Positions 1 to 64,000 of a stretch of DNA of 64,000 bases are shown here, piece by piece (position 1 is the stretch's first letter; every line of letters begins with the position of its first letter). The DNA comes from Cohnella thermotolerans DSM 17683 (GTDB lineage Bacteria > Bacillota > Bacilli > Paenibacillales > Paenibacillaceae), in NCBI RefSeq assembly GCF_000429825.1, contig NZ_AUCP01000013.1, positions 1 to 64,000 on the forward strand, given 5' to 3'. A program made the position numbers and the translations under genes. Below the pieces are notes generated by a model, which saw only the letters and a list, made by a program, of their open reading frames with translations, made no database searches and had not been told where the DNA came from.

Positions 1-121
1 CTTTATCCCAAGGGATGAGTGCGGCAAGCTGTACCCAGCGATTCCCAGGATTAAGCTTCCCGCCAAAGGGTAAGTAGAAATTTTCCAACAGATCTGCCAT
101 ATCCCGATTCGGCACGAACAC
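1..121 (-). CDS. IS transposase, N-terminal part only (runs off the window)
   Basis: The reverse strand is open from a GTG at 121 to the window edge. The N-terminal segment NRWVQLAALIPWDK resembles the conserved start of IS5/IS1182-group DDE transposases (family pattern roughly NPENRWVKLA-LIPWD), preceded by a short MADLLENFYLPF-like stretch. GTG 121 is preferred over ATG 100 because GGAG (134-131) lies 9 nt upstream and an in-frame stop sits at 130-128. The catalytic domain is outside the window, so completeness cannot be judged. The AT-rich flank up to ~340 probably contains the element's end, but I could not place a terminal inverted repeat. Confidence 0.6.
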   Translation of the reverse strand, partial: MFVPNRDMADLLENFYLPFGGKLNPGNRWVQLAALIPWDK

Positions 122-298
122 GTTCGCTCACTCCATCTGCAAGGTTTTTTGCCAATTTTCTATGTTTTCCTTGCAGATAAATTCGACAAAAGTAGCTCAA
201 ATCCCTTGTGGAATAAGGATTTTTTGTTCGTTCAGCAAGCCCTAATTACTCGTTACATATACCCAAAAAAGTTCGGAGTCAATATTATTAAGCAAACC

Positions 299-342
299 AT
301 TAAAGAAGGGTTACGGCATTTTAAGCCATAACCCTCTTTAAT
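299..342 (-). terminator. Hairpin terminator after the methyltransferase remnant
   Basis: The arms at 299-317 and 325-342 pair over about 17 bp, with one bulge and one mismatch, around a 7-nt loop. It sits two bases past the methyltransferase stop codon and would end transcription from the reverse strand. Confidence 0.7.
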
Positions 343-343
343 C

Positions 344-1113
344 TTATTTCCGACGTGCTACCATCATTATTTCAATATCATCTAATTCTAATGGTTTTTT
401 GCTAAACTTACCTGCAACACAGCCATATCCCGCCAATACATCAAAACCCGATTCCTCAAACAACAGCTTTAATTCACGAAAAGTAAAACTTGTCGTATAG
501 ATTGTTACTTCTTTCGTTTTACCATCGGGACTTTTTATTATGCTAGGATGAAAACCGGTACAGGAATAAGCATCGAAATTTTTAGGGTCCTTATTGTTTC
601 TCACCGCGCTTAAGGCATTTATCGCAGTCAAAACAATAACGTCCCTGGTTTCAATGCCCTGTGGATACCCCTAAGCACCTTCCGATGATTATCCAAATTA
701 CCAGCTAAACCGAATGCACCTTCACAGAGGCAAATTGCACCATCAAATTTTTGGGAAAAATTCAATTCTCGCGCATCAATAGCATAGAACTCTGCATTTA
801 AACTTTCAGCAGATGCCACTTGAGTAGCGTACTTGATAAATTCCGGGGAAATGTCCACTCCCACGGTACGAAAGCCACGACGTGCCAGTTCCAAACTATG
901 GCGCCCCGGACCGCAACCGATGTCCAAAATATAGCTATTAGCCGAAAGGTCCATCAGCTCTACAAGAAAATCAACCTCTTGAATTGTCCCTTTGGTAAAT
1001 CCATAATTCAAGTAATTTTCCCGGATAAAATCGCCAATTTCTTTGTAGTAACTACCATCAAACTCAAAATTATTTATATTCAACGGTCTTCCCTCCGTGT
1101 TTATTGATTGCAC
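344..1113 (-). pseudogene. Class I SAM-dependent methyltransferase, split by a one-base frameshift
   Basis: The upstream part (1113-628, 161 codons) carries the class I SAM-binding fold: motif I is DIGCGPGRHSLELARRG, followed by an acidic loop GVDIS. It breaks at LKPGTLLF-stop. The downstream part (to 344) continues the same protein in another frame as VIVLTAINALSAVRN and the C-terminal strand region. Restoring one G in the GGG run near 645-650 would give a continuous LKPGDVIVLTAINA of about 255 residues, a normal length. The two pieces overlap by ATGA, which could mimic translational coupling. The region is AT-rich next to an IS element, so transfer and decay are likely; a sequencing error in a homopolymer is the alternative. 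Substrate unknown. Confidence 0.75.
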
Positions 1114-1437
1114 GGAAGAGAATTAGAATAAAACTCGTCTAATTATCGTTCCGTGCCCCTAATAAAAGTTTTTTTCGGGTATTGTTCGTTGCAATCATCA
1201 CAATCACACTCCTTTTCACAGGATTAAATTAATTATAAGCCCGTGGAAAATTATGGTCAACGGTAAAAATCTGACGAAAACAAGCCGAAGTTCCAACCAA
1301 CCGTCCACCATAAAAACGGCGATCGCCGAGACCGATCCTCACCTCAAATTGCAGTTCCTGCCGAATCTCGTCTTTTCGACAAAACCGGTCTTGAATGCTC
1401 ACCCCGCTATCCTTACTTTAGAATCTTTTGGCCTATT

Positions 1438-1465
1438 TTTACAACGATGTCCCACGTGATACAAT
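1438..1465 (+). promoter_or_regulatory. SigA-type promoter of the GH16 glucanase
   Basis: TTTACA (1438-1443) and TACAAT (1460-1465) are separated by 16 bp. The expected start at ~1472 falls at the cre-like site. The rest of the 1114-1592 gap shows no convincing gene. Confidence 0.55.
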
Positions 1466-1473
1466 TTAGATGA

Positions 1474-1487
1474 TGAAAGCGCTTTAC
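1474..1487 (+). promoter_or_regulatory. cre-like operator (CcpA catabolite repression)
   Basis: TGAAAGCGCTTTAC matches the Bacillus cre consensus (TGWAANCGNTNWCA) except at the last two bases and contains the perfect palindrome AAAGCGCTTT. It overlaps the predicted transcription start of a polysaccharide-degrading enzyme, a classical place for CcpA repression. Confidence 0.6.
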
Positions 1488-1512
1488 TTTCGTGTGTCGC
1501 TTGAAATTTGCC

Positions 1513-1522
1513 AAAGGAGGTG
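1513..1522 (+). other. Orphan Shine-Dalgarno in the glucanase 5' leader
   Basis: AAAGGAGGTG is a near-perfect anti-16S match about 70 nt before the real glucanase ribosome site. No ORF of meaningful length follows it (ATG 1553 opens only MQGYI). It resembles the position and sequence of the STAB-SD elements known from cry3A mRNA, which protect the 5' end; this role is inferred. Confidence 0.4.
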
Positions 1523-1592
1523 CGCTGCAGATCCTCTCAACGTGCGCGGGAACATGCAAGGTTATATTTGATAGCCCAAAGGAGGGAAAATC

Positions 1593-2846
1593 ATGAAACG
1601 ATTATTCAAAGGTTTGAATGCGTATGTTTTTCTTCTGGTGCTTGCTCTCGTGACGACGTTATTCCCCATTTCTTCGGCGAATGCGGCCTATAACCTGGTA
1701 TGGAGCGATGAATTTGACGGAACCACCATCAATACCAACAACTGGGCGTTCGAAACGGGCACCGGCAGCGGAGGTTGGGGAAACAACGAATTGGAGTATT
1801 ACACCAGCCGTCCGGAAAACGCCAGAATCGAAAACGGCAACCTGGTCATTGAAGCCAGGAAGGAATCCTATGGCGGCATGAACTATACTTCGGCTCGCTT
1901 GAAGACCCAAGGGAAAAAAAGCTTTCAATACGGAAGGATCGAAGCGAGAATCAAAATGCCGAAGGGTCAAGGCCTGTGGCCCGCTTTCTGGACGCTGGGC
2001 ACGGATATCGGAACGGTAGGCTGGCCTAAAAGCGGCGAAATCGACATTATGGAGCATGTCAACAACGATAACAATACGAACGGGTATATCCATTGGGACG
2101 CCAACGGCCAAGCGGATTATGGCGGACCCAGCCAAGCGGTCGATGTGACCCAATACCACGTCTATTCCATTGAATGGACATCCAGCTCGATCAAGTGGCT
2201 CATCGACGGCGTCCAGTTCTGGGAGGCCAACATCGAGAACAACATCAATTCGACGGAAGAGTTCCACAAGGAGCATTTCCTTCTTCTGAACATGGCGGTC
2301 GGAGGAAACTGGCCGGGCTCGCCCGACGGATCAACCGTTTTCCCGGCGAAAATGTACGTCGATTACGTAAGAGTGTACCAAGACGGAGGCACGCCTCCCC
2401 CATCCGGCGATATCGTGTCCGGAGGAACCTATAAATTGATCAACGTTAACAGCGGAAAAGCATTGGACGTCGCGGGAGCCGGGACGACGCCCGGCACGAA
2501 CGTTCAGATCTGGACGGATAACGGCACCAGCGCGCAGAAATGGACGATCTACCAAAACGCGGACGGCTCCTACAAACTAATCAACGTGAACAGCGCCCTT
2601 GCGCTCGACGTGGCGGGATCCGGAACGTCGGACGGAACGAACGTGCAAGTCTGGACCGACTTGGGGAACGGCGCCCAGAAGTGGAACTTGATCCGGAATG
2701 CGGACGGTTCGTATAAGCTGATCAACGTGAATAGCGGAAAAGCGCTCGACGTATCCTCGTCGGGAACGGCCGACGGAACGAACGTCCAAATCTGGACGGA
2801 TAACGGCACCGGCGCGCAGAAGTGGAATTTGGTCAGGCTACAATAA
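1593..2846 (+). CDS. Secreted GH16 beta-glucanase with C-terminal ricin-type lectin domain
   Basis: This 417-residue protein is likely a beta-1,3- or beta-1,3-1,4-glucanase acting outside the cell. A signal peptide (residues 1-32, ending SSANAA) precedes a GH16 jelly-roll domain (~33-265). The catalytic signature is [10 protein letters not shown], with E149 the presumed nucleophile, D151 the helper and E154 the acid/base. A linker with PPP leads to a ricin-B/CBM13 domain (~275-417) with three repeats, each starting YKLINVNS and ending in a QKW motif. The start is set by AAAGGAGGG 9 nt upstream and the signal peptide. It is monocistronic, with promoter and cre site upstream and a hairpin downstream. 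Exact substrate cannot be read from sequence. Confidence 0.92.
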
Positions 2847-2878
2847 TCTAATGGACCGCTTTGTCGTCGACGAATGAA

Positions 2879-2922
2879 CGAGGGCTGTCGCACTAGCCGC
2901 AAATGCTAGGCGACAGCCCTCG
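2879..2922. terminator. Long hairpin between glucanase and fusB-like gene
   Basis: Arms 2879-2891 and 2910-2922 are perfectly complementary over 13 bp, with a further CTAGC/GCTAG inner stem. There is no good U-run, but it lies between two convergent genes and may terminate both. Confidence 0.6.
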
Positions 2923-2969
2923 TGTTGGCAGAATCGGCGGCTCCTCATGTTGGGGCCGTTCGATCTCCC

Positions 2970-3623
2970 TTAGCCGATGACCGCCTGAATAAACTTCTCC
3001 AATACGGTCACATCCGTAATGTTCTTGTTGCAAGCTTCGCTGTTCACGCACACGTAGTTGCCGATCGCCTTGTAATAATCGGGCGATGCGTGCGCCGGCT
3101 TCGACTTGGCAATAGCCGTAAACAAAGCGATCTCCTCGTGCCGATGGCACAAGAAGCAAACGCCCTTCTTGTTCGTTGGGGTATATCTTCCTTCTATGCC
3201 GACGAGCCGGCCGTCCAGATGATAGACGATATACAATTTATTGGTCGCGATATCGGTCCAGCCCAAATACGTGACGTCACGGTAATCGATCGACGCGAGG
3301 GCGGGAACCTTCAGCTTTTTGTTCTTGGGGAACAGCTTCTTGAGCTGCGCTTCCGTCACTTCCCCGAACGCCGTCCTGTATGGCTCGAGCGAATCCACGC
3401 AGGACGGGATTTCATCCGCCGACGGAATCGCCGCTAGCTTCTCCAACGTCGCGATCTGAAGCTCCGTCGCCTCCGGAAACGCTTCGTGCAGCTTGGACTG
3501 GACGGTGTCTCTTACCGATTCCAACACTTTCCGATCGGAGACGGTATTCAAGGCTTTCTTCAGTTGGTCCGCTTGCTTCCGGATCACGTTATATTGATGG
3601 TTTCTAATAAATGGTTTGCACAT
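2970..3623 (-). CDS. FusB/FusC-family EF-G-binding protein (fusidic acid resistance type)
   Basis: The 217-residue product matches staphylococcal FusB (213 residues) along its length. It has an N-terminal HQYNVIRKQADQLKK helix, a central LKKLFPKNKKLKVP segment and GWTDIATNKLYIVY, and a C-terminal treble-clef zinc finger with C156, C159 (CFLC), C192 and C198 (CVNSEAC). FusB proteins bind elongation factor G and release it from fusidic-acid-stalled ribosomes. The ATG at 3623 is chosen because AAGGGG precedes it and homologues start here; the frame is open further upstream but that part is leader. Neighbours are unrelated. Expression is probably controlled by the attenuator at 3600-3766. Resistance itself is inferred from the family; chromosomal homologues may serve another ribosome-rescue role. 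Confidence 0.85.
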   Translation of the reverse strand: MCKPFIRNHQYNVIRKQADQLKKALNTVSDRKVLESVRDTVQSKLHEAFPEATELQIATLEKLAAIPSADEIPSCVDSLEPYRTAFGEVTEAQLKKLFPKNKKLKVPALASIDYRDVTYLGWTDIATNKLYIVYHLDGRLVGIEGRYTPTNKKGVCFLCHRHEEIALFTAIAKSKPAHASPDYYKAIGNYVCVNSEACNKNITDVTVLEKFIQAVIG

Positions 3624-3766
3624 GCTTTTCAGCCCCTTATTTTTATTGGAAGAAAAAAATAAGGTGCAAAGCCCATTATTAGAAACGATATAAGCTTTCT
3701 CGGGCGATTCATCGTAACTCACCGTCCGCCCCATGCAAAGTATCGCCCTAATATCAGGCTTTGCAC
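3600..3766 (-). promoter_or_regulatory. Attenuator with three mutually pairing segments upstream of fusB-like gene
   Basis: In the mRNA, segment 1 (3766-3745) and segment 3 (3621-3600) are near-copies of each other, both starting GUGCAAA. Segment 2 (3686-3664) is their complement, so it can pair with either. The 2:3 hairpin (~21 bp) takes in the fusB start codon's G and the first seven codons; a nested stem (3664-3653 with 3645-3635) pairs the AAGGGG ribosome site with CCUUAUUUUU. The 1:2 hairpin (10 perfect bp from GUGCAAAGCC, then mostly A-U and G-U pairs) would leave the ribosome site free. A third option is a 7-bp local hairpin of segment 1 with 3740-3734. There is no U-run, so control is most likely translational. 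Confidence 0.75.
3635..3664 (-). promoter_or_regulatory. Inner stem hiding the fusB-like ribosome site
   Basis: CCTTATTTTT on one side and AAAAATAAGG on the other form a 10-bp A-U-rich stem. The 3' arm contains the AAGGGG Shine-Dalgarno used by ATG 3623. Confidence 0.65.
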
Positions 3767-3801
3767 GAGTCGTTGCCAGCTCCGGCAAAATGTTTTGCCA
3801 T
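3754..3801 (-). CDS. Leader peptide of the fusB-like gene (15 residues)
   Basis: The reading frame MAKHFAGAGNDSCKA-stop begins at ATG 3801. AAAGGGAGGT (3819-3810) lies 8 nt upstream, a better ribosome site than that of fusB itself. The last codons TGC AAA GCC TGA lie inside segment 1 of the attenuator, so a ribosome finishing this peptide would cover segment 1 and drive segment 2 into the pairing that hides the fusB start. Ribosomes slowed earlier in the peptide would leave segment 1 free. The length and position are like those of erm/cat/fusB leader peptides; the peptide sequence itself is not one I recognise. Confidence 0.7.
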   Translation of the reverse strand: MAKHFAGAGNDSCKA

Positions 3802-3827
3802 CCGTACCGACCTCCCTTTCGCCAACC

Positions 3828-3856
3828 ATTATAAGGGAATCCTTCTCTGCCTGCAA
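3828..3856 (-). promoter_or_regulatory. Promoter of the fusB-like leader
   Basis: TTGCAG (3856-3851), 17 bp, then a perfect TATAAT (3833-3828). Transcription would start near 3821, placing the leader-peptide ribosome site at the very 5' end of the mRNA, as in classical translational attenuators. Confidence 0.65.
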
Positions 3857-3866
3857 CATAAAGTGA

Positions 3867-3884
3867 ACATAATATATATTATGT
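3867..3884. repeat. Perfect 18-bp A/T palindrome upstream of the fusB-like promoter
   Basis: ACATAATATATATTATGT is fully self-complementary and lies just upstream of the -35 element. It could be an operator or simply an A/T-rich promoter-upstream region. Confidence 0.4.
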
Positions 3885-3976
3885 AAACAATCTTTTTTCT
3901 AATGCAATCAGACCCAAATTACATTAGATACTTATAAAAGTTAATAATATAAGCAACTGCTCCTTTAGCGCTTGAA

Positions 3977-4324
3977 CCCAGTCCGATCTACATATCGGAT
4001 GAGGTGCTTGCCGATCTTCAAAACCGTCTAAAGTCCACTAGATGGCCTCTCGATGCAGGTAATGATAACTGGTTTTACGGCGTTAGTCGGAACTATCTCG
4101 AAGGACTCGTCGACTACTGGATGAACGAGTTTGACTGGCGCAAATCCGAGAATGCAATCAACGCCTACGAACACTATAAGGTAAACGTTGACGGAGTTCC
4201 CGTGCACTTTATGAGTAAACCAGGCGTGGGGCCCAACCCTATACCATTGTTCCTGTCCCATGGTTGGCCTTGGACATTGCCGATGAGTGCCCAGCGTCGG
4301 GTTTCCACCATAGTCCATTGTTAG
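3977..4324 (+). pseudogene. Epoxide hydrolase, N-terminal remnant
   Basis: The frame reads ISDEVLADLQNRLKSTRWP and continues through YWMNEFDWR and VHFMSKPG to LFLSHGWPW. This is the N-terminal domain (EHN) plus the first alpha/beta-hydrolase strand of epoxide hydrolases of about 380 residues. After the oxyanion-region HGWPW it derails into PMSAQRRVSTIVHC-stop, so the nucleophile and catalytic histidine are missing. No good start codon or ribosome site precedes the homologous part. It is a decayed fragment. Confidence 0.75.
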
Positions 4325-4370
4325 TTGACATAGTTTTAAATATGTTAACTTTCAAATTCGCAGTGATCCG

Positions 4371-4641
4371 TCATTTGCCGTGGAGTCTCCTTGCTTCTAT
4401 ACTCCGATAATGAACGGCGATGTCAAGTCGCGCAAAACCCGCGGCCGCGATCCGGTCGAGTCCTCCGATGGCGGCGGAAGGAACGATGATCCGCCTTCCG
4501 CGGCTTCGCGCCGTCATGAATAGTTTTTCCCGCAGCTTATCATCCCCTAATGCTCCTACGCTGACGAGAATCAGATCGGCTCCCTCCTCCAATATGTTCT
4601 GCGCCAGCCTGTACCCTTGCTCAATCAGATCCGGGCCTAAC
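4371..4641 (-). pseudogene. L-aspartate dehydrogenase-like, internal remnant
   Basis: The segment ADLILVSVGALGDDKLREKL, followed by RRIIVPSAAIGGLDRIAAAG, matches the middle of NadX/AspDH-type dehydrogenases (family: SVGALAD and IPSGAIGGLD). The NAD-binding N-terminus and the C-terminal domain are absent; the frame ends at LHGK-stop. It lies just past the nrd terminator. Identification rests on these two motifs only. Confidence 0.6.
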
Positions 4642-4646
4642 CGCTG

Positions 4647-4691
4647 CGAAAGGCCGCATCCCCCCGATGCAGGGTAGAATGCGGCCTTTCG
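4647..4691 (-). terminator. Terminator-like hairpin after nrdF
   Basis: CGAAAGGCCGCAT (4647-4659) and ATGCGGCCTTTCG (4679-4691) form a perfect 13-bp stem starting 15 nt after the nrdF stop. It lacks a strong U-run. Confidence 0.65.
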
Positions 4692-4705
4692 GCTTCGTTC
4701 GTGCG

Positions 4706-5671
4706 TTAGAAATCGAATTTGAAATCGTCGTCCGTCAACGGCTCCACGTTGAGCGTACGCACGTAGCCGTTCCCCTTCTTGGAGAAAAAGTCGTGCTGCT
4801 TCGTCTTCGTGCTGATGCCGTTGAACACGATCGGGTTGACGTCCTCTTCCGGGAACACCGGCTCGAGTCCGAGATTCATCATCGCCTTGTTGGCGTTGTA
4901 GCGGACGAACGTCTTCACTTCGCCGGTCAGGCCGACTTCGCCGTACAGCTCCTCGGTGTAGCTCATTTCGTTCTGATGCAGAAATTGCAGCAGCCCGCGC
5001 AGTGTCTCGTACGCATCCTTCTGCTCATCTTCGTCCAGCTCCGCATAGACTTCCTGAGCGAGCACGCCGACATAAACGCCGTGAATGCTCTCGTCGCGCA
5101 GAATGAGGTCGATAATCTCGCCGCTGCTCGTCATTTTGCCCTGGCCCGCCAAGTATAACGGATAGAAGAAGCCGCTGTAGAACAAATAGCTCTCTAGCAG
5201 AACGGAAGCGGCCATCGCCAGGTACAGGTCCTTACGCGACTCGATATTTTTGTAGTATTGGGCGATCGTATCCGCCTTCGTCTGCAGGTAGCGGTTCTCC
5301 TCCACCCAGCGGAAGACGGCGTCGATCTCTTCGGTCGTGGCCAGCGTCGTGAAAATGCTGCTGTACGACTTCGCGTGGATTTGCTCCATCATGCCCATGA
5401 AGCCGAGCACCGCCTTGCGCTGCAAGCCGTCCACGTGCTCGAGAATTTTCGGCATGCCGACGCCGCCCTGCACCGTATCGAGCAGCGTCAACCCGCCCAG
5501 CACTTTCATATAGAGCGTGCGCTCCGCTTCGTTAAGCTCGATCCACGACATCTTGTCGTCGGAGAGCGGAATTTCCTCATCGGTCCAGAACTGCATTAAA
5601 TTCTGGTTCCAGAACATATTCGTATAATCGTCGTCCGGACGGTTCCAGTTGACGGCTTTCATGGCGCACAT
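4706..5671 (-). CDS. nrdF: Class Ib ribonucleotide reductase, beta subunit
   Basis: NrdF carries the dimetal-tyrosyl radical cofactor needed by NrdE to reduce ribonucleoside diphosphates. All metal ligands are visible: D65, E96, H99, E160, E194 and H197, with the radical tyrosine Y103 in HAKSYS. The length of 321 residues is normal. ATG 5671 and ATG 5662 are both possible; AAAGGGG lies 11 nt before the first. It is the last gene of nrdI-nrdE-nrdF, 39 nt after nrdE, and is followed by a hairpin. The metal (manganese with NrdI, or iron) cannot be told from sequence. Confidence 0.97.
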
Positions 5672-5710
5672 GCCGCTTGTTCCCCTTTCGTCCTCGCCTC
5701 GTGCCGCCCG

Positions 5711-7795
5711 TTAAACGGCGCAGCTGACGCAGTTCTCGACGGACAGAATGTTCGTCCGCGTGTAATAGAGGGATTTGAGTCCCTTCTTGGCCGCATAAAT
5801 ATAGTACCGGGCCAACTCTCTCGTCGTCACGTCGCTGTTGACGTGCAGCACCGTCGAGATGCCTTGATCCACGTGCGCTTGAATTTCCGCGATCAGGTCG
5901 ATGACCTTGAATTGATCCATTTGATAAGCCGACTTGTAATAGAAGAAGTTGTCACGGCTCAAAAACGGCATCGGATAATAAGTCGTCGAGTTCGCGTACG
6001 TGCGCGTCTCGATCGGCTCGACGATCGGCATCACGCTGCTCGTCGCGTTCTGGACGTACGAGATGCTCTGCGTCGGCGCGATGGCGAGACGATAAGCATG
6101 GTACAAGCCGTGCTTCTGCACGTCGGCTTGCAGCTTCGCCCAATCGTCCGGCGAAGGAATCGCCATGCCTTCGAACAACGCTTGCACCTTCTCCGTCGTC
6201 GGGCGGTAGTCGGTGTTCTTGTACCGTTCGAAGTACGCACCGCTCGCATATTCGGAACGTTCGAAGCCGGCGAACGTCTGCCCTTTCTCCCGGGCGATCT
6301 CCATGCTTCTCTCGATCGAGTAGAAGTTGACCATCATGAAGAAGGTGCGGACGAAATCCCGCGCTTCCGCGCTTTCGTAAGCGATCCGGTTCTTCGCCAG
6401 GTAGCCGTGCAGATTCATCGCGCCGAGTCCGACCGAGTGCAGCTCCGCATTCGCCTTCGCGACGCCGGGCGCGTTCGAAATGTTCGTCATATCGCTGACC
6501 GCGGTAAGCGCCGTAATGCCCTCGTGCACCGATTCGCGGATTTTGCGGCGTTCCATGACGTTCGCGATGTTCAGCGACGCCAGGTTGCAGCTGATGTCGC
6601 GGCGAATGATGTCCGGCTCGCCGTAATCGCCGATCTCGGAAGTCTCCTGCAATTGGAAAATTTCCGTGCACAAATTGGACATCTTGATGGTGCCGATGCC
6701 TTTGAGCGCATGATCCTTGTTCGCGTTGGAGCGGTTCATAATGTACGGATAGCCCGATTCGAGCTGGATCGTCGCGATCTTGGTCAGCATGTCCCGCGCG
6801 CTGAGCACGGCTTTCTTCTTGACGCGGTCGTCCGCCAGAAGCGTCTCGTACATCTCGTCCATGTTCATGTCGTCCAGGTGGACGCCGTATGCTTTATGCA
6901 CGGAATGAGGTCCGAAAACGTGCAGCGGCTCGTTCCGCGCCGCAAGCTCGTAGAACTTGTTCGGCACGATCAGGCCGATGGACAGCGTCTTCAGGCGCGT
7001 CTTCTCGTCGGCGTTAATCTTCTTGCTGTCGAGGAACTCCATGACGTCCCAGCCGAAAATATTGTAGTAGCCGGCGCCGGAACCTTTGCGTTGGCCCATC
7101 TGGTCGGCATAGGAGAATGCGTCCTCCAACAGCTTGAGCACCGGCATGATGCCTTTGGCGGCGCCTTCGACGCCCTTGATCGGCTCGCCGCGCCCGCGCA
7201 GCTTGGACAAGTTGACGGCGACGCCTCCGCCGATTTTGGACAGCTGCATGCACGTGCTCAACACATAGTTGATCGAGTTGAGCGAGTCGTCCATCTCGAG
7301 CAGGAAGCACGACACCATCTCGCCCCGGCGGCTCTTGCCCGCGTTCAGGAACGTCGGCGTCGCCGGCTGTACGCGCTGCTCCATCATCGCGGACGCCAGC
7401 TTGAGCGCCGTCGCTACGTCGCCGCGGCCGAGATGCAGGGCGACGATCGCCACGCGGTCCGGATAATGCTCGAGGTACAGCGACTTGTCGTTGCTCTTCA
7501 CCGCGTAGTCGGTATAAAACTTCGAAGCGGCCATATAAGACTGGAAGCGGAAATCGTAGCTGTGCGTCAGCGCATAGACTTCCTCGACCTCCGAAGGGGA
7601 ATAATGCTCGTATACGTCCTCGTAATAGTCCTCGTCGATCATGTAACGGACTTTCTCGGCCGTGTTCGCGAACTTCAAGCTTTTGCGCTCCACTTCGGCC
7701 ATGAACGCTTCGACGGCCTCGCGATCTTTATCCAATTGGAAGAAGCCGTCCGCATCGCGCTGCATGAGCAAATTGTTCAATTCAATATGACGCAA
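5711..7795 (-). CDS. nrdE: Class Ib ribonucleotide reductase, alpha subunit
   Basis: This is the catalytic subunit, 694 residues. The active-site cysteines C163 (VSCFLLEM) and C403 (ISCNLASLN) form the redox pair, the thiyl-radical site is N374-C376-E378 (SNLCTE), and the C-terminal CVSC (C689/C692) passes electrons from a NrdH-type redoxin or thioredoxin. No nrdH gene is in the window. As usual for class Ib there is no ATP-cone. It overlaps nrdI by 14 nt, implying translational coupling. Confidence 0.97.
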   Translation of the reverse strand: MRHIELNNLLMQRDADGFFQLDKDREAVEAFMAEVERKSLKFANTAEKVRYMIDEDYYEDVYEHYSPSEVEEVYALTHSYDFRFQSYMAASKFYTDYAVKSNDKSLYLEHYPDRVAIVALHLGRGDVATALKLASAMMEQRVQPATPTFLNAGKSRRGEMVSCFLLEMDDSLNSINYVLSTCMQLSKIGGGVAVNLSKLRGRGEPIKGVEGAAKGIMPVLKLLEDAFSYADQMGQRKGSGAGYYNIFGWDVMEFLDSKKINADEKTRLKTLSIGLIVPNKFYELAARNEPLHVFGPHSVHKAYGVHLDDMNMDEMYETLLADDRVKKKAVLSARDMLTKIATIQLESGYPYIMNRSNANKDHALKGIGTIKMSNLCTEIFQLQETSEIGDYGEPDIIRRDISCNLASLNIANVMERRKIRESVHEGITALTAVSDMTNISNAPGVAKANAELHSVGLGAMNLHGYLAKNRIAYESAEARDFVRTFFMMVNFYSIERSMEIAREKGQTFAGFERSEYASGAYFERYKNTDYRPTTEKVQALFEGMAIPSPDDWAKLQADVQKHGLYHAYRLAIAPTQSISYVQNATSSVMPIVEPIETRTYANSTTYYPMPFLSRDNFFYYKSAYQMDQFKVIDLIAEIQAHVDQGISTVLHVNSDVTTRELARYYIYAAKKGLKSLYYTRTNILSVENCVSCAV

Positions 7796-8141
7796 CTGCC
7801 TTCACCTCTCTCAGAAATGTCTCGACGTCCTTCGTCGTGCCCGACAACTCGAACTTGCTCAGTACGGGCACGCCGTACATCCGTGAAATATGGTCCGCGC
7901 TCATGGCGAACCTCTCGCCCCAGTTGCGGTTGCCGCTGGCCGACACGCCCCGCATTTTGTCGTGGTTGCGCTGGAGGAACGACAGCACCTTCGCGGGCGT
8001 CTGGCCGAAGCCCGTCGTGTATGTAACGAGAACGAACGGCTCGTCAAGCACCGTGTTCTCTTCGATTTGAACGGACGGAAGATCGAGCTTGCGAATGAAT
8101 CTCTTCACATTTCCGGTTCTCGAATCGTAAGCAATCAACAT
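7782..8141 (-). CDS. nrdI: NrdI flavodoxin-like activator of class Ib RNR
   Basis: A 119-residue flavodoxin-fold protein starting MLIAYDSRTGNVKRFIRKL, where the SRTGNVKRF loop binds the FMN phosphate. NrdI supplies superoxide/peroxide to assemble the manganese-tyrosyl cofactor of NrdF. It is the first gene of the operon; its promoter region with NrdR boxes lies at 8363-8417. The glycine-rich GNRNWG segment is typical of NrdI. Confidence 0.95.
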   Translation of the reverse strand: MLIAYDSRTGNVKRFIRKLDLPSVQIEENTVLDEPFVLVTYTTGFGQTPAKVLSFLQRNHDKMRGVSASGNRNWGERFAMSADHISRMYGVPVLSKFELSGTTKDVETFLREVKAVASY

Positions 8142-8362
8142 CTAGTGCCGTCTCCTTTCGCACCGCTGAAAATAAAAGACGCAATCGGCATAATCTGGAA
8201 ACGCAAACCGAAAGCGTCTAGCCTATATTTCACCCTTTTGCGAGGCCGGAAGCATCGAGCTTCGCGGACGGAACGGGCGTGAAACCGTCGTCCGAGGCGA
8301 ACGTTACGCATTGCGCAAGGGCTCGCCGACTTGTCTCGCATATGGCCGTCAGGCGTCTGTCC

Positions 8363-8417
8363 CAACTATATGTTGTGGACTGTATTTAATCTATCACCAA
8401 TATATTGGGGATGTCAA
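8363..8417 (-). promoter_or_regulatory. nrdIEF promoter region with two NrdR boxes
   Basis: Two boxes match the NrdR consensus (acaCwAtATaTwGtgt): core CTATATGTTG at 8366-8375 and core CAATATATTG at 8398-8407. Their 32-bp offset is three helical turns, the spacing NrdR tetramers/filaments require. On the reverse strand TTGACA (8417-8412) precedes the second box, with a weak -10 (GATAGA) ~17 bp later, so NrdR would sit on the promoter. The remainder of the 8142-8599 gap has no supported gene. Confidence 0.8.
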
Positions 8418-8521
8418 CCAAGTTTTCTTGATAGACATGTCTATGCGTCCCAAGCCCTATTTTGCGAATTCGGCCGCCGAACGGGGGGCTAACGCGAAGA
8501 CGAGGGAACCCCGGACACAAC

Positions 8522-8546
8522 AAAAAGACGCCTGATCGGCGCCTTT
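8522..8546 (-). terminator. Rho-independent terminator after thiamine-binding protein gene
   Basis: On the reverse strand AAAGGCGCC and GGCGTCTTT (8546-8538, 8532-8524) pair with one G-U, loop GATCA, followed by TTTTT. Confidence 0.75.
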
Positions 8547-8599
8547 AATGACAGCGTTGCTCAGTGACCGAAGCGGGGCGTCCGCATGCAACGCTCCGC

Positions 8600-8911
8600 T
8601 TATAAACGTTTCCTATTTTCTGCTACCGAAGCCATCTTCTGCTCCATCGTACCGACTTTGTCCCTGCGGTCGTCAATCGTAATCGAAGTGGAGACGCGCA
8701 GCGCGCCCCGTTTGAACGGCACCTCGTGCAGGCGGCGCACGACCGCGAGCAGGTCGTCGAGATCGCCCTCCACAATCGTGCTCATCGGGGTGAGCTGATA
8801 ACGCACCTTCTCCGGGGCTTCCTCCAACGTTCGCTGAATGGCGGCGACGTATTCGCCGACGCTGGGCGTTCCGGTGCCGAGTGGAACGATCGTTACTTGC
8901 ACGATGGCCAT
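8600..8911 (-). CDS. MTH1187/YqgV-family thiamine-binding protein
   Basis: A 103-residue ferredoxin-like protein. MAIVQVTIVPLGTGTPSV, YQLTPMSTIVEGDLD, HEVPF and IDDRRDK are the hallmarks of the MTH1187/YkoF-like family, some of which bind thiamine in the cytoplasm. The start at 8911 is preferred because AGGAG lies 9 nt upstream and family members begin MAIVEV; the frame continues 24 codons upstream without homology. It is monocistronic and ends in a terminator. The physiological role is unclear even in characterised relatives. Confidence 0.85.
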   Translation of the reverse strand: MAIVQVTIVPLGTGTPSVGEYVAAIQRTLEEAPEKVRYQLTPMSTIVEGDLDDLLAVVRRLHEVPFKRGALRVSTSITIDDRRDKVGTMEQKMASVAENRKRL

Positions 8912-9050
8912 AAAGGCACGCTCCTTTCTGAATGCGCAGTTGCCGCGAATGAGAAGCGGCGGAACGACAACACAAAGCGACAAGAGTTCATGACCTTAAC
9001 GATTAACGATCTAAATTCGCAACGATCTGCCAAGCGTCCGTTCGATGTAC

Positions 9051-9116
9051 ATGCTATACTTATAGCATATCGCTTTCGATTGTCGAAAACAAGGTTACAT
9101 ATTTCATGTTATGTAA
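9051..9116 (+). promoter_or_regulatory. xerS promoter region with stacked inverted repeats
   Basis: An extended -10, TGCTATACT, lies at 9052-9060 within the inverted repeat ATGCTATA-ct-TATAGCAT (9051-9068). Two further repeats follow: TTTCGA-ttg-TCGAAA (9074-9088) and TTACAT-10 nt-ATGTAA (9095-9116). All lie within 105 bp of the xerS start. They may be regulator sites or a recombination site. Confidence 0.45.
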
Positions 9117-9155
9117 ACAAAACATTCTCCAACATTAAGGCGAACGGGTGATTCG

Positions 9156-10241
9156 ATGAATCTGCAAAAGAAGAAAGACCGCGAGGAGCTGGACCGCCGC
9201 GTGCCGGGCATGCCTTGGTACGTCGAGAAATTCGTCAACTACAAGCTTCCGGATCTATCCCCCTCTTCCCTGCTGGAGTATGTGAGAGACTACGAGACGT
9301 TTTTTTCGTGGCTGATGGCGGAAGGGTTGACGGAGGCGAAACGCATGACCGAGATTCCGCTAACCGACCTCGAACGATTGCACATGGACAGCGTGGACAA
9401 TTACCGGATGTTTCTGGCCACGCGCAGGGATCACGCCAACAGCCGGACGACGATCTCGCGCAAGCTCTCTTCCCTGCGGTCCCTGTTCCACTATTTAAGC
9501 CAGATCGCGGAGGACGAACATTTCTACCCGCTGCTCAAGCGCAACGTCATGGCCAAAGTGTCGATCAAGCGGACGCATAAGCCGAAGGATACCGCCGCGA
9601 AGCTGGAAGGCAAACTGCTTCAAGAGCAAGAGATTGCCGAATTTATTAACTACATTAAATATGACTATGCCCACGATGTCGCCACGAACAAACAGGCGCT
9701 GTTCGCGCACGAGCAGAACGCTACGCGCGACGCCTGCATCGTCAGCCTGATCCTCAATTCCGGATTGCGCGTCTCGGAGCTCGTCAATCTGAACGTCGAC
9801 GATCTGGATTTGAAGAAGAAACTGACCTACGTTTACCGCAAAGGGAAAAACGACGACACGTTCAAGACGCCGGTCTACTTCCGTCAGGATGCCGTCGAAG
9901 ACCTGGAAGCCTATTTGCGTCTTCGGGAGCTTCGGTACAAGGCGCCCAAACGGGAGAAAGCCCTCTTCCTCGCCATCGCCAACGGCAAGAAAGAAGGCTC
10001 CCGCATGACCAAACGGGCCGTTCAGGAGATGGTTATCAAATACGCCAAGCGGTTCGGCAAGCCGTATTTGTCCGTCCACAAGCTGCGCCACTCCTTCGCG
10101 ACCGATTATTACTTACGCAACGATCTTTATAAGACGCAGGAGCAGCTCGGCCACGCTTCTCCCGAGACGACGCAAATTTACGCGCATCTGACGGACAAAA
10201 CGATGGAGGAAGCGATCGACCGGCAGCGGTCTGCGGACTGA
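9156..10241 (+). CDS. xerS: Tyrosine recombinase XerS
   Basis: A 361-residue tyrosine recombinase of the XerS type (about 356 residues in Bacillota, longer than XerC/D). The N-terminal core-binding SAM-like domain spans ~18-125 (SRTTISRKLSSLRSLFHYL). The catalytic residues are R205 (SGLRVSEL), K231, H308 and R311 (HKLRHSFA), H333 (LGHASPETTQ) and nucleophile Y342. It should resolve chromosome dimers or recombine a dedicated site. ATG 9156 has only a weak ribosome site; TTG or GTG alternatives are not better. It stands alone rather than beside a partner Xer. Confidence 0.9.
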   Translation: MNLQKKKDREELDRRVPGMPWYVEKFVNYKLPDLSPSSLLEYVRDYETFFSWLMAEGLTEAKRMTEIPLTDLERLHMDSVDNYRMFLATRRDHANSRTTISRKLSSLRSLFHYLSQIAEDEHFYPLLKRNVMAKVSIKRTHKPKDTAAKLEGKLLQEQEIAEFINYIKYDYAHDVATNKQALFAHEQNATRDACIVSLILNSGLRVSELVNLNVDDLDLKKKLTYVYRKGKNDDTFKTPVYFRQDAVEDLEAYLRLRELRYKAPKREKALFLAIANGKKEGSRMTKRAVQEMVIKYAKRFGKPYLSVHKLRHSFATDYYLRNDLYKTQEQLGHASPETTQIYAHLTDKTMEEAIDRQRSAD

Positions 10242-10289
10242 AGCCGGCTCTTTGCCGATACCGGCGCACCGCGGCGAGGTGTTCCCTCT

Positions 10290-10310
10290 GCCTCCAGCCT
10301 CCAGCCTCCA
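10290..10310 (+). repeat. Three tandem GCCTCCA heptamers
   Basis: GCCTCCA occurs three times back to back in the short gap between xerS and the next gene. No function evident. Confidence 0.6.
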
Positions 10311-10344
10311 ACCTTCGGCCGCGGGCGCCGATTCGACGTTTCGC

Positions 10345-10785
10345 TTACGCGAACGCTTCGGCATACCATCGGGCCACCTCGGACTCCCGCTCCTTCAAGG
10401 CGCGAAGTCCGGAAGCCGCTTCGGCCGCTTGCTGCCTCAGCACCTCTTCTCCGTCTACGACGGCCGGCTCCATCGCCCTTAGGTCGCGCGTGCAAAATTC
10501 AAAATCGAGCACGGCGGCGACTTTCCCGGCGGCATCCGGAGCGGCCAGCAGGTTGGAATCGTTGATGTCGCCGTGAATGAGCTGATGCGGAAGCTTCCGC
10601 AGCTTCGGGAGATGGACGCGGAATTCGCGCAGCGTCTCATAGATGCGCAGCACGTAGCGTCGGTCGGCCGCCGTCACGTACCGGGTCGTATTGTTCCAGC
10701 CGGCTTCGCCTCCCTCCAGGATCGCCCAATCTCCTTCGGGAAAATAGGAGAATCTGAGAGCCGCTTCTATCGCGTCCGGCTTCAT
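10345..10785 (-). pseudogene. APH/CotS-like phosphotransferase with in-frame internal deletion
   Basis: The first ~50 residues (GWNNTTRYV, RRYVLRIYET) match the glycine-rich start of APH-fold small-molecule kinases. The text then jumps from YETLREFRVHLPKL straight to LIHGDINDSN (catalytic loop) and VLDFEF (metal-binding aspartate). About 90-100 residues of N- and C-lobe between them are missing, and the end is short. The frame is intact and both catalytic motifs survive, but the fold cannot be complete at 146 residues versus ~330. It lies 2 nt downstream of the GH18 gene. Confidence 0.7.
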
Positions 10786-10787
10786 AT

Positions 10788-12056
10788 TTATTCCTTCACG
10801 ACCGAAGCGTCGATCGCCTGCGTCTCGGCCGCGGTCAGAATACCGAGCCGCCAGAAGGCGACGCCGTCCAAGCCGTAGCGCTTCGCCAAGCCCAGCTTGC
10901 TGCCGACGGACGTCTCGTTCTCGTGATCCATGTTGACGGCGAGCAGCAATTGCTCCGCGGACACGCCCGCCTTGAGCGCCATTTGAATCGCTTCGTTCAC
11001 GCGGTCGATGGGCTCCGGCGTTTTATCCTGGTGGTAGTTGTAAGCCATCAGCACGATTTTGTCCGCCAGCTTGGCGAGCGTTCCGTAATCGTAGCCTTTG
11101 TACGCCCCGTTCGGCGGCTGAAGCGCAAGAGCCAGCTTGATGCCGAGCGGCTTCGCCTTCTTGGACAACAGCTCCACATAATCGTTGAGCTGCTTCTTGG
11201 CGGTCGCGGGGTCGTCCTTCCAACCGAGCCCCTCGAAATCGAGCATAAGGCCGGTAAAGCCGTTCTCCTGGGCGAGCGATACGAGCCGTTCGATCGACTG
11301 ATCGCGCAGGGAAGCGTCCGTGAGCAGCTTCGTCAATTGACGCTTGGCGTCGCCGGAGTAGACCATCAGGTACGTCTCGTCCTGCTGATCGTTAACGGCC
11401 TGCACGATCGATTCCGGCGTCACCTCTCCGGCCGCTTCCGGCCAGAAAAACGGAGAACCGGTTAGCGTCACGCTGCCGTTCTCGTCGATCTGGGTCCAAC
11501 CGAACGCGACCGAGTTCAACGAAGCGACTCGTCCGATCTGATCGTAGGAGCTGATCGCGTAGAAGCCCATCACATTCATCGCCCGCTTCGGCGACTGAAT
11601 CTCCACCGTGTGCGTCGCCGCGTTCCAGCCGACCTGGGCGCCGAACTGCCTGGCGAAGAAGGCGAGCGGAATGAGCACCCGGCTTTGCTGAATGACGGGA
11701 GCGGCGAGCAGCGGAACGCTCGCGCCGTCGGCCTCGGCCGTCTTCCGGCCGAGGCGCAGCACCACTTTCGTCGGCTGGCCCGAACCGTTATCGCCGCTGG
11801 CGCGAATTTCCTTCGCGGCGGGGTCCCATACGACCGTAATGCCAAGCGCCTCCGCAATGGCCCGGAACGGGACGAGCGTGACGCCCTGAACGGCCTTCGG
11901 CGCGGAATCGAACGGCAGCGGGAAGCCGTCGAGCATGATTTGCATGGCCGTGTTGGCGGCGTCTGCCGCGAACGCCGTCGGACCGGCGGAAGCGGAGCCG
12001 CCGATCAGCGAGACCGCGAGCGCGGCGGCCATCGCCCTTTTTCCCCATCGTCTCAT
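10788..12056 (-). CDS. Secreted protein with copper-amine-oxidase-N-like and GH18-type domains
   Basis: 422 residues. A signal peptide (1-31, ending AFAA) is followed by a Cu_amine_oxidN1 domain (~38-150; LVPFRAIAEALGITVVWDPAAKEI, then VLIPLAFFARQFGAQVGWN), a common surface/stalk domain in Paenibacillus. A GH18 TIM barrel (~160-420) follows, with GLMLDFEGLGW at the catalytic strand; the glutamate of DFEG is the likely acid. Such YaaH/YdhD-like barrels act on peptidoglycan or spore cortex, so a wall-related role is likely. ATG 12056 follows GGGAG at 13 nt. It is the upstream gene of a pair with the deleted kinase. Confidence 0.85.
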   Translation of the reverse strand: MRRWGKRAMAAALAVSLIGGSASAGPTAFAADAANTAMQIMLDGFPLPFDSAPKAVQGVTLVPFRAIAEALGITVVWDPAAKEIRASGDNGSGQPTKVVLRLGRKTAEADGASVPLLAAPVIQQSRVLIPLAFFARQFGAQVGWNAATHTVEIQSPKRAMNVMGFYAISSYDQIGRVASLNSVAFGWTQIDENGSVTLTGSPFFWPEAAGEVTPESIVQAVNDQQDETYLMVYSGDAKRQLTKLLTDASLRDQSIERLVSLAQENGFTGLMLDFEGLGWKDDPATAKKQLNDYVELLSKKAKPLGIKLALALQPPNGAYKGYDYGTLAKLADKIVLMAYNYHQDKTPEPIDRVNEAIQMALKAGVSAEQLLLAVNMDHENETSVGSKLGLAKRYGLDGVAFWRLGILTAAETQAIDASVVKE

Positions 12057-12149
12057 AACTTTGTTTACTCTCCCTTCTTCTTGCTTCTTTCTCTAATTCT
12101 GCGTTGTCATGATAGCCAAATGTTCCGCCCGCTCTATTAATCTCTTCGG

Positions 12150-12178
12150 CCTTTTTTGCGAGAAAAGCGCAAAAAAGG
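12150..12178. terminator. 11-bp hairpin in the gap before the GNAT gene
   Basis: CCTTTTTTGCG (12150-12160) and CGCAAAAAAGG (12168-12178) pair perfectly with a 7-nt loop. It lies past the gluQRS-HD-GNAT operon and before the GH18 start, so it probably separates the two units. The rest of 12057-12317 shows nothing else. Confidence 0.6.
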
Positions 12179-12317
12179 AGCGCAGCCGCATGGAAAGCGT
12201 ACTGCGCGCGGTAATAGTATCTACGACTCGGCGAGCGAAAAAGTTGTTGCCAATTTCAAATTTTCCGGCAAGCGGGCGGAACGCATCAATCTTCCAGACA
12301 GCCGCCCGGTACGCCGG

Positions 12318-12866
12318 TCAATTGCGGAGCGCCTCCCACTCGGATCGAAGCAGCCCCATCTGGATGACGTCCACGTACCGCCCGTTTTTATACTGCCGCT
12401 GGCGAAGCCGGCCTTCCTCCCGGAAGCCGCAGGACCGATAGCTGCGCAGAGCGCGTTCGTTGAAGTCGTACACTTCCAGCTCGAGCCGGTGCAAATTCAT
12501 CTCGAGGAACGCGAACGCCACGAGCAGCCGCATCGCTTCCGTTCCGATGCCGCGGCCGAACCATTCGGCCGAGCCGAGCAGAATGCCGATGCGGCCAACC
12601 CGGTTCTTCCAATCGATCGCGTCGAGATTGATCTGGCCGATATACAGCTCGGTCGCGGCGTCCGCGATGACGAAACCGCGGGTGTCCGGCTTTGGGTCCA
12701 TCATCGCGCGAAGATAATCTTCCGTCGATTCCAGCGTATGCGGATACAGGAAAATATCCGACAAATAGCCGACGATCTCCGGATCGTTCACCCAGCGGCG
12801 AATCGGCACCAGATCCTCCGGGCGGTATTCGCGAAGCATGATGCGTTCCCCGTACAAATAGGCCAA
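12318..12866 (-). CDS. GNAT N-acetyltransferase, RimJ/RimL-like
   Basis: 182 residues with the GNAT fold. RIMLREYRPEDL begins the domain, GRGIGTEAMRLLVAFAF is the acetyl-CoA-binding motif A (R/QxxGxG/A), and NERALRSYRSCGFREEG is motif B. Family members acetylate ribosomal protein N-termini, antibiotics or other amines; no substrate is evident. It is three bases downstream of the HD gene, in one operon with gluQRS. Confidence 0.88.
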   Translation of the reverse strand: MAYLYGERIMLREYRPEDLVPIRRWVNDPEIVGYLSDIFLYPHTLESTEDYLRAMMDPKPDTRGFVIADAATELYIGQINLDAIDWKNRVGRIGILLGSAEWFGRGIGTEAMRLLVAFAFLEMNLHRLELEVYDFNERALRSYRSCGFREEGRLRQRQYKNGRYVDVIQMGLLRSEWEALRN

Positions 12867-12869
12867 GCG

Positions 12870-13493
12870 TCATTCCTCCTTCGTCGGCGGTTCGTCCGCC
12901 AAATAGCCGCGGTCGACGGCTCGCTGCAGCAGCTCCTCGACGAACGCCGCCAGCTTCGGCGACGCCTGGCGGATCGGAAGCATCCGATGGCGCACCTGCG
13001 CGCGGACGATGCCGTTCCGCTTCCAGGAGAAGCCCTCGGTGCGGTAATTGTGCAGCAGCGGCTGCAGCCGATCCACCGCGGCGGCGAACACGGCTTCGGG
13101 CGTCTCCATCGCTTCGAACTCCCGCCACAGCGCCATGATCCCGTCCGCCTGATCGTCCGGCAACAGGCCGAAGATGCGCCGGGCCGCCGCCTGCTCGCGC
13201 TCTTCCTTGTCCGAGTAACCTTCCGCGTCGTAAGCGAACGTGTCGCCCGCGTCGATCTCGACCAAATCGTGCACGAGCAGCAGCTTGATCACATGGGACA
13301 AATCCGGCTTCGGCTCCGGCGCATGCTCGTGAAGGAGCAAGGCCATCAGCGAGATGTGCCAGGAATGCTCGGCGGTGTTCTCATTTCGGCTCCCGTCCAT
13401 GAGCAGCGTTCGGCGAAGCACTGATTTCAGCTTGTCCGCCTCGGCCAGAAAATCGATCTGCCGCGACAGCCTCTCGTCGTTCCAACGTTCCAT
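12870..13493 (-). CDS. HD-domain hydrolase, YfbR/HDDC2-like
   Basis: 207 residues. The metal-binding set is visible: H in NTAEHSWHIS, HD in LLLVHDLVEIDAGDT and a later D in VDRL. The arrangement fits the HD_3/5'-deoxynucleotidase (YfbR/YGK1) group, which dephosphorylates dNMPs. It is 15 nt downstream of gluQRS and 3 nt upstream of the GNAT gene. Activity is inferred from the family. Confidence 0.85.
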   Translation of the reverse strand: MERWNDERLSRQIDFLAEADKLKSVLRRTLLMDGSRNENTAEHSWHISLMALLLHEHAPEPKPDLSHVIKLLLVHDLVEIDAGDTFAYDAEGYSDKEEREQAAARRIFGLLPDDQADGIMALWREFEAMETPEAVFAAAVDRLQPLLHNYRTEGFSWKRNGIVRAQVRHRMLPIRQASPKLAAFVEELLQRAVDRGYLADEPPTKEE

Positions 13494-13508
13494 GCACCTG
13501 TTCTCCTT

Positions 13509-14495
13509 CTAGTTCGCTTTCAACCTATCGGTCCAATCGGCCGGCAGCCGAACCGCCTCGCGGATGATGCGTTCCGGGTTCCACAGCGGGATCAGCTCGG
13601 GCGGGGTCATCGGCTCCGGCTTGTCCGTCAGCCCCGTCAGCCAGGCGAGCCAGCCCGTCAGCCTCTCGGGCCGCACGCCCTGCTCGCGAAGCGACGACAC
13701 CGCGACGGAGCCGTGGCGTTTCGACAGGCGCGAGCCGTCGGGCCCGAGCAGCAGCGGGCCGTGCGCGAACCTGGGCGGGCGCTCGCCGAACGCCTCGTAC
13801 AGCGCCAACTGGCGCGGCGTCGAGTCGAGCAGATCCCAGCCGCGGAACACGTCGGTCACGCCCATGGCGATATCGTCCACGACGACGGCGAGCTGGTAGC
13901 CGACGATGCCGTCGGCGCGCTTCACGACGAAGTCGCCGCCGGCGCCGGGCCCGAACGTCAGCGGACCGGCCACGCCGTCGACGAACGAGAAGCTTCGATC
14001 CGGCAAGGCGAACCGGACGGACGGCGTCTTGAGCGCTTCCTTCGCGCGCCGTTCGGCCGGGGACAGACGGCGGCAGCGGCCGTCGTAGGCGCCGCCCTCC
14101 GAAGCCAGTCCGTGCGGCGCGCTCGCGATCGCCTGCAGCTCGGCGCGGCTGCAGTAGCACGGATAGACGAATCCGCCCGCGCGGAGCCGCTCGAGCGCCG
14201 CTTCGTAAAGCGCCAGGCGCGCGCTTTGCTCGTAAGGGCCATACGGCCCGCCGACGTCCGGCCCTTCGTCCCAATCGAGGCCGAGCCAGACCATCTCCTC
14301 CATGACGAGGTCCGCCGTTCCGGGCTTGCAGCGCGGACCGTCCAGGTCTTCCATCCGCAAGATCATCGTGCCCCCCGCGGCGCGAACCTGCAGCCAGGCG
14401 AGCAGCGCGGTCGCCGCGTTGCCCAAGTGCAGCCGCCCCGAAGGCGTCGGCGCGAATCGTCCGCGAACCGGAGATGAGCTCATCTTCACGATCAT
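13509..14495 (-). CDS. gluQ: Glutamyl-Q tRNA(Asp) synthetase
   Basis: 328 residues, a truncated GluRS-like enzyme that attaches glutamate to queuosine in tRNA-Asp. RFAPTPSGRLHLGN contains the class I HIGH-like motif, RLSKRHG the KMSKS-like motif, and CYCSR with a downstream GRC supplies zinc ligands. The anticodon-binding domain of true GluRS is absent, as expected for GluQ. ATG 14495 has AAGGGG 7 nt upstream. It heads the gluQ-HD-GNAT operon. Confidence 0.93.
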   Translation of the reverse strand: MIVKMSSSPVRGRFAPTPSGRLHLGNAATALLAWLQVRAAGGTMILRMEDLDGPRCKPGTADLVMEEMVWLGLDWDEGPDVGGPYGPYEQSARLALYEAALERLRAGGFVYPCYCSRAELQAIASAPHGLASEGGAYDGRCRRLSPAERRAKEALKTPSVRFALPDRSFSFVDGVAGPLTFGPGAGGDFVVKRADGIVGYQLAVVVDDIAMGVTDVFRGWDLLDSTPRQLALYEAFGERPPRFAHGPLLLGPDGSRLSKRHGSVAVSSLREQGVRPERLTGWLAWLTGLTDKPEPMTPPELIPLWNPERIIREAVRLPADWTDRLKAN

Positions 14496-14665
14496 TCACG
14501 ACCCCTTTCCTCTTTTTATTGTAGCATAGTTGAATTCATATTCAGTTCACAATGTTCGCGCATGATGGCGACAAGGCCTATCGAATGCCATCGAAAAAGG
14601 TTTCGAATCGACAAGTATGAAGATAAGCTCAAAAACGTTATATTGGAAGCAAGGGGTTGGTGACA

Positions 14666-15340
14666 TTGGCAAAATTGCTCGTCGTAGACGACGATCCACA
14701 TATTCGCGAACTGGTCGCTCTGTTCTTGGGCCGGGAAGGTTTCGAGGTGCTGGAGGCTTCCGACGGGGTCGAAGCGCTGGCGTTGATGGAGTCGGTCCGG
14801 TTCGATCTGGTCGTGCTGGACATCATGATGCCGAAAATGGACGGCTGGGAGCTGTGCAAGGAGATTCGGGAGCATTACGACATTCCGCTGCTGATGCTGA
14901 CGGCCAAAGGCGAAACTTCCCAGAAAGTAAAAGGCTTCCAGCTCGGAACCGACGACTATCTGGTCAAGCCGTTCGAGCCCGCGGAGCTCGTCGTCCGCGT
15001 GAAGGCGCTGCTCAAGCGGTACAAGATCGCCGTCTCTCAGACGATCCAGGCCGGACAAGTGCAGCTCAACCGGAAGACGTACGAGCTTACGGTCGGCTCC
15101 GAATCGCTGACGCTGCCGCTCAAGGAGTTCGAGCTGCTGTTCAAGCTCGCCAGCTATCCCGGCAAGACGTTCTCCAGGGAACAATTGATCGAACAGATTT
15201 GGGGCTACGACTACGAAGGCGACGAGCGGACGGTCGACGTCCACATCCGCAGGCTGCGCGAACGGTTCCCCGAGGACGAGGCAGGCTTCCGCATTACGAC
15301 GATTCGCGGGCTCGGCTACCGGCTGGAGGTTCTGACATGA
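14666..15340 (+). CDS. OmpR/PhoB-family response regulator
   Basis: 224 residues. The receiver domain (1-115) has the acidic pocket DDD (8-10), phosphoacceptor D52 in VVLDIMMPKMDG, T79 and K101. The winged-helix DNA-binding domain follows (LTLPLKEFELLFKLASYPG, then RTVDVHIRRLRERF and TTIRGLGYRLE). TTG 14666 is chosen over TTG 14657 because AAGGGG (14651-14656) sits 9 nt before it and the receiver starts immediately. Its stop overlaps the kinase start (ATGA), so the pair is co-translated. Confidence 0.93.
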   Translation: MAKLLVVDDDPHIRELVALFLGREGFEVLEASDGVEALALMESVRFDLVVLDIMMPKMDGWELCKEIREHYDIPLLMLTAKGETSQKVKGFQLGTDDYLVKPFEPAELVVRVKALLKRYKIAVSQTIQAGQVQLNRKTYELTVGSESLTLPLKEFELLFKLASYPGKTFSREQLIEQIWGYDYEGDERTVDVHIRRLRERFPEDEAGFRITTIRGLGYRLEVLT

Positions 15341-16731
15341 GTCATCGCGGGCATGACCCTCACGAACAGCAGCAGCTTCATGAACAACATCAGCGCTTGC
15401 GCGAACAGCTTGAGGCGAAGAAGCTCGAGATCGAGGATCACCGCCGCTCCATCCGCGAGCTGAAGGCAAGAATGCGCAGCCAAATCCGGCATGAGCGCGA
15501 GAAGCTGGACCGCCGGCACTACGAGCATAAGCGGCATCGTGCGGAACGGATACGGCGGCAACGGCGCCGCAACCGGGAGCAATGGGAACGTCAACGCGAG
15601 AACCAGTGGGATCATTTGCGCCAGCCGCAGCAGCCCAGATGGTACCATGTCCTGTTTGGCGTGTCGGCTTTCTTCGCCGTGTTCACTCTCTGCTGGACGG
15701 GAGCCCATTATGCGACGAGGTTCCTGGACCGTTACTGGCCGTACGGGCACGAGCATCCGACACTGCGCGATTACATCTCGATTGTGCTGGCGCTGTTCTT
15801 CTTCGGCATCCTGATGACGATCGTTCGGCTGATCGTGAACCCGGACCGGCGGACCGTCAACACGTTCACGATGATGATCGACGCCATGCAGCGGATGTCC
15901 AAAGGAGACTTCAACATCAATTTGCAGGCCCACCCGCGCTACGCCGGCCAATTTTACGTGCTTGTAGAAAATTTGAACCGGATGGCGGCCGAACTGGGGC
16001 AGATGGAGCAGATGCGCCAGGAGTTCATCTCCAACGTCTCCCACGAGATCCAGTCGCCGCTGACCGCGATCAAAGGATTTGCGCAGGCGCTTCGGCAGAA
16101 CGACATGCCGCCCGAAGCGCGCGACCACTACCTGCAAATTATCGAGACCGAGAGCGAGCGGATGTCGCGGCTCAGCGACAACTTGCTCAAGCTGACGTCG
16201 CTCGAATCGAGAAGCCATCCTTTCCAAATCCGCAAATTCAGGCTGGACCGGCAAATCCGCCAGGCCGTGCTGTCCTGCGAGCCGTTATGGGAGGCGAAGC
16301 GCCTGGAGCTTGACGTCCAGCTAGCCGAGACGACGTTGGAAGGCGACGAGGAATTGTTGACGCAAGTGTGGAGCAATTTGCTTCATAACAGCATCAAATT
16401 TACGCCGGAGGAAGGCGCGATCACCGTCAAGCTCGAACAAGTCGACGGGTTTGCGGAAGCGATCTTCGCGGATTCGGGCATCGGCATCGCCGAGAGCGAC
16501 CTCCCCCACGTGTTCGAACGTTTCTTCAAAGTGGATAAGTCGCGCAACCGGTCGGCCGGAGGAAGCGGGCTCGGACTGTCGATCGTGAAAAAGATCGTCG
16601 ATTTGCACGGAGGTTCCATCACGGTGGACAGCCGGCCGGGGCAGGGAACCGCGTTCAAGGTTCGCCTTCCTATGCAAGCCGTCGATACGCTTGCGGCCCC
16701 CCGTCCCGAGGCAGCAAAAAACCCTTCCTAA
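15337..16731 (+). CDS. Sensor histidine kinase with long charged N-terminal coiled coil
   Basis: 464 residues. Residues 1-100 are almost purely charged/polar (H, R, E, Q, K) and predicted as a cytoplasmic coiled coil, which is unusual ahead of the first membrane segment (TM1 ~104-126, TM2 ~145-167). The region between TMs is short (~18 residues), so there is no real extracellular sensor domain. A HAMP-like linker leads to the HisKA motif SHEIQSPLTAIKGF (H236), then N (LLHNSIKF), G1 (DSGIGI) and G2 (GGSGLGLSIVKKI) boxes. It partners the upstream regulator; the stimulus is unknown. Its last codons overlap the terminator of the opposite gene. Confidence 0.92.
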   Translation: MSHRGHDPHEQQQLHEQHQRLREQLEAKKLEIEDHRRSIRELKARMRSQIRHEREKLDRRHYEHKRHRAERIRRQRRRNREQWERQRENQWDHLRQPQQPRWYHVLFGVSAFFAVFTLCWTGAHYATRFLDRYWPYGHEHPTLRDYISIVLALFFFGILMTIVRLIVNPDRRTVNTFTMMIDAMQRMSKGDFNINLQAHPRYAGQFYVLVENLNRMAAELGQMEQMRQEFISNVSHEIQSPLTAIKGFAQALRQNDMPPEARDHYLQIIETESERMSRLSDNLLKLTSLESRSHPFQIRKFRLDRQIRQAVLSCEPLWEAKRLELDVQLAETTLEGDEELLTQVWSNLLHNSIKFTPEEGAITVKLEQVDGFAEAIFADSGIGIAESDLPHVFERFFKVDKSRNRSAGGSGLGLSIVKKIVDLHGGSITVDSRPGQGTAFKVRLPMQAVDTLAAPRPEAAKNPS

Positions 16732-16740
16732 GCGGAAGGG
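16716..16740 (-). terminator. Terminator for the LuxR-type gene
   Basis: On the reverse strand CCCTTCC, loop GCTTA, GGAAGGG is followed by TTTTTT (16721-16716). It lies inside the 3' end of the histidine kinase gene. Confidence 0.75.
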
Positions 16741-17030
16741 AGCAACATTCTCATGGCGAAGTTGAAAAATAAGGCTTGCAACGATCGCGACGATCCGGTC
16801 TTCGTTTTTTTCATCATGCAGGCGAGATGATTTTTGAGCGTCTTCGGCGAGATGTGCATTTGCGCCGCAATCTCGTCGTTGCGAAGACCTTCCAGGACAA
16901 GAATTCGCATCACTTGCGACTCCCGGGGCGTCAATTTGTACTTTTTCGCGAAAGAAGCGAAGATCGGATGGAGCAGCGTCGATTGCATGTGAAGCTGGGA
17001 ACCGTCGGTCTGAAAGTAGCTGTTCAACAT
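16728..17030 (-). CDS. Small LuxR/GerE-type DNA-binding protein
   Basis: About 100 residues. The C-terminal half is a GerE-type HTH: LTPRESQVMRILVLEGLRNDEIAAQMHISPKTLKNHL. There is no receiver or ligand domain, so it is a stand-alone HTH like GerE. ATG 17030 is chosen because AGGAG lies 11 nt upstream; the frame is open to 17198 with no clear homology there. The region 17031-17412 holds no other supported feature. Confidence 0.7.
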   Translation of the reverse strand: MLNSYFQTDGSQLHMQSTLLHPIFASFAKKYKLTPRESQVMRILVLEGLRNDEIAAQMHISPKTLKNHLACMMKKTKTGSSRSLQALFFNFAMRMLLPSA

Positions 17031-17412
17031 CTTCAAGGAATCTCCTGCTTTCGTTGAATTTGTATGTTTTAAACGCATTCTGCAAATCTTACGCGATATT
17101 GGCCGGCATACGGAGGAAGCGACGATCTCTTCGCTCGGCGCGAGGCGCTCCTCCGTCACCGCAACGCCCGCTTCGACTTCGGTCGAGCTCTGATTCATCG
17201 CGGATACGGCTTGCCGGATCGCCTCTCCTGCTAATATGTATGCGGCCGATGGCCAAATTCGGCGGATACGTTCCAGAATCCAACCATTTCCTCCCCAGTT
17301 TCTTTTTAGATACCGACTTCATTCGCTATCATAAAGACAAAGCGTTAAATTTTTTGCTTGATTGTTGTTAGGCAAATGTTAGTTTCGCTCATATTTCTTG
17401 CGGAAGGTTTGC

Positions 17413-17653
17413 ATGTTGCGCTCGCTTAGGAATACAATGTTGGCTGTGCTCGCACCTGCCATTCCGATGTTCATGCTCGTCGCCGCTCTCGAATTGTCGC
17501 GAAGCTGCTGGGAACGTCCCGCCCCTGTACGGGCTTCCTCTTATCGTTGCAGTTGCGTTCGTCGTCGAGGCGGCGATTGTTTCGATATTCGTCCGCAGGC
17601 TGCAAGCCGTATTCAGTTCTATTCATAAATATAAAGAAAGTATTAGTTTACCT
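17413..17653 (+). pseudogene. Decayed small membrane protein
   Basis: Hydrophobic segments lie in two frames: LAVLAPAIPMFMLVAALEL in one, then LYGLPLIVAVAFVVEAAIV and SIFVRRLQAVFSS in another, ending in SISLPNN-stop. A missing base near 17520-17530 would join them into a short two- or three-helix protein. I do not recognise the family. It is followed by a dead response regulator, so it may belong to a lost signalling operon. Confidence 0.4.
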
Positions 17654-17662
17654 AACAATTGA

Positions 17663-17835
17663 GACATAAAGATCTTGGTCATTGTGGACGATCCCATTCT
17701 CGGAGAGATGTTGACGCTTTATCTGGAAGAGGAAAAATTCGAAGTTCGCCGGGTGCGGAAGAAGCTCGAAGTGAACCCAAAGAGCCCCAGCACATCAAGA
17801 CGGTGTGGGGCGTGGGCTACAAATTCGTAAATTGA
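17663..17835 (+). pseudogene. OmpR-family response regulator, internally deleted and frameshifted
   Basis: The start KILVIVDDPILGEMLTLYLE is a receiver N-terminus. It passes abruptly to RKKLEVNPK, and in the next frame to PQHIKTVWGVGYKFVN-stop, which is the end of a winged-helix domain (family: RKKLEINPKEPQHIKTVWGVGYKF). Roughly 150 residues are gone and one base is missing near 17786. Confidence 0.75.
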
Positions 17836-17840
17836 GCCGG

Positions 17841-18812
17841 TTAACGGCTCGTCTGGAGTAGCGCTTTGTTGGGCAAATAATGAAGGGAACGAATGAAGCG
17901 AATCGTCCTCGTCTTGGCCCGCATGACGATGGAATGAGTCTCGGCCCGCTGTTCGGACAGGTAGCGCACCCCGCCGATGAATTCGCCGGGGGTAACGCCC
18001 GTTGCGGCGAAGATCACATCCTCCGAGCCGACCATGTCCTCCATCGTCAGAATCCGGTACGGATCCTCGATTCCCATCCGGATGCACCGGCTGTACTCGT
18101 CGGCGTTGGACGGCATCAATCGGCCCTGCAGCTCGCCGCCCAGGCATTTGAGCGCGGCCGCCGCCAGCACCCCTTCCGGCGCTCCGCCGGAACCGACGTA
18201 CAAATCGATCCCCGCTTCGGGAAACGCCGGAGCCATCGCCCCGGCCACGTCCCCGTCCGACAGAAACTTGATGCGGACGCCTACTTTGCGCAGCGTCTTG
18301 ATCATCGCTTCATGGCGAGGCCGATCCAGGATCATGACGGTCAGGTCGGACACCTTCTTGTTTAACAAGTCGGCCGATCGGCGCAGCGTCGTCTCCAGCG
18401 GATCCGTCAAGCTTAGCTTGCCTGCCAGCTCGGGACCGAAGGCGAGCTTCTCCATATACATGTCCGGAGCGTGAAGCAAGTTTCCTTTGTTCGCCACAGC
18501 GATGACCGACATGGCGTTGTTCAGCCCTTTGGCCACGATCTCCGTCCCTTCGAGCGGATCGACGGCGACGTCGACCTCCGGCCCGTTGCCGCTCCCCACC
18601 CGTTCGCCGATGTAGAGCATGGGAGCCTCGTCCATTTCGCCTTCGCCGATTACGACGGTACCTTGCACCGAGACGGTGTCGAACATCGCGCGCATGGCCG
18701 AAGTCGCCGCTCCGTCGGCTGCGTTCTTGTCGCCACGCCCCATCCACGGCGCGGATGCGAGCGCGGCCAGCTCGGTGACGCGCACGATTTCCAGAGCGAG
18801 TTCCCTTTCCAT
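17841..18812 (-). CDS. glpX: Fructose-1,6-bisphosphatase class II
   Basis: 323 residues, GlpX type. Metal and substrate motifs include GRGDKNAADGAA, VVIGEGEMDEAPML, DVAVDPLEGTE and GSGGAPEGVLAAAA. The enzyme hydrolyses fructose-1,6-bisphosphate to fructose-6-phosphate, a committed gluconeogenic step. AAAGGAGG precedes ATG 18812. It is the last gene of an operon whose other members regulate gluconeogenesis (ccpN, ppsR), which fits its role. Confidence 0.96.
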   Translation of the reverse strand: MERELALEIVRVTELAALASAPWMGRGDKNAADGAATSAMRAMFDTVSVQGTVVIGEGEMDEAPMLYIGERVGSGNGPEVDVAVDPLEGTEIVAKGLNNAMSVIAVANKGNLLHAPDMYMEKLAFGPELAGKLSLTDPLETTLRRSADLLNKKVSDLTVMILDRPRHEAMIKTLRKVGVRIKFLSDGDVAGAMAPAFPEAGIDLYVGSGGAPEGVLAAAALKCLGGELQGRLMPSNADEYSRCIRMGIEDPYRILTMEDMVGSEDVIFAATGVTPGEFIGGVRYLSEQRAETHSIVMRAKTRTIRFIRSLHYLPNKALLQTSR

Positions 18813-18827
18813 TCCCGTCTTCCTCCT

Positions 18828-19647
18828 TTAAACCGTTGAACTCATCCATTTCTCCATAATGAGGCCGGCCGTCTCTTCGATCGCTTTCTCCGTTACGTCG
18901 ATGACCGGGCAGCCCAGTCTCGCCATCAGCCCGTCCGCGAACCGCAGCTCGGTCTCAATGCGATCCAGCGAAGCGTAATGCGCTTCGACCGGAAGTCCCA
19001 ACGCGCGCAGCCTTTCCGTGCGGATTTTGAGCAAGCGTTCCGGCTTCATCGTCAAGCCGACGATCAGACGTTCGGCGGGGGCGAACAGTTCCTCCGGCGG
19101 CTGAACCTCCGGCGTAAGCGGATAATTGGCCGTTCGAATGCCTTTATGGGCAAGATAAATGCTAAGCGGGGTTTTGGAAGTGCGCGACACGCCGACTAAT
19201 ACGACTTGCGCGTGAAGAAGCCCTCTGGCGTCTTTGCCGTCGTCGTAGCGGACGGCAAACTCGACGGCTTCGATTTTGCGGAAATAGTGGTCGTCCATCT
19301 CGTGAAGAAGGCCCGGCTGATATTTGGGCGAATCGTTGAACGTATCGATTAAACGCCTGCATCATCGGCCCCATGACGTCAACAGCCTTCACCGAGGCGC
19401 GGATCGCTTCCTCGCGCATCGTCTCCCGAAGCTCCGGCTGTACGAGCGTGTAGGCGATAAATCCTCCGGTTGCGGATGCTTCGCGGATGAGCGCCTTGAC
19501 TTCGTCCTCGTGCTTGATGCCGCCGTACCGTTTGATTTTGACGGTCTCGGTCGCGAATTGGCGCAAAGTTGCCCTTGCAACCGCTTCCGCCGTTTCCCCG
19601 ACGGCGTCGGAGCATACATAAATGATTTTCTGACGGTCCGCCGACAC
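18828..19647 (-). pseudogene. ppsR: PPDK/PEP-synthase regulatory kinase-phosphorylase (DUF299), frameshifted
   Basis: The first part (GTG 19647; KIIYVCSDAVGETAEAVARATL) runs to MMQAFN. The homology continues one base further on as DTFNDSPKYQPGLLHEMDDHYFRKIEAVEFAV and reaches the P-loop GVSRTSKTPLSIYLAHKG and CPVIDVTEKAIEETA. Deleting one C near 19347-19350 restores a normal ~270-residue protein that phosphorylates/dephosphorylates pyruvate phosphate dikinase. GTG is preceded by GGGGGAG. Everything else is intact, so the break is recent, an assembly error, or (less likely) a recoding site. The order ccpN-ppsR is as in B. subtilis ccpN-yqfL. Confidence 0.85.
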
Positions 19648-19666
19648 GGCATCTCCCCCTACCCTG

Positions 19667-20308
19667 CTACAGATCCGAGGCCAACTCAACCATCGCCTGC
19701 GTAATATTGGTCTTCGTAATCCTTCCGATCACTTCCAGCCCCTTCGGATGGCCCTCGCCCGCCCGGGACCGGACGACCGGCAGGCTGTTCACCTGATGCT
19801 CCATCATCCGCCTGGCGGCTTCGAGTACCGTATCCTCCGGAGAGATCGTAACGAGCTGGGCGTGCTTCGTCATGACCATGCGAATCGGGATCGCGGCGGC
19901 GTTCGGATGGCCGAGGGTAAACTTCAGCAAATCTTTCGGCGACACCATGCCGATCAGCTTGTCTTGCTCGTCGGTGACGATCAGGCTTCCGACATTGTCG
20001 ACGAACAGGCTGATGACCGCGTCGCCTACGGTCGCGTTGTCGCGGATGACGACGGGACGGCTCATTCTGTCCTTGACTTTCCACTGCATCAGCGCCGAGC
20101 GGACGGAACGTTCCGGCTTCAGCGCCTTGCCCGGAAAATAGCCGACCTTGGGTTTGGCGTCGATGTAGCCAAGCATAACGAGAACAGACAAGTCCGACCG
20201 GATGGTCGGACGGCTGATCCCGAGTGCTTCGGCTATTTGCTCTCCCGTAATGGGAGCGTTCTTGGTAATGACTTCGACGATTTCCAGTTGCCTGGGCGTA
20301 AGTTCGAT
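19667..20308 (-). CDS. ccpN: CcpN-type CBS-domain repressor of gluconeogenesis (apparent ATC start)
   Basis: 213 residues. The N-terminal winged HTH is IELTPRQLEIVEVI, then PITGEQIAEALGISRPTIRSDLSVLVMLG; two CBS domains follow (VKDRMSRPVVI and DNVGSLIVTDEQDKLIGMVS; IRMVMTKHAQLVTISPEDTVLEAARRM). CcpN represses gapB and pckA in B. subtilis. Homology requires the start at IEL, yet the frame has no ATG, GTG or TTG between the transaldolase stop (20360) and there. ATC 20308-20306 lies 8 nt after AAGGAGG (20323-20317) and is the only sensible start. A TTG at 20191 would lose the HTH. Confidence 0.88.
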   Translation of the reverse strand: MELTPRQLEIVEVITKNAPITGEQIAEALGISRPTIRSDLSVLVMLGYIDAKPKVGYFPGKALKPERSVRSALMQWKVKDRMSRPVVIRDNATVGDAVISLFVDNVGSLIVTDEQDKLIGMVSPKDLLKFTLGHPNAAAIPIRMVMTKHAQLVTISPEDTVLEAARRMMEHQVNSLPVVRSRAGEGHPKGLEVIGRITKTNITQAMVELASDL

Positions 20309-20323
20309 ACCCGCTCCCTCCTT
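20306..20323 (-). promoter_or_regulatory. Strong ribosome site with ATC start codon (ccpN)
   Basis: AAGGAGG at 20323-20317, 8-nt spacer, ATC at 20308-20306. Ribosome-site strength and spacing are ideal; only the codon is non-standard. Confidence 0.65.
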
Positions 20324-20359
20324 AGGATTTCGGGTGTTGATCTCCTTGCGCGATGCGGC

Positions 20360-21007
20360 TTACGCCTTCGGCATCTTCTCCCAGTCTTTGAGGAAGCGTT
20401 CGATCCCGATATCGGTCAGCGGGTGCTTCCACAGCGAAGGCAGCAGCGATCCCGGAATGGTCGCAATGTGCGCACCGGCGAGCGCGGCTTGTTCGGTATG
20501 GCCGATCGAACGGATGCTGGCGGCGATGATTTCGGTCGGCAGGCCGTATTGGTCGAGCACTTGGCGAAGGTTGCGGACAAGCTGCATGCCGTCGACGCCG
20601 ATGTCGTCCAGGCGGCCGACGAACGGGCTGATGAAGGTGGCGCCCGCTTTGGCGGCCATCAGGCCTTGCGCAACGCTGAAGATCAGCGTGACGTTCGTCT
20701 TGATGCCTTCCTTGGACAGGCGGTGGGTCGCTTCCAGGCCGGCTTCGGTGAGCGGCAGCTTGATGACGACGTTAGGCGCCCAGGTGGCGATGTCGTGCGC
20801 TTCCTTCAGCATGCCGTCGACGTCCAGGCTGATGACCTCGGCGCTGACGGGGCCTTCCACGATGCTGCAAATTTCTTGAATCACTTGCTTGAAGTCGCGG
20901 CCTTCCTTCGCGATCAGGGACGGATTCGTCGTGACGCCGTCCACCAACCCGAGTTTCACGATGCGTTTGATTTCTTCCACGTTGCCCGTATCCAGAAAAA
21001 ACTTCAT
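20360..21007 (-). CDS. Transaldolase / fructose-6-phosphate aldolase family
   Basis: 215 residues, the short subfamily (Fsa, TalC, YwjH). [15 protein letters not shown] and [14 protein letters not shown] begin the barrel; the Schiff-base lysine is in [40 protein letters not shown] is typical. It either transfers dihydroxyacetone units (transaldolase) or cleaves fructose-6-phosphate; sequence cannot decide. AGGGAG precedes the ATG. First gene of the operon with ccpN, ppsR and glpX. Confidence 0.92.
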
Positions 21008-21055
21008 CTTTCTTTCAGCTCCCTAAAATGTGATTTCGTAAAGCTAAGTATGGTA

Positions 21056-21077
21056 TATCATAATTTTAATTATGATA
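21056..21077. promoter_or_regulatory. 10-2-10 inverted repeat in the transaldolase promoter region
   Basis: TATCATAATT-tt-AATTATGATA lies about 50 bp upstream of the transaldolase start, inside its likely promoter (TTGTAT, 17 bp, TATACC on the reverse strand). A candidate operator for this operon. Confidence 0.45.
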
Positions 21078-21188
21078 CAATATATGATTAATTAGCATAA
21101 CATATATAACGATTTAGCCGGTATCCAACGTCCTATCGCTTTAGGATTCCTTGCCGGGCGGCCAGGCATGCAATCCGTGCCGGAGGAA

Positions 21189-21222
21189 CGCAAAAACCGG
21201 GCCGTTAAGCCCGGTTTTTGCG
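21189..21222. terminator. Bidirectional terminator containing the kinase stop codon
   Basis: CGCAAAAACCGGGC and GCCCGGTTTTTGCG form a perfect 14-bp stem with loop CGTTAA. The stop codon of the kinase gene (21207-21205) is in the loop. Confidence 0.85.
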
Positions 21223-22710
21223 CATGCGGAGAAAGGCTGCGTAACGTTCGTTCCAAGGTTCGGCGCGGCCCGGTTCGTACACCTGGACGGGAAAAGAATC
21301 GGCCACGAGCCGGCGCGCCTCCTTCAGGCCGGCGCATCTTCCGAGCGCGATCAGCTGCAGCAGCATGTTGCCGATCGCGCTCGCTTCCACGGGGCCGGCG
21401 TAAACCGGGCGGCCGATCGCACCAGCGGTCAGGCGGCAGAGCAATTTGTTCTGGATGCCGCCGCCGACCATGTGGAGCGCGCCGAACGTCCGCCCGGTCA
21501 CCTTCTCTGCGAGCTCCAGCGTTTGCCTGTATCGCAAAGCAAGACTCTCCAGAATGCAGCGCACGAATTCCGCCGGCTCGCGGGGTGCGGGCTGGCCGGT
21601 CTCCTCGCAATAGGCGCGCACCTTGCCCGTCATGCCGCCGGGCGCGTAGAAGCGGGCGTCGTCCGGATCGATCAGGCTGCGGAACGGTTCGGCTCTCTCG
21701 GCCGCTTCGGCCAGCTCCCCGAAAGAAGCGTGAATGCCGCGTTCCTCCCATTCTCCTTTGCATTCCTGCAAAATCCACAGTCCCATAATGTTTTTGAGCA
21801 GCTGATACGTGCCGCCCACGCCGCCCTCGTTAGAAAATTCCGCTTCCATCGCTTCCCGCGACAGCAGCGGCTCGGGCAGCTCCGTTCCGAGCAGCGACCA
21901 CGTTCCGCAGACGAGATAAGCGAAGATTTCCTCCCTAGCCGGAACGGCCGCCACCGCGGATTCCGTATCGTGCGTCCCGACCGCAACGACCTGGACGGGC
22001 GGAACGGACAGTTCCTCGCATACGGCCGGCGTCAGCGGACCGATCGGCGTTCCCGGCTGCACCGGATCGAGGAACAGCCGGGTCGGAATGCCGAGCCGCT
22101 CCATGAGCGGCGCGTTCCATTGCTTGCTCGCCGGGTGAAGCAGTTGCGTCGTCGTCGCCATCGTATATTCGCAAGATCTCACGCCCGTGAGCAAATAGGC
22201 GAGCAAATCCGGCGTCAGCAGCAGCGTCTGCGCGATATCGAGCATGGGGGAAGAAGCTTTGCGCATCGCATACAGCTGATAGATCGTATTGAACGGCATC
22301 AGCTGAAGCCCACCCTGCCGGAACAGCTCTTCCCGGCCGATCCATCCGGCGACTTCCTCGATCAATCCGTCGGTTTGCGAATCCCGGTAATGGTAAGGAT
22401 TGCCGAGCAGCTCGCCGTTCGCGTCCAGCAAGCCGAAATCGACGCCCCAGGTGTCGATTCCGAGCGTTGCCGGCGCGTAGCCTTCCTTGAACGCCTTGCG
22501 GATTCCTTGCTTGATCTCGTCCAGCAGCCGCAGCAAATCCCAATGCAAATGGCGGCCGACGCGGATGGCGCGGTTGGCGAAGCGGTGAATTTCCTTAACC
22601 TTCAGCGCTTCCCGTCCGTCGCCTCCGTCCGCCAGCTCCCCGATGAGCGCTCTCCCGCTGCTCGCCCCGAGATCGAAAGCGAGAACCGACGCGGCTCCGC
22701 CCTTCGCCAT
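21205..22710 (-). CDS. FGGY carbohydrate kinase, rhamnulokinase/fuculokinase type
   Basis: 501 residues. The ATPase N-terminus is VLAFDLGASSGRALIGEL; LGIDTWGVDFGLLD is the substrate-binding region; GTHDTESAVAAVP and the C-terminal HMVGGGIQNKLLCRLTAGAIGRPV complete an RhaB-type FGGY kinase. Next to L-fucose isomerase and a class II aldolase, it most likely phosphorylates L-fuculose, although rhamnulose is possible. Third gene of the operon, 30 nt after the aldolase. Confidence 0.88.
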   Translation of the reverse strand: MAKGGAASVLAFDLGASSGRALIGELADGGDGREALKVKEIHRFANRAIRVGRHLHWDLLRLLDEIKQGIRKAFKEGYAPATLGIDTWGVDFGLLDANGELLGNPYHYRDSQTDGLIEEVAGWIGREELFRQGGLQLMPFNTIYQLYAMRKASSPMLDIAQTLLLTPDLLAYLLTGVRSCEYTMATTTQLLHPASKQWNAPLMERLGIPTRLFLDPVQPGTPIGPLTPAVCEELSVPPVQVVAVGTHDTESAVAAVPAREEIFAYLVCGTWSLLGTELPEPLLSREAMEAEFSNEGGVGGTYQLLKNIMGLWILQECKGEWEERGIHASFGELAEAAERAEPFRSLIDPDDARFYAPGGMTGKVRAYCEETGQPAPREPAEFVRCILESLALRYRQTLELAEKVTGRTFGALHMVGGGIQNKLLCRLTAGAIGRPVYAGPVEASAIGNMLLQLIALGRCAGLKEARRLVADSFPVQVYEPGRAEPWNERYAAFLRMRKNRA

Positions 22711-22740
22711 CGTTCTCTCCTCCCTGCCCCTATGCGGGAA

Positions 22741-23400
22741 TCATTTCATTTTCTGCAGCAATTGAATCCGGTACGCTTCGCTCTCGAGGGAGGCGATCTC
22801 CCGGTGCTCCTCGTCCGTGAGCGCCTTCGGCTCGCGGATCGCACGGGCGATGAGGTATATCTTGGCGCTCTCTTCGACGACTTCCGTCCGGTAATACGCT
22901 TCGCGCAGGTTGCGGCCCGTCGTCACCAGACCGTGATTGCCCAGCAGGATCGTACTGTAGTCGTTCACCTCGGCCGCGACGGCGTCCGCCAGCTTGTCGG
23001 TCGTCGGCAGCACATAAGGCACGTACGTCGTCTTGCCGACAAGCGCCGCCTGATCGGGAAACATGACCGGCAGCGTTCGTTCGACGAGCGTAAAGGCGAT
23101 GCAGTATGGCGGATGGGTATGCACGATCGCGCCGATCGCCGGATTGACGCGGTAAGCGTACAGATGCATAAGCACCTCCGAAGACGGCCGCAAGCCTTTG
23201 TCTTGTACGCTTCCGCTCTCAATGTCCACCTCGACCCATTGCTCCGGCTCGATCTCGTCGAGCGCGAAGCCGCTCGGGGACAAGTACATTTTCCCGTCAA
23301 GCCTTGCGCTGATGTTGCCTCCGGGTCCGACGACAAGCTTGTTGCTAACCGTCTTGCGCGCGTATTTGCACAACTCTTCGCGAATCGTCTGGCTCCCCAT
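22741..23400 (-). CDS. fucA: Class II aldolase, L-fuculose-1-phosphate aldolase type
   Basis: 219 residues (E. coli FucA 215). GPGGNISARL and SPSGFALDEI bind phosphate; the zinc ligands are in VHTHPPYC and GNHGLV. It should split L-fuculose-1-phosphate into dihydroxyacetone phosphate and L-lactaldehyde. Between isomerase (22 nt) and kinase (30 nt) genes, which supports the fucose assignment. Confidence 0.85.
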   Translation of the reverse strand: MGSQTIREELCKYARKTVSNKLVVGPGGNISARLDGKMYLSPSGFALDEIEPEQWVEVDIESGSVQDKGLRPSSEVLMHLYAYRVNPAIGAIVHTHPPYCIAFTLVERTLPVMFPDQAALVGKTTYVPYVLPTTDKLADAVAAEVNDYSTILLGNHGLVTTGRNLREAYYRTEVVEESAKIYLIARAIREPKALTDEEHREIASLESEAYRIQLLQKMK

Positions 23401-23422
23401 AAGTTTCTTTCCTCCAAACTCC

Positions 23423-25213
23423 TTATTTGTACAGCGGGCCGAAGTTGGCGCAAGCGCGGAAATCGGCGCTCTCGGCGTTATCGGTGCCGAACAGACCCCA
23501 GGCGCGCGGCCGGAAAATGCGTTCTTCCGCGACGTTATGCATGCTGACCGGAATGCGCAAAATGGAGGCGAGCGTAATCAGGTCGGCGCCTATATGGCCG
23601 TAGCTGATCGAACCGTGGTTCGCGCCCCAGTTGTCCATGACGTCGTACACGCTGCGGAACGCGCCTTTGCCGGTCAGAATCGGCGCGAACCACGTCGTCG
23701 GCCAGGTCGGATCGGTCCGCTTGTCGAGCTTGTCGTGCACATGCTGCGGGAGATCGACGGAATAGCCTTCCGCAATTTGCAGCACAGGCCCGATTCCCTT
23801 CACCAGATTGAGCCGGGACATCGTCATCGGCATGCCGCCGCGCGTCAGGAAGTCGGAAGAATAGCCGCCGCCGCGGAAATATTCGACCGAAGCCGGCCGC
23901 CACGAGGTGGCGTTCAGACACTTGGCCGCTTCCTCCTCGGTAATTTCCCAGAACGGCTTCATCGCCGGCTTTCCGTCCTTCGTCTGCTCGCCCGTTCCGT
24001 CAAGCGATGCCGAGCCGGAGTTGATGAGATGCAGAATGCCGCCGGCCGCCGCTCCGGACAACTCGTAACCCGCGACCCGCTTGACGGAAGCGGGACTCCA
24101 GTACGTGCGCACATCCGCGAAAATTTGCGCCGTATTCGTCAGCAGGTGGCCGAACAGCATGACGACGCCATTCAAGCTGTCGTTCTCTGTCGCCACAAGA
24201 TAAGGCGCGCGAATGCCGTTCCAGTCGAACGACGAATTGAGGATCGCTTCGAGGAAGTCTCCGTTCGGAAAATGGTCCGTCCATTGACGCTGCCCCTGGA
24301 ACCCGGACAAAATCGCGTTGTGCCCCATCGCCTCTTCCCCGAAGCCGAGCTCCGCCAGCCGCGGGTTGCCGACCATCAGGTCGCGGGCGATCATCGTCAT
24401 TCGGACGACGGTCTCCCAATCCTTGTCCTTGCGTTCACGGGACGATTGCAGATGAGGCGGATTGTTGTCCGGGCCTTCGAGGCAGTGCTTCTTCACCCAT
24501 GCAAGCGCTTTCTCGAATTCCGCGGCGTCGTAAATGTTTTCTTCCATCCGCCGAACGAATTCGGACATGTCGACATACTCCGTCCGCATTCCGAGATATT
24601 CCTGGAAGAAAGCGTCGTTCACAATCGAACCCGCGATCCCCATCGAGACGGAGCCCATGGACAAATACGATTTGCCGCGCATGTAAGCGGCTGCAAGACC
24701 GGCTCTGGCGAAGCCCAGCAGCTTGCCCTTCACATCCTCGGGAATCGTCGTGTCACCCGCATCCTGCACGTCTTCCCCGTAAATGCCGAACGCCGGCAGC
24801 CCCTTCTGGGCGTATCCGGACAACACGGCGGCCAGATAAACGGCTCCCGGACGCTCCGTTCCGTTGAAGCCCCAGACGGCCTTCGGAATCGTCGGATCCA
24901 TGTCCATCGTCTCCGTGCCGTAGCACCAGCAAGGCGTGACGGTTATCGATACCCCGACGCCCGCCTTCGCGAATTTGTCCGCCGAAGCGGCCGCTTCCGC
25001 TACGCCGCCGATACAGCTGTCGGAGATGACGCATTCGACGGGCTGCCCGTTCGGATAGCGAAGGTGCTCCGAGAGCAGCGCGGCCACGGACTTGGCCATG
25101 TTCATCGTTTGTTCCTCGAGCGACTCGCGGACGCCCTTGCGCCTGCCGTCGATGGTCGGCCGGATGCCGATCCGGGGAAATCCGCCCTGCCAGCGATGGT
25201 GCATATCTGCCAT
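23423..25213 (-). CDS. fucI: L-fucose isomerase
   Basis: 596 residues, as for FucI (591 in E. coli). It converts L-fucose to L-fuculose with a Mn2+ centre. [56 protein letters not shown] and [33 protein letters not shown] are FucI signatures; the E and D of ATENDS are metal ligands. GGAGGG precedes ATG 25213. First gene of fucI-fucA-kinase, repressed presumably by the divergent LacI protein. No transporter gene accompanies the operon. Confidence 0.95.
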
Positions 25214-25241
25214 AAAATGTTCCCTCCATGCGCAATGTTTA

Positions 25242-25286
25242 TGTTACCGATAACTCTAAATTAGCAACGAATTCCCTTGCTGTCAA
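25242..25286 (-). promoter_or_regulatory. fucI promoter with LacI-family operator
   Basis: On the reverse strand TTGACA (25286-25281), 17 bp, then TAATTT with an upstream TG (extended -10). Immediately downstream, at about +2 to +15, TGTTACCGATAACT (25255-25242 on the complementary strand) is a near-perfect palindrome with the central CG typical of LacI-family operators. Confidence 0.7.
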
Positions 25287-25337
25287 TGCACCTTTTTTGT
25301 AAGATAAATGCATGAATGTCCAGAAGGAGCTCGTCCC

Positions 25338-26351
25338 ATGGTAACGATTTACGATATTGCGGCGAAGGCCAACGTCTCCGCGATGACCGTATCGCGGGTT
25401 ATCAATAACACCGGCCGAATCAGCGAGAAGACGCGGGCCAAAGTGAAGCGCGTCATGGAGGAACTGAACTACGTGCCGAACCAGATGGCGCGGAGCCTCG
25501 TCCTGCAGCGGACGAACCTGCTGTTCCTGCTGATTACCGACATTACGAACCCTTTCTATACGACGCTCGCGCGCGGCGCCGAAGATGCCGCCAAGAAGCA
25601 CGGGTTTCGGCTTCTGTTCGGCAATAGCGACGAGAACTTGGACAAGGAGAACGAGTACCTGGATACGATTCTGAAGACACGGGTGGACGGGGTGCTGATC
25701 GCGCCGACCGGAGACGCCTCCCTTCCCCATCTTGAGACGCTTCGCAGGCACGCGGTGCCGTTCGTGCTGCTGGATCGCGAGGTGCCCGGCATGGAGAGCG
25801 ACATCGTGCTGGGGGACGGCAAGGAAGGGGCGCGGCAATTGGTCAAGCATTTGACGGAGATGGGACACCGGCGCATCGCGCTCATCAACGGCTCCTTGAC
25901 CGCCTCGACGGCCAGACAGCGGCTGGAAGGGTTCCGCGAAGCGATGAAGCTGAACGACCTGGCGTATTCGGACGACTACGTGCTGGAGACGAGCTTCGGT
26001 CCGCGCAGCGACCTGTCGGAGATCGAGGCGTGGCTGGACCGCATGACTCCCGCTCCGACGGCTATTATCGCCGGCAACAACGTGCTGGCGGTGGAAGTGA
26101 TGCGCACGCTGCACGGACGCGGGCTGCGGGTGCCGGACGACCTGTCGATCGTCTGCTTCGACGAGCTGGCGTCTTACGCGGAGATCGATCCGTTCCTGAC
26201 GGTGATCTCGCAGCAGGCTTACCAATTCGGCTATCTGGGCATGCAGATGCTGATCGAGCGGATTCAGGAAGGCGAAGCGGCCGGCCCGTGGAAAAAAATC
26301 GTGCTCCCTTCCGAGCTGCTCGTGCGCCGCTCGGTCAAAAACGTCGGTTAA
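25338..26351 (+). CDS. LacI-family repressor, probably of the fucose operon
   Basis: 337 residues. The HTH and hinge are VTIYDIAAKANVSAMTVSRVINN and YVPNQMARSLVLQRTN; a periplasmic-binding-like sugar domain follows (DITNPFYTTLARG, VDGVLIAP, VPFVLLDRE, GHRRIALING). ATG 25338 has AAGGAG 8 nt upstream. It diverges from fucIAK, with an operator in between, so it most likely represses that operon and perhaps itself. Confidence 0.92.
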   Translation: MVTIYDIAAKANVSAMTVSRVINNTGRISEKTRAKVKRVMEELNYVPNQMARSLVLQRTNLLFLLITDITNPFYTTLARGAEDAAKKHGFRLLFGNSDENLDKENEYLDTILKTRVDGVLIAPTGDASLPHLETLRRHAVPFVLLDREVPGMESDIVLGDGKEGARQLVKHLTEMGHRRIALINGSLTASTARQRLEGFREAMKLNDLAYSDDYVLETSFGPRSDLSEIEAWLDRMTPAPTAIIAGNNVLAVEVMRTLHGRGLRVPDDLSIVCFDELASYAEIDPFLTVISQQAYQFGYLGMQMLIERIQEGEAAGPWKKIVLPSELLVRRSVKNVG

Positions 26352-26453
26352 CGCGCTTTCGGCCGAGCGCGCAGTTCAGGGCTGGAACGATGAATTCTTC
26401 GGTTCTCAGACGCCTCTATTCGCGCTCGTAAGCCAAATGCCGTCTCCGAGCCT

Positions 26454-26706
26454 TTAAACCGCGCTATTTCCTTTTCTTCTCCACCAAATGCCGGTGCATT
26501 CCGGCACGATCGTCAGCCGTTCCTCCCGAATCCGGTCGCCGAGCTCGTCGCCGAAGAAATTCCGGCAGAGCGTCTCCGCCTGTTCCGGCGAATCGAACCG
26601 ATAATCCGTACGGATCGCCCGATGGCGGAAGCCGTATTCTTCGGCCAGCGCCCGATAATAGGGCTGCAAATAATCGGGTCCGCTCGGCTCTTCGACGCCC
26701 GTGCCC
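26454..26706 (-). pseudogene. Class I SAM methyltransferase, C-terminal remnant
   Basis: Only the end of the protein is left: GTGVEEPSGPDYLQPYYRAL, EYGFRHRAIRTDYRF, then FFGDELGDRI and IVPECTGIWW. The SAM-binding N-terminal two thirds are missing; the Nudix gene begins 10 nt upstream. No start codon with a ribosome site. Confidence 0.65.
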
Positions 26707-26715
26707 AGCCTAAGG

Positions 26716-27156
26716 TTAGCTGACGATATACCCCAATTTCCTAAGCACCCGTTCGCTAAACGGGTTCAGCTCCGGAATGCGTTCGGTAAGCGAAAAGTAC
26801 CGCAGCTCGAGCCCTTCGTCATCGTTGACGACCGGCACGCCGCGAACGCCTTCGGCTTCGAACACCGCCAAGACGTTATACACTTCGTCCCCGTGCGGGT
26901 ATTTGTAGTACATGTCCTTCCCGGACAGAATCGAGATCAGCTTGAACGAATCCGCCGTTAAGCCGGCTTCTTCGTGCAGTTCCCGGGCTGCCGCTTCTTC
27001 CAACGATTCGCCCAATTCCAGCGAGCCTCCGATCGTTCCCCAATCGAAGGAGTCGGTGCGCCGTTGCAGCAGCAATTGCCCTTCCTCGTTGAATACGAGC
27101 ACGCAGGCGCCCGCCATGATCAAAGGCCGCGAGCCGACGAATTTTCTTAAATCCAT
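26716..27156 (-). CDS. Nudix hydrolase
   Basis: About 146 residues. The Nudix box is GGSLELGESLEEAAARELHEEAGL (GX5EX7REUXEEXGU), complete. MAGACVLVFNEEGQLLLQRR precedes it. Such proteins hydrolyse nucleoside diphosphate derivatives; YtkD/MutT-like or ADP-ribose-type substrates cannot be told apart. Start at 27156 (MDLRK) is preferred, 27168 is the alternative. Confidence 0.88.
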   Translation of the reverse strand: MDLRKFVGSRPLIMAGACVLVFNEEGQLLLQRRTDSFDWGTIGGSLELGESLEEAAARELHEEAGLTADSFKLISILSGKDMYYKYPHGDEVYNVLAVFEAEGVRGVPVVNDDEGLELRYFSLTERIPELNPFSERVLRKLGYIVS

Positions 27157-27245
27157 AATGTATCCCATCCTCAGGCACCTCGAACGGTTTATAGATGGAC
27201 AGCTATCGCTTCCGAACGGAAAGGGTCGTCGTATCGGCGGAAACG

Positions 27246-27446
27246 TTAATCGCTCCTTCTTCTTTTGAAGACGGCGATAACGTCCCGAGATTGCCCCTGG
27301 GCAATGCTCGTATCGAAGCAGGTGACGAGCTCCCAACCTTCCGCTCCGTACGCATTCAGCCCCGCTTCGAAGTCCTCGGCGTCGACTTTGCCGCCCAGCC
27401 AGCCTCCGGTTTTATACGTTATCGTTTTGTACTCCCATCTCTCCAT
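27246..27446 (-). CDS. DUF4177-family small protein
   Basis: 66 residues, MERWEYKTITYKTGG...EDFEAGLNAYGAEGWELVT...IAVFKRR. The pattern WEYK-LN-G--GWELV-----V-KR is that of DUF4177. Function unknown. AAGGGGG lies 10 nt before the ATG. It lies just upstream of the Nudix gene on the same strand, about 90 nt apart. Confidence 0.8.
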   Translation of the reverse strand: MERWEYKTITYKTGGWLGGKVDAEDFEAGLNAYGAEGWELVTCFDTSIAQGQSRDVIAVFKRRRSD

Positions 27447-27545
27447 TGCGGCTCTACCCCCTTCTTCCCGCTTCCTTTCTCTCGCAATATGGACGGCATA
27501 ACGACATTATACCTCATTTTCCCAAACTTACCATCCCGTAAGAAC

Positions 27546-27577
27546 AAAAAAACAGCGGAGCCCCGTCGGGGCCGCTG
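27546..27577 (-). terminator. Terminator after the GNAT gene at 27.6 kb
   Basis: Reverse strand: CAGCGGCCCCG, loop A, CGGGGCTCCGCTG (one bulge), then TTTTTTT. Confidence 0.8.
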
Positions 27578-27606
27578 CCTGTTCCGTCAATTTCGTTAAA
27601 CGGCGG

Positions 27607-28053
27607 TCAATCCGCTTCGTCGGGTTCCGTCACATACGTGCATCTGAAGCGCTCGACGCCCGGAAACTTCTCTCCCAAACTCTCGATCGTAAAGCCGATG
27701 TTGCGGTAGAAATCGACGGCTTCCTCGTCGGTCTCCGCGACGATCGCTTCCGGCTGCTTCTCGGCCAGCAGCTCCAGCATCAACATCCTTCCGAACCCTT
27801 TGTTCCGTTCGTCCGGCGCGACGGCCAGATGCTTGACTTCAAGCACGCCCCGTTCGTTCATCCGCGAACCGACGATGCCGATCAGCCTCTCCCCTTCGGC
27901 TTCGTCCGTGAAATAGCCTTTGATCTCAAGCGAAGCTTCGTTCTTGTAGGAATCGATCGCTTGCGCGAGCTGTTCCGGATCCGGATAGACGGAATATCCG
28001 ATCAATTCTTGGACCGCTGCATCGTCCAAATACGGTTTCAAATCGACAAGCAC
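27607..28053 (-). CDS. GNAT N-acetyltransferase
   Basis: 148 residues. [26 protein letters not shown] is motif [13 protein letters not shown] is motif B. Substrate not evident. It is monocistronic with its own terminator. Confidence 0.85.
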
Positions 28054-28219
28054 CAGTCATCTCTCCTAGCCGGTTTGGCATTATGACACATCTTCCCTAT
28101 CCAGTATAGAGATTTCGCTCTGACGGTACAACCGCAGGAACGCGTCGACGACACGGGGATTCGAAGTGAAGCCCCCTCAGCCGCTCGACCTCGTCGACCG
28201 CTTCGGACGGAATCCAAGC

Positions 28220-28325
28220 CCTTCACCGGAACCGGCAAGGAAAAGGCCGGCATGCCGACCAAATGCATCGACCTGATGCCGAGCCCCATTACGACGGCGC
28301 CGAACCCGAGCCGCAGCTGCCGGCT
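28220..28325 (-). pseudogene. MHYT-domain sensor, fragment
   Basis: The reverse strand reads RQLRLGFGAVVMGLGIRSMH, then LVGMPAFSLPVPV. This is one repeat of the MHYT membrane-sensor domain (family: GLGIWSMHFIGMLAFSLPVPV), with the conserved W, F and L changed to R, L and P. Stops close the frame on both sides. The rest of 28054-28461 shows nothing recognisable. Confidence 0.6.
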
Positions 28326-28461
28326 TCTGCCTTAGGACGCGCCTATTTTGCCCCGAATCGTACGAACGGATAATACGATCATACGACAACTTCCGGCATT
28401 AGCCGAGATGTTCCAACAAAAAAATCCCCCGCCGGCAGCGGAGGAGCTCCTAGAATGACGC

Positions 28462-29607
28462 TTAGGAGATGAGTTCCTTCTTGAAGCGGGACAACGCAAA
28501 CGGAGTCAAATCGTGCCGGGGCTTATGGCCTGCGATCAAGTCCGCCAAAATTTCACCGACGACGATGGAGAATTTAAAGCCGTGGCCGGAAAAGCCTCCC
28601 GCCAGCAAGACGTTGGGATACGCCGGATGCCGGTCGATAATGAAATGCTCGTCGGGCGTAATCTCATACTTGCATACCGCTCCCCGAAGCAGCCTGCCCG
28701 CGGCTTGCGGCAGAAACTTCCCCAACGCAGCGCGCAGATCGCCTTCGTCTTCCGGATACGCGCCGAACGGCTCCAACGCTTCGCCCGGCCTCCAAACCGC
28801 GCCGGTGTCGTGGCGTCCGATCTTGACGCCGGAGCCGCCGATGCTGGGAAAGCCGTAATAGCCTCCTTCGTCATCGGCCAACGTAAAGCCCGGAAAGACG
28901 CTGGTATCGTACAACGCTTCGTCCGCCTCGAACCAGGCGACCGCTTTGCGCACGGGGCGTATGGGCAGCTCGACGAACCGCTCGAGCGTCTTGAACCAGG
29001 CTCCCGCACTCAGAATGACTTGCTCCGCATGAAAAACTCCGTTGCTCGTGCGAATCGAGACATGATCCGGCGATACCTGGACGCTCTCCGCCTTCGTGTA
29101 CGGCAAGATCGCCGCCCCGTGCTCCACCGCAAGCGCCCGGCATGCGCCGACGCAGCGCTCGCTGAACAGATAGCCGGCTTTCGGCTCATACAAGCCCCGA
29201 TAGTGCTCCGGCAGCCGGATGCCCGGCCATCGGTAGGCGATGTCGGCCGCGCTCAGCAGCTCGACCGGCAGCTTGAACAGCGAGGCGTAGGCCAGCCGCT
29301 CCTCGAACGGATAGACATCGGGCGCACCCATGTTAAGTACGCCGGACGGTACGAGCAGCGTCGTGCCGGTCAGTTGCTCCAGCTCCTGCCACAGTGCGTG
29401 CGCCCGCAGCGCCATCGACACGTAAGTGGCATCGCCTCCGTAAGCGTGGCGGATAAGGCGCGGTTCCCCGTGATGGCTTCCTTCTTCGTGAGGCGGATCG
29501 AACGCGTCGATCAGCAGGACGGACATTCCCCGCTTGGCCAGATGGTATCCGGCGCTCATGCCCATCGAACCCGCGCCGACGACAATGACGTCATAGACCG
29601 TTCGGAT
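28462..29607 (-). CDS. Monomeric sarcosine oxidase / N-methyltryptophan oxidase-like FAD enzyme (apparent ATC start)
   Basis: 381 residues. The Rossmann start is YDVIVVGAGSMGMSAGYHLAKRG, followed by LIDAFDPPHEEGSHHGEPRLIRHAYG, typical of MSOX/SolA. The cysteine in VCKYEITPDEHF aligns with the covalent-FAD cysteine of MSOX. The enzyme should oxidise a secondary amine (N-methyl or cyclic amino acid) producing peroxide. The family starts right before YDV, but no ATG, GTG or TTG exists there; ATC 29607-29605 lies 7 nt after GGAGG. ATG 29565 would delete the FAD-binding loop. It overlaps the amidohydrolase gene by 17 nt. Confidence 0.88.
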   Translation of the reverse strand: MRTVYDVIVVGAGSMGMSAGYHLAKRGMSVLLIDAFDPPHEEGSHHGEPRLIRHAYGGDATYVSMALRAHALWQELEQLTGTTLLVPSGVLNMGAPDVYPFEERLAYASLFKLPVELLSAADIAYRWPGIRLPEHYRGLYEPKAGYLFSERCVGACRALAVEHGAAILPYTKAESVQVSPDHVSIRTSNGVFHAEQVILSAGAWFKTLERFVELPIRPVRKAVAWFEADEALYDTSVFPGFTLADDEGGYYGFPSIGGSGVKIGRHDTGAVWRPGEALEPFGAYPEDEGDLRAALGKFLPQAAGRLLRGAVCKYEITPDEHFIIDRHPAYPNVLLAGGFSGHGFKFSIVVGEILADLIAGHKPRHDLTPFALSRFKKELIS

Positions 29608-30784
29608 GGTCGTCCCTCCCTTCGGACAATCGGATCAAAGCGGTTTCCGCCGCTTCGGCGAACAGCCTGGCGGCCGGCTCCAACGCGCTCTCGTTCACGT
29701 CGAAAGCGGGATGGTGCCATTCATGCGGCCCTGAGGTGCCGACGAAGACGAACGAACCCGGCAACTCGCGTTGGTAGAAAGCGAAGTCCTCCCCCGCCGG
29801 AGACGGTTCGGGCGTCACGGCTCGCAAGCCGACTTTATTAGCGGCATGAATCATTAATTCCGTTAAATGTTCATCGTTGCGTACGGCAGGCGGACCCGGA
29901 TACCACCGGATGGCCGGCTTCGCTCCGAGGCCGGACGACACGCCCTCCACGACACGCTCGAATCGGCTCTTGATCTCCGAGCGAACGCGCTCGTCGAACG
30001 AACGAATCGTCCCTTCCAGAACGGCCTTCTCGGGAATGACGTTCCAGGTCGTGCCGCTATGAATGCGCGTTACGCTCACGACCGCGCTCTGCAGCGGTCC
30101 GACATTGCGGCTGACGATCGTCTGCAGCGCCGTTACGATATGGGCGGCGGCGACGATCGGGTCGATGCCCGCGTTCGGGACCGCCGCATGCGTTCCCACG
30201 CCTTCGACTTCGATCTTGAAGCCGTCCACAGCCGCCATGAGCGCCCCCGCCTTGACGCCGACCGTACCGACCGGCAAGTCCGGCTTGTTGTGCATGCCGA
30301 AAATCGCTTGCACGCCGCGCAGCGCCCCGCTCTCCAGAACGCGAAGAGCGCCTGTCCCTTTCTCCTCCGCCGGTTGAAAAAGGAGCCGGACCGTTCCCTT
30401 CAGCGATTCCTCCCTTCGCTTCAACAAATAGGCGGCTCCGATGATCGCCGCGGTGTGAAAATCGTGGCCGCAGGCGTGCATGCGGCCCGGAATCGTCGAC
30501 GCATACGGCAATCCCGTCTCCTCCTGGATCGGCAGCGCGTCGATGTCCGCTCTCAGCGCGACGATCGGACCGTCCTCCCTTCCCTTCACTTCGGCGACCA
30601 CCCCCGTCTTCAGCGGATATTCCGCGACGTCGATGCCCGCTTCCGCGAGCCACTCCCGGATCGCTTGCGTCGTTCGCATCTCTTCGTACGCGAGCTCCGG
30701 ATATTGATGCAGACGCCTGCGGATGGCGACGAGCTTCTTCTGCAGCTCGCCCGTCCCGGCGGATATGGCGGCGATGTCTCCCAC
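29591..30784 (-). CDS. M20-family amidohydrolase (aminoacylase/carboxypeptidase type)
   Basis: 397 residues. Metal-site motifs include LRADIDALPIQEETGLPYAS, HACGHDFHTA (C and H ligands), FQPAEEKGTGA (catalytic E) and GTHAAVP in the dimerisation domain. Family members remove N-acyl groups from amino acids or cysteine conjugates. In an operon between an LLM monooxygenase and an amine oxidase, it probably deacylates the same compound. Confidence 0.9.
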   Translation of the reverse strand: MGDIAAISAGTGELQKKLVAIRRRLHQYPELAYEEMRTTQAIREWLAEAGIDVAEYPLKTGVVAEVKGREDGPIVALRADIDALPIQEETGLPYASTIPGRMHACGHDFHTAAIIGAAYLLKRREESLKGTVRLLFQPAEEKGTGALRVLESGALRGVQAIFGMHNKPDLPVGTVGVKAGALMAAVDGFKIEVEGVGTHAAVPNAGIDPIVAAAHIVTALQTIVSRNVGPLQSAVVSVTRIHSGTTWNVIPEKAVLEGTIRSFDERVRSEIKSRFERVVEGVSSGLGAKPAIRWYPGPPAVRNDEHLTELMIHAANKVGLRAVTPEPSPAGEDFAFYQRELPGSFVFVGTSGPHEWHHPAFDVNESALEPAARLFAEAAETALIRLSEGRDDHPNGL

Positions 30785-30800
30785 GATCGGATTCCTCCTG

Positions 30801-31817
30801 TCAGCCGTCCACGGAAGCCTCCGAGAAGGCTTCTCGCAGCAGCCTTATCGAACGGACCCGGTCGGCGAAGTCTCTCGCCGGCGCGGTCAGAATGGCCTCC
30901 CCGATGCCGAAGCGTTCTTGAAGGCTCAACAGCTTCCGGCGGACGGTCTCTTTCGTTCCTGCGATAATGTTAGCATCCTTCACTTCGAATGTGTAGCGTT
31001 CGGCCGTCTGACGGCCGATCTCTTGCGCGTGCTGCAAGCTGGAGACGGTGATCGTGCGCCCGCTCTCCAAATGGATCTTGACCAGTTGAAAATCCGATGC
31101 GATCCGCCTCGCCGCTTCTTCCGTCTCCGCAACGACGACGGATACCGCGACGATGGGCTCGGGTGCGGCCGAACGGACGGGCCGGAATCGCTCCCGGTAA
31201 GCGCGAATCGCCTCTTCCGCAACGTCCTCGTCGCCGTTAATAAACAAGGCGAACACGTACGGAACTCCGAATTCGCCGGCCAGCTTGCCGCTCTCCGCCG
31301 TCGTTCCGAGCAGGTGCAGACCGGCCGGCTTCGGCACGACCGGATTCGCCCGCACGCCGTACAAGGGATGACTCTCTTCCAACCGGTTATGCAAATATTG
31401 ATCCAGCTCGGCGAGCTTCTCGGCCAGCGGTCTCGGAGCGGCGCCTTCCCCTTGCAGCGCGCGGGTGGAATGCGGCAATCCGCCGGGCGCGCGGCCGATG
31501 CCGAGGTCGACGCGGCCGGGGGCGAGCGCCGCCAGAACGTTGAAGTTTTCCGCCACCTTGAACGGGCTGTAATGTTGAAGCATGACGCCGCCGGAACCGA
31601 TCCGGATCGTCTCCGTCTTGGCGAGCAAATGGGCGATGAGCACTTCGGGCGAAGTGCCGACGACTTGCGAAGAATCGTGATGCTCGGACACCCAGAACCG
31701 ATAATAGCCGAGCCGTTCGGCCCATCGGGCCAATTCGATCGTATGCGCCAGCGCTTCCGTGGGCGTCTCTCCCTCGAAAATCGGACTTTGGTCAAGCAAA
31801 CTAAGCCTTAAGCTCAT
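30801..31817 (-). CDS. LLM-class flavin-dependent monooxygenase (luciferase-like)
   Basis: 338 residues. RLSLLDQSPIFEGETPTEALAHTIELA, YYRFWVSEHHDSSQVVGTSPEVLIAHLLAKT and RIGSGGVMLQHYSPFKVAENFNVLAALAPGRVDLGIGRAPGG place it in the YhbW/LLM group. These use reduced FMN to oxidise C-S, C-N or C-P bonds. GGGAGG precedes ATG 31817. First gene of a three-gene operon. Confidence 0.9.
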   Translation of the reverse strand: MSLRLSLLDQSPIFEGETPTEALAHTIELARWAERLGYYRFWVSEHHDSSQVVGTSPEVLIAHLLAKTETIRIGSGGVMLQHYSPFKVAENFNVLAALAPGRVDLGIGRAPGGLPHSTRALQGEGAAPRPLAEKLAELDQYLHNRLEESHPLYGVRANPVVPKPAGLHLLGTTAESGKLAGEFGVPYVFALFINGDEDVAEEAIRAYRERFRPVRSAAPEPIVAVSVVVAETEEAARRIASDFQLVKIHLESGRTITVSSLQHAQEIGRQTAERYTFEVKDANIIAGTKETVRRKLLSLQERFGIGEAILTAPARDFADRVRSIRLLREAFSEASVDG

Positions 31818-31873
31818 CGAACCGTCCTCCCGTGAACGTCGTCCTATTAATCTATGCAAATCGAATGGAAAGC

Positions 31874-31916
31874 AAAAGAGACCCCTCACCGCAGCTGGTA
31901 CGATGAATGGGGCCTC
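31874..31916 (-). terminator. Terminator-like hairpin after the PAP2 gene
   Basis: Reverse strand: GAGGCCCC (31916-31909), a 23-nt loop, GGGGTCTC (31885-31878), then TTTTG. The stem includes one G-U pair. Confidence 0.5.
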
Positions 31917-32010
31917 CTGTTGTCGGGTGGGCCGGCCTTTGCAATATCATATAATTCCGATGGATTTATTATGAATAAACCTTGTATTCAAATTATCATA
32001 AATAGGTTGT

Positions 32011-32676
32011 TCATGTCAACGTCCGCGCGGATGCCGCTTGATTCCGGCTCTCCGCTAAGCGGCGGAACACGCCGATCGACACCGCCAGCCAGCAGCCGCT
32101 GATCAGATAGGCGCCCAAGACGTCGCTCGGATAATGAACGCCCAAGTAGATGCGGCTGAATCCGATCGCCGCGACGACAATGGCGACGGCCGCGATCAGC
32201 AGCGCTCTTCCCGTTCGGCTCGCGATGTGCCGCCAGAGCAAATAGGCCGTCGCGCCGTAAAGGCTGATCGCCGCCATCGAATGGCCGCTCGGGAAGCTGT
32301 AGCCGGCCACTTCGACCAAGCGGTGAAGCGACGGGCGTTCCCGTTCGAAAAGGTTTTTGAGGACGGAATTGAAAACGGTCGAGCCGACCAACGCGATAAC
32401 GAACAGGATCAATTCCTTGCGGTGGCCCAGCGCGAAAAACAAAATCGCCATAATCGTAAGGGCGATGGCCGTAACCGGCTTCGTCGAACCGATCAACGAG
32501 ACGGCTTCCATCGCCTTCGTGAGCGGCTCCGTCTCGGTTCCCTGGACGAGCCGAATGACGAAGCGGTCGAAGCCGGACAGGCTTCCGGTTTCTACGCCGT
32601 ATGCGACCCAGGCGAAGCCGACGAGACAGACGAGGCTGACGCCGAACGCGCCGGCCAGCGCGGATAACCATCTCAA
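32011..32676 (-). CDS. PAP2-family membrane phosphatase
   Basis: 221 residues, about five to six membrane helices. The three phosphatase motifs are visible: KNLFERERP (KX6RP), SFPSGHSMA and SRIYLGVHYPSDV. Likely an undecaprenyl-pyrophosphate or lipid-phosphate phosphatase at the outer face of the membrane. Its start overlaps the stop of the metallophosphoesterase gene (ATGA). Confidence 0.9.
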   Translation of the reverse strand: MRWLSALAGAFGVSLVCLVGFAWVAYGVETGSLSGFDRFVIRLVQGTETEPLTKAMEAVSLIGSTKPVTAIALTIMAILFFALGHRKELILFVIALVGSTVFNSVLKNLFERERPSLHRLVEVAGYSFPSGHSMAAISLYGATAYLLWRHIASRTGRALLIAAVAIVVAAIGFSRIYLGVHYPSDVLGAYLISGCWLAVSIGVFRRLAESRNQAASARTLT

Positions 32677-33821
32677 TCGGATTCCCCCTTAAAGCGAACG
32701 GTAATTTGAATGATTTCCGAACGGCTCGCGAGACGGATGGGCGGCCCCCAGGTGCCGAAGCCGGACGAGACGAACGCATGCATTTGCCGTTTGCGCAAAT
32801 ACCCCCAGTCGAGCTCGAACAGCCTGGCCGTCACCCAATGGTTCGGAGCGAATTGGCCCCGGTGCGTATGGCCGGAGACCAGAATGTCGACGCCGGCGTC
32901 CGCCGCAAGATCGTATTGATACGGCTGATGGTCCATAACCACGATCGGCCGCTCCGGATCGAAGGAAGCCACCAGATCCCGGATCGGCTTGCGGCCCGCC
33001 GGGTCCATCGCTTCCGCCGTCTTATCCTTCCGTCCCGCGATCTGAACGCCGCCCGCGACGATTGCCGTCTCGTCGCGCAGCACCGGGATGCCGATGGCCC
33101 GCATCCGCTCGACGTACTCTTCAATATGGCCGCCGTAATATTCGTGGTTGCCGAGAACGGCAAAAATGCCCTGCCTCGCCTGCAGCCGGCCGAGCCGGTT
33201 CGCCATCCCGTTGCGGACGAACGGTTCGATGCTGTCGTCGATGACGTCTCCCGCCAGCAGGATCAAATCCGGCTCCCATCCGTTCACGAGCGGCACAAGC
33301 CGGTCCAGATGCCGGTTGCCGACCGTGTTGCCCAGATGGATGTCGGAGACGACCGTGATTTTGAGCGGCTCCGTCAGCTCCGTCTTTTTGTCCACCTTGA
33401 TCTCGTAGGAGCGGACGACGGGACTCCAGGCATTATACGAGCCCCACGCCACGAGAGCGGCAAGCAGCGCGAGGACGGTCCAGCCGGCCGCCGGGACGAA
33501 CGACGCCGTCATGCCGCCGCAAGCGTAGACGATGAGCGCCGCCAGGTCTGCCGCGAGCAGCAGGATGACGCTCCACTCGAACACCGCGAAATAGTAGGAA
33601 CCGACGACTTTCAACAGCCTGCCCGCATAGGGCAGCTTCATTAGAAGCCGTCCGAAAACATAGGAGAAGGCGACCAGAAAGAATAGAATCCAATAGACGA
33701 CGCGGGGAAAGGAGGGCCAGACGGATGATAGAAAGAGGTCTCCGTGCCATCCGACATAAGCGTTCAGCGCGGCGAATGCGAGCAGCATCGGCAGCATGCC
33801 GAGCCATAATCTTCTGTTCAT
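32673..33821 (-). CDS. Membrane-anchored calcineurin-like metallophosphoesterase
   Basis: 382 residues: about four N-terminal membrane helices (~1-140) then a metallophosphoesterase domain. Motifs are VSDIHLGN (DxH), LAGDVIDD (GDxxD), LGNHEYYGG (GNHE), VMDHQP and SGHTHRGQ (GHxH). YkuE/YpbG-like proteins of this type act on phospholipid or nucleotide substrates. Start at 33821 after GAGGGGG. Coupled to the PAP2 gene, suggesting joint work on lipid phosphates. Confidence 0.9.
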   Translation of the reverse strand: MNRRLWLGMLPMLLAFAALNAYVGWHGDLFLSSVWPSFPRVVYWILFFLVAFSYVFGRLLMKLPYAGRLLKVVGSYYFAVFEWSVILLLAADLAALIVYACGGMTASFVPAAGWTVLALLAALVAWGSYNAWSPVVRSYEIKVDKKTELTEPLKITVVSDIHLGNTVGNRHLDRLVPLVNGWEPDLILLAGDVIDDSIEPFVRNGMANRLGRLQARQGIFAVLGNHEYYGGHIEEYVERMRAIGIPVLRDETAIVAGGVQIAGRKDKTAEAMDPAGRKPIRDLVASFDPERPIVVMDHQPYQYDLAADAGVDILVSGHTHRGQFAPNHWVTARLFELDWGYLRKRQMHAFVSSGFGTWGPPIRLASRSEIIQITVRFKGESD

Positions 33822-33860
33822 AGCCCGAAGCCCCCTCGGAGTAATGGCAATCGCCACCTA

Positions 33861-35915
33861 TTATATCATAACAAGAGGGGTCAATCGCTCCCGGTACAGC
33901 AGCTTCAAACGGTGCAGCGCACGCGTGCAGCCGACGTACAGCAGCTTGGCGTCTCCCGGTCCGTAGGCTTCTTCGTCCGCGTCCGGAATGAGCACGGCGT
34001 CGAACTCGAGCCCTTTGGACAAGTAGACGGGCACGACGGTCAGGCCGCCTCCGTAGGCTTGTTGATCGGCGGTCAGCAGCGCGGCGTCGAAGCCGCGCTC
34101 CCGCAGCTCGGCCTGAAGCCGCGCGCTCGCCTCCGCCGTCCGGCACAGCACCGCGATCGTGCCGAGCTCCTGGCGGCTTCGCCACGCCTTCAGCGTCTCC
34201 GCCACGGCGTCCGCCCGGCTGCGCTCCCCGAGCGCGGCCGTCTCGACCGGATCGCCGCTCCGGAACACCGGGCGGGCGGGCTTCACGCCGCCGTCGAGGC
34301 CGGCCAGTATGCGGTTGGCGAATTCGATGATTTCCATCGTGGACCGGTAGCTGCGGTCGAGCTCGTAATAAGCCGTCTCCTCTTCCCCGAACAGCTCCAT
34401 AAGTTCCTCCCAGCGGCGAACGCCCGCGTAGTCGTGAATGCCTTGCTGGAGATCCCCGAGCACGGTCATGGACGGAACCCGCTGGCGCCGCATCAGGACG
34501 GCAAGCTGCAGCGGCGAGTAATCCTGCGCTTCGTCGATGACGATATGGTCGTACATCGGGGAGTCCGATCCGTACAGCCTCAAATGAATCAATACGAGCG
34601 CAGGAAGATCCTCCGCCTCCACCGTCAGCGGCTTCCGCTTGGATACGGTTTTGGGCAGCTGAAAATCGTCGGGAAAATGGCGCGCGTAAAACTCCGCCGC
34701 GGTTGGCGACGGCCATTTGGCCGAATACACTTTCCATTTGGCGGTTGCGCGCGACCGGACGGTCTTGTCGGCCCAACGGTGTTTGCCGAGCTGGATCTCC
34801 ATCCATCGTTTCAGCCGATTCAGCACCCGTTCTCTCCGCTTCATGAGCGGATCGGTCTGCGGCTCCTCGCGGAACCAGGCTTCGATCCGCTCCGCGGCCA
34901 GCGTGAAGCCCGGCTCGGGACTGAACGGTTCATCCGGCACGAACTGCCGTTCCCAGCGGTCCAGCGCTTCGTTTAGCCGTTGCGCGAACGCCCGGCTTCC
35001 CTTCCGGCGTCCCGGCGCCTCCTCTCTCTCCCGCTCGATCGTCTTCCGTTCGAACCACCGCTCCAGCGCGGCGGCGGATTTGGCGACTTCCACGGTGCCG
35101 CCGAGAATGTCGAGCGCCCATTCCGCGAACGTCGTCTGCCGGATGTCGCCGACGCCCAGCTCGGGCAGAACGCCGGAGATGTAGTCCAGGAACATCCGGT
35201 TGGGCGCGAGAATCATCATGCGGTCGGCGCGTACCTTGTCCTTGTAGCGATAGAGCAAATAAGCGAGGCGGTGAAGCGCCACCGTCGTTTTGCCGCTTCC
35301 CGCCACGCCCTGGATAAACAACGCCTTGTTTTTGTCCGTCCGGATGATCGCGTCCTGCTCCTGCTGGATGGTAGACACGATGTCCCTGAGCTTGTTGTCC
35401 TTGCTCTCGCCAAGCCGGTGAAGCAGAAACTCGTCGGTAACGGCCGCTTCCCCTTCCTGGCCTTCCGTATAACTGTCCACGACTCTCTGCAGCGTGCTCT
35501 GACGCACGAGGAGGTTGCGTTTCAAGAAGACGGTTCCTTCGACCGTTCCTTCGGGAGAATCGTACCGAACGGACGGATCGCCTCCGGTGAAGGAATAGAA
35601 CAGGCTGGCCACCGGGGCCCGCCAATCGATGACGAGCGGCTTGCTGGTAGACGCTTCGCCTACGCCCGCTTTGCCGATGTACAGCGGTACGGGACTCGCT
35701 TCGCCCGCCTCGCGAAAGTCCAGCCGCCCGAAGTAGGGCTCGCGCTCCGCCACTTCGAGCCGCTGCTTGCGTTCCTGGCGAAGATCGTCAAGCACTTGCT
35801 CGGTGTAATCTCTGCCCGTATACCGGGGACCGATTCCCGCTAGTTGCGACCGAATTTCGTTCAATACCCGATGGAGACGACTTTCCTCTTCCTTGAACTT
35901 CGCGTCCGGAGACAT
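33861..35915 (-). CDS. helD: HelD, RNA polymerase-recycling ATPase
   Basis: 684 residues. The N-terminal coiled coil (~1-60, KFKEEESRLHRVLNEIRSQL) enters the polymerase secondary channel; the UvrD-like motor has Walker A GVAGSGKTTVALHRLAYLLYR, a DEAQDYSP Walker B and a YRSTMEI motif. HelD releases stalled RNA polymerase and can give rifampicin tolerance in some actinobacterial versions. ATG 35915 follows AGGAGG by 9 nt. Monocistronic. Confidence 0.93.
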   Translation of the reverse strand: MSPDAKFKEEESRLHRVLNEIRSQLAGIGPRYTGRDYTEQVLDDLRQERKQRLEVAEREPYFGRLDFREAGEASPVPLYIGKAGVGEASTSKPLVIDWRAPVASLFYSFTGGDPSVRYDSPEGTVEGTVFLKRNLLVRQSTLQRVVDSYTEGQEGEAAVTDEFLLHRLGESKDNKLRDIVSTIQQEQDAIIRTDKNKALFIQGVAGSGKTTVALHRLAYLLYRYKDKVRADRMMILAPNRMFLDYISGVLPELGVGDIRQTTFAEWALDILGGTVEVAKSAAALERWFERKTIEREREEAPGRRKGSRAFAQRLNEALDRWERQFVPDEPFSPEPGFTLAAERIEAWFREEPQTDPLMKRRERVLNRLKRWMEIQLGKHRWADKTVRSRATAKWKVYSAKWPSPTAAEFYARHFPDDFQLPKTVSKRKPLTVEAEDLPALVLIHLRLYGSDSPMYDHIVIDEAQDYSPLQLAVLMRRQRVPSMTVLGDLQQGIHDYAGVRRWEELMELFGEEETAYYELDRSYRSTMEIIEFANRILAGLDGGVKPARPVFRSGDPVETAALGERSRADAVAETLKAWRSRQELGTIAVLCRTAEASARLQAELRERGFDAALLTADQQAYGGGLTVVPVYLSKGLEFDAVLIPDADEEAYGPGDAKLLYVGCTRALHRLKLLYRERLTPLVMI

Positions 35916-36027
35916 GCGCTGGATCCTCCTGATTTTACTAATTTTCACAATGCGACAGGCCAAATATTTTATCACATCCGATTTTCAATATCAATGACCG
36001 CGTCGCTATTCAAACCGGCCAAATCTG

Positions 36028-36055
36028 GTTACATTAATCATGTGGAGATTATACT
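36028..36055 (+). promoter_or_regulatory. Likely promoter of the universal stress protein gene
   Basis: GTTACA (36028-36033), 16 bp, TATACT (36050-36055), about 30 bp before the start codon. Confidence 0.4.
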
Positions 36056-36083
36056 ACGATACATAGGAAGAGAGGTGTCCGAA

Positions 36084-36512
36084 ATGGCGTACAAGCATAT
36101 TCTGGTCGCATTCGACGGATCCAACCTGGCCAACAAAGCGCTGCAGCATGCCGCGAAGATCGCGGAAGCTTTCGGTTCCAAGCTGACGGTCGTTCACGCT
36201 TACGCGACGCCGATGCTCAACTCGGGCGATATGCTCATTACCGCGCCGCCGGAGTGGGCGCAAGAATACATCGACCATGCGGGCAAAGTGCTCGATTCGG
36301 CCAAAGCGCAAGTGCCGAACGGGGTGACGGCGGAATTCAAGACGGTCGAAGGCTACCCGGCGCAAGTCATTCTGGATACGGCGGAAGCTGTCGGAGCGGA
36401 CCTCATCGTCATGGGAAGCCGCGGCCTGAGCGGCATCCGCGAATTCGTTCTTGGAAGCGTCAGCCACAATGTCGTTCAGCATACGAAAATTCCGGTTCTC
36501 GTCGTCAAATAA
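36084..36512 (+). CDS. UspA-family universal stress protein
   Basis: 142 residues. KHILVAFDGSNLANKALQHAAKIA begins the fold, and the ATP-binding signature G-2X-G-9X-GS is GSRGLSGIREFVLGSVS. ATG 36084 has AGAGGTG upstream; the frame is open further up without homology. Monocistronic with a strong terminator. Confidence 0.93.
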   Translation: MAYKHILVAFDGSNLANKALQHAAKIAEAFGSKLTVVHAYATPMLNSGDMLITAPPEWAQEYIDHAGKVLDSAKAQVPNGVTAEFKTVEGYPAQVILDTAEAVGADLIVMGSRGLSGIREFVLGSVSHNVVQHTKIPVLVVK

Positions 36513-36544
36513 GCTCCTCGACCGCGCGAGAACTTAAGAAACGC

Positions 36545-36597
36545 AACAAAAAACCATCGGACGCTCCGCGCGGAGCGCATCCGACGGGTTTTTGTTG
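36545..36597. terminator. Bidirectional terminator between usp and the next gene
   Basis: A long stem pairs CAACAAAAAACC...CGGACGCTCCG with CGGAGCG...TCCGACGGGTTTTTGTTG, ending in T-runs on both strands. Confidence 0.8.
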
Positions 36598-36891
36598 TCA
36601 CGCTTCTTGTTCGTCCGAGGACGTCCGCTCTTGCCAGGCCGCTTCGGCGGCGTCGATCAGGCTGCCGAACAGCTCGTCGTTCCGGTCGAGCTCCTCTTCC
36701 ACCGCCTCGATCTCCTTCTCGCTTCCCGATTCGTTCAGGAAAAACAGCGAATGGCTCCATTCGTTGCCGTCGTCGCTCTGCAAGGTCGCTTCATAAGGCT
36801 TCTTGTGGCCTTCGACCTCGAACTGCACGTGCGCGACATATCCGTTCGCGGCGTCGTGCGTCGTTCGGGCGCCGATAATGCGAAATTTCAT
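36598..36891 (-). CDS. Hypothetical protein, 97 residues
   Basis: MKFRIIGARTTHDAANGYVAHVQFEVEGHKKPYEATL begins a small mostly-beta protein with an acidic helical tail (KEIEAVEEELDRND). AGGAGG lies 9 nt before ATG 36891, and codon use fits the neighbours, so it is probably real. No known family recognised. Confidence 0.7.
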   Translation of the reverse strand: MKFRIIGARTTHDAANGYVAHVQFEVEGHKKPYEATLQSDDGNEWSHSLFFLNESGSEKEIEAVEEELDRNDELFGSLIDAAEAAWQERTSSDEQEA

Positions 36892-37062
36892 GGGAACGAT
36901 TCCTCCTGTGCGTTCTCTTCCAACAACTCCTATTCTATTATTCGGAAGCGCTCTTTTCAAAAGGTTGCAATTCTGAGTAATTTTTTATTTTATTTTCATC
37001 TAGCTTTTCTATTCGTGATACAGCGCTTTTTTGCCTCTTAGAGTTAAAATCTGGATGATTTC

Positions 37063-37086
37063 GATGTGATATAGTAGATTCACATC
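37063..37086 (+). promoter_or_regulatory. Extended -10 flanked by a 7-bp inverted repeat (NlpC/P60 gene)
   Basis: TGATATAGT (37067-37075) is an extended -10. GATGTGA (37063-37069) and TCACATC (37080-37086) surround it, forming a 24-bp imperfect palindrome that could be an operator. Confidence 0.45.
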
Positions 37087-37112
37087 AAGAGATTCCAGGA
37101 GGAAGAAATCGC

Positions 37113-37598
37113 ATGAACTTGAGCAAGTCTGTTATTCGTACGATCGGCGCCGCGATGGTCGCCCTGTCTGTCTTGTTCTCCGGCATCGCCGACTTCGCGC
37201 CTGCCAAGGCAAGCGCTGCCACTGTAACGACTTCCAGCACCGCCAGCAAAATTATCGCGAAAGCGAAGCAATATATGGGCAGACCGTACAAATTCGGAGC
37301 GAAGACCGGCAACACCAGCTCGTTCGATTGCTCTTCGTTGACCCAATACGTCTACGGCTTGTACGGTATTAAGCTTCCCCGCAAATCCGCCGACCAAGCG
37401 AAGGTCGGAAGATACGTATCGAAGTCCAATCTGAAGCCGGGCGATCTTGTCTTCTTCTACTCCCCGATTCACCACGTCGGCATTTACATCGGCGGCGGGA
37501 AGATCATCCACACGTACGGCAAGCCGGGCGTGACCATCTCCAGCATCAACTCCGGTTGGTGGAAAGACCACTACGCAACCGCCAGACGCGTTCTGTAA
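37113..37598 (+). CDS. Secreted NlpC/P60 endopeptidase
   Basis: 161 residues. Signal peptide 1-36 (ending AKASAA), then a minimal NlpC/P60 domain with catalytic C in SSFDCSSLTQYVYG, H in IHHVGIYIGGG and a later H in KIIHTYG. It cuts gamma-D-Glu-meso-Dpm links in peptidoglycan. No SH3 or LysM targeting domain is present. GGAGGAAG precedes the ATG. Confidence 0.92.
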   Translation: MNLSKSVIRTIGAAMVALSVLFSGIADFAPAKASAATVTTSSTASKIIAKAKQYMGRPYKFGAKTGNTSSFDCSSLTQYVYGLYGIKLPRKSADQAKVGRYVSKSNLKPGDLVFFYSPIHHVGIYIGGGKIIHTYGKPGVTISSINSGWWKDHYATARRVL

Positions 37599-37612
37599 AA
37601 GCTGGCATTCTC

Positions 37613-37638
37613 AGCGCGCCGCAGCGATGCGGCGCGCT
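37613..37638. terminator. GC-rich hairpin between NlpC and CdaS genes
   Basis: AGCGCGCCGCA and TGCGGCGCGCT form an 11-bp stem with loop GCGA, between the convergent genes. Confidence 0.65.
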
Positions 37639-37640
37639 TC

Positions 37641-38264
37641 TTAGTCTTCGGCGACGCCGGTGGCGAACGGGTACAGCCTTCCTTCGATGGCGAACGATGC
37701 GCGGCCGGTTTCTTCCGATACGACGATGACGAGCGCGTCGCAACGCTCCGTCAATCCGAGCGCGGCGCGATGCCGCGTGCCCAGCTTGCGGCCGGAGCTG
37801 TCGCGGACGGACAAAGGAAGCACGCTGGCCGCGCTGACGATTTTGTTCATCCTCAAAATAACGGCGCCGTCATGGAGGGGCGTGCCGGGCACGAAGATCG
37901 ATTCCAGCAGCGAATGGGTAATCGCGGCGTCGATGGCGATGCCCGGCGTGACGAGGTCCGTCGTCGTCTCGTTCCGCTCCACGACCATTAGAGCGCCGTG
38001 GCGCCGTTCGGACAAATGCCGCACCGACTTGGATATTTCGTCGACACTATCCGTGAAGGAAGACAAGTAGCATCTCAAGTAGAACGTGCCGGCGAGCAGT
38101 CCCGTCTCGCTGATCTCCTTGCGGATCAACTCGAATTCGCCGAGCATGCAATTATCCTCTTCGTCGAACGCGTCGATCGTTCGCTCGATAAAGCCTTGAA
38201 GCGCACGCAACCGCTCCTTCAACTCTTCCTTCAGCGGCGAGAAGTCGCAGTTCGTTTCCTCCAC
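37641..38264 (-). CDS. cdaS: Sporulation-type diadenylate cyclase CdaS
   Basis: 207 residues, the length of B. subtilis CdaS (YojJ). An autoinhibitory helical N-terminus (SPLKEELKERLRALQGFIERTIDAF) precedes the DAC domain with LHDGAVI and GTRHRAALG. It makes c-di-AMP, in Bacillus mainly in the forespore. GTG 38264 (MEETN) fits family starts but AAGGAG is 13 nt away; GTG 38288 is the alternative. Confidence 0.9.
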   Translation of the reverse strand: MEETNCDFSPLKEELKERLRALQGFIERTIDAFDEEDNCMLGEFELIRKEISETGLLAGTFYLRCYLSSFTDSVDEISKSVRHLSERRHGALMVVERNETTTDLVTPGIAIDAAITHSLLESIFVPGTPLHDGAVILRMNKIVSAASVLPLSVRDSSGRKLGTRHRAALGLTERCDALVIVVSEETGRASFAIEGRLYPFATGVAED

Positions 38265-38299
38265 CCTCGATTGCACGCTCCTTGTCACCCCTTGCTTTC

Positions 38300-38485
38300 A
38301 GCTTCATTTTCGGCATAGATCAAATGATCCTTCACTTCGATACGCATCGGCAGCGTTTCGAACCTTCTTGGCGATCGCAAGCTTGCGTGACGTTTCGATC
38401 TTCTCTTTGATTTTGTCCTCGGCCCGTCTTTCCAATTCGTCCGCGGACGTCGCCGCTGGCAGCTCGTTAAAGTATGCGGTTCCAT
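38300..38485 (-). other. Possible frame-disrupted small ORF after the CobW gene
   Basis: A charged helical stretch (TSADELERRAEDKIKEKIETSRKLAIAKKV) is open in the frame directly following the CobW stop, then homology-free; another frame holds MRIEVKDHLIYAENEAE. Neither has a good ribosome site. Probably a degraded gene; family not recognised. Confidence 0.3.
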
Positions 38486-38489
38486 CCGA

Positions 38490-39461
38490 TTAGCCTGCCG
38501 CCGCGGAGAGGCGCTCCAATCGATTCAGCAGATCCGTTCGCGAGAAGCCTTCCCCGATGAAGACGGCGACGTCCTGTACCGTTTTCTGCGGCGTGATGCG
38601 CATGAAGTCGCTCTCCCGGTAGGCGTACTGGAATAAAAAGCGGCTGGCGGTATCGGAGAACGACACGATCCCCTTCGCCCGGTAGACGCCCTCCGGCAAC
38701 TCGCGAAGGAACGCTTCGAACGCTTCGCTGTCCAGCGGACGCGGAATGTAATAAGTCACGACGTTCACGTGGTCATGGTCGTGATGGTGCGCATGCGGGT
38801 TGCCGCGGTCGCTGGCCGCATCGCCGCGATGACCGCGATCGCCGTCCGCCGGCGACGGCAAGCTCCAGATCGACGACAAGTCCGCGTCGCACCGAATCGT
38901 CGGATGCAGTTCCGCTCGCGGATTCCAGCCGCGCAGCGCCTCCGTCAACTCCTGGAGCTCGGCTTCGCCGATCCGATCGATTTTGTTCAGCAGCAGCCAG
39001 GACGACACCCGGATTTGGTCTCTCATCAGCTTTAGCGTTTTGCCCGATCCGACTCGAACGCGATCGAGCAGATGGGCGGAATCCACAACCGTAATGACGC
39101 CGCGCAGCTCGACTTTCGCATACATCGAAACATCCGAGACGGCATCGACGATTTCCAGCGGCTGCGCCACCCCCGTCGACTCGACGAAGACGACGTCGGG
39201 CCGATGCCGGTTCACAAGGTTGAGCAGTTCCAGGCCGACATCCGCCTTGATCGTGCAGCAGATGCAGCCGCCGAGCATTTCCGCCATCGGAACCGAAGCG
39301 TCGACGGCCAACCCGTCCAGGTTGACTTCGCCTACCTCGTTCATCAGCACCGCCGGCCGCAGCCCCCTGTTCTTCGCTTCGGCGAGCAGGCGCTTCAGCA
39401 GCGTCGTTTTTCCGCTTCCCAGAAATCCCGATAAAATGTAGACGTCAACCGTTTTGTCCAT
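38490..39461 (-). CDS. CobW/COG0523-family GTPase, probable metallochaperone
   Basis: 323 residues. Walker A is SGFLGSGKTTLLKRL, the metal-binding CxCC is GGCICCTI, the base motif NKID, and a C-terminal CobW_C domain follows. A histidine-rich linker (HAHHHDHDHVN) lies between the domains. Family members such as ZagA/YciC deliver zinc under limitation. No Zur box was identified. Confidence 0.9.
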   Translation of the reverse strand: MDKTVDVYILSGFLGSGKTTLLKRLLAEAKNRGLRPAVLMNEVGEVNLDGLAVDASVPMAEMLGGCICCTIKADVGLELLNLVNRHRPDVVFVESTGVAQPLEIVDAVSDVSMYAKVELRGVITVVDSAHLLDRVRVGSGKTLKLMRDQIRVSSWLLLNKIDRIGEAELQELTEALRGWNPRAELHPTIRCDADLSSIWSLPSPADGDRGHRGDAASDRGNPHAHHHDHDHVNVVTYYIPRPLDSEAFEAFLRELPEGVYRAKGIVSFSDTASRFLFQYAYRESDFMRITPQKTVQDVAVFIGEGFSRTDLLNRLERLSAAAG

Positions 39462-39482
39462 TGCATTCTCTCTCCCGTCCAA

Positions 39483-39515
39483 ACAAAACCTCCGCAGGCG
39501 AATCGCCTGCGGAGG
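39483..39515 (-). terminator. Terminator after the SRAP gene
   Basis: Reverse strand: CCTCCGCAGGCG, loop ATT, CGCCTGCGGAGG, then TTTTGTTT; 12 perfect pairs. Confidence 0.85.
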
Positions 39516-39523
39516 CTGCCGAA

Positions 39524-40198
39524 TTATCTTCGAAGCGAAGCGTAAGAGGCACGGATCGGCTCCGCGCACTCCGGCGCTTCCTTCGTCAGGTCGTTCACGT
39601 AACCTCCGACCGGGTACAGTTCCATCTCGGCCGCAGGCAGCTCCCGCACGTAATGGTACACGCTGCGGTATTCGACGTTCGCTTCGCTCAGCCACGCGTC
39701 GATTCCTTCCTCGTTCAGCATCGCGGGCATGCGGTCCGCATAGCCCTGAACGACGCTGTTCGGCTCGGTCGTGATCATCGTGAACGCCAGTACGTCCTCG
39801 CCGTCCACTCTCGGCCATACCTCGTAAAATCCCGGAATGCCGAACGTCCGGCGATCCCGGAAGACGAAGCGGAGCGGCTGGTGCACCTTGCCTTCCGACA
39901 GCCAGCCGTAGAAGCCGTTGCACGGAATGACGCACCGCTGCTTGTTTACCATCCGGCGGAAAATCGACCGGCTGGCAATCGTTCTCCCGTCCGCATTAAG
40001 CGCATCCTTGGACCAATACGGCACCAGCCCCCACCGCAGGCCGTCCATCATGCGCTGTTTCCCGTATTCGTAAATGACGGGCACCGTTTGCGTCGGAGAA
40101 ATGTTGTATCTGGGCACGTACGTAACGAGAACCTGTCCGATCCGAAACTGCTCGACAAGTTCGTCAAGCCCGACCGTAAGGGAGAAGCGTTGACACAT
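39524..40198 (-). CDS. SRAP-family protein with altered active site
   Basis: 224 residues of the HMCES/YedK fold: MCQRFSLTVGLDELVEQF, RYNISPTQTVPVI, LRWGLVPYWSKD, MITTEPN. The catalytic Cys2 is kept, but the usual INARxE is IASRSI, the FYEW glutamate is FYGW, and the HDRMP histidine is ADRMP. SRAP proteins crosslink to abasic sites in DNA. This one may bind without the normal release chemistry. No SOS box seen upstream. Confidence 0.82.
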   Translation of the reverse strand: MCQRFSLTVGLDELVEQFRIGQVLVTYVPRYNISPTQTVPVIYEYGKQRMMDGLRWGLVPYWSKDALNADGRTIASRSIFRRMVNKQRCVIPCNGFYGWLSEGKVHQPLRFVFRDRRTFGIPGFYEVWPRVDGEDVLAFTMITTEPNSVVQGYADRMPAMLNEEGIDAWLSEANVEYRSVYHYVRELPAAEMELYPVGGYVNDLTKEAPECAEPIRASYASLRR

Positions 40199-40270
40199 GG
40201 GAGAGCACCGCCTTTATAAGCTTGTCTCGTCCCAGTATCCGCAGGTCTTATAAATTTATACAACCATTCC

Positions 40271-40703
40271 TTAAACTTCCTGGGGATGACCCGCTGCCAC
40301 CAGCTTAACGGCCGCCGCGTTCGCTTCCACCTGCGGAACATCCTTGCAGCCCGGAATGACGCACGTGACCGCCTGGTGCTTCAAGCACCAGGCAAGCGCC
40401 CAAGCCGCCATATCCACGCCATCCGGCACTTCCTCGCGCCGGATTCGTTCGACTTCTTCCAGCAGCCGGTTCTGTTCCGCGGCGTCCCTTCGCGAACGGA
40501 CATCGCTTTTGCCGAAGACGGCGCCGGGGCGGTATTTACCGCTCAGGAAGCCGCTCGCCAGCGGCACCCTGGCCAGGACGCCCAACCCTTGCTTCTCGCA
40601 CAAGGGGAACACTTCATCCTCCGGCGCCCGGTCCAGCCGGTTGTAGACGACTTGGATCGCCTCGGCGCGAACTTCGGACGCTTTCCCCGTCTGATAGACG
40701 TTC
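40271..40703 (-). pseudogene. Aldo/keto reductase, C-terminal half
   Basis: [45 protein letters not shown] and WALAWCLKHQAVTCVIPG are the second half of an aldo/keto reductase. The catalytic tetrad (D, Y, K, H) in the first half is absent because the sequence is joined at ~40703 to an unrelated UPF0145 gene. Confidence 0.75.
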
Positions 40704-40960
40704 CGCTTACCGCAACCATCAGCATGCCTTCGCGCACGACCTCGTAGTCGACGTCGACGCCGACGATCTCGTTCGCGCCCATGCGCTGGGCTTGGTCCAC
40801 CATCTCGCTGATGGCGATCTCGCGCGCTTCCTTCAGCTTGTTCTCGCAGGATCCGGACCGGCCCCCGACAACATCGGTAATCGATGCCAGAAAATCCCGA
40901 AAAATGTTGGCGCCCATGTTCGTCTCGCCATAGACCGCCGGCCGATCTCCAATCGGCTCT
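40704..40960 (-). pseudogene. UPF0145/YbjQ-family protein, truncated at both ends
   Basis: [58 protein letters not shown] and [10 protein letters not shown] identify YbjQ/UPF0145. The usual N-terminal strand is degenerate and the end runs into the aldo/keto reductase remnant in a different frame. No start codon with a ribosome site. Confidence 0.75.
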
Positions 40961-40968
40961 TCGCGGGA

Positions 40969-42942
40969 TTAAGATAAGTAGCGGCTCGCGCCGTAACCGT
41001 TCAGAAATTTCTCCATCGCCTTCTCGCGCATCTCGTCGTCGAAGCCTTCGAGCTCTCCGAGCTGCGCAAATCTGTCGTCTTCCGGTCTTTCCGCCGCCGC
41101 GTACAGCAGCCACTGGGCCAAATCCTCGGCGGCGCGGTTCCGGTCGAACAACTGGTGGTAGAACAACGTGGCGCGTTCCAGATAGAGCTGGGCTTCGAAC
41201 GGACTCAATTCCAGCGCGCGGTTAATCGAGCGGATGGCGTCGTCGTACAAGCCGAGCTCCGAATAGATCGTCGCCAGAAGATGATGGCCCTGATGATCGT
41301 CCGGCACCTTCCGCACGTAGTCGAGCGTCGCCGCAAGCGCCGATTCCGGATCGTCCAGCCGCCTGTGGATGAAGCACTGAAGCCAGAGCAGCCGGACGTT
41401 GCCCGGGTCGATGGCCAGACCGGAACGGCAATCCCGCAGCGCATCCTCCGGCCGCTGCAGCGCAATGCGGCAATGCGCCCTCCGCTCGAACAGATGCGGG
41501 TTGTCGGGCTCAAGACGGATGGCGCGGCCGTATTCCTCGTCGGCCAGCTCCCGGTTGCCCATGCCCCAATAAAGCTCGGCCATCGCATAGGCCGTCTTGC
41601 TCTCCTCGCGAAGCGATTCGTCCCGCTGCATCGCGCTTTGCAAATCCAGCATCGCGTCCTCGTAACGCTCCGCAGCAAAGCGCGCATAGCTGCGGCGCAT
41701 ATAGCCGTCCGCGGAGTCATCCAGCGCCAGCACGCGCGTATACGCCTCGTCCGCCTCTCCGAAGCGCCCGCGATCGATGGCAACCTCCGCTTTCTGCTTC
41801 CAGTTGAGCGGATCTTCCGGCTCCATCTCCGTCAGCTCGACGCTGGCGGCCCACGCTTCGTCCGCCATCTTCGCTTCCCGGAAGACATCCACCAGCCAAT
41901 AGCGAACGACCGTATGCTCCGGATAAAGGCTCAACGCAGCCTTCAGCGTGGCGATCGCTTCCGGCCAGCGCGCTTGCTTGCGCAGCGTCGCGCATAGCTC
42001 CATGCTGACGGCGAGCCGCTCCGGCGTTCGCCGATGCAACGGCTCCAGGACGGCCGCGGACTCGTCCATGCGTCCCAGCTCGCGCAGAAGAGCTCCCCGG
42101 CGAAGGAGAAGATCGTCCGCTTCGGGATAGTCGGCCAGCCCTTTGTCGATCGCTTCGAGCGCCTCTTCGCGCCGGCCCGCCCGCTCCAGAAGCTGGGCTT
42201 CCTTCATGCGGAACCCGTATTCCGCGTCGATAATGCCCATCAACGTCCGAATGGCGGTCTCGGAATAAGGGATGCCCGAGCGAAGCCGCCTCTCGCCTTG
42301 GTCGGACTGTCGCTTCAGCAAGCTTTGGGAAGCGGCGGCGCGCTGCACCTCTTCCAGCGCTTCCGCCTCGCGGCCGGCGCCTTCAAGAGCCTCCGCAAGA
42401 CGGAAACGATGCAAGGGCACGTCATGTCCGCTTGCCGCGATCGCCTGCCGGAACGCCTCGGCCGCTTCCTCGCAGCGCTCCATGCGCAAATAGATGCACC
42501 CCAGCTCGTAATACGAGGAAGACCGGCTGTCGCCGTCGCTTCGGGCGATCGCTTCACGCATTTGCCGGACCGCTTGGCCGAATTCCCCGAGGCTGCTGTA
42601 GCAGATCGCCCTCGTATACCAATAAATGGCCGGTGCCGGATCCAGACGCACCGCCTCGTTCAAATCCGCGATCGCTTCATGCACCTTGCCGATGTCGTTG
42701 TAAATAAACGCTCGGCGCGCGTAAGCTTCGGGAAGCCGGTACGCGGCCAGCACTCCCGACAACGACAGCAGCGCCCGGTCCGTAAAGCCGAGATCGTGAA
42801 GCAGTTCGGCGTAGGCCACCCGTTCCTGCGGATACATTCGGGCTTCGCCCAGTCGGCGGTACCAATCGAACGCACGGTCGAGGCGCCCTCTCTTGCGCAT
42901 TCTGACCGCCATCCAGCGGGCCCACGTTGAGCGGATTCGCAT
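40969..42942 (-). CDS. Large TPR-repeat protein
   Basis: 657 residues, almost entirely tetratricopeptide repeats (for example RAFIYNDIGKVHEAIADLNEAVRLDP, YYELGCIYLRMERCEEAAEAFRQAI, and RAHCRIALQRPEDALRDCRSGLAIDP). About 15 units can be seen. No signal peptide, membrane segment or enzyme domain. Probably a scaffold; partner unknown. Confidence 0.88.
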   Translation of the reverse strand: MRIRSTWARWMAVRMRKRGRLDRAFDWYRRLGEARMYPQERVAYAELLHDLGFTDRALLSLSGVLAAYRLPEAYARRAFIYNDIGKVHEAIADLNEAVRLDPAPAIYWYTRAICYSSLGEFGQAVRQMREAIARSDGDSRSSSYYELGCIYLRMERCEEAAEAFRQAIAASGHDVPLHRFRLAEALEGAGREAEALEEVQRAAASQSLLKRQSDQGERRLRSGIPYSETAIRTLMGIIDAEYGFRMKEAQLLERAGRREEALEAIDKGLADYPEADDLLLRRGALLRELGRMDESAAVLEPLHRRTPERLAVSMELCATLRKQARWPEAIATLKAALSLYPEHTVVRYWLVDVFREAKMADEAWAASVELTEMEPEDPLNWKQKAEVAIDRGRFGEADEAYTRVLALDDSADGYMRRSYARFAAERYEDAMLDLQSAMQRDESLREESKTAYAMAELYWGMGNRELADEEYGRAIRLEPDNPHLFERRAHCRIALQRPEDALRDCRSGLAIDPGNVRLLWLQCFIHRRLDDPESALAATLDYVRKVPDDHQGHHLLATIYSELGLYDDAIRSINRALELSPFEAQLYLERATLFYHQLFDRNRAAEDLAQWLLYAAAERPEDDRFAQLGELEGFDDEMREKAMEKFLNGYGASRYLS

Positions 42943-42991
42943 GAAGTTCCTCCTCTAGCGCGAAAAGCTGCCGGTCCGCCCGGCAGCTTGT

Positions 42992-43516
42992 TCATTGCGA
43001 ATATCCGTCGGTGGAGGGCACGTCTTCCTCCAGCGCGAATTCATAATCGTCGATATCGTACAGAATAACCGGAATGCTGTTCTGCACGACCTTATCCTGG
43101 AACTCGATCTGATCGGTCAGAATCGGGCATTGCAGCCGCAGGGACGTCAGAATGAGCTCGGTCTCGATCGGATCGAGCATTTCGCCGTATTGCATGTTCT
43201 CCACCGCGTTCACGACGACGAGCGTCACATGCTCGTTCACCGGCATCGGCGGGCTTTCGCGCCACGGAGCGATCAGCGCGCGCTCCAGCTTCTTGCGGTT
43301 GAACGGATCTTCGAAATACTCGATCATCTCGGCAACCTTGGCCTTGACGTGGCGGTCGTCGTCCGGCTCCGGCATTATCGGCTCCGGGCTGTCCTTCATA
43401 TCGTACAACTCCATGATCGTGGAGTACGGAATCCTGTATTCGACAGGACGTTTCGGCAGAAGCAGCTGGCCGTAAGTGGCGATCATAACCGCCTCGATGA
43501 CAAAACGTCGACTCAT
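42992..43516 (-). CDS. Conserved hypothetical protein, 174 residues
   Basis: MSRRFVIEAVMIATYGQLLLPKRPVEY opens an alpha/beta protein with an acidic C-terminus (IDDYEFALEEDVPS). I recall similar proteins in Paenibacillaceae, sometimes loosely annotated as ADP-heptose synthase, but nothing in the sequence supports that activity. ATG 43516 has GGAGGG 8 nt upstream. It is 49 nt ahead of the TPR gene and may be co-transcribed. Confidence 0.75.
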   Translation of the reverse strand: MSRRFVIEAVMIATYGQLLLPKRPVEYRIPYSTIMELYDMKDSPEPIMPEPDDDRHVKAKVAEMIEYFEDPFNRKKLERALIAPWRESPPMPVNEHVTLVVVNAVENMQYGEMLDPIETELILTSLRLQCPILTDQIEFQDKVVQNSIPVILYDIDDYEFALEEDVPSTDGYSQ

Positions 43517-43783
43517 GTTTAGTTCCCTCCCGGAGACATTTCCTGCGAATCTTTCGCGTACATTGACTCTCATTATATCATAAAATGCAGGGTATAATGT
43601 CAGCCATTCCTCCAGAATCGCGAAAGAATGTGCGCTTGTCCGCGCCCGCGGGGGAAAAAACGGAAGTTTGGGGGGCGATCTCTTGCGAGCCTTACGGATC
43701 GGGAAGACCGCTGTCTGCGAAAGGCTTGATCCTTCCGATTCGGAAGGCGTCCCCTTATCCCTTTCGGTCAGAACGTGGGATGA

Positions 43784-43854
43784 CCCCGCATTTCCCTGAA
43801 TCGCAGGGATAATGGCATCATCCCCCGCATGCCCCTGAACCGGAGGGATAATGG
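43784..43854. repeat. Two copies of a 32-bp repeat with internal dyads
   Basis: 43784-43815 and 43823-43854 share CCCGCAT, CCCTGAA, AGGGATAATGG in the same order. Each has a small inverted repeat (CCCTG/CAGGG in the first). A degenerate inverted copy (TTATCCCTTTCGG) lies at ~43755. The rest of 43517-43956 carries only a terminator. Confidence 0.6.
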
Positions 43855-43878
43855 GACGGCTCCCGGAAACGGCCATGC

Positions 43879-43915
43879 AAAAGGCTCTTCCCCCGCGCCG
43901 GCGAAGGGAAGAGCC
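43879..43915 (-). terminator. Terminator after the gene at 43957-44316
   Basis: Reverse strand: GGCTCTTCCC (43915-43906), GC-rich loop, GGGAAGAGCC (43892-43883), then TTTT. Confidence 0.75.
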
Positions 43916-43956
43916 GATATGCGCTTGAACGTCTTTTGAGGCGGCGTCGGGTACGA

Positions 43957-44316
43957 TTACTCCGCATCCTCCGGAACCGGCTCCGCCTGCAGCGCCCCTT
44001 CCCGCAGGAACACCCGCAGCCCCGCGTCGTTGCGCAGCTTCGCGTTGGCCAGCTTGGCCTCGCGCTCGCTCAGCAGCACCGGCTGCCAGCGGGTCAGCTC
44101 CTGCACCTGTTCCCACTCCGCCGCATGACGTTCGCGTCTGCCCCCGTTCTCCTCCTGCGGCCGGTACCGTTCCGCGCGCAGCAGCGCCGCCAGCCTCTCT
44201 TCCGCGCCTGGGGCGTCCTCCCACAGCAGAATGCCGTAATATTTCAACTCATAACCGTTCGTCTGCGAGCACGAGAGAAGCTCTCCCGTGACCGAATGCC
44301 TGAGCGCATAAGGCAT
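43957..44316 (-). CDS. Hypothetical protein, 119 residues
   Basis: MPYALRHSVTGELLSCSQTNGYELKYYG begins a small soluble protein with a charged middle and acidic tail (EPVPEDAE). It lies 15 nt downstream of the oxidoreductase alpha/beta gene and ends in a terminator, so it is the last gene of that operon. Function unknown. Confidence 0.7.
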   Translation of the reverse strand: MPYALRHSVTGELLSCSQTNGYELKYYGILLWEDAPGAEERLAALLRAERYRPQEENGGRRERHAAEWEQVQELTRWQPVLLSEREAKLANAKLRNDAGLRVFLREGALQAEPVPEDAE

Positions 44317-44331
44317 CGCCCGGTCACCGCC

Positions 44332-46656
44332 TTACAAATAGGGGCTTTCGTGTTTGGCTTTAAGCATGCACCAGCGGCGCTCGATCTCCGCCTCGAAGTC
44401 CCGCAGCAGCTCGGCGTTTTCCGGCTTGTCGAGATGCCGCGTCTTGCCCATCAGCTTCAGCCAGTCGATCATCGGCACCCGCTTTCCCTTCTCTTCCGGG
44501 TTGTACGTAATGTTCGTAACCCCGCGTTCCACCTCGTACAACGGGAAAAAGCAGGTGTTGACCGCATGCTCGATGATCGTCGCGCCGTCCTTGTCCTCAG
44601 ACAGCCAGTTGAGCGGGCACGTGATCAAGATTTTGCCGTAGACCATGCCGACGTTCTGCGCGTACCATTGCGCTTTGGCCGCTTTCTTCAGCAAGTCCTG
44701 CGGGAACGCCTCGCTGCCCGTGAACACGTACGGAATGTTCGTGGCCGCCATAATTTGCGGCGTGTCCTTGTGGTGGAACGCTTTGCCGGTCTGCTTCGAG
44801 CCGACGTTGGACGTCGACGTCCGGTGCCCGATCGGCGTCGAATACGACAGCTGCGCGCCCGTGTTCATGTAGCCTTCGTTGTCGTACTCGAGAATGATCA
44901 TCCGGTGGTTGCGCAGCGCCGCTCCGATGGCGGGGCCCATGCCGATGTCCATGCCGCCGTCGCCCGTAATCATGACGAAGGTGAAGTCGTCCTTCAGCCC
45001 CAGATGGTCGAGCTCGCCCCGCCGCTTCCGCTCTTGGAACATCTCGACGACGCCGGACAAGGTCGCCGCCCCGTTCTGGAACAGGTTGTGGATGTACGTT
45101 GCTTTGTGCGCGGAATAAGGATACCCCGTCGTGACGACCATGGCGCAGCCGGTCTGGAACAGCGCGACGATGTCGCCCTCGATGCCTTTGAAGAACAACT
45201 CCAGCCCGGAGAAAATGCCGCAGCCCGGACATGCCCCGTGGCCGGGCGCGATCCGCTTCGGCTTCTTCGTCAGCGAACGAAGCGGCGGCACGCGCACGTT
45301 CAGCTTGCCCGTCGCTGCGTCCGGGGTCACGGCAATAAGCCCGGTCTTCAGCTCCTCGTACCGCATCGGCTCGAGCACCCTTTTGGGCGCTTTGGCCGGA
45401 TCGCCCTTCGTATGGCCGTGGTAGTCGAACGGCTTCTCCACATTCCCGCGCTCCGCCGCCTCGATGGCGTATTCGAACAGCTTGAAGCCGTCCTCGGCGT
45501 AGAAATCTTTCCCGCCGAGCCCGTAAACGCGGCTGACGACGAGCGTCTTCCGGTTGCCGTACGTTTGAAGCGCGGCCTTGACCTCCAGCGTCATGTTGCC
45601 GCCGTGCCCGCCGTACGAATCGGCCCGGTCCCCGACGGTGACCGCCTTCACGTTCGCCAGCGCGTCGGCGATCGCCTTCGCCGGGAACGGCCGAATGAGG
45701 TTCGGCGAGATCGCTCCCGCTCTGATCCCCCGTTCCCGGAGCCGGTCGACGACGTCCTTGACGATCTCCGCCGCGGAGTTGAGCAGGAAGACGGCCACTT
45801 CGGCATCGTCCATCCGGTACAGGTCCAGCACCGGATAGTCGCGGCCGGTGAGCGCCGCGTATTCCTTGCGAATGCGGTCGTACACCGCTTCGGCCTTGTA
45901 CATCGCCATCGACTGCTGGTAGCAGTTGTTGATGTAGTCCGGCTCGTTCATGTACGGACCGACCGTAATCGGATTTTCGCGGTCGAGCACGTGCGCGAAC
46001 CCTTCCGGCGGCTTCTCGCCGACGAAGGCGAGCACGTCTTCGCGGCGAGCGAATGTCATGACGCGCCGCTTCTGATGGCTCGTGAAATAGCCGTCCGAGG
46101 CGACCAGCACCGGCAGCCGCACCTCCGGATCTTCGGCGAGCTTGAGCGCCATGAGGTTCATGTCGTACACGGCCTGCGGATCGCGGCACAGCACGATCGG
46201 CCAGCCGGTGTTCAGCGCGAAGTACAAATCCGAATGGTCCCCATGGATGTCGAGCGGGCCGGACACCGAGCGGCAGACGAGGTTCATGACCATCGGGAAC
46301 CGCGTGCCCGATTGCACCGGCATCTGCTCCAGCATGTACAGGTAGCCGTTGGCGCTGGTGGCGTTGAACACCCGTCCGCCGCCCGTCGAGGCGCCGTAGC
46401 AGACGCCCGCGGAGCCGTGCTCACCGTCGGCCGGGATGAGCACGATGTCGTGCTGGCCGTTCGCCTTCATCAGGTCGAGAAATTGCGCGACCTCCGTCGA
46501 CGGCGAAATCGGAAAATACCCCATGATATGATAGTTGATCTGGTGCGCCGCATAGGCGGCCATCTCGTTGCCGGACTCGTAGACGACGCGCTGCTCGACG
46601 GTTCCCCTCCTGCCTTGCTCCTTGGTCATATCGATTGCCATTTCCCCGATACCCAC
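44332..46656 (-). CDS. 2-oxoacid:acceptor oxidoreductase, fused alpha and beta (TPP) subunits
   Basis: 774 residues. The alpha part (NEMAAYAAHQINYHIMGYFPISPSTEVAQ, IPADGEHGSAGVCYGASTGGGR) binds substrate; the beta part (PGHGACPGCGIFSGLELF, ITGDGGMDIGMGPAIGAALRN, EYDNEGYMNTG) binds thiamine diphosphate. Together with the downstream-encoded partner it forms a pyruvate- or branched-oxoacid:ferredoxin oxidoreductase. GTG 46656 and ATG 46641 are both possible starts. Confidence 0.88.
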   Translation of the reverse strand: MGIGEMAIDMTKEQGRRGTVEQRVVYESGNEMAAYAAHQINYHIMGYFPISPSTEVAQFLDLMKANGQHDIVLIPADGEHGSAGVCYGASTGGGRVFNATSANGYLYMLEQMPVQSGTRFPMVMNLVCRSVSGPLDIHGDHSDLYFALNTGWPIVLCRDPQAVYDMNLMALKLAEDPEVRLPVLVASDGYFTSHQKRRVMTFARREDVLAFVGEKPPEGFAHVLDRENPITVGPYMNEPDYINNCYQQSMAMYKAEAVYDRIRKEYAALTGRDYPVLDLYRMDDAEVAVFLLNSAAEIVKDVVDRLRERGIRAGAISPNLIRPFPAKAIADALANVKAVTVGDRADSYGGHGGNMTLEVKAALQTYGNRKTLVVSRVYGLGGKDFYAEDGFKLFEYAIEAAERGNVEKPFDYHGHTKGDPAKAPKRVLEPMRYEELKTGLIAVTPDAATGKLNVRVPPLRSLTKKPKRIAPGHGACPGCGIFSGLELFFKGIEGDIVALFQTGCAMVVTTGYPYSAHKATYIHNLFQNGAATLSGVVEMFQERKRRGELDHLGLKDDFTFVMITGDGGMDIGMGPAIGAALRNHRMIILEYDNEGYMNTGAQLSYSTPIGHRTSTSNVGSKQTGKAFHHKDTPQIMAATNIPYVFTGSEAFPQDLLKKAAKAQWYAQNVGMVYGKILITCPLNWLSEDKDGATIIEHAVNTCFFPLYEVERGVTNITYNPEEKGKRVPMIDWLKLMGKTRHLDKPENAELLRDFEAEIERRWCMLKAKHESPYL

Positions 46657-46709
46657 CCTTCTTACAAGTCTTGTGAATCGAATCGTTCAGGCCAAGCCGA
46701 AACCGAACG

Positions 46710-47714
46710 TCAGACGACTAGGTTGAACCGGTGCGGCACGCGGTGGCCGTCCGCATAGCCGTCCGCCTCCAATTCTGCGGACAATGCGTCGGTCGGGCAA
46801 GCCTGCACGCATTTCAGGCAGCCTTTGCAATACTGGTAATCGATCCCTTGCAGGAACATTTGGGGGCGTCCCTTCTTGTCGGGAAGCTCATCCCAGACGA
46901 AGCAGAAGTCGGGACAGACGTTGTCGCAAGCGGCGCAATGGATGCACTTGTCATCGGCGAAATGGGGCAATCTGCCCGCGCGCGAGATGCTCAGGTCCTT
47001 GAGAATGCTGTTGCCGGGATTCGTGATCAGACCGCCCAGCGGCTGGGTCTCGTAACCGAGCACCGGGGTGTCCATCCGAACGAAGTCCGGCATCGAGTCG
47101 CCTTCCGCCAGACCGAACGTCTGGAAGCGAACCTCGCGGAAGCCCCGGCCGAACGTGTTCAGCGCGGGCTGAACGGCGCCGGGATACTTTTTCTCAAGCG
47201 ATTTGCGGACGACGCCCTTCATAAATTCGGGATCGAGAAACCCGCACAGCCGGAACAAGCCTCCGAGCATGGCCATGTTGACCCGGTTGTTCTCTTCGAG
47301 GCTGATGCCGGTGGCGTCGACGACGGCGATCGTGCCGCTTATGAGCTTGAGCGATTGCTTCAGCTCTTCGGGCGATTTCTTGGAGTTGACGAGGACGATC
47401 GTATCCTCGTACATGCCGGAGATGACATTGACCGTTCGGGACAGGTTCTCGTGGAAAATGCCGATGACGTGAGGGCGCTCGACGGGAGAGGTGTCGCGGA
47501 TGGAGGTGTCGGTGTCGCAGAAGCGGATGTGGGCTTTGACGGGAGAGCCTTTCTTCTCGGAGCCGTAGGAGCTGAAGCTGACGCCGTTCAGCCCGGCCCC
47601 CATGACGCCGGCTTCGGCCAGCATTTTCCCCGCCAGATTGGCCCCGAGTCCGCCGATCGATTCCAGCCGGATCTCGAAAAAACCGAGCTCGTTCGTTCTG
47701 GGCAACGCAATCAT
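46710..47714 (-). CDS. 2-oxoacid:acceptor oxidoreductase, fused gamma and ferredoxin-like delta subunits
   Basis: 334 residues. The gamma domain (FEIRLESIGGLGANLAGKMLAEAGV) is followed by a 2x[4Fe-4S] domain with CIHCAACDNVCP and CKGCLKCVQACP. It passes electrons from the TPP subunit to ferredoxin. First gene of the operon; 53 nt separate it from the alpha/beta gene. AAAGGGG is upstream. Confidence 0.88.
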   Translation of the reverse strand: MIALPRTNELGFFEIRLESIGGLGANLAGKMLAEAGVMGAGLNGVSFSSYGSEKKGSPVKAHIRFCDTDTSIRDTSPVERPHVIGIFHENLSRTVNVISGMYEDTIVLVNSKKSPEELKQSLKLISGTIAVVDATGISLEENNRVNMAMLGGLFRLCGFLDPEFMKGVVRKSLEKKYPGAVQPALNTFGRGFREVRFQTFGLAEGDSMPDFVRMDTPVLGYETQPLGGLITNPGNSILKDLSISRAGRLPHFADDKCIHCAACDNVCPDFCFVWDELPDKKGRPQMFLQGIDYQYCKGCLKCVQACPTDALSAELEADGYADGHRVPHRFNLVV

Positions 47715-47962
47715 AGCTTACTAATCCCCTTTCGCATCGAAATGATGGAAAAACGGACCGTCTGCAGAAGCGTTTGCTAGTATGAAAAACCATTTCGCCG
47801 CCGATCGGGATATTCCTGCCGAAGATGGCGGCTTTCAAGAAAACGCTTACGATTCAATCGGCCGGGAGCGCATCCGGCCTTCCGGATCCGCGTCCCGTTC
47901 CTTCAATAGATTATTATATGTCGGTGATTGCCCGCGATTGCCGACGGATCCGGCAAATCGGG

Positions 47963-48709
47963 TCAGGGCTCGTAAATCATTTTGCGGGTCATGCCGCCGT
48001 CGACCGTCAGATTGATGCCGGTGACGAAGTCGTTCGCCGGATCGGTCAGATAAAAGCAGGCGCGCGCGATGTCCTCGGGCGTTCCGACGCGGCCCGACGG
48101 ATGCTGGCTGTGGTCCTCCGGACGCAGCGCGGTATAATCGCCGGTCTCGATCCAGCCGGGGCTGATCGCGTTGACGCGAATCCGGTCCGGGCCGAGCGAG
48201 AGCGCCAGGGCATGCGTCAGCGAAGCGATCCCGCCTTTGGACGCGGCGTACGCTTCCGAATTCGGCTCCGATTGCATGTGCCGGGTCGAGGAGATGTTGA
48301 CGATGGCGCCGCCCCTGCCCTGCCGCTTCATTACTTTGGCGGCTTCCCGCGAGCATAGAAACGCGCCGCGCAGATTGACGTTCATCACCCGGTCCCATTC
48401 TTCGACTTCCAGCTCCAGCGGCGATTTCCAGATGCCGAAGCCGGCGTTGTTGATCAAGACGTCCACGCTGCCGAACGCTTCGGTCGCCGCCTCCATAATG
48501 TGAGCGGCCGACTCGGGCTTGCTCAGATCGGCGCCGTAAAACTCCGCCCGCGAGCCCTCCTGCGCGAGGCTGCGGGCCAGCGCTTCTCCCTCTTCGCCGG
48601 GCAGATCGGTGAGCAGTACGGCGGCTCCCTTCTCCGCATAGGCGCGCGAGAGGACGCGGCCGATGCCCCCGGCCGCGCCCGTAATGACAACCGTTCGTTC
48701 TTCAAACAT
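47963..48709 (-). CDS. SDR-family oxidoreductase
   Basis: 248 residues. TGAAGGIGR is the cofactor motif, NNAG at LINNAGFG, catalytic S in NISSTRH and YAASKGG (YxxxK), and GINLTVDGG closes the fold. Classical SDR; resembles glucose/3-ketoacyl reductases but substrate cannot be told. It follows the MOSC gene by 9 nt. Confidence 0.92.
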   Translation of the reverse strand: MFEERTVVITGAAGGIGRVLSRAYAEKGAAVLLTDLPGEEGEALARSLAQEGSRAEFYGADLSKPESAAHIMEAATEAFGSVDVLINNAGFGIWKSPLELEVEEWDRVMNVNLRGAFLCSREAAKVMKRQGRGGAIVNISSTRHMQSEPNSEAYAASKGGIASLTHALALSLGPDRIRVNAISPGWIETGDYTALRPEDHSQHPSGRVGTPEDIARACFYLTDPANDFVTGINLTVDGGMTRKMIYEP

Positions 48710-48718
48710 GGCACAGGC

Positions 48719-49393
48719 TCACCCTTCCGCTTCGATTTTGGCCAGACGACGGTTCAACGTCTCTTTCCAGCTGTCCGCCAGCGCGTCTACGGCTAGCAGC
48801 CGGCGGATGCCCTCCGCGTCCTTCTTGTCGCGATGCATGATCCGGTTCGCTTCCTGCACGGACAGCGCGGCCGGATGGCGCTCCAGCAGCACGAGCTCGC
48901 CCGGCGCGACCTCCCCTTCCTCCAGCACCCGGAAATAAAATCCCGTCGCTCCGGTCTCGGTCACGAGCGCGGGCAGCTCGTCCAGCCCCCACTTCATCGC
49001 CAGCTTCCAGCAGGGGACGCGCGGCTGGCTGACCTGCACCGTCGCCGTCCCGACCGCGTAGATGTCGCCGATATGGATCTCGTCTTCGGCGAGCTCGTCT
49101 ACGGTGAAGTTTTCCCCGAACGCGCCCATCGGCAGCTTCCGGTTCAGCACTTGCTCCAAATGCGGATAATGGCGGTAGCTGTAGACGCAAACCGCCTTGT
49201 CCGGGCCGCCGTGATGAACGAGATCGGCCTGCTCGTCCCCGTCGAGTCCCGTCCGGCTGAGCCGAAGCGGGCGATCGGACGGACGCTTGAAGATTCCGGA
49301 CCTCGCTTCCCGTCCCTTGTACGTTCCCGTCTCCGCAACGCCCGTATTGACCGAGAGCAGCGGCATTTTGACGGCGTTCTCCAACGTTGCCAT
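48719..49393 (-). CDS. MOSC-domain protein, YiiM-like
   Basis: 224 residues. VHHGGPDKAVCVYSYRHYP, GAFGENFTV and PRVPCWKLA (molybdenum cofactor-binding cysteine) are MOSC hallmarks, as in YiiM which reduces hydroxylated purines/amines. ATG 49393 follows GGGAGAGAG; the frame is open upstream without homology. Operon with the SDR gene. Confidence 0.9.
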   Translation of the reverse strand: MATLENAVKMPLLSVNTGVAETGTYKGREARSGIFKRPSDRPLRLSRTGLDGDEQADLVHHGGPDKAVCVYSYRHYPHLEQVLNRKLPMGAFGENFTVDELAEDEIHIGDIYAVGTATVQVSQPRVPCWKLAMKWGLDELPALVTETGATGFYFRVLEEGEVAPGELVLLERHPAALSVQEANRIMHRDKKDAEGIRRLLAVDALADSWKETLNRRLAKIEAEG

Positions 49394-49476
49394 CGATTCT
49401 CTCTCCCATCTTCGCGTACGCCCTTCATTCGGGCGTATACCCGCGGCGCGCCTGCGCCACGCTAACAACCGCGTAG

Positions 49477-49513
49477 GAACGGGCTCCCCCGGCACCGTGC
49501 GGGGGAGCCGTTC
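49477..49513. terminator. GC-rich hairpin after the GNAT gene at 49.5 kb
   Basis: GGCTCCCCC and GGGGGAGCC pair, extended by GAAC/GTTC with one bulge. It lies 2 nt past the GNAT stop. Confidence 0.6.
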
Positions 49514-49514
49514 T

Positions 49515-50018
49515 TTATTCGCCTCCGAGCGGCAGGCGCATATCGCGCCATTCGACGCCGCCGTGCTCGTCATGGGTCAGGCCGGTCTCGCGAAAGCCGG
49601 CGGCCCGGTACCATTCCACCAGATGCGGCTGGCACATGAGCATGACCTCCGCCAACCCCGCCGCCCTTGCCCGCTCGACCGACTCCCGAAGCAGCAGGGC
49701 GCCGATTCCCCGTCCCCGCCGCCCGGGGCTTACCGCCACCGACAGAACGCACAGCTTGCGCCCGTCCGGCGAACCTCCGTGCAGCTTCTTGATCCCGACG
49801 TCCGAGCAATCCGCCGCATCCGTCCGCACGCCGCACGTAAGCCCGATCAGCTCGCCGCTCTCCCAGGCGGTCAGGAAAAAATCGGGAAAAGCCCGCCACC
49901 GGTATTCGAAGGCTTCGCGGGAAGCGGCCAATTCGGGCGGGTAGCTGGCGAGCTCCAGCTTGTGCGCGAGCGCGATCTCGTCCGCGGATTCGGCCGGCCT
50001 TATCCGGACCGCGGTCAT
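49515..50018 (-). CDS. GNAT N-acetyltransferase coupled to an ABC ATPase
   Basis: 167 residues. LCVLSVAVSPGRRGRGIGALLLRESVERARAAG is motif A and LVEWYRAAGFRETG motif B. Its ATG overlaps the ATPase stop (ATGA), so the two are translated together, suggesting a shared task such as modifying a toxic compound. Substrate unknown. Confidence 0.87.
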   Translation of the reverse strand: MTAVRIRPAESADEIALAHKLELASYPPELAASREAFEYRWRAFPDFFLTAWESGELIGLTCGVRTDAADCSDVGIKKLHGGSPDGRKLCVLSVAVSPGRRGRGIGALLLRESVERARAAGLAEVMLMCQPHLVEWYRAAGFRETGLTHDEHGGVEWRDMRLPLGGE

Positions 50019-50743
50019 GTCAGTCTGGCCTTCTCCGCCGCCGTCAGCCGGCGGCCGCGGACGTTCATAATGAGGCGGCCTTCGTGCAGCCCCCAAATCT
50101 CGTCCGCGAACTTCTCCGCCAGCTCCAGACGGTGCATCGCGACGACGACCGTCGTGCCTCGTTCCTTGCACAGCTTTTTGAGCATCGCCATAATGTCCTC
50201 CGCCGAATGCGGATCGAGCCCCGTCACCGGCTCGTCCGCCAGCAGCAGCTCCGCGCCGTGGGCGATGGCCCGCGCGACGGCGACGCGCTGGCGTTCGCCG
50301 CCGCTCAGCTTCTCGGCGGGCTGGTGCGCACGGTCGATCAGTCCGACCGCTTCCAGCGTGTCCATCGCGTCCATGTAATCGTCGCTGCGAACCATGCCGG
50401 TCACGCGCCGGAACCATGACACTTGTCCGACCGCTCCGATGATGACGTTTTTGAGCGCCGTCTTTTTCTCGTATAAAAGCGGTTTCTGTTCCAAATAGGC
50501 GATTTTGCGGCGGATCTTCAGGCGCGCCATCGTCCCGGCCTTGCGGATGTCCTGCCCGTCGAACCGGTACTCGCCCTTCGTCCAGGGCTCCTTGAGCGCC
50601 AGGCAGCGGAGCAGCGTCGACTTGCCGCTGCCGCTCGAACCGACGATCGCGACGAACGTTCCCTTCTCCAGCTGGCCCCTGATGTCTTGCAGCACCGTTT
50701 TGCCTTGCGGCAATTTGCGGGTCAATCCCGATATCGTAATCAT
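50015..50743 (-). CDS. ABC ATPase, PhnC-like, without a permease
   Basis: 242 residues. Walker A GSSGSGKSTLL, signature LSGGERQRVAVARA, Walker B LLLADEPVTGLDP and switch H in VVAMHRLE are complete. It resembles phosphonate-importer ATPases, but no permease or binding protein gene is adjacent. It diverges from a gene with LexA-like boxes. Confidence 0.88.
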   Translation of the reverse strand: MITISGLTRKLPQGKTVLQDIRGQLEKGTFVAIVGSSGSGKSTLLRCLALKEPWTKGEYRFDGQDIRKAGTMARLKIRRKIAYLEQKPLLYEKKTALKNVIIGAVGQVSWFRRVTGMVRSDDYMDAMDTLEAVGLIDRAHQPAEKLSGGERQRVAVARAIAHGAELLLADEPVTGLDPHSAEDIMAMLKKLCKERGTTVVVAMHRLELAEKFADEIWGLHEGRLIMNVRGRRLTAAEKARLT

Positions 50744-50825
50744 CGCTGAACGGCTCCTTCTTCGGCAAACCTTATATTGATGATAAATTCCGCAATAAAT
50801 CTAGTTTATTGTATTCCGGAACGGC

Positions 50826-50875
50826 TTTCCATACGAACAAATGTTTGCTATAATGGGAACGGGAACATTTGTTCC
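50826..50875 (+). promoter_or_regulatory. Promoter with two LexA/DinR-like boxes
   Basis: TTTCCA (50826-50831), 17 bp, extended -10 TGCTATAAT (50846-50854). Box 1 CGAACAAATGTTTG (50834-50847) lies in the spacer and matches 13 of 14 positions of the B. subtilis box CGAACRNRYGTTYC. Box 2 GGAACATTTGTTCC (50862-50875) lies at the start site and matches 12 of 14. Confidence 0.7.
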
Positions 50876-50903
50876 GACTATTCTGACGAAGAGGTGGATT
50901 GGG

Positions 50904-51134
50904 ATGGCGAACTGCGAACATTTCCGTTATATGGAACCTTCAAGGGGAGCCCGCCCGTCTCGTGATCTTACCTTCAAATTTTACTCCGACGGGAAGCTCG
51001 TCATTGTCGACAACGATACCGGACATACGTTAAGCCCCCGCGATCTGAGCGGGGGCAGCTACGACTTCTATGCGCGCCAGCGGATCGCGTTCATCAAGCG
51101 CGACTTGATCGCCAAGCGCGAGAAGTATGCCTAA
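50904..51134 (+). CDS. Small hypothetical protein, probably SOS-regulated
   Basis: 76 residues: MANCEHFRYMEPSRGARPSRDLTFKFY, a central beta region (GKLVIVDNDTGHTLSPRDLSG) and a basic helix at the end (FIKRDLIAKREKYA). ATG 50904 has GAGGTG 8 nt upstream. Two LexA-like boxes cover its promoter. I do not recognise the family. The following 51135-51440 shows no gene or clear signal. Confidence 0.7.
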   Translation: MANCEHFRYMEPSRGARPSRDLTFKFYSDGKLVIVDNDTGHTLSPRDLSGGSYDFYARQRIAFIKRDLIAKREKYA

Positions 51135-51440
51135 GCTTTTGTCAGGGCAAATTTTTGTTGATCTTATTAAGGCTCGGCGGGAGACGGGACAGCTTCTCCA
51201 GCGCGGGCGTTCGGGATTCTGCCTTGAAGCGGGCTAAATTTTGCTGGTTGTCGGCTTTGGTGCTGCTGTTCTTCGGCATAACGGCAACTCACCCCCTGTC
51301 CTTCGCTTCGCGGCGAGGGCTTTTCTTTTCAGCTTGCCACCGCTCGCTCATTTACAAACGTTGTTTTCATCGCCATAATGATTTTATCGGCTTCGCGATT
51401 TCGAAGAACCCGAACGCCTCGGTTGAAGGAGCACGAACGA

Positions 51441-52190
51441 ATGAAGTTGAGCATTCTTTTCGATCTGGACGATACGCTGATCTACTGCAACAAATATTTC
51501 AATCTCGTTCTCGATCAGTTCGCCGACATGATGCTGGACTGGTTCTCCGGTTACGGCGTCGATCGCGGGACCCTTCTCGCCAAGCACACCGAGCTCGACA
51601 TTGCCGGCGTTCAGCTTTTCGGCTTCAAGAGCGAGCACTTTCCCCAGTCGTTCGTCGATACGTACCGCTACTTCTGCGAGCAGCACCGCCGGCCCAAATC
51701 GAGCGAGGAAGAGAAATGGCTGTGGGATCTCGGCATCAGCGTCTACGAGCATGAAGTCGAGCCTTATCCGCATATGGAAGAGACGCTCGACGAGCTGAGC
51801 CGGAGCGGACACCGGCTGCATCTGTACACCGGAGGCGACCCCGTCATTCAACAGCGCAAAATCGAGCGCATGAACCTGGAACGGTACTTTGAGGACCGGA
51901 TTTATATTCGGATGCGCAAAAATACGGAAGCGTTGAAGGATATTTTGCAAGCCGGCCGGTTTGACACGGATCGGACGTGGATGATCGGCAACTCGCTGCG
52001 GACGGACGTGCTTCCCGCGGTGGAATGCGGCATCAACGCGATCTACATGAAGCGCGAGCAGGAATGGACGTACAATATGCTGACGATTGAGACGCCGCCC
52101 CGGGGCGCGTTGCTGACTCTGACTGCGTTGTCCGAAGTGCCCCCCGCCATCGGCGAATATGCGCTCAAGTTGAAGGAATCCGGCGTTTAA
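51441..52190 (+). CDS. HAD-superfamily hydrolase
   Basis: 249 residues. Motif I is FDLDDTLIY, motif II the T in HLYTGGD, motif III/IV R and GNSLRTDVLPA. The cap and overall plan fit phosphoglycolate-phosphatase-like HADs; substrate unknown. ATG 51441 follows AAGGAG; codons upstream are not homologous. Ends in a very strong terminator. Confidence 0.87.
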   Translation: MKLSILFDLDDTLIYCNKYFNLVLDQFADMMLDWFSGYGVDRGTLLAKHTELDIAGVQLFGFKSEHFPQSFVDTYRYFCEQHRRPKSSEEEKWLWDLGISVYEHEVEPYPHMEETLDELSRSGHRLHLYTGGDPVIQQRKIERMNLERYFEDRIYIRMRKNTEALKDILQAGRFDTDRTWMIGNSLRTDVLPAVECGINAIYMKREQEWTYNMLTIETPPRGALLTLTALSEVPPAIGEYALKLKESGV

Positions 52191-52231
52191 GGCGGAGCGA
52201 ATTTCCGGACGAGGTCAGCTTCCTGCCGAAA

Positions 52232-52266
52232 ACGTAAAAAAAGGGGCATCGCCCCTTTTTTTACGT
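52232..52266. terminator. Bidirectional terminator
   Basis: ACGTAAAAAAAGGGGC and GCCCCTTTTTTTACGT form a perfect 16-bp stem with loop ATC, between convergent genes. The reverse-strand gene stops inside it. Confidence 0.92.
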
Positions 52267-52719
52267 TTAGTCCGCCTGCTCCTTCGCATCCCAATCCGTT
52301 ACCCCGTTGTCCTCGATAATGCCGAGCGTCACGTCCGAAATGTGCGGGTCGCCGAGCAGCTTGTCGCGTACGTGGAACTTGATATCGTCCGCCTCCGCCA
52401 GGCTCAGCCCTCTCTTCAGTTCGATCAGGCCGACCATATTGTCGTAGCCGACGCGGAACGCGACGCCAACCATGAGAACGCCGATGACGATCGTCGTAAT
52501 GCCGTCGATATAGAAAATCGATAGCCCTTTGGCTTCGATCCGGCTCTCGTGCACGATTTCTTTCATCGCTTTGATCAGGACGTAACCGTCGGTGGCCAAC
52601 GCCAGCAGCAGCACGGTCACGGTAAGCCACAACCCCGTCGTATGGGCGGGATGGGACAGCAAATGCATGCCTTCCAGAATCGTCTCGTAAGCCATTACCG
52701 TCACGACGACGGCGACCAT
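52267..52719 (-). pseudogene. Cation-diffusion-facilitator transporter, 5'-truncated
   Basis: VAVVVTVMAYETILEGMHLLSHPAHTTGLWLTV and YIDGITTIVIGVLMVGVAF are the middle and end of a CDF metal efflux protein. The first ~90 residues with TM1-TM3 and the HD metal site are missing. The upstream junction carries a short duplication (CTGTTCTGCC twice at ~52720-52740), a likely deletion scar. Confidence 0.7.
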
Positions 52720-52755
52720 GCAGAACAGGGCAGAACAGGCGGCGCGGAACCCTCT

Positions 52756-53895
52756 CTAAGGCTGGCTTGCGGGAAGATGAGTCAGCTTGTCGAACAGTTG
52801 GCGCACGCCTTCCGCCCATTCGGGATCTTCGGCGTAAGTGCGGTTCAGCCATTCGAACGGATCGCGGCCGGCGGGACGGCTTGCCCCCAGCTTTGCCACG
52901 AGCTTCGCCGCAATGTCCGAGGCGTCGGCGATGTCCGTGTTGTATTCCTGCCAGCTATGGAACACGTTGAACGGATTGTTGGCGATCAGCTTGGCTTGCT
53001 TGCCCGTCTTGGGCACGAACCCTTGCTCCTGGCCCGTGATGGCAAGCAGCAGGAGCGGATTCACGTCGTACTTGCGAGCGCTTGCCACGATGGCGCCGAA
53101 GTAGGGCTCGTCCGCGAGCAGCGAATTCCGGCTGCGCAAATAAGCCTTCACGGCCGCGGCGTCGATGTCTGCGTAGCGAAGCTCCTCGGGCATTCCGGCC
53201 TGCGCCTCGGCCGCTCCGGGTGCGGCCTGGACGTACGGCCGTTCTGGAACGGGCGACGCCTCGCCCGTCGCCTCCCGCTGCGACAGCCACCCGATCGCCG
53301 CGCCCGCCGACAGGGATAGTGCGAGCGCGATCCAGGCGGCGCGTCGGCTCCAGGCGGGCAAGCGTTCGGTTCCGGCGAGCGGATTCGCGAAGGCCGCTGC
53401 GGATTCCGTTCCGACAGCCGCAGCGGCAGGCGACGATATGCCTTCGGCTGTCGGAAGGCCTAATACGGAGAAAGCGGCGGTCCCGGCCGTGCCCGGCATG
53501 TCGGCCGCCGTCTCTTCGGAGTTCGCACCCGGTTCCCGACGAAGGCGCGCCTCCATCCGATCCCGGCTCGACCGGTCCGGCGAACGTTCATCGATCCATC
53601 GGCGAAGCGGCTCCAGGTCGATGCCGTCGTGGGCGCCCTCGGCGGCGCACGCCTCGAGCACATCTTCGATCGCGACCTCTCGCTGCTCCTGAACGACGCA
53701 GCGGCGAATAAGCTCGTTCACGATCCGGGTTTTGACCACAGGTGACAGATCGGGCAGCCTGCGTTCCAACGCGACGCGAACGGCGTCCGCGACGATCTCG
53801 GCTTGGCGGTGCCGCGGCAGCGGTGCGTATTTGGTTTGAACGTAGCGGCGAATGACGTGAATGTCCGTCGGCGTCAACAGCGCGGCGCGTTCCAT
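52756..53895 (-). CDS. Membrane protein with C-terminal glucosaminidase-like domain
   Basis: 379 residues. A cytoplasmic N-terminus (~1-180, low-complexity A/P/G after ~110) leads to a single TM (~185-203, AAWIALALSLSAGAAIGWL) and an outer domain with LLLLAITGQEQGFVP, NNPFNVFHSWQEYN, as in lysozyme-like/glucosaminidase folds. The E in GQEQG is the likely acid. Topology suggests wall cutting or sensing at the membrane. Confidence 0.75.
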   Translation of the reverse strand: MERAALLTPTDIHVIRRYVQTKYAPLPRHRQAEIVADAVRVALERRLPDLSPVVKTRIVNELIRRCVVQEQREVAIEDVLEACAAEGAHDGIDLEPLRRWIDERSPDRSSRDRMEARLRREPGANSEETAADMPGTAGTAAFSVLGLPTAEGISSPAAAAVGTESAAAFANPLAGTERLPAWSRRAAWIALALSLSAGAAIGWLSQREATGEASPVPERPYVQAAPGAAEAQAGMPEELRYADIDAAAVKAYLRSRNSLLADEPYFGAIVASARKYDVNPLLLLAITGQEQGFVPKTGKQAKLIANNPFNVFHSWQEYNTDIADASDIAAKLVAKLGASRPAGRDPFEWLNRTYAEDPEWAEGVRQLFDKLTHLPASQP

Positions 53896-53991
53896 CCGGC
53901 CCCTGGCCCCTTCCGTAAGCTAGCAATCTACTAATCCGTAGTGTAACATACAGGAAAGATTTGGGGGAAGGGACTGCAAAATGAAGCCGGC

Positions 53992-54300
53992 CTATGCCTT
54001 CGCGATCGCCTCCTGCACCGCCTCACTGCGGACGTAGGCTTTAATTTGCTCCTTCTCCGCGAACGTAAATTGATATTCGCAGTCGCAGCCCTCGTCCTGC
54101 GGCTCGATCTCGACCGGAATCCCCTGCGGCGTGCAGACGACGAGCGCCGTCAGCTCGATCAGATCGTCCGGGATCGGCGTCTCGGGGGCGGTCTCGAACC
54201 GCAGCGTCACGTCCACCCAATGCTCATTGCGCCGCTCCACGCGCGGTTCGAACGAGACGAATTTAAGTTCCGTGATCCGGTCGTCTCCGTATTTGAGCAT
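53992..54300 (-). CDS. Hypothetical protein, 102 residues
   Basis: MLKYGDDRITELKFVSFEPRVERR begins a beta-rich small protein with CDCEYQFTFAEKEQIKAYVRSEAV near the end. GGGAGG lies 9 nt before ATG 54300. Family not recognised. It is downstream of gltD past a terminator. Confidence 0.68.
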   Translation of the reverse strand: MLKYGDDRITELKFVSFEPRVERRNEHWVDVTLRFETAPETPIPDDLIELTALVVCTPQGIPVEIEPQDEGCDCEYQFTFAEKEQIKAYVRSEAVQEAIAKA

Positions 54301-54322
54301 CGTCAGCTTCCTCCCTTCCGGC

Positions 54323-54368
54323 AAAAAAATGGTTGCTCCCGGCGGCATCGCCGCGATCGGGAACAACC
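54323..54368 (-). terminator. Terminator after gltD
   Basis: Reverse strand: GGTTGTTCCCG, loop, CGGGAGCAACC, then ATTTTTTT. It lies 29 nt past the gltD stop. Confidence 0.82.
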
Positions 54369-54396
54369 TGTGTGGATAATGGCCTATTCCTGAATG

Positions 54397-55887
54397 TTAA
54401 GGCAGCATCGAGGAGCCCATCAAGTACTTGTCGACTTCGCGGGCGGCTTCGCGGCCCTCGTTGATCGCCCAGACGATGAGGCTTTGTCCGCGGCGCATGT
54501 CGCCGGCGGCGAACACCTTCTCGACGTTCGTCTTGTACTTGCCGTATGCCGCCTTGACGTTCGTGCGGCGGTCGGTCTCCAGTCCGAGCTGTTCGATCAG
54601 CGTGTTCTCCGGACCTTCGAAGCCGACGGCGACGAGCACAAGATCGGCAGGCCATACTTTCTCGGTACCCGGAATTTCTTCGTAAATCTTGCGTCCTTGC
54701 TCATCCACATAACGGCGGATTTGAACCGTGTGCAGCTCCTTGACGTTGCCGTTCTCGTCGCCGACAAACTTCTTCGTCAGCACGGAGAATGCGCGCGGGT
54801 CTTCGCCGAACAGCGCCTTCGCTTCTTCGTGGGCGTAATCGAGCGTGTAGACGTTCGGGAACTCCGGCCACGGATTGTTGATCGGATCGCGGGTCAGCGG
54901 AGCCTTGGGATGCGTACCGAATTGCGTGACGCTGGCGCAGCCGTGGCGCAAGCTCGTCGCCACGCAGTCGGTGCCGGTATCGCCGCCGCCGATGACGATG
55001 ACGTGTTTGTCCTTGGCGGAAATGTAGTTCCCGTCTGCCAGCCCGGAATCGAGGTAGCTCTTGATCGTCGAATTCAGGAAGTCCATCGCCGGATAAATCC
55101 CCTTGAGGTGGCTTCCTTCCACATTGCCGATGCCGCGAGCCTTCGTCGCGCCGCCGCACAGGACGACCGAATCGTATTGCTCGACCAGCTCTTGGGCGGA
55201 AATGTCCTTGCCGATCTCCGTGTTCGTCACGAACTTGATGCCCTCTGCGGCCAACAGATCGACACGGCGCTGCACGATGTGCTTCTCGAGCTTCATCGTC
55301 GGGATGCCGTACATCAGCAGACCGCCGATGCGGTCCGCACGCTCGTAGACGGTGACCGTGTGGCCGGCTTTATTGAGCTGCGCGGCGGCGGCGAGTCCGG
55401 CGGGACCGGAGCCGACGACGGCAACCTTCTTGCCGGTACGCTTCTTGGGCGGCTGCGGCACGACCCAGCCTTCTTCGAACGCGCGGTCGATGATCGCTTG
55501 CTCGATCGTCTTGATCGTTACCGGTTCGCCGATGAGGCCAACCGTGCAGGAGCCTTCGCAAGGCGCCGGGCAGACGCGCCCCGTAAACTCGGGGAAGTTG
55601 TTCGTCTTCGCCAGACGCTCGTAAGCTTCCTTCCACAGACCGCGGTAAACCAGGTTGTTCCATTCGGGGATGAGGTTGTTGATCGGGCATCCCGATGCGT
55701 TGCCGGCCAATTCCATGCCGGTATGGCAGTAAGGCGTGCCGCAATCCATGCAGCGCGCCCCTTGCGTCCGCAACTGATCCTCGGAGAACATCCGGTGGAA
55801 CTCGTTCCAGTCCTTGATGCGCTCCAGCGGATCGCGATCGCTCGGCAATTCGCGTTGATATTCCATAAATCCCGTAGGCGTCGACAT
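54397..55887 (-). CDS. gltD: Glutamate synthase small subunit (or GltD-like reductase)
   Basis: 496 residues. N-terminal Fe-S cysteines ([31 protein letters not shown]), then FAD ([21 protein letters not shown]) and NAD(P)H ([13 protein letters not shown]) domains. ATG 55887 is chosen because GGAGG lies 8 nt upstream; ATG 55902 and 55893 are weaker. No gltB lies within the window on this side, so it may be a stand-alone copy. Confidence 0.92.
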
Positions 55888-56075
55888 CTTCATTTCCTCC
55901 ATCTGTCGGTGTTTCGCACGTAACAGCGCTAAAGGGCACTTTATTCATCATATCCGTCTGCGACTAAAGCCGCAAGACAGAAGCTTGCATAATTATTCAG
56001 TATTGATAGATCATCCTACCAGACAACCCGGTCGTTCAGAATGGATTATCTTCTCAATTGTTTGCACGATTGCGT

Positions 56076-56564
56076 CTATGCGCGTTTGCGTTCATAGAAG
56101 CAAAAGTCGTAAGGAACCGCGTTCTTCTCGTCCTGAACGCCCGGGATTTTGGACACCAGGTCCCATTCGGAACGGTCGAACGCCGGAAAATAAGCGTCGC
56201 CCTCGTAGCTTCTGCCGATCTCCGTCAACAGCATACGGTCGGCGTCCTTCAGCGCCAGCGCATATATTTCCGCTCCGCCGATGACCATGATCTCGCCGCC
56301 GCCGTATTCGGCGGCCGCTTCGTCGATCGAACGGACGAGCCGGCAGCCTTCCGGCGCTTCCTTAAGCGTGCGGGAGAGCACGACATTCGTCCGGTTCGGC
56401 AGCGGGCGCCCCAGCGATTCAAACGTCTTGCGTCCCATCAACACCGTCTTGCCCGTCGTCTGCGCTTTGAAGAAGGCCATGTCGGCCGGAAGTCTCCAAG
56501 GCAACGCATTGTCTTTGCCGATGACGCCGTTCGCGGCGACGGCGGCGATGAGCGTAATGGACAT
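56076..56564 (-). CDS. folA: Dihydrofolate reductase
   Basis: 162 residues. ITLIAAVAANGVIGKDNALPWRLPADMAFFK, VLMGRKTFESLGRPLPNRTNVVLSR and VIGGAEIYALAL are complete DHFR motifs; the catalytic acidic residue is D in LPADM. ATG 56564 is 8 nt after AAGGGTG. It follows thyA but a terminator lies between them. Confidence 0.96.
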   Translation of the reverse strand: MSITLIAAVAANGVIGKDNALPWRLPADMAFFKAQTTGKTVLMGRKTFESLGRPLPNRTNVVLSRTLKEAPEGCRLVRSIDEAAAEYGGGEIMVIGGAEIYALALKDADRMLLTEIGRSYEGDAYFPAFDRSEWDLVSKIPGVQDEKNAVPYDFCFYERKRA

Positions 56565-56683
56565 AAGCGACACCCTTACTTTTGTGTTATTTCCATCATA
56601 CCATAAGGCCTTAATTCGTGACTACCGAACAATCGGTTACAAATGTCTGGAAACGTTCGGATACGATTGGCCAGCAAGCGATG

Positions 56684-56705
56684 AAAAAAGCGTCCTTCCG
56701 GACGC
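56684..56705 (-). terminator. Terminator between thyA and folA
   Basis: Reverse strand: GCGTCC, loop GGAA, GGACGC, then TTTTTT. It lies 13 nt past the thyA stop. Confidence 0.8.
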
Positions 56706-56718
56706 CCTCCGCGCTCCC

Positions 56719-57513
56719 TTATACGGCCACCGGCGCTTTAATGCCGGGATGATACCGGTAGCCCTCGAACTCGAAATCTTCGAACGTATAATCGAAGATC
56801 GACTCCGGCTTCCGCTTGATGATCAGCTTCGGAAGCGGATACGGCTCGCGGGTAAGCTGCAGGTTCACTTGCTCCAGATGGTTGGCGTAAATATGCACGT
56901 CTCCTCCCGACCAGATGAATTCGCCGGGCTCCAAATCGCACTGCTGCGCCACCATATGGGTCAGAAGAGCGTAAGAGGCGATATTGAACGGAAGGCCTAG
57001 GAACGTGTCGACCGAGCGCATCGTCAGCATGCAGCTCAGCTTGCCTTCGGCAACGTAAAATTGGAAAACGAAGTGGCACGGCGGCAGCTTCATCCGGTCG
57101 ATCTCCCCCACGTTCCAGGCGCTGACGAGATGACGGCGGGAATCGGGATTGTTCTTGATGGCCTCGACGACCTGCGCGATCTGGTCGATCGTCCGCCCGT
57201 CCGCCGTCTCCCACGCTCGCCATTGGGAGCCGTAGACGGGACCGAGATCGCCGTTCTCGTCCGCCCATTCGTCCCAGATCGTCACGCCGTTTTCCTTCAG
57301 GTAACGGATGTTCGTATCTCCGCGCAGAAACCAGAGCAGCTCGTGAACGACCGATTTCAGATGAATACGCTTCGTCGTGACGAGCGGAAACCCTTCGGAC
57401 AAGTCGAACCGGAGCTGCCGTCCGAAGACGCTAAGCGTCCCCGTACCCGTCCGGTCGTCCTTCCGCACCCCGTGATCGAGAATATCCTGCAACAGATCCA
57501 AATAATTGCGCAA
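56719..57513 (-). CDS. thyA: Thymidylate synthase (ThyA)
   Basis: 264 residues, the E. coli ThyA length. [30 protein letters not shown], the catalytic cysteine in [30 protein letters not shown] and [10 protein letters not shown] are diagnostic. TTG 57513 matches the family start (MRNYL); an upstream GTG is possible but adds unmatched residues. Converts dUMP to dTMP, making dihydrofolate for FolA. Confidence 0.96.
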
Positions 57514-57605
57514 CGCCAACACACCTTTTTGTCGTCTTTTTATGGATGATTGTATCATTGGGCGCTCCGCCTGTCGACTTCTCGATGGTCGCACGCAAGG
57601 ACACT

Positions 57606-58094
57606 TTAATTTTGCGAAAATTGCTCCAGCCGGCGCCGCTTCCGGTGCTCGTACCTTTCCGGCGCGCTCTCGTGCAGCTTGCGTTCCTCCTCCGTCTCCG
57701 GGTAGACGGGCGGCACTTCCGTCGGGCGGCCCTCCTCGTCCACGGCTACGAACGTGCTGAACGCCGTCACCGTCTCCCGGCGCTCGCCGGTTTCCAAATT
57801 TTCGGCCCGGACGATGCAGTACAGCTCCATGGACGTGCGCCGGGTCCAGGTGACGAACGCCTCGAGCTCCACCGCCTCGCCCATCCGGATCGGCGACTTG
57901 AAATCCAGGCTGTCCGTCGAAGCGGTAACGACCCTTCTTCCGCAATGACGCATCGCCGCAATGACACAAACTTCGTCGATGAATTTCATCAGATTGCCGC
58001 CGAACATCGTGCCGTGGTAATTGGTGTCGCCCGGAAAAACGAGCGTCGTCTGGATGGAACGCGACCTGCTGATCGGTTTGGCCTTTGTCTCCAT
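57606..58094 (-). CDS. Acyl-CoA thioesterase, hotdog fold
   Basis: 162 residues, YciA/BFIT type. [33 protein letters not shown] contains the hotdog helix and catalytic Asp; [18 protein letters not shown] follows. Length and the basic C-terminal tail match Bacillus YkhA. ATG 58094 has AGGAG upstream. The 58095-58340 gap carries only the divergent promoters. Confidence 0.9.
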
Positions 58095-58326
58095 AATGAT
58101 TGCTCCTCTCTGCGGGCTGCCGCCGCCTGTCTGTTCCATTATAGTCTTTCCGAGGGACGGAAGACGAGACGGAGTCCGGAATATTTTTTCTCCTGCTGGC
58201 CGCAGCAGTGGTCAAAAGGGCAAGCGAGGCGTAAAATGTAAATCAATGATTTCCTCTTTTGAACGTTGCAGAAAGTTTAAGTTCGAGGGCTTCGATAGAA
58301 GTTTTTCTTATCGAACGCCGTCACCC

Positions 58327-58343
58327 GGGAGGAATGAGCCATT
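58327..58343 (+). promoter_or_regulatory. Strong ribosome site with ATT start codon (SgrR-like gene)
   Basis: GGGAGG (58327-58332), 8-nt spacer, ATT (58341-58343). The codon two before ATT in this frame is the stop TGA. ATG 58334 in the spacer is out of frame. Confidence 0.6.
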
Positions 58344-60143
58344 TCGTCTATCGAACGTTATCTGTCGCTGTACGATCGGTTCAACGGCCGCCGCGCCGTC
58401 GGGACGCCCGTCGAAGTGACGCTGGAAGAGCTGGCGGACGCCTTGTACTGCACGCCCCGGAACGCCAAGCTCATTCTGCGCAAGCTCGCGGACGACCATT
58501 TGATCGAGTGGTCCCCCGGCCGAGGGCGCGGCAACCGTTCGCGCCTCTCGTTCAAGGCCGATAAGGAACCGCTTCTGCTCGAGCTGTCGCGGGGGTTGGC
58601 GCAGCGCGGCGACTACAAGCAATCGTTCGAGCTGCTGAACGAATTCGGGCACGACTCTTCCGCCAAGCCTAAGTTTCTGGACTGGCTGAACGGCCATTTC
58701 GGCTACCAGCAGGAAAAGCTCGAAGGCGCTACGGCTAGCGATATTCTTCGCTTCCCCGTTTACCGTCCGGTGGTGTCGCTCGATCCCGCCCAAGTCAACT
58801 ATGCGTTCGACGCGCACCTCGTCCGGCAAATTTACGATCGGCTCGTTCGATTCGACGAGAAGCTCGAGCGCATCGTGCCGGGCATCGCCCACCATTGGAC
58901 GTCGAACGAGGAAGGAACCGAGTGGACGTTCTACCTTCGCAAAGGCGTGCTGTTCCATGACGGCCGGGAGCTGACGTCGGTAGACGCGGCGTTCACGTTT
59001 GAACGCCTCGCCGGAGATACGCCCAACCGCTGGCTCATGCGCGGCGTGGCGGCTGTGGAGCCGCGAGGGCCCCGCGTCCTTCGCTTCCGCTTGCACCGGC
59101 CGAACCGGATTTTCGACCGGTTTATGTGCTCCGCCGCCGCCTCCATTTTGCCCAAAGATTTGGCGGGACGCGAGGAAGCCGACTTTTGGCAGTTGCCGAT
59201 CGGGTCCGGTCCGTTCCGTCTAGCCGCTTTGACGCCTCATCTGATCGAATTGGCCTCCTTCGCGAATTATTACGCGGGTCGGGCGTACCTCGACGGTGTG
59301 CAGATCGTCATCATGCCGGAAGACTGCCTCACGGATCCGAGCTGCTGGCCGGAGGTGCTGCACACGTTCGATACGGACCCGAGCGAAGACGAGAAGAAGC
59401 CGGACGAGAATTGGCAGCGGCTGATCAAGCTGTGCCGGGGCTGTACGATGGTGACCTGGAACTTGAACCGGCTTGGACCGCAGCAGTCCGAAGCGTTCCG
59501 GAGAGCCGTCCGCATGATTCTCCATCCCCCGGCGATGATCGAGGATCTCGGAGGCGAACGGGCGCTGCCGGCCGCCAGCTTTCGTCCCGAAGTAAGCGCG
59601 TCTCTGCCGATCGGGGCTTACGATCCGAAGCGGATCCGCGCCGCTCTTCGGGAGAGCGGGTACGACGGAGCCGTGCTTCGTTTCGGCGCTCACGAGAAGT
59701 ACGAGACGGACGCCAACTGGATCGCGAACCGGCTGGCCGAATGGGGCATCAATACCGAGATCGTCGTCACCACCTGGGATCAGGTGACCGATTCGTCCTG
59801 CATCCAGGAGACGGACTTCACGATCTCCGGCGTCGTCTTTGCGGAAGACGAAGTTTGCGAGATCGAGCATTACGAGCATGGAGCGTGCATCGTTCAGTCC
59901 TTCTTGGACGAGGAGCGGCTGGATTGGATATTGAACCGGATCGACGCCGCCCTGACCGCGGATGCTGCGGGCAGACGGTTGCTGCTGCGGGAGATCGAAG
60001 ACCGGCTGCGCGACGAAGCCGTCATTCTGTTCCTCCACCACCGCCAACTCAACACCTACCACCATCCGTCGCTGCGCGGCGTCAGCCTGAACTCGCTCGG
60101 CTGGATCGATTTCCAGAACCTCTGGTTCGAGAAGAACGCATAA
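58341..60143 (+). CDS. SgrR-like regulator: HTH plus solute-binding domain (apparent ATT start)
   Basis: 600 residues. The N-terminal SgrR-type HTH is SIERYLSLYDRF, VTLEELADALYCTPRNAKLILRKL; a family-5 solute-binding domain follows (LVRQIYDRLVRFDEKLERIVPGIAHHWT, WTFYLRKGVLFHDGRELTS, GSGPFRLA) without signal peptide, so it is cytoplasmic. E. coli SgrR senses sugar-phosphate stress. Homology to the HTH begins right at ATT 58341; GTG 58416 would cut the helix. The divergent thioesterase may be a target. Confidence 0.85.
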   Translation: MSSIERYLSLYDRFNGRRAVGTPVEVTLEELADALYCTPRNAKLILRKLADDHLIEWSPGRGRGNRSRLSFKADKEPLLLELSRGLAQRGDYKQSFELLNEFGHDSSAKPKFLDWLNGHFGYQQEKLEGATASDILRFPVYRPVVSLDPAQVNYAFDAHLVRQIYDRLVRFDEKLERIVPGIAHHWTSNEEGTEWTFYLRKGVLFHDGRELTSVDAAFTFERLAGDTPNRWLMRGVAAVEPRGPRVLRFRLHRPNRIFDRFMCSAAASILPKDLAGREEADFWQLPIGSGPFRLAALTPHLIELASFANYYAGRAYLDGVQIVIMPEDCLTDPSCWPEVLHTFDTDPSEDEKKPDENWQRLIKLCRGCTMVTWNLNRLGPQQSEAFRRAVRMILHPPAMIEDLGGERALPAASFRPEVSASLPIGAYDPKRIRAALRESGYDGAVLRFGAHEKYETDANWIANRLAEWGINTEIVVTTWDQVTDSSCIQETDFTISGVVFAEDEVCEIEHYEHGACIVQSFLDEERLDWILNRIDAALTADAAGRRLLLREIEDRLRDEAVILFLHHRQLNTYHHPSLRGVSLNSLGWIDFQNLWFEKNA

Positions 60144-60156
60144 GATACGCAATGTC

Positions 60157-60204
60157 AAAAAGCCATTCCCGCACAGCATCGTCTGCCGGGGGAACGGCTT
60201 TTTG
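60157..60204. terminator. Bidirectional terminator
   Basis: AAAAAGCC-ATTCCC and GGGGAAC-GGCTTTTT pair around an ~18-nt loop between the SgrR-like and lpdA genes. Confidence 0.8.
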
Positions 60205-60223
60205 TGTTACGCATACGCCAGCC

Positions 60224-61645
60224 TTAGCGCTTCGGCGCAATCGTATGGATCGGATGGCCCAAGGCGAGCTCCGCCGTATCCATCGCAATTTCGCCCAACG
60301 TCGGGTGCGCGTGGATCGTCAAGGCGATATCTTCGACCGTGGCGCCCATCTCGATGGCGAGACCGAGCTCGGCGATCATGTTGGAAGCTTCGACGCCGGC
60401 GATTTGCGCGCCCAGCACAAGGCCGCTATCCGCGTCGGAGACGATCTTCATGAAGCCGTCGGCGCCGTCGAGCGTTACCGCGCGTCCGTTGCCGCCGAAC
60501 GGGAACTTGCTCGACTTGACGTTGTAGCCTTTGTCCTTCGCTTCCTTCTCCGTATAGCCGACGCTTGCGCATTCGGGATCGGTGAACGCGACCGCGGGAA
60601 TGCACTTGTAATCGACTTTGGAAGGCAGGCCCGCGATCGCTTCGGCTGCAACTTTGGCTTCGTAGGAAGCTTTGTGCGCCAGCGCCGGTCCCGGCACGAT
60701 GTCGCCGATGGCGTAGATGTGCGGGATGTTCGTGCGGCATTGGTCGTCGACTTCGATCAGGCCGCGTTCGCCGACTTTGACGCCGATCAGGTCGAGGCCC
60801 AGCTCGCCGTCCGTGTTCGGGCGACGGCCGACGGTAACGAGCAAATACTCGGCCGTTACCGTCTTCGTCTCGCCGTTCGCTTCATACGTAACGGTAACGT
60901 CTTTGTCCGTTTGCTCCGCGCTCTTGGCCAAGGCGCCGTTGACGATCTCGACGTTGTTCTTCTTCAGCTTCTTGACGACGAGCTGGCTCATATCCTTGTC
61001 GAAGCCCGGCAGAATCGTGTCGGCGCCTTCGAGAATCGTAATTTGCGTGCCGAACTTGGCATACATTTGGCCGAGCTCCGCCCCGATGTAGCCGCCGCCG
61101 ATGACGATCAGGCTCTTCGGCACTTCCGGCAGCGACAGCGCTTCGGTCGAGGACAGAATGCGCCCGCCGAACGGGAAGGCTTTAAGCTCGATCGGACGGG
61201 AGCCGGTCGCGATAATGCAGTTTTTGAACCGGTATCGCGGCGCTTCCTGGTCGTTGAACAGACGCGCTTCATGCTCGTTGATGAACATGACTTCGCCGGA
61301 GAACATCTCCACCTTGTTCGCCTTCAGCAGCATTTCGACGCCGCCGGTCATTTTCTTGACGACGGATTGCTTGTATTCTTGCACCTTGCCGAAATCAACG
61401 CCCACCTTCTCGGCGGACAAGCCGTACTTGTCGGCATGCAGCATTTCTTCGTAATGATGAGCGGCATTAATGAGCGCTTTGGACGGGATGCAGCCGACGT
61501 TCAGACAGACGCCGCCGAAGTTGCCCTTGTCCGCGATAATGACTTTCTGGCCGAGCTGGGCGGCGCGGATGGCCGCGACGTAACCGCCGGGGCCCGCTCC
61601 GATGACGAGCAAATCGATATCGAGAGAAGCGTCTCCTACGACCAT
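60224..61645 (-). CDS. lpdA: Dihydrolipoamide dehydrogenase (E3)
   Basis: 473 residues. FAD motif [20 protein letters not shown], redox disulfide [16 protein letters not shown] motif [13 protein letters not shown], and the C-terminal HAHPTLGE with catalytic H. It reoxidises lipoate of the pyruvate dehydrogenase complex. Last gene of the pdh operon, 4 nt from pdhC. Confidence 0.96.
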
Positions 61646-61649
61646 TGTC

Positions 61650-62963
61650 TTATACCTCCATGACGAGCAGCTCGGGATCGGCGAGCAGCTGTTTAATGTA
61701 GTTCAAGAAGTTCTGGGCGGTTGCGCCGTCGATGATGCGGTGGTCGAAGCTGAGCGACAGTGCCATCACTTGCGCCGGAACGATCTCGCCGTTCTTGATG
61801 ACCGGCTTCTCGGAGATGCGGCCGGTGCCGAGAATGGCGACTTCCGGGAAGTTGATGATCGGCGTGAAGAACATGCCGCCGGCCGAGCCGATGTTCGTAA
61901 TCGTAATCGTGCTGCCTTTGATCTCGTTCGGCGCGAGCTTGCCTTCGCGGCCGCGGGATGCGAGATCGCGGATCTCGTTCGCGATCGTCCAGATGTTCTT
62001 GCGGTCCGCGTCGAAGACGACCGGGACGATGAGGCCGTTGTCCGTGTCGGTCGCAATGCCGATGTTGTAATACTTCTTGTAGACGATTTCGTTTGCCGCT
62101 TCGTCGATCGTGGCGTTCAAAGCCGGGAATTCGCGGCAGGCCGCGACGAGCGCCTTGACGATGAACGGCAGATAGGTCAGCTTGACGCCTTTCTTCTCGG
62201 CGACCGGCTTGGAGCGGCTGCGCAGCGCGACGAGTGCGGAGACGTCGACTTCGTCCATCAAGGTGACGTGCGGAGCGGTATAAGCCGATTTGACCATTGC
62301 GTTCGCGATCGCCTTGCGGATGCCCTTGAACGGCACGCGCTCCTCGACGCCCGGGCCCGCTTGAACGGCGCGGGCGGCCGGAGCGGGCGCGGCTTGTCCG
62401 CCTGCGGCTGCGGCTTCCGGCGCTTGCGCGGGCGCGCCGCCGGCCGCGAACGCGAGCACGTCTTCGCGCGTAATGCGGCCGTTCTTGCCGGTGCCGGGCA
62501 CGTCGGCGATAGCGACGCCCTTCTCGCGGGCGAGCTTCCGCACGCTCGGCGTGGCGAGCACGAGCGCTTTGTCGGCAGGCTTAGCCGCAGCGGCCGGTTG
62601 CGCTTGGGCAGCTTCGGCCGCCGGCGCTTGCGCAGGTTGGCCTTGCGTATCGGCGCCGCCCTGCGGCGCATTGCCTTGAGCCGATTGCGCTTCGGAAGCG
62701 TGAATCGAATCCGGCAGCTCGCCTTCGGCCTCGATGACGGCGACGACTTCGCCGACATGCATGACTTGGCCGTCCTTGCCGAACACCTCAAGCACTTTGC
62801 CGTTCACCGGACAAGGAACTTCCACGATCGCCTTGTCGTTCTGAACTTCCATAATGATATCTTCGTCCGTCACCGTCTGGCCCGGCGCAATGTGCATTTT
62901 GACGATTTCGCCTTCATGCAAGCCTTCGCCGAGCTCCGGGAAGCGATATTCGAATCGAGCCAC
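61650..62963 (-). CDS. pdhC: Pyruvate dehydrogenase E2, dihydrolipoamide acetyltransferase
   Basis: 437 residues. Lipoyl domain (lysine in NDKAIVEVP), Ala/Pro/Gln linker, E1/E3-binding domain ([19 protein letters not shown]), second Ala-rich linker, and catalytic domain with [10 protein letters not shown] (HxxxDG). One lipoyl domain only. It forms the core of the complex. Confidence 0.96.
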
Positions 62964-62982
62964 GTCGAATCCTCCTGTCTAG

Positions 62983-63960
62983 TTAGAACTGCAGCACTTC
63001 GTTAACTTTCTTCACGATGCGGGCCGGCGTCGGCAGCCATGCGTCCTCGATTTGGGCGAACGGATAAACCGTGTCCGGAGCGGCGCAGCGCAACACCGGC
63101 GCTTCCAGATGGAGGATCGCCTTCTCGTTGATCTGGGCGATAATTTCCGCGGCGGCCCCTGCGGACTTCTGGGCTTCCTGCACGACGATCGCCCGGTTCG
63201 TCTTCTGGATGGAGGCGACGATCGTGTCGATGTCAAGCGGCTGCAGCGTGCGCAGATCGATAATCTCGGCCTTGATGCCGTTCTTCTCGAGCTCGTCCGC
63301 CGCCTTCTGCGCCGTATGGACCATCAGGCCGTAGGCGATGATCGTCACGTCCGTCCCTTCGCGAACGACTTTGGCTTTGCCGATCGGCACAGTGTATTCG
63401 CCTTCCGGCACTTCGTCGCGGAACGCGCGGTATAAGTTCAAATGCTCCATGAAGAAGACCGGATCGTTGTCGCGGATCGCGGAAATGAGCAAGCCTTTGG
63501 CATCGTAAGGATTGGAAGGCACGATCACCTTGATGCCCGGCGTCTGGATGGCCAAGCCTTCCAAGGAATCCGTATGCAGCTCCGCCGCCTTGACGCCGCC
63601 GCCGAACGGCGTGCGGAACACGATCGGCGCGTTGTAGCGGCCGCCGGAGCGGTAGCGCATGCGCGCGGCTTGAACGAACATTTGGTCGAGCGCTTCGAAG
63701 ATGAAGCCGACGAACTGAATTTCAGCGATCGGACGGAACCCCTGGGTGCCAAGACCGACGGCCAGGCCGCCGATGGCGGATTCGGCGAGCGGCGTATCGA
63801 ACACGCGATGTTCGCCGAATTCGGCTTGAAGCCCTTCCGTCGCCCGGAACACGCCGCCGACATGGCCGACGTCCTCGCCGAAGATGAGCACGTTCGGGTC
63901 GCGCTTCAGCTCGACCCGCATTGCGTCTTTAATGGCCTCGATCATATTCATTTGTGCCAT
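62983..63960 (-). CDS. pdhB: Pyruvate dehydrogenase E1 beta
   Basis: 325 residues. [51 protein letters not shown] and [10 protein letters not shown] are typical. With PdhA it binds TPP and decarboxylates pyruvate. GGGAG precedes the ATG; 19 nt before pdhC. Confidence 0.96.
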
Positions 63961-63977
63961 GCTGCTAACTCTCCCAT

Positions 63978-64000
63978 CTATGGTTTATCAGCTTCGTTGA
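63978..64000 (-). CDS. pdhA: C-terminal end of pyruvate dehydrogenase E1 alpha (partial)
   Basis: The reverse strand enters as NEADKP-stop, 17 nt before the pdhB start. Position in the operon suggests pdhA; the seven residues alone do not prove it. Confidence 0.45.

Follow-up and report, generated by a model that had tools for sequence, protein, structure and literature searches.

A conserved RNA element upstream of fusB-family genes that probably acts as a translational attenuator reading ribosome position on a short leader ORF

A compact RNA element precedes a fusB-family gene of Cohnella thermotolerans DSM 17683, and it is probably a conserved translational attenuator that reads the position of ribosomes on a short leader ORF. 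The element lies in a 64,000-nt stretch of contig NZ_AUCP01000013.1 (positions 1–64,000; hereafter the window, meaning the whole stretch that was analysed), and all features described below are on its minus strand. Its anatomy is conserved among relatives, its helices covary, the distance from the leader start to the switching strand is tight while the reading frame drifts, and the genes behind it are those for FusB or the small protein CD3324. The same small folding switch stands before a ribosome-rescue gene in numerous soil-dwelling relatives of Bacillus and Paenibacillus.

The gene behind the element in the window (2970–3623, start at 3623) is predicted to encode a FusB-family, EF-G-binding protein of 217 aa. 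The product matched Pfam PF07299 (EF-G-binding N-terminal domain; 62.5 bits, cut-off 27.1) and PF16571 (FBP C-terminal zinc finger; 46.6 bits, cut-off 27.2), and it matched PDB FusB chains with E about 1e-26. Against the NCBIfam resistance-grade models fusB, fusC, fusD and fusF it scored 93–98 bits, below their cut-offs of 375–450, and because these scores are so far under the resistance cut-offs we do not claim fusidic acid resistance for this protein. A Shine-Dalgarno sequence, AAGGGG, was located at 3633–3638. Although the reading frame stays open as far as 3788, we disfavour an N-terminal extension of the protein: nearly all relatives have the Shine-Dalgarno sequence and start at the 3623 site.

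The sequence-only reading of this DNA had placed a promoter with a perfect TATAAT and a 15-codon leader ORF with its own Shine-Dalgarno sequence ahead of fusB, and both are present. The −10 hexamer TATAAT was located at 3828–3833 and the −35-like hexamer TTGCAG, a weak one with 3 of 6 consensus matches, at 3851–3856, with a spacing of 17 nt between them. A standard promoter scan did not call this promoter because the scan needs 4 of 6 matches per hexamer. Among 125 relatives with the element, 122 have a −10-like hexamer 22–60 nt 5′ of the leader start, versus 32 of 125 when each sequence was mononucleotide-shuffled once, and the best −35 has 1–3 mismatches in 115 of these 122. The leader ORF (MAKHFAGAGNDSCKA; 15 codons plus TGA, 3754–3801) follows the Shine-Dalgarno sequence AAAGGGAGGT (3810–3819), and its stop codon (TGA, 3756–3754) falls within the first of three complementary segments, as had been stated. 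A hairpin on the leader start codon, P0, spans 3784–3799 and pairs GGCAAAA (3799–3793) with TTTTGCC (3790–3784); its 5-bp version was found in 107 of 125 relatives versus a shuffled mean of 7.3 and a maximum of 13. The leader Shine-Dalgarno sequence is visible in the window, and the ORF and its distance to the switching strand are kept in relatives; translation of the leader itself is predicted.

The three segments of the earlier reading (3766–3745, 3686–3664 and 3621–3600), of which the middle one was said to be complementary to both others, are likewise found on the minus strand. Their duplex energies are −25.1 kcal/mol for segments 1 and 2 and −23.2 kcal/mol for segments 2 and 3. The double complementarity of segment 2 is not a product of chance: of 1000 dinucleotide-shuffled versions of the region, one equalled the pairing with the upstream segment, three equalled that with the downstream segment and none equalled both. 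The 271-nt region as a whole folded with a z of −2.86 relative to shuffles, 2 of 200 of which were equally good.

Two further features, unlisted in that reading, lie between segments 1 and 2. One is a decoy arm, B (CTTTGCATGGGG, 3729–3740), complementary over 11–12 pairs to the switching strand A (CTCGTGCAAAGCC, 3757–3769) at the end of the leader ORF; among the partners of segment 1 it is this nearer arm, and not segment 2, that shows the clearest covariation. The other is helix P2, which joins GGGCGAT (3742–3748) to ATCGCCC (3702–3708) and cannot be nested together with A:B. The alternative partner of A is C2 (GGCTTTGCAC, 3664–3673), and the geometry of A is staggered, its 5′ end pairing only with B, its middle with both and its 3′ end only with C2. 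When the window sequence was folded freely, A:B had a probability of 0.88 and A:C2 of 0.07. Further downstream, C1 (TATCGTTTCTAAT, 3678–3690) is able to pair with D (ATTAGAAAC, 3600–3608), which lies in the coding start of fusB and is complementary to part of C1. The fusB Shine-Dalgarno sequence is buried mainly by a local hairpin, P5, in which an anti-Shine-Dalgarno strand (CCTTATTTTT, 3655–3664) pairs with a strand overlapping that site (AAAAATAAGG, 3635–3644). It had been proposed that segment 2 buries the fusB site when paired with segment 3 and frees it when paired with segment 1. The mutually exclusive pairing stands, and the freeing holds only in part because P5 persists across the modelled states.

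Comparison of related leaders, which the sequence-only reading had set beforehand as a point where its proposal might fail, revealed covariation. We examined 197 related genomes and found a FusB match in 135, giving 140 rows, 137 of which were taken as upstream regions after omission of one partial match (G195) and of two fragments from a disrupted gene (G087). The element is present upstream of 128 of these 137 fusB genes. Fixed anchors recovered 125, and model R2 added three of the 12 anchor-less upstreams (L066, 74.1 bits; L122, 55.5 bits; L126, 31.7 bits, a weak and partial match of about 80 nt); the other 9 had no element by anchors or by R2. A similarity filter reduced the 125 leaders to the 70 of alignment A1, on which model R1 was built. 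Alignment A3 is class-wide, with 97 matches made from 96 hand-chosen loci. The structure to which it was fitted includes A:C2, P2 and P5 and leaves out A:B, so that the A:B count on A3 is free of fitting bias.

In A1, 99.5% of A:B cells were paired and four of its pairs had changed on both strands; for A:C2 the figures were 99.8% and one. In A3, the corresponding values were 95.0% and 6 of 12 double-changed pairs for A:B, 99.5% and 4 of 8 for A:C2, 90.9% and 5 of 7 for P2, and 95.7% and 3 of 7 for P5. For the whole structures on both alignments, none of 500 shuffles, a control that does not remove relatedness, reached the observed percentage paired or the covariation score, and pairing fell to 31–56% when partners were slid by 1–3 columns. 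Counts of double-changed pairs were less decisive against slid controls. In A1 we counted 9 for the A:B structure versus 4–8 in the controls and 6 for the A:C2 structure versus 3–7, the latter not beating its controls; in A3 the counts were 6 versus 0–4 for A:B and 12 versus 5–8 for the structure of A:C2, P2 and P5. RNAalifold chose A:B on A1 unprompted. Against mononucleotide shuffles, folding of the whole region in every third sequence gave z values of −3.44 (42 sequences) and −2.27 (28 sequences).

With rigid anchors over the 125 rows, the observed value was reached by 0 of 300 shuffles for A:B and by 1 of 300 each for C1:D and P5. By this test neither P2 (91 of 300) nor A:C2 alone (98 of 300) stood above shuffles, the latter because A:C2 scarcely varies. 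C1:D was demoted as a universal off helix, being 85.6% paired over the 125 rows yet broken in some lineages, and a P2a:C1 pairing is not claimed, since its 86.1% pairing was equalled in 191 of 300 shuffles. Taken with the covariation, the complementarity that A keeps to both B and C2 argues for mutually exclusive pairings.

The leader ORF seems to be conserved as a piece of RNA geometry rather than as a peptide, because the start-to-A spacing is tight while frame and stop drift. Of the 125 relatives, 114 keep a spacing of 31, 32 or 35 nt, and in 118 further loci, part of them from Paenibacillales, the spacing peaks at 37 nt (69 of 117 scored). The reading frame through A is split 80/41/4 among the 125, and the leader stop falls 13 to 78 nt past the start of A, in 35 of them beyond the start of B. 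An ORF was called in 125 of 125, but the leader-finding rule is permissive and this count is not evidence by itself; the evidence for a leader is the spacing together with the ATG start in 110 of 125.

These observations bear on the possibility of an Erm-type attenuator, in which the nascent leader peptide together with a drug arrests the ribosome at a set codon. The first leader residues are alike within groups (MANHFAG..., MAIRDCRIG...), and the modelled switch described below requires a pause near codon 7. However, at least three kinds of N-terminus occur overall, the nucleotides TTGCCGG common to two groups are read in different frames, and P0, which the first leader nucleotides also form, can account for the N-terminal likeness. 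No single conserved arrest peptide in one frame was found among the 125 relatives, which have several N-terminal types. We rejected peptide-specific arrest as the main mechanism, since frame, N-terminus and stop all drift, and we consider an Erm-type attenuator unlikely.

We then modelled a ribosome with a 30-nt footprint on the window sequence in pseudoknot-free folding. With codon 1 in the P-site, the probabilities were 0.94 for A:B, 0.00 for A:C2 and 0.99 for C1:D, and A:B was also 0.94 for codon 2. With codon 7 in the P-site, A:B fell to 0.11, A:C2 rose to 0.86 and C1:D was 0.14. At codon 8, A:C2 was 0.16 and C1:D 0.80, and from codon 9 on A was covered and C1:D was 0.97 or more. The codon-7 switch rests on the ensemble, because the single best structure at this codon retains A:B and C1:D. 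Among the 125 relatives, A:C2 exceeded 0.5 in 123 when the ribosome's leading edge reached 3 nt into A and in 110 when it reached 6 nt; no relative passed this value once the edge was at 9 nt or further. By duplex energies, the full A prefers B in 105 relatives; once its first 5 nt are removed, C2 becomes the preferred partner in all 125, a consequence of the strand geometry.

We infer the on state, the default state, the pausing codon and the signal, be it fusidic acid or general translation stress, and propose that the element works as follows. By default the switch would be off, with A folded onto the nearby arm B and C2 and its flanks covering the fusB start around P5. A ribosome at the end of the short leader would cover A and likewise leave C2 to shut the fusB start. 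Under slow elongation, a ribosome pausing at about codon 7 would mask the first nucleotides of A, which are needed by B and not by C2. A would then shift to C2, perhaps aided by helix P2, and C2 would be drawn away from the fusB start region, so that P5, a small hairpin, would be the sole obstacle left to the ribosome initiating on fusB. FusB so produced would clear stalled EF-G. Finishing ribosomes, or no ribosome, would thus leave the switch off and ribosomes near codon 7 would turn it. We place the pause near codon 7 because A moves to C2 in the ribosome models with the leading edge a few nucleotides into A. Fusidic acid slows translocation generally, so the drug would raise codon-7 occupancy without a special codon.

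The sequence-only reading had proposed a leader-controlled attenuator in which ribosomes slowed early in the leader leave segment 1 free to hold segment 2. The leader-controlled attenuator and its exclusive pairings are retained here. Early slowing would not simply free segment 1, because the local arm B can capture A, as it does in the models at codons 1 and 2. In one respect that simpler scheme would fit better than our own: when the relatives were folded without a ribosome and without pseudoknots, A lay on C2 and not on B in 101 of 125. An off default in the absence of ribosomes would accordingly depend on a P2 pseudoknot or on the order of folding, and the cost of opening the start region was 11.84 kcal/mol in the ribosome-free fold versus 11.85 kcal/mol in the proposed on state.

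The last step, opening of the fusB start, is weak to modest in silico. The mean unpaired probability of the fusB Shine-Dalgarno sequence, calculated for every second sequence (63 of 125), was 0.20, 0.26 and 0.23 for the three states that were modelled; it stays at about 0.2 because P5 persists. The start region was 2.17 kcal/mol (sd 3.12) dearer to open when the ribosome edge stood at +15, where A is covered, than when it stood at +3, where A lies on C2; this difference had the expected sign in 100 of 125 relatives and exceeded 1.5 kcal/mol in 66. Pairing of C2 with the spacer between the Shine-Dalgarno sequence and the start, which would belong to the off state, gave mean z values of −0.48 (124 sequences) and −0.80 (82 sequences), with p ≤ 0.05 in 4 of 124 (6.2 expected) and 10 of 82 (4.1 expected). 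Pairing of C2 with the spacer and start region is only a modest tendency.

The downstream half of the element also bears on transcription attenuation, in which A:C2 and a U-rich sequence would form an intrinsic terminator acting on elongation of the transcript. In the window C2 is followed by CCTTATTTTTTT, and at least 6 T in 8 positions occur in 55 of 125 relatives. However, a run of at least 5 T is found in only 19 of 125, although the one in the window has 7 T, the CCTTATT motif is accounted for by the covarying P5, the loop of A:C2 would be about 83 nt long, and termination upon upstream stalling would switch a rescue gene off. An intrinsic terminator was rejected because the U-tract is not conserved in the 125 relatives, and transcription attenuation seems to us improbable.

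We then considered which genes follow the element. A gene-blind DNA pattern run against 84,980 species recovered at least 119 stretches, and the genes behind them were identified with phmmer among ORFs lying no more than 2.6 kb away. One match (L314) is cut at the end of its locus and was left out, and among the matches listed fusB or CD3324 stood behind the element in all 118 that were judged: fusB directly in 53, CD3324 and then fusB in 50, and CD3324 in 15. Split by batch, and again among the matches listed, the first 80 loci comprised 36 with fusB directly, 33 with CD3324 then fusB and 11 with CD3324 and no visible fusB, 6 of these 11 having less than 1.1 kb after the element, which is too short for a whole fusB; the other 39, L314 among them, comprised 17 with fusB, 17 with CD3324 then fusB and 4 with CD3324 only. 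A set of 40 further model matches gave CD3324 then fusB in 18, CD3324 only in 12, fusB directly in 6 and other arrangements in 4. In two of these last four (L192 and L195) a CD3324-like beginning follows the element with no ORF of 55 aa there, and in L195 fusB comes next; the other two (L224 and L225) look like chance matches.

CD3324 corresponds to NCBIfam NF040785 (three proteins at 109–114 bits, cut-off 65) and has a weak match to Mor activators; it is a small, HTH/Mor-like, regulator-like gene. We found nothing relevant on this family in the literature searched; it is now tied to a fusB-type leader. Behind some of the CD3324-only copies we also noted genes for a ribosome-protection-like GTPase, an esterase and an acetyltransferase. 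That the structured leader responds, independently of ribosomes, to a ligand or to a protein, for example CD3324, with the ORF incidental, would suit a structure more conserved than its peptide and the 65 of 118 judged loci, among the matches listed, with CD3324 directly behind the element, but it is very unlikely given that the leader start codon and its tight spacing to A are retained and that, among the same matches, fusB follows directly without CD3324 in 53 of 118.

The element is spread more widely than the Paenibacillaceae, the family named in the earlier reading, as the R1 matches across the class and the DNA pattern matches indicate. Within the window's order, model R1 matched 307 of 392 genomes; across its class it matched 71 of 299, 45 of the 71 lying outside the order. 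Model R2 matched 12 of 398 genomes from the phylum, one of which is the genome of the window. Genera among the matches listed include Paenibacillus, Cohnella, Brevibacillus, Bacillus, Metabacillus, Cytobacillus, Peribacillus, Neobacillus, Sporosarcina and Virgibacillus. In one genome outside the class (G426) the element precedes a CD3324-type gene and, as read in locus L358, carries compensating letters in A:B, A:C2 and P2. Three model matches look like chance: one R2 match of 29.3 bits inside a coding region (G448), and two of 27.5 bits (L224) and 26.0 bits (L225), before genes that we take to resemble a sugar-operon antiterminator and a PTS gene. A weak R2 match of 20.0 bits was also seen upstream of a distant FusB (L147).

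Rfam 15 returned no family for the window at gathering scores, and for 12 loci, 10 of them with the element and the other two being L226 of Listeria and L228 of pUB101, it returned only two hits to miRNA models, far below threshold with E up to 0.5. In the literature covered, mostly open-access papers, we found no description of the element. The closest known system is the staphylococcal fusB gene of pUB101, for which the sequence-only reading had named attenuation control. According to the accessible parts of the reports, this is established: fusidic acid induces the gene via ribosomes stalled on the leader, and the gene family, the leader sequence and the alternative mRNA structures are features shared with the window element (PMC12008383, PMC3352095, PMC12493156). 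By eye, the pUB101 leader also has three mutually complementary segments. That fusB is plasmid-borne, and its FusB is 28.8% identical to the window FusB. The pUB101 locus (L228) gave no R1 or R2 match, and no mention of an arm like B or a helix like P2 in the staphylococcal leader was found in the accessible parts of the same papers (PMC12008383, PMC3352095, PMC12493156).

Three Listeria attenuators, Rli53, Rli59 and rli80, also resemble the window element in having a short 5′ leader ORF, alternative folds and a resistance-type gene downstream, with ribosome stalling shown or postulated in the parts of the papers that were accessible (PMC8079631, PMC6310831). Unlike the window element they are described there as acting by transcription termination, and the genes behind them are lmo0919 and lmo1652 (ABC-type) or hflXr rather than fusB. 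A single Listeria fusB locus was scanned (L226) and had no R1 or R2 match; with this result and that for pUB101 we rejected the staphylococcal and Listeria fusB leaders as homologues. The element would thus work like the fusB attenuator, yet it has no detectable homology to the pUB101 leader; it differs from the staphylococcal system in the decoy arm, the frame-indifferent leader, the breadth of occurrence and the CD3324 partner.

Leader ORFs that sense translation stress are known in other settings. That of WhiB7 does so upstream of a regulator. The topAI leader ORF likewise senses translation stress upstream of its gene, as far as the accessible text describes it (PMC12121999). Both are likened to the window element by description, and they differ from it in belonging to other phyla and in being other RNAs. 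A wider reading would make the element an ancient, frame-indifferent ribosome-position switch, a general translation-stress sensor of Bacillota that drives a rescue module of FusB and CD3324, with CD3324 as the counterpart of WhiB7; we hold this only tentatively and think it rather doubtful. If it were true, CD3324 would be made only under slowed ribosomes and would then activate further protective genes, perhaps including the GTPase, esterase and acetyltransferase genes behind the CD3324-only copies.

The regulation of FusB homologues is given as unknown in the accessible part of a 2025 review (PMC12493156), and the element would supply a concrete answer, with defined strands and predicted effects of single and compensating changes. 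Position-sensing of a slowed ribosome would explain how native resistance-type genes are switched on, and it would offer an attenuator design that conserves an RNA ruler rather than the peptide. The design can be set beside the trp-type attenuator. In the latter, segments 1 to 4 form 1:2 and 3:4 in the off state and 2:3 in the on state. The chain of B, A, C2 and the fusB start in the window would correspond to segments 1, 2, 3 and 4. The window switch would differ in being translational and in having its decoy B after A, so that a ribosome must cover only the edge of A.

Behind some CD3324-only copies, in which the conserved leader element precedes the small HTH/Mor-like gene CD3324 and no fusB is seen, we compared the neighboring ORFs with protein family models. 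The copy at locus L187 is followed by a 360-aa ORF and a GTPase (oriented positions 127–2739 from the element start). No NCBIfam model matched the 360-aa ORF, and the top match of the GTPase, a partial ORF, was to the tetracycline ribosome-protection proteins at 389 bits versus a cut-off of 775. At L186 and L193, the second ORF past the element is an esterase; the L193 protein, which was the one compared, resembles the LipP1 and chloramphenicol hydrolase models with scores below their cut-offs. A GNAT-like acetyltransferase is the second ORF past the element at L275 and L285 (Virgibacillus litoralis), and the L275 protein, again the one compared, scored below the model cut-offs.

Two tandem copies of the element with CD3324, spaced by 765 nt, are followed by fusB at L194 in genome G1026 (2601–2736 and 3366–3501, minus strand). 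Their sequences are identical across the 70 aa compared.

In the window, a strong inverted repeat at 2878–2923 separates the end of fusB (2970–3623, minus strand) from that of a convergent plus-strand gene and, as read from the sequence, looks like a terminator common to both. Elsewhere on the minus strand, two ORFs overlapping in different frames (344–1113) jointly resemble what we take to be one methyltransferase, and the split of this putative gene is perhaps a frameshift. The ORFs at 4706–8141 (minus strand) presumably correspond to a class Ib ribonucleotide reductase operon.

Inspection by eye of the S. aureus pUB101 fusB leader (L228, about 1055–1200) also revealed three competing segments, with the stop of a short ORF adjoining the first. 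Scanning this leader with R1 and R2, the covariance models of the element, gave no match. Its segment layout parallels the scheme of the sequence-only reading, in which the middle of three segments before fusB is complementary to both others.
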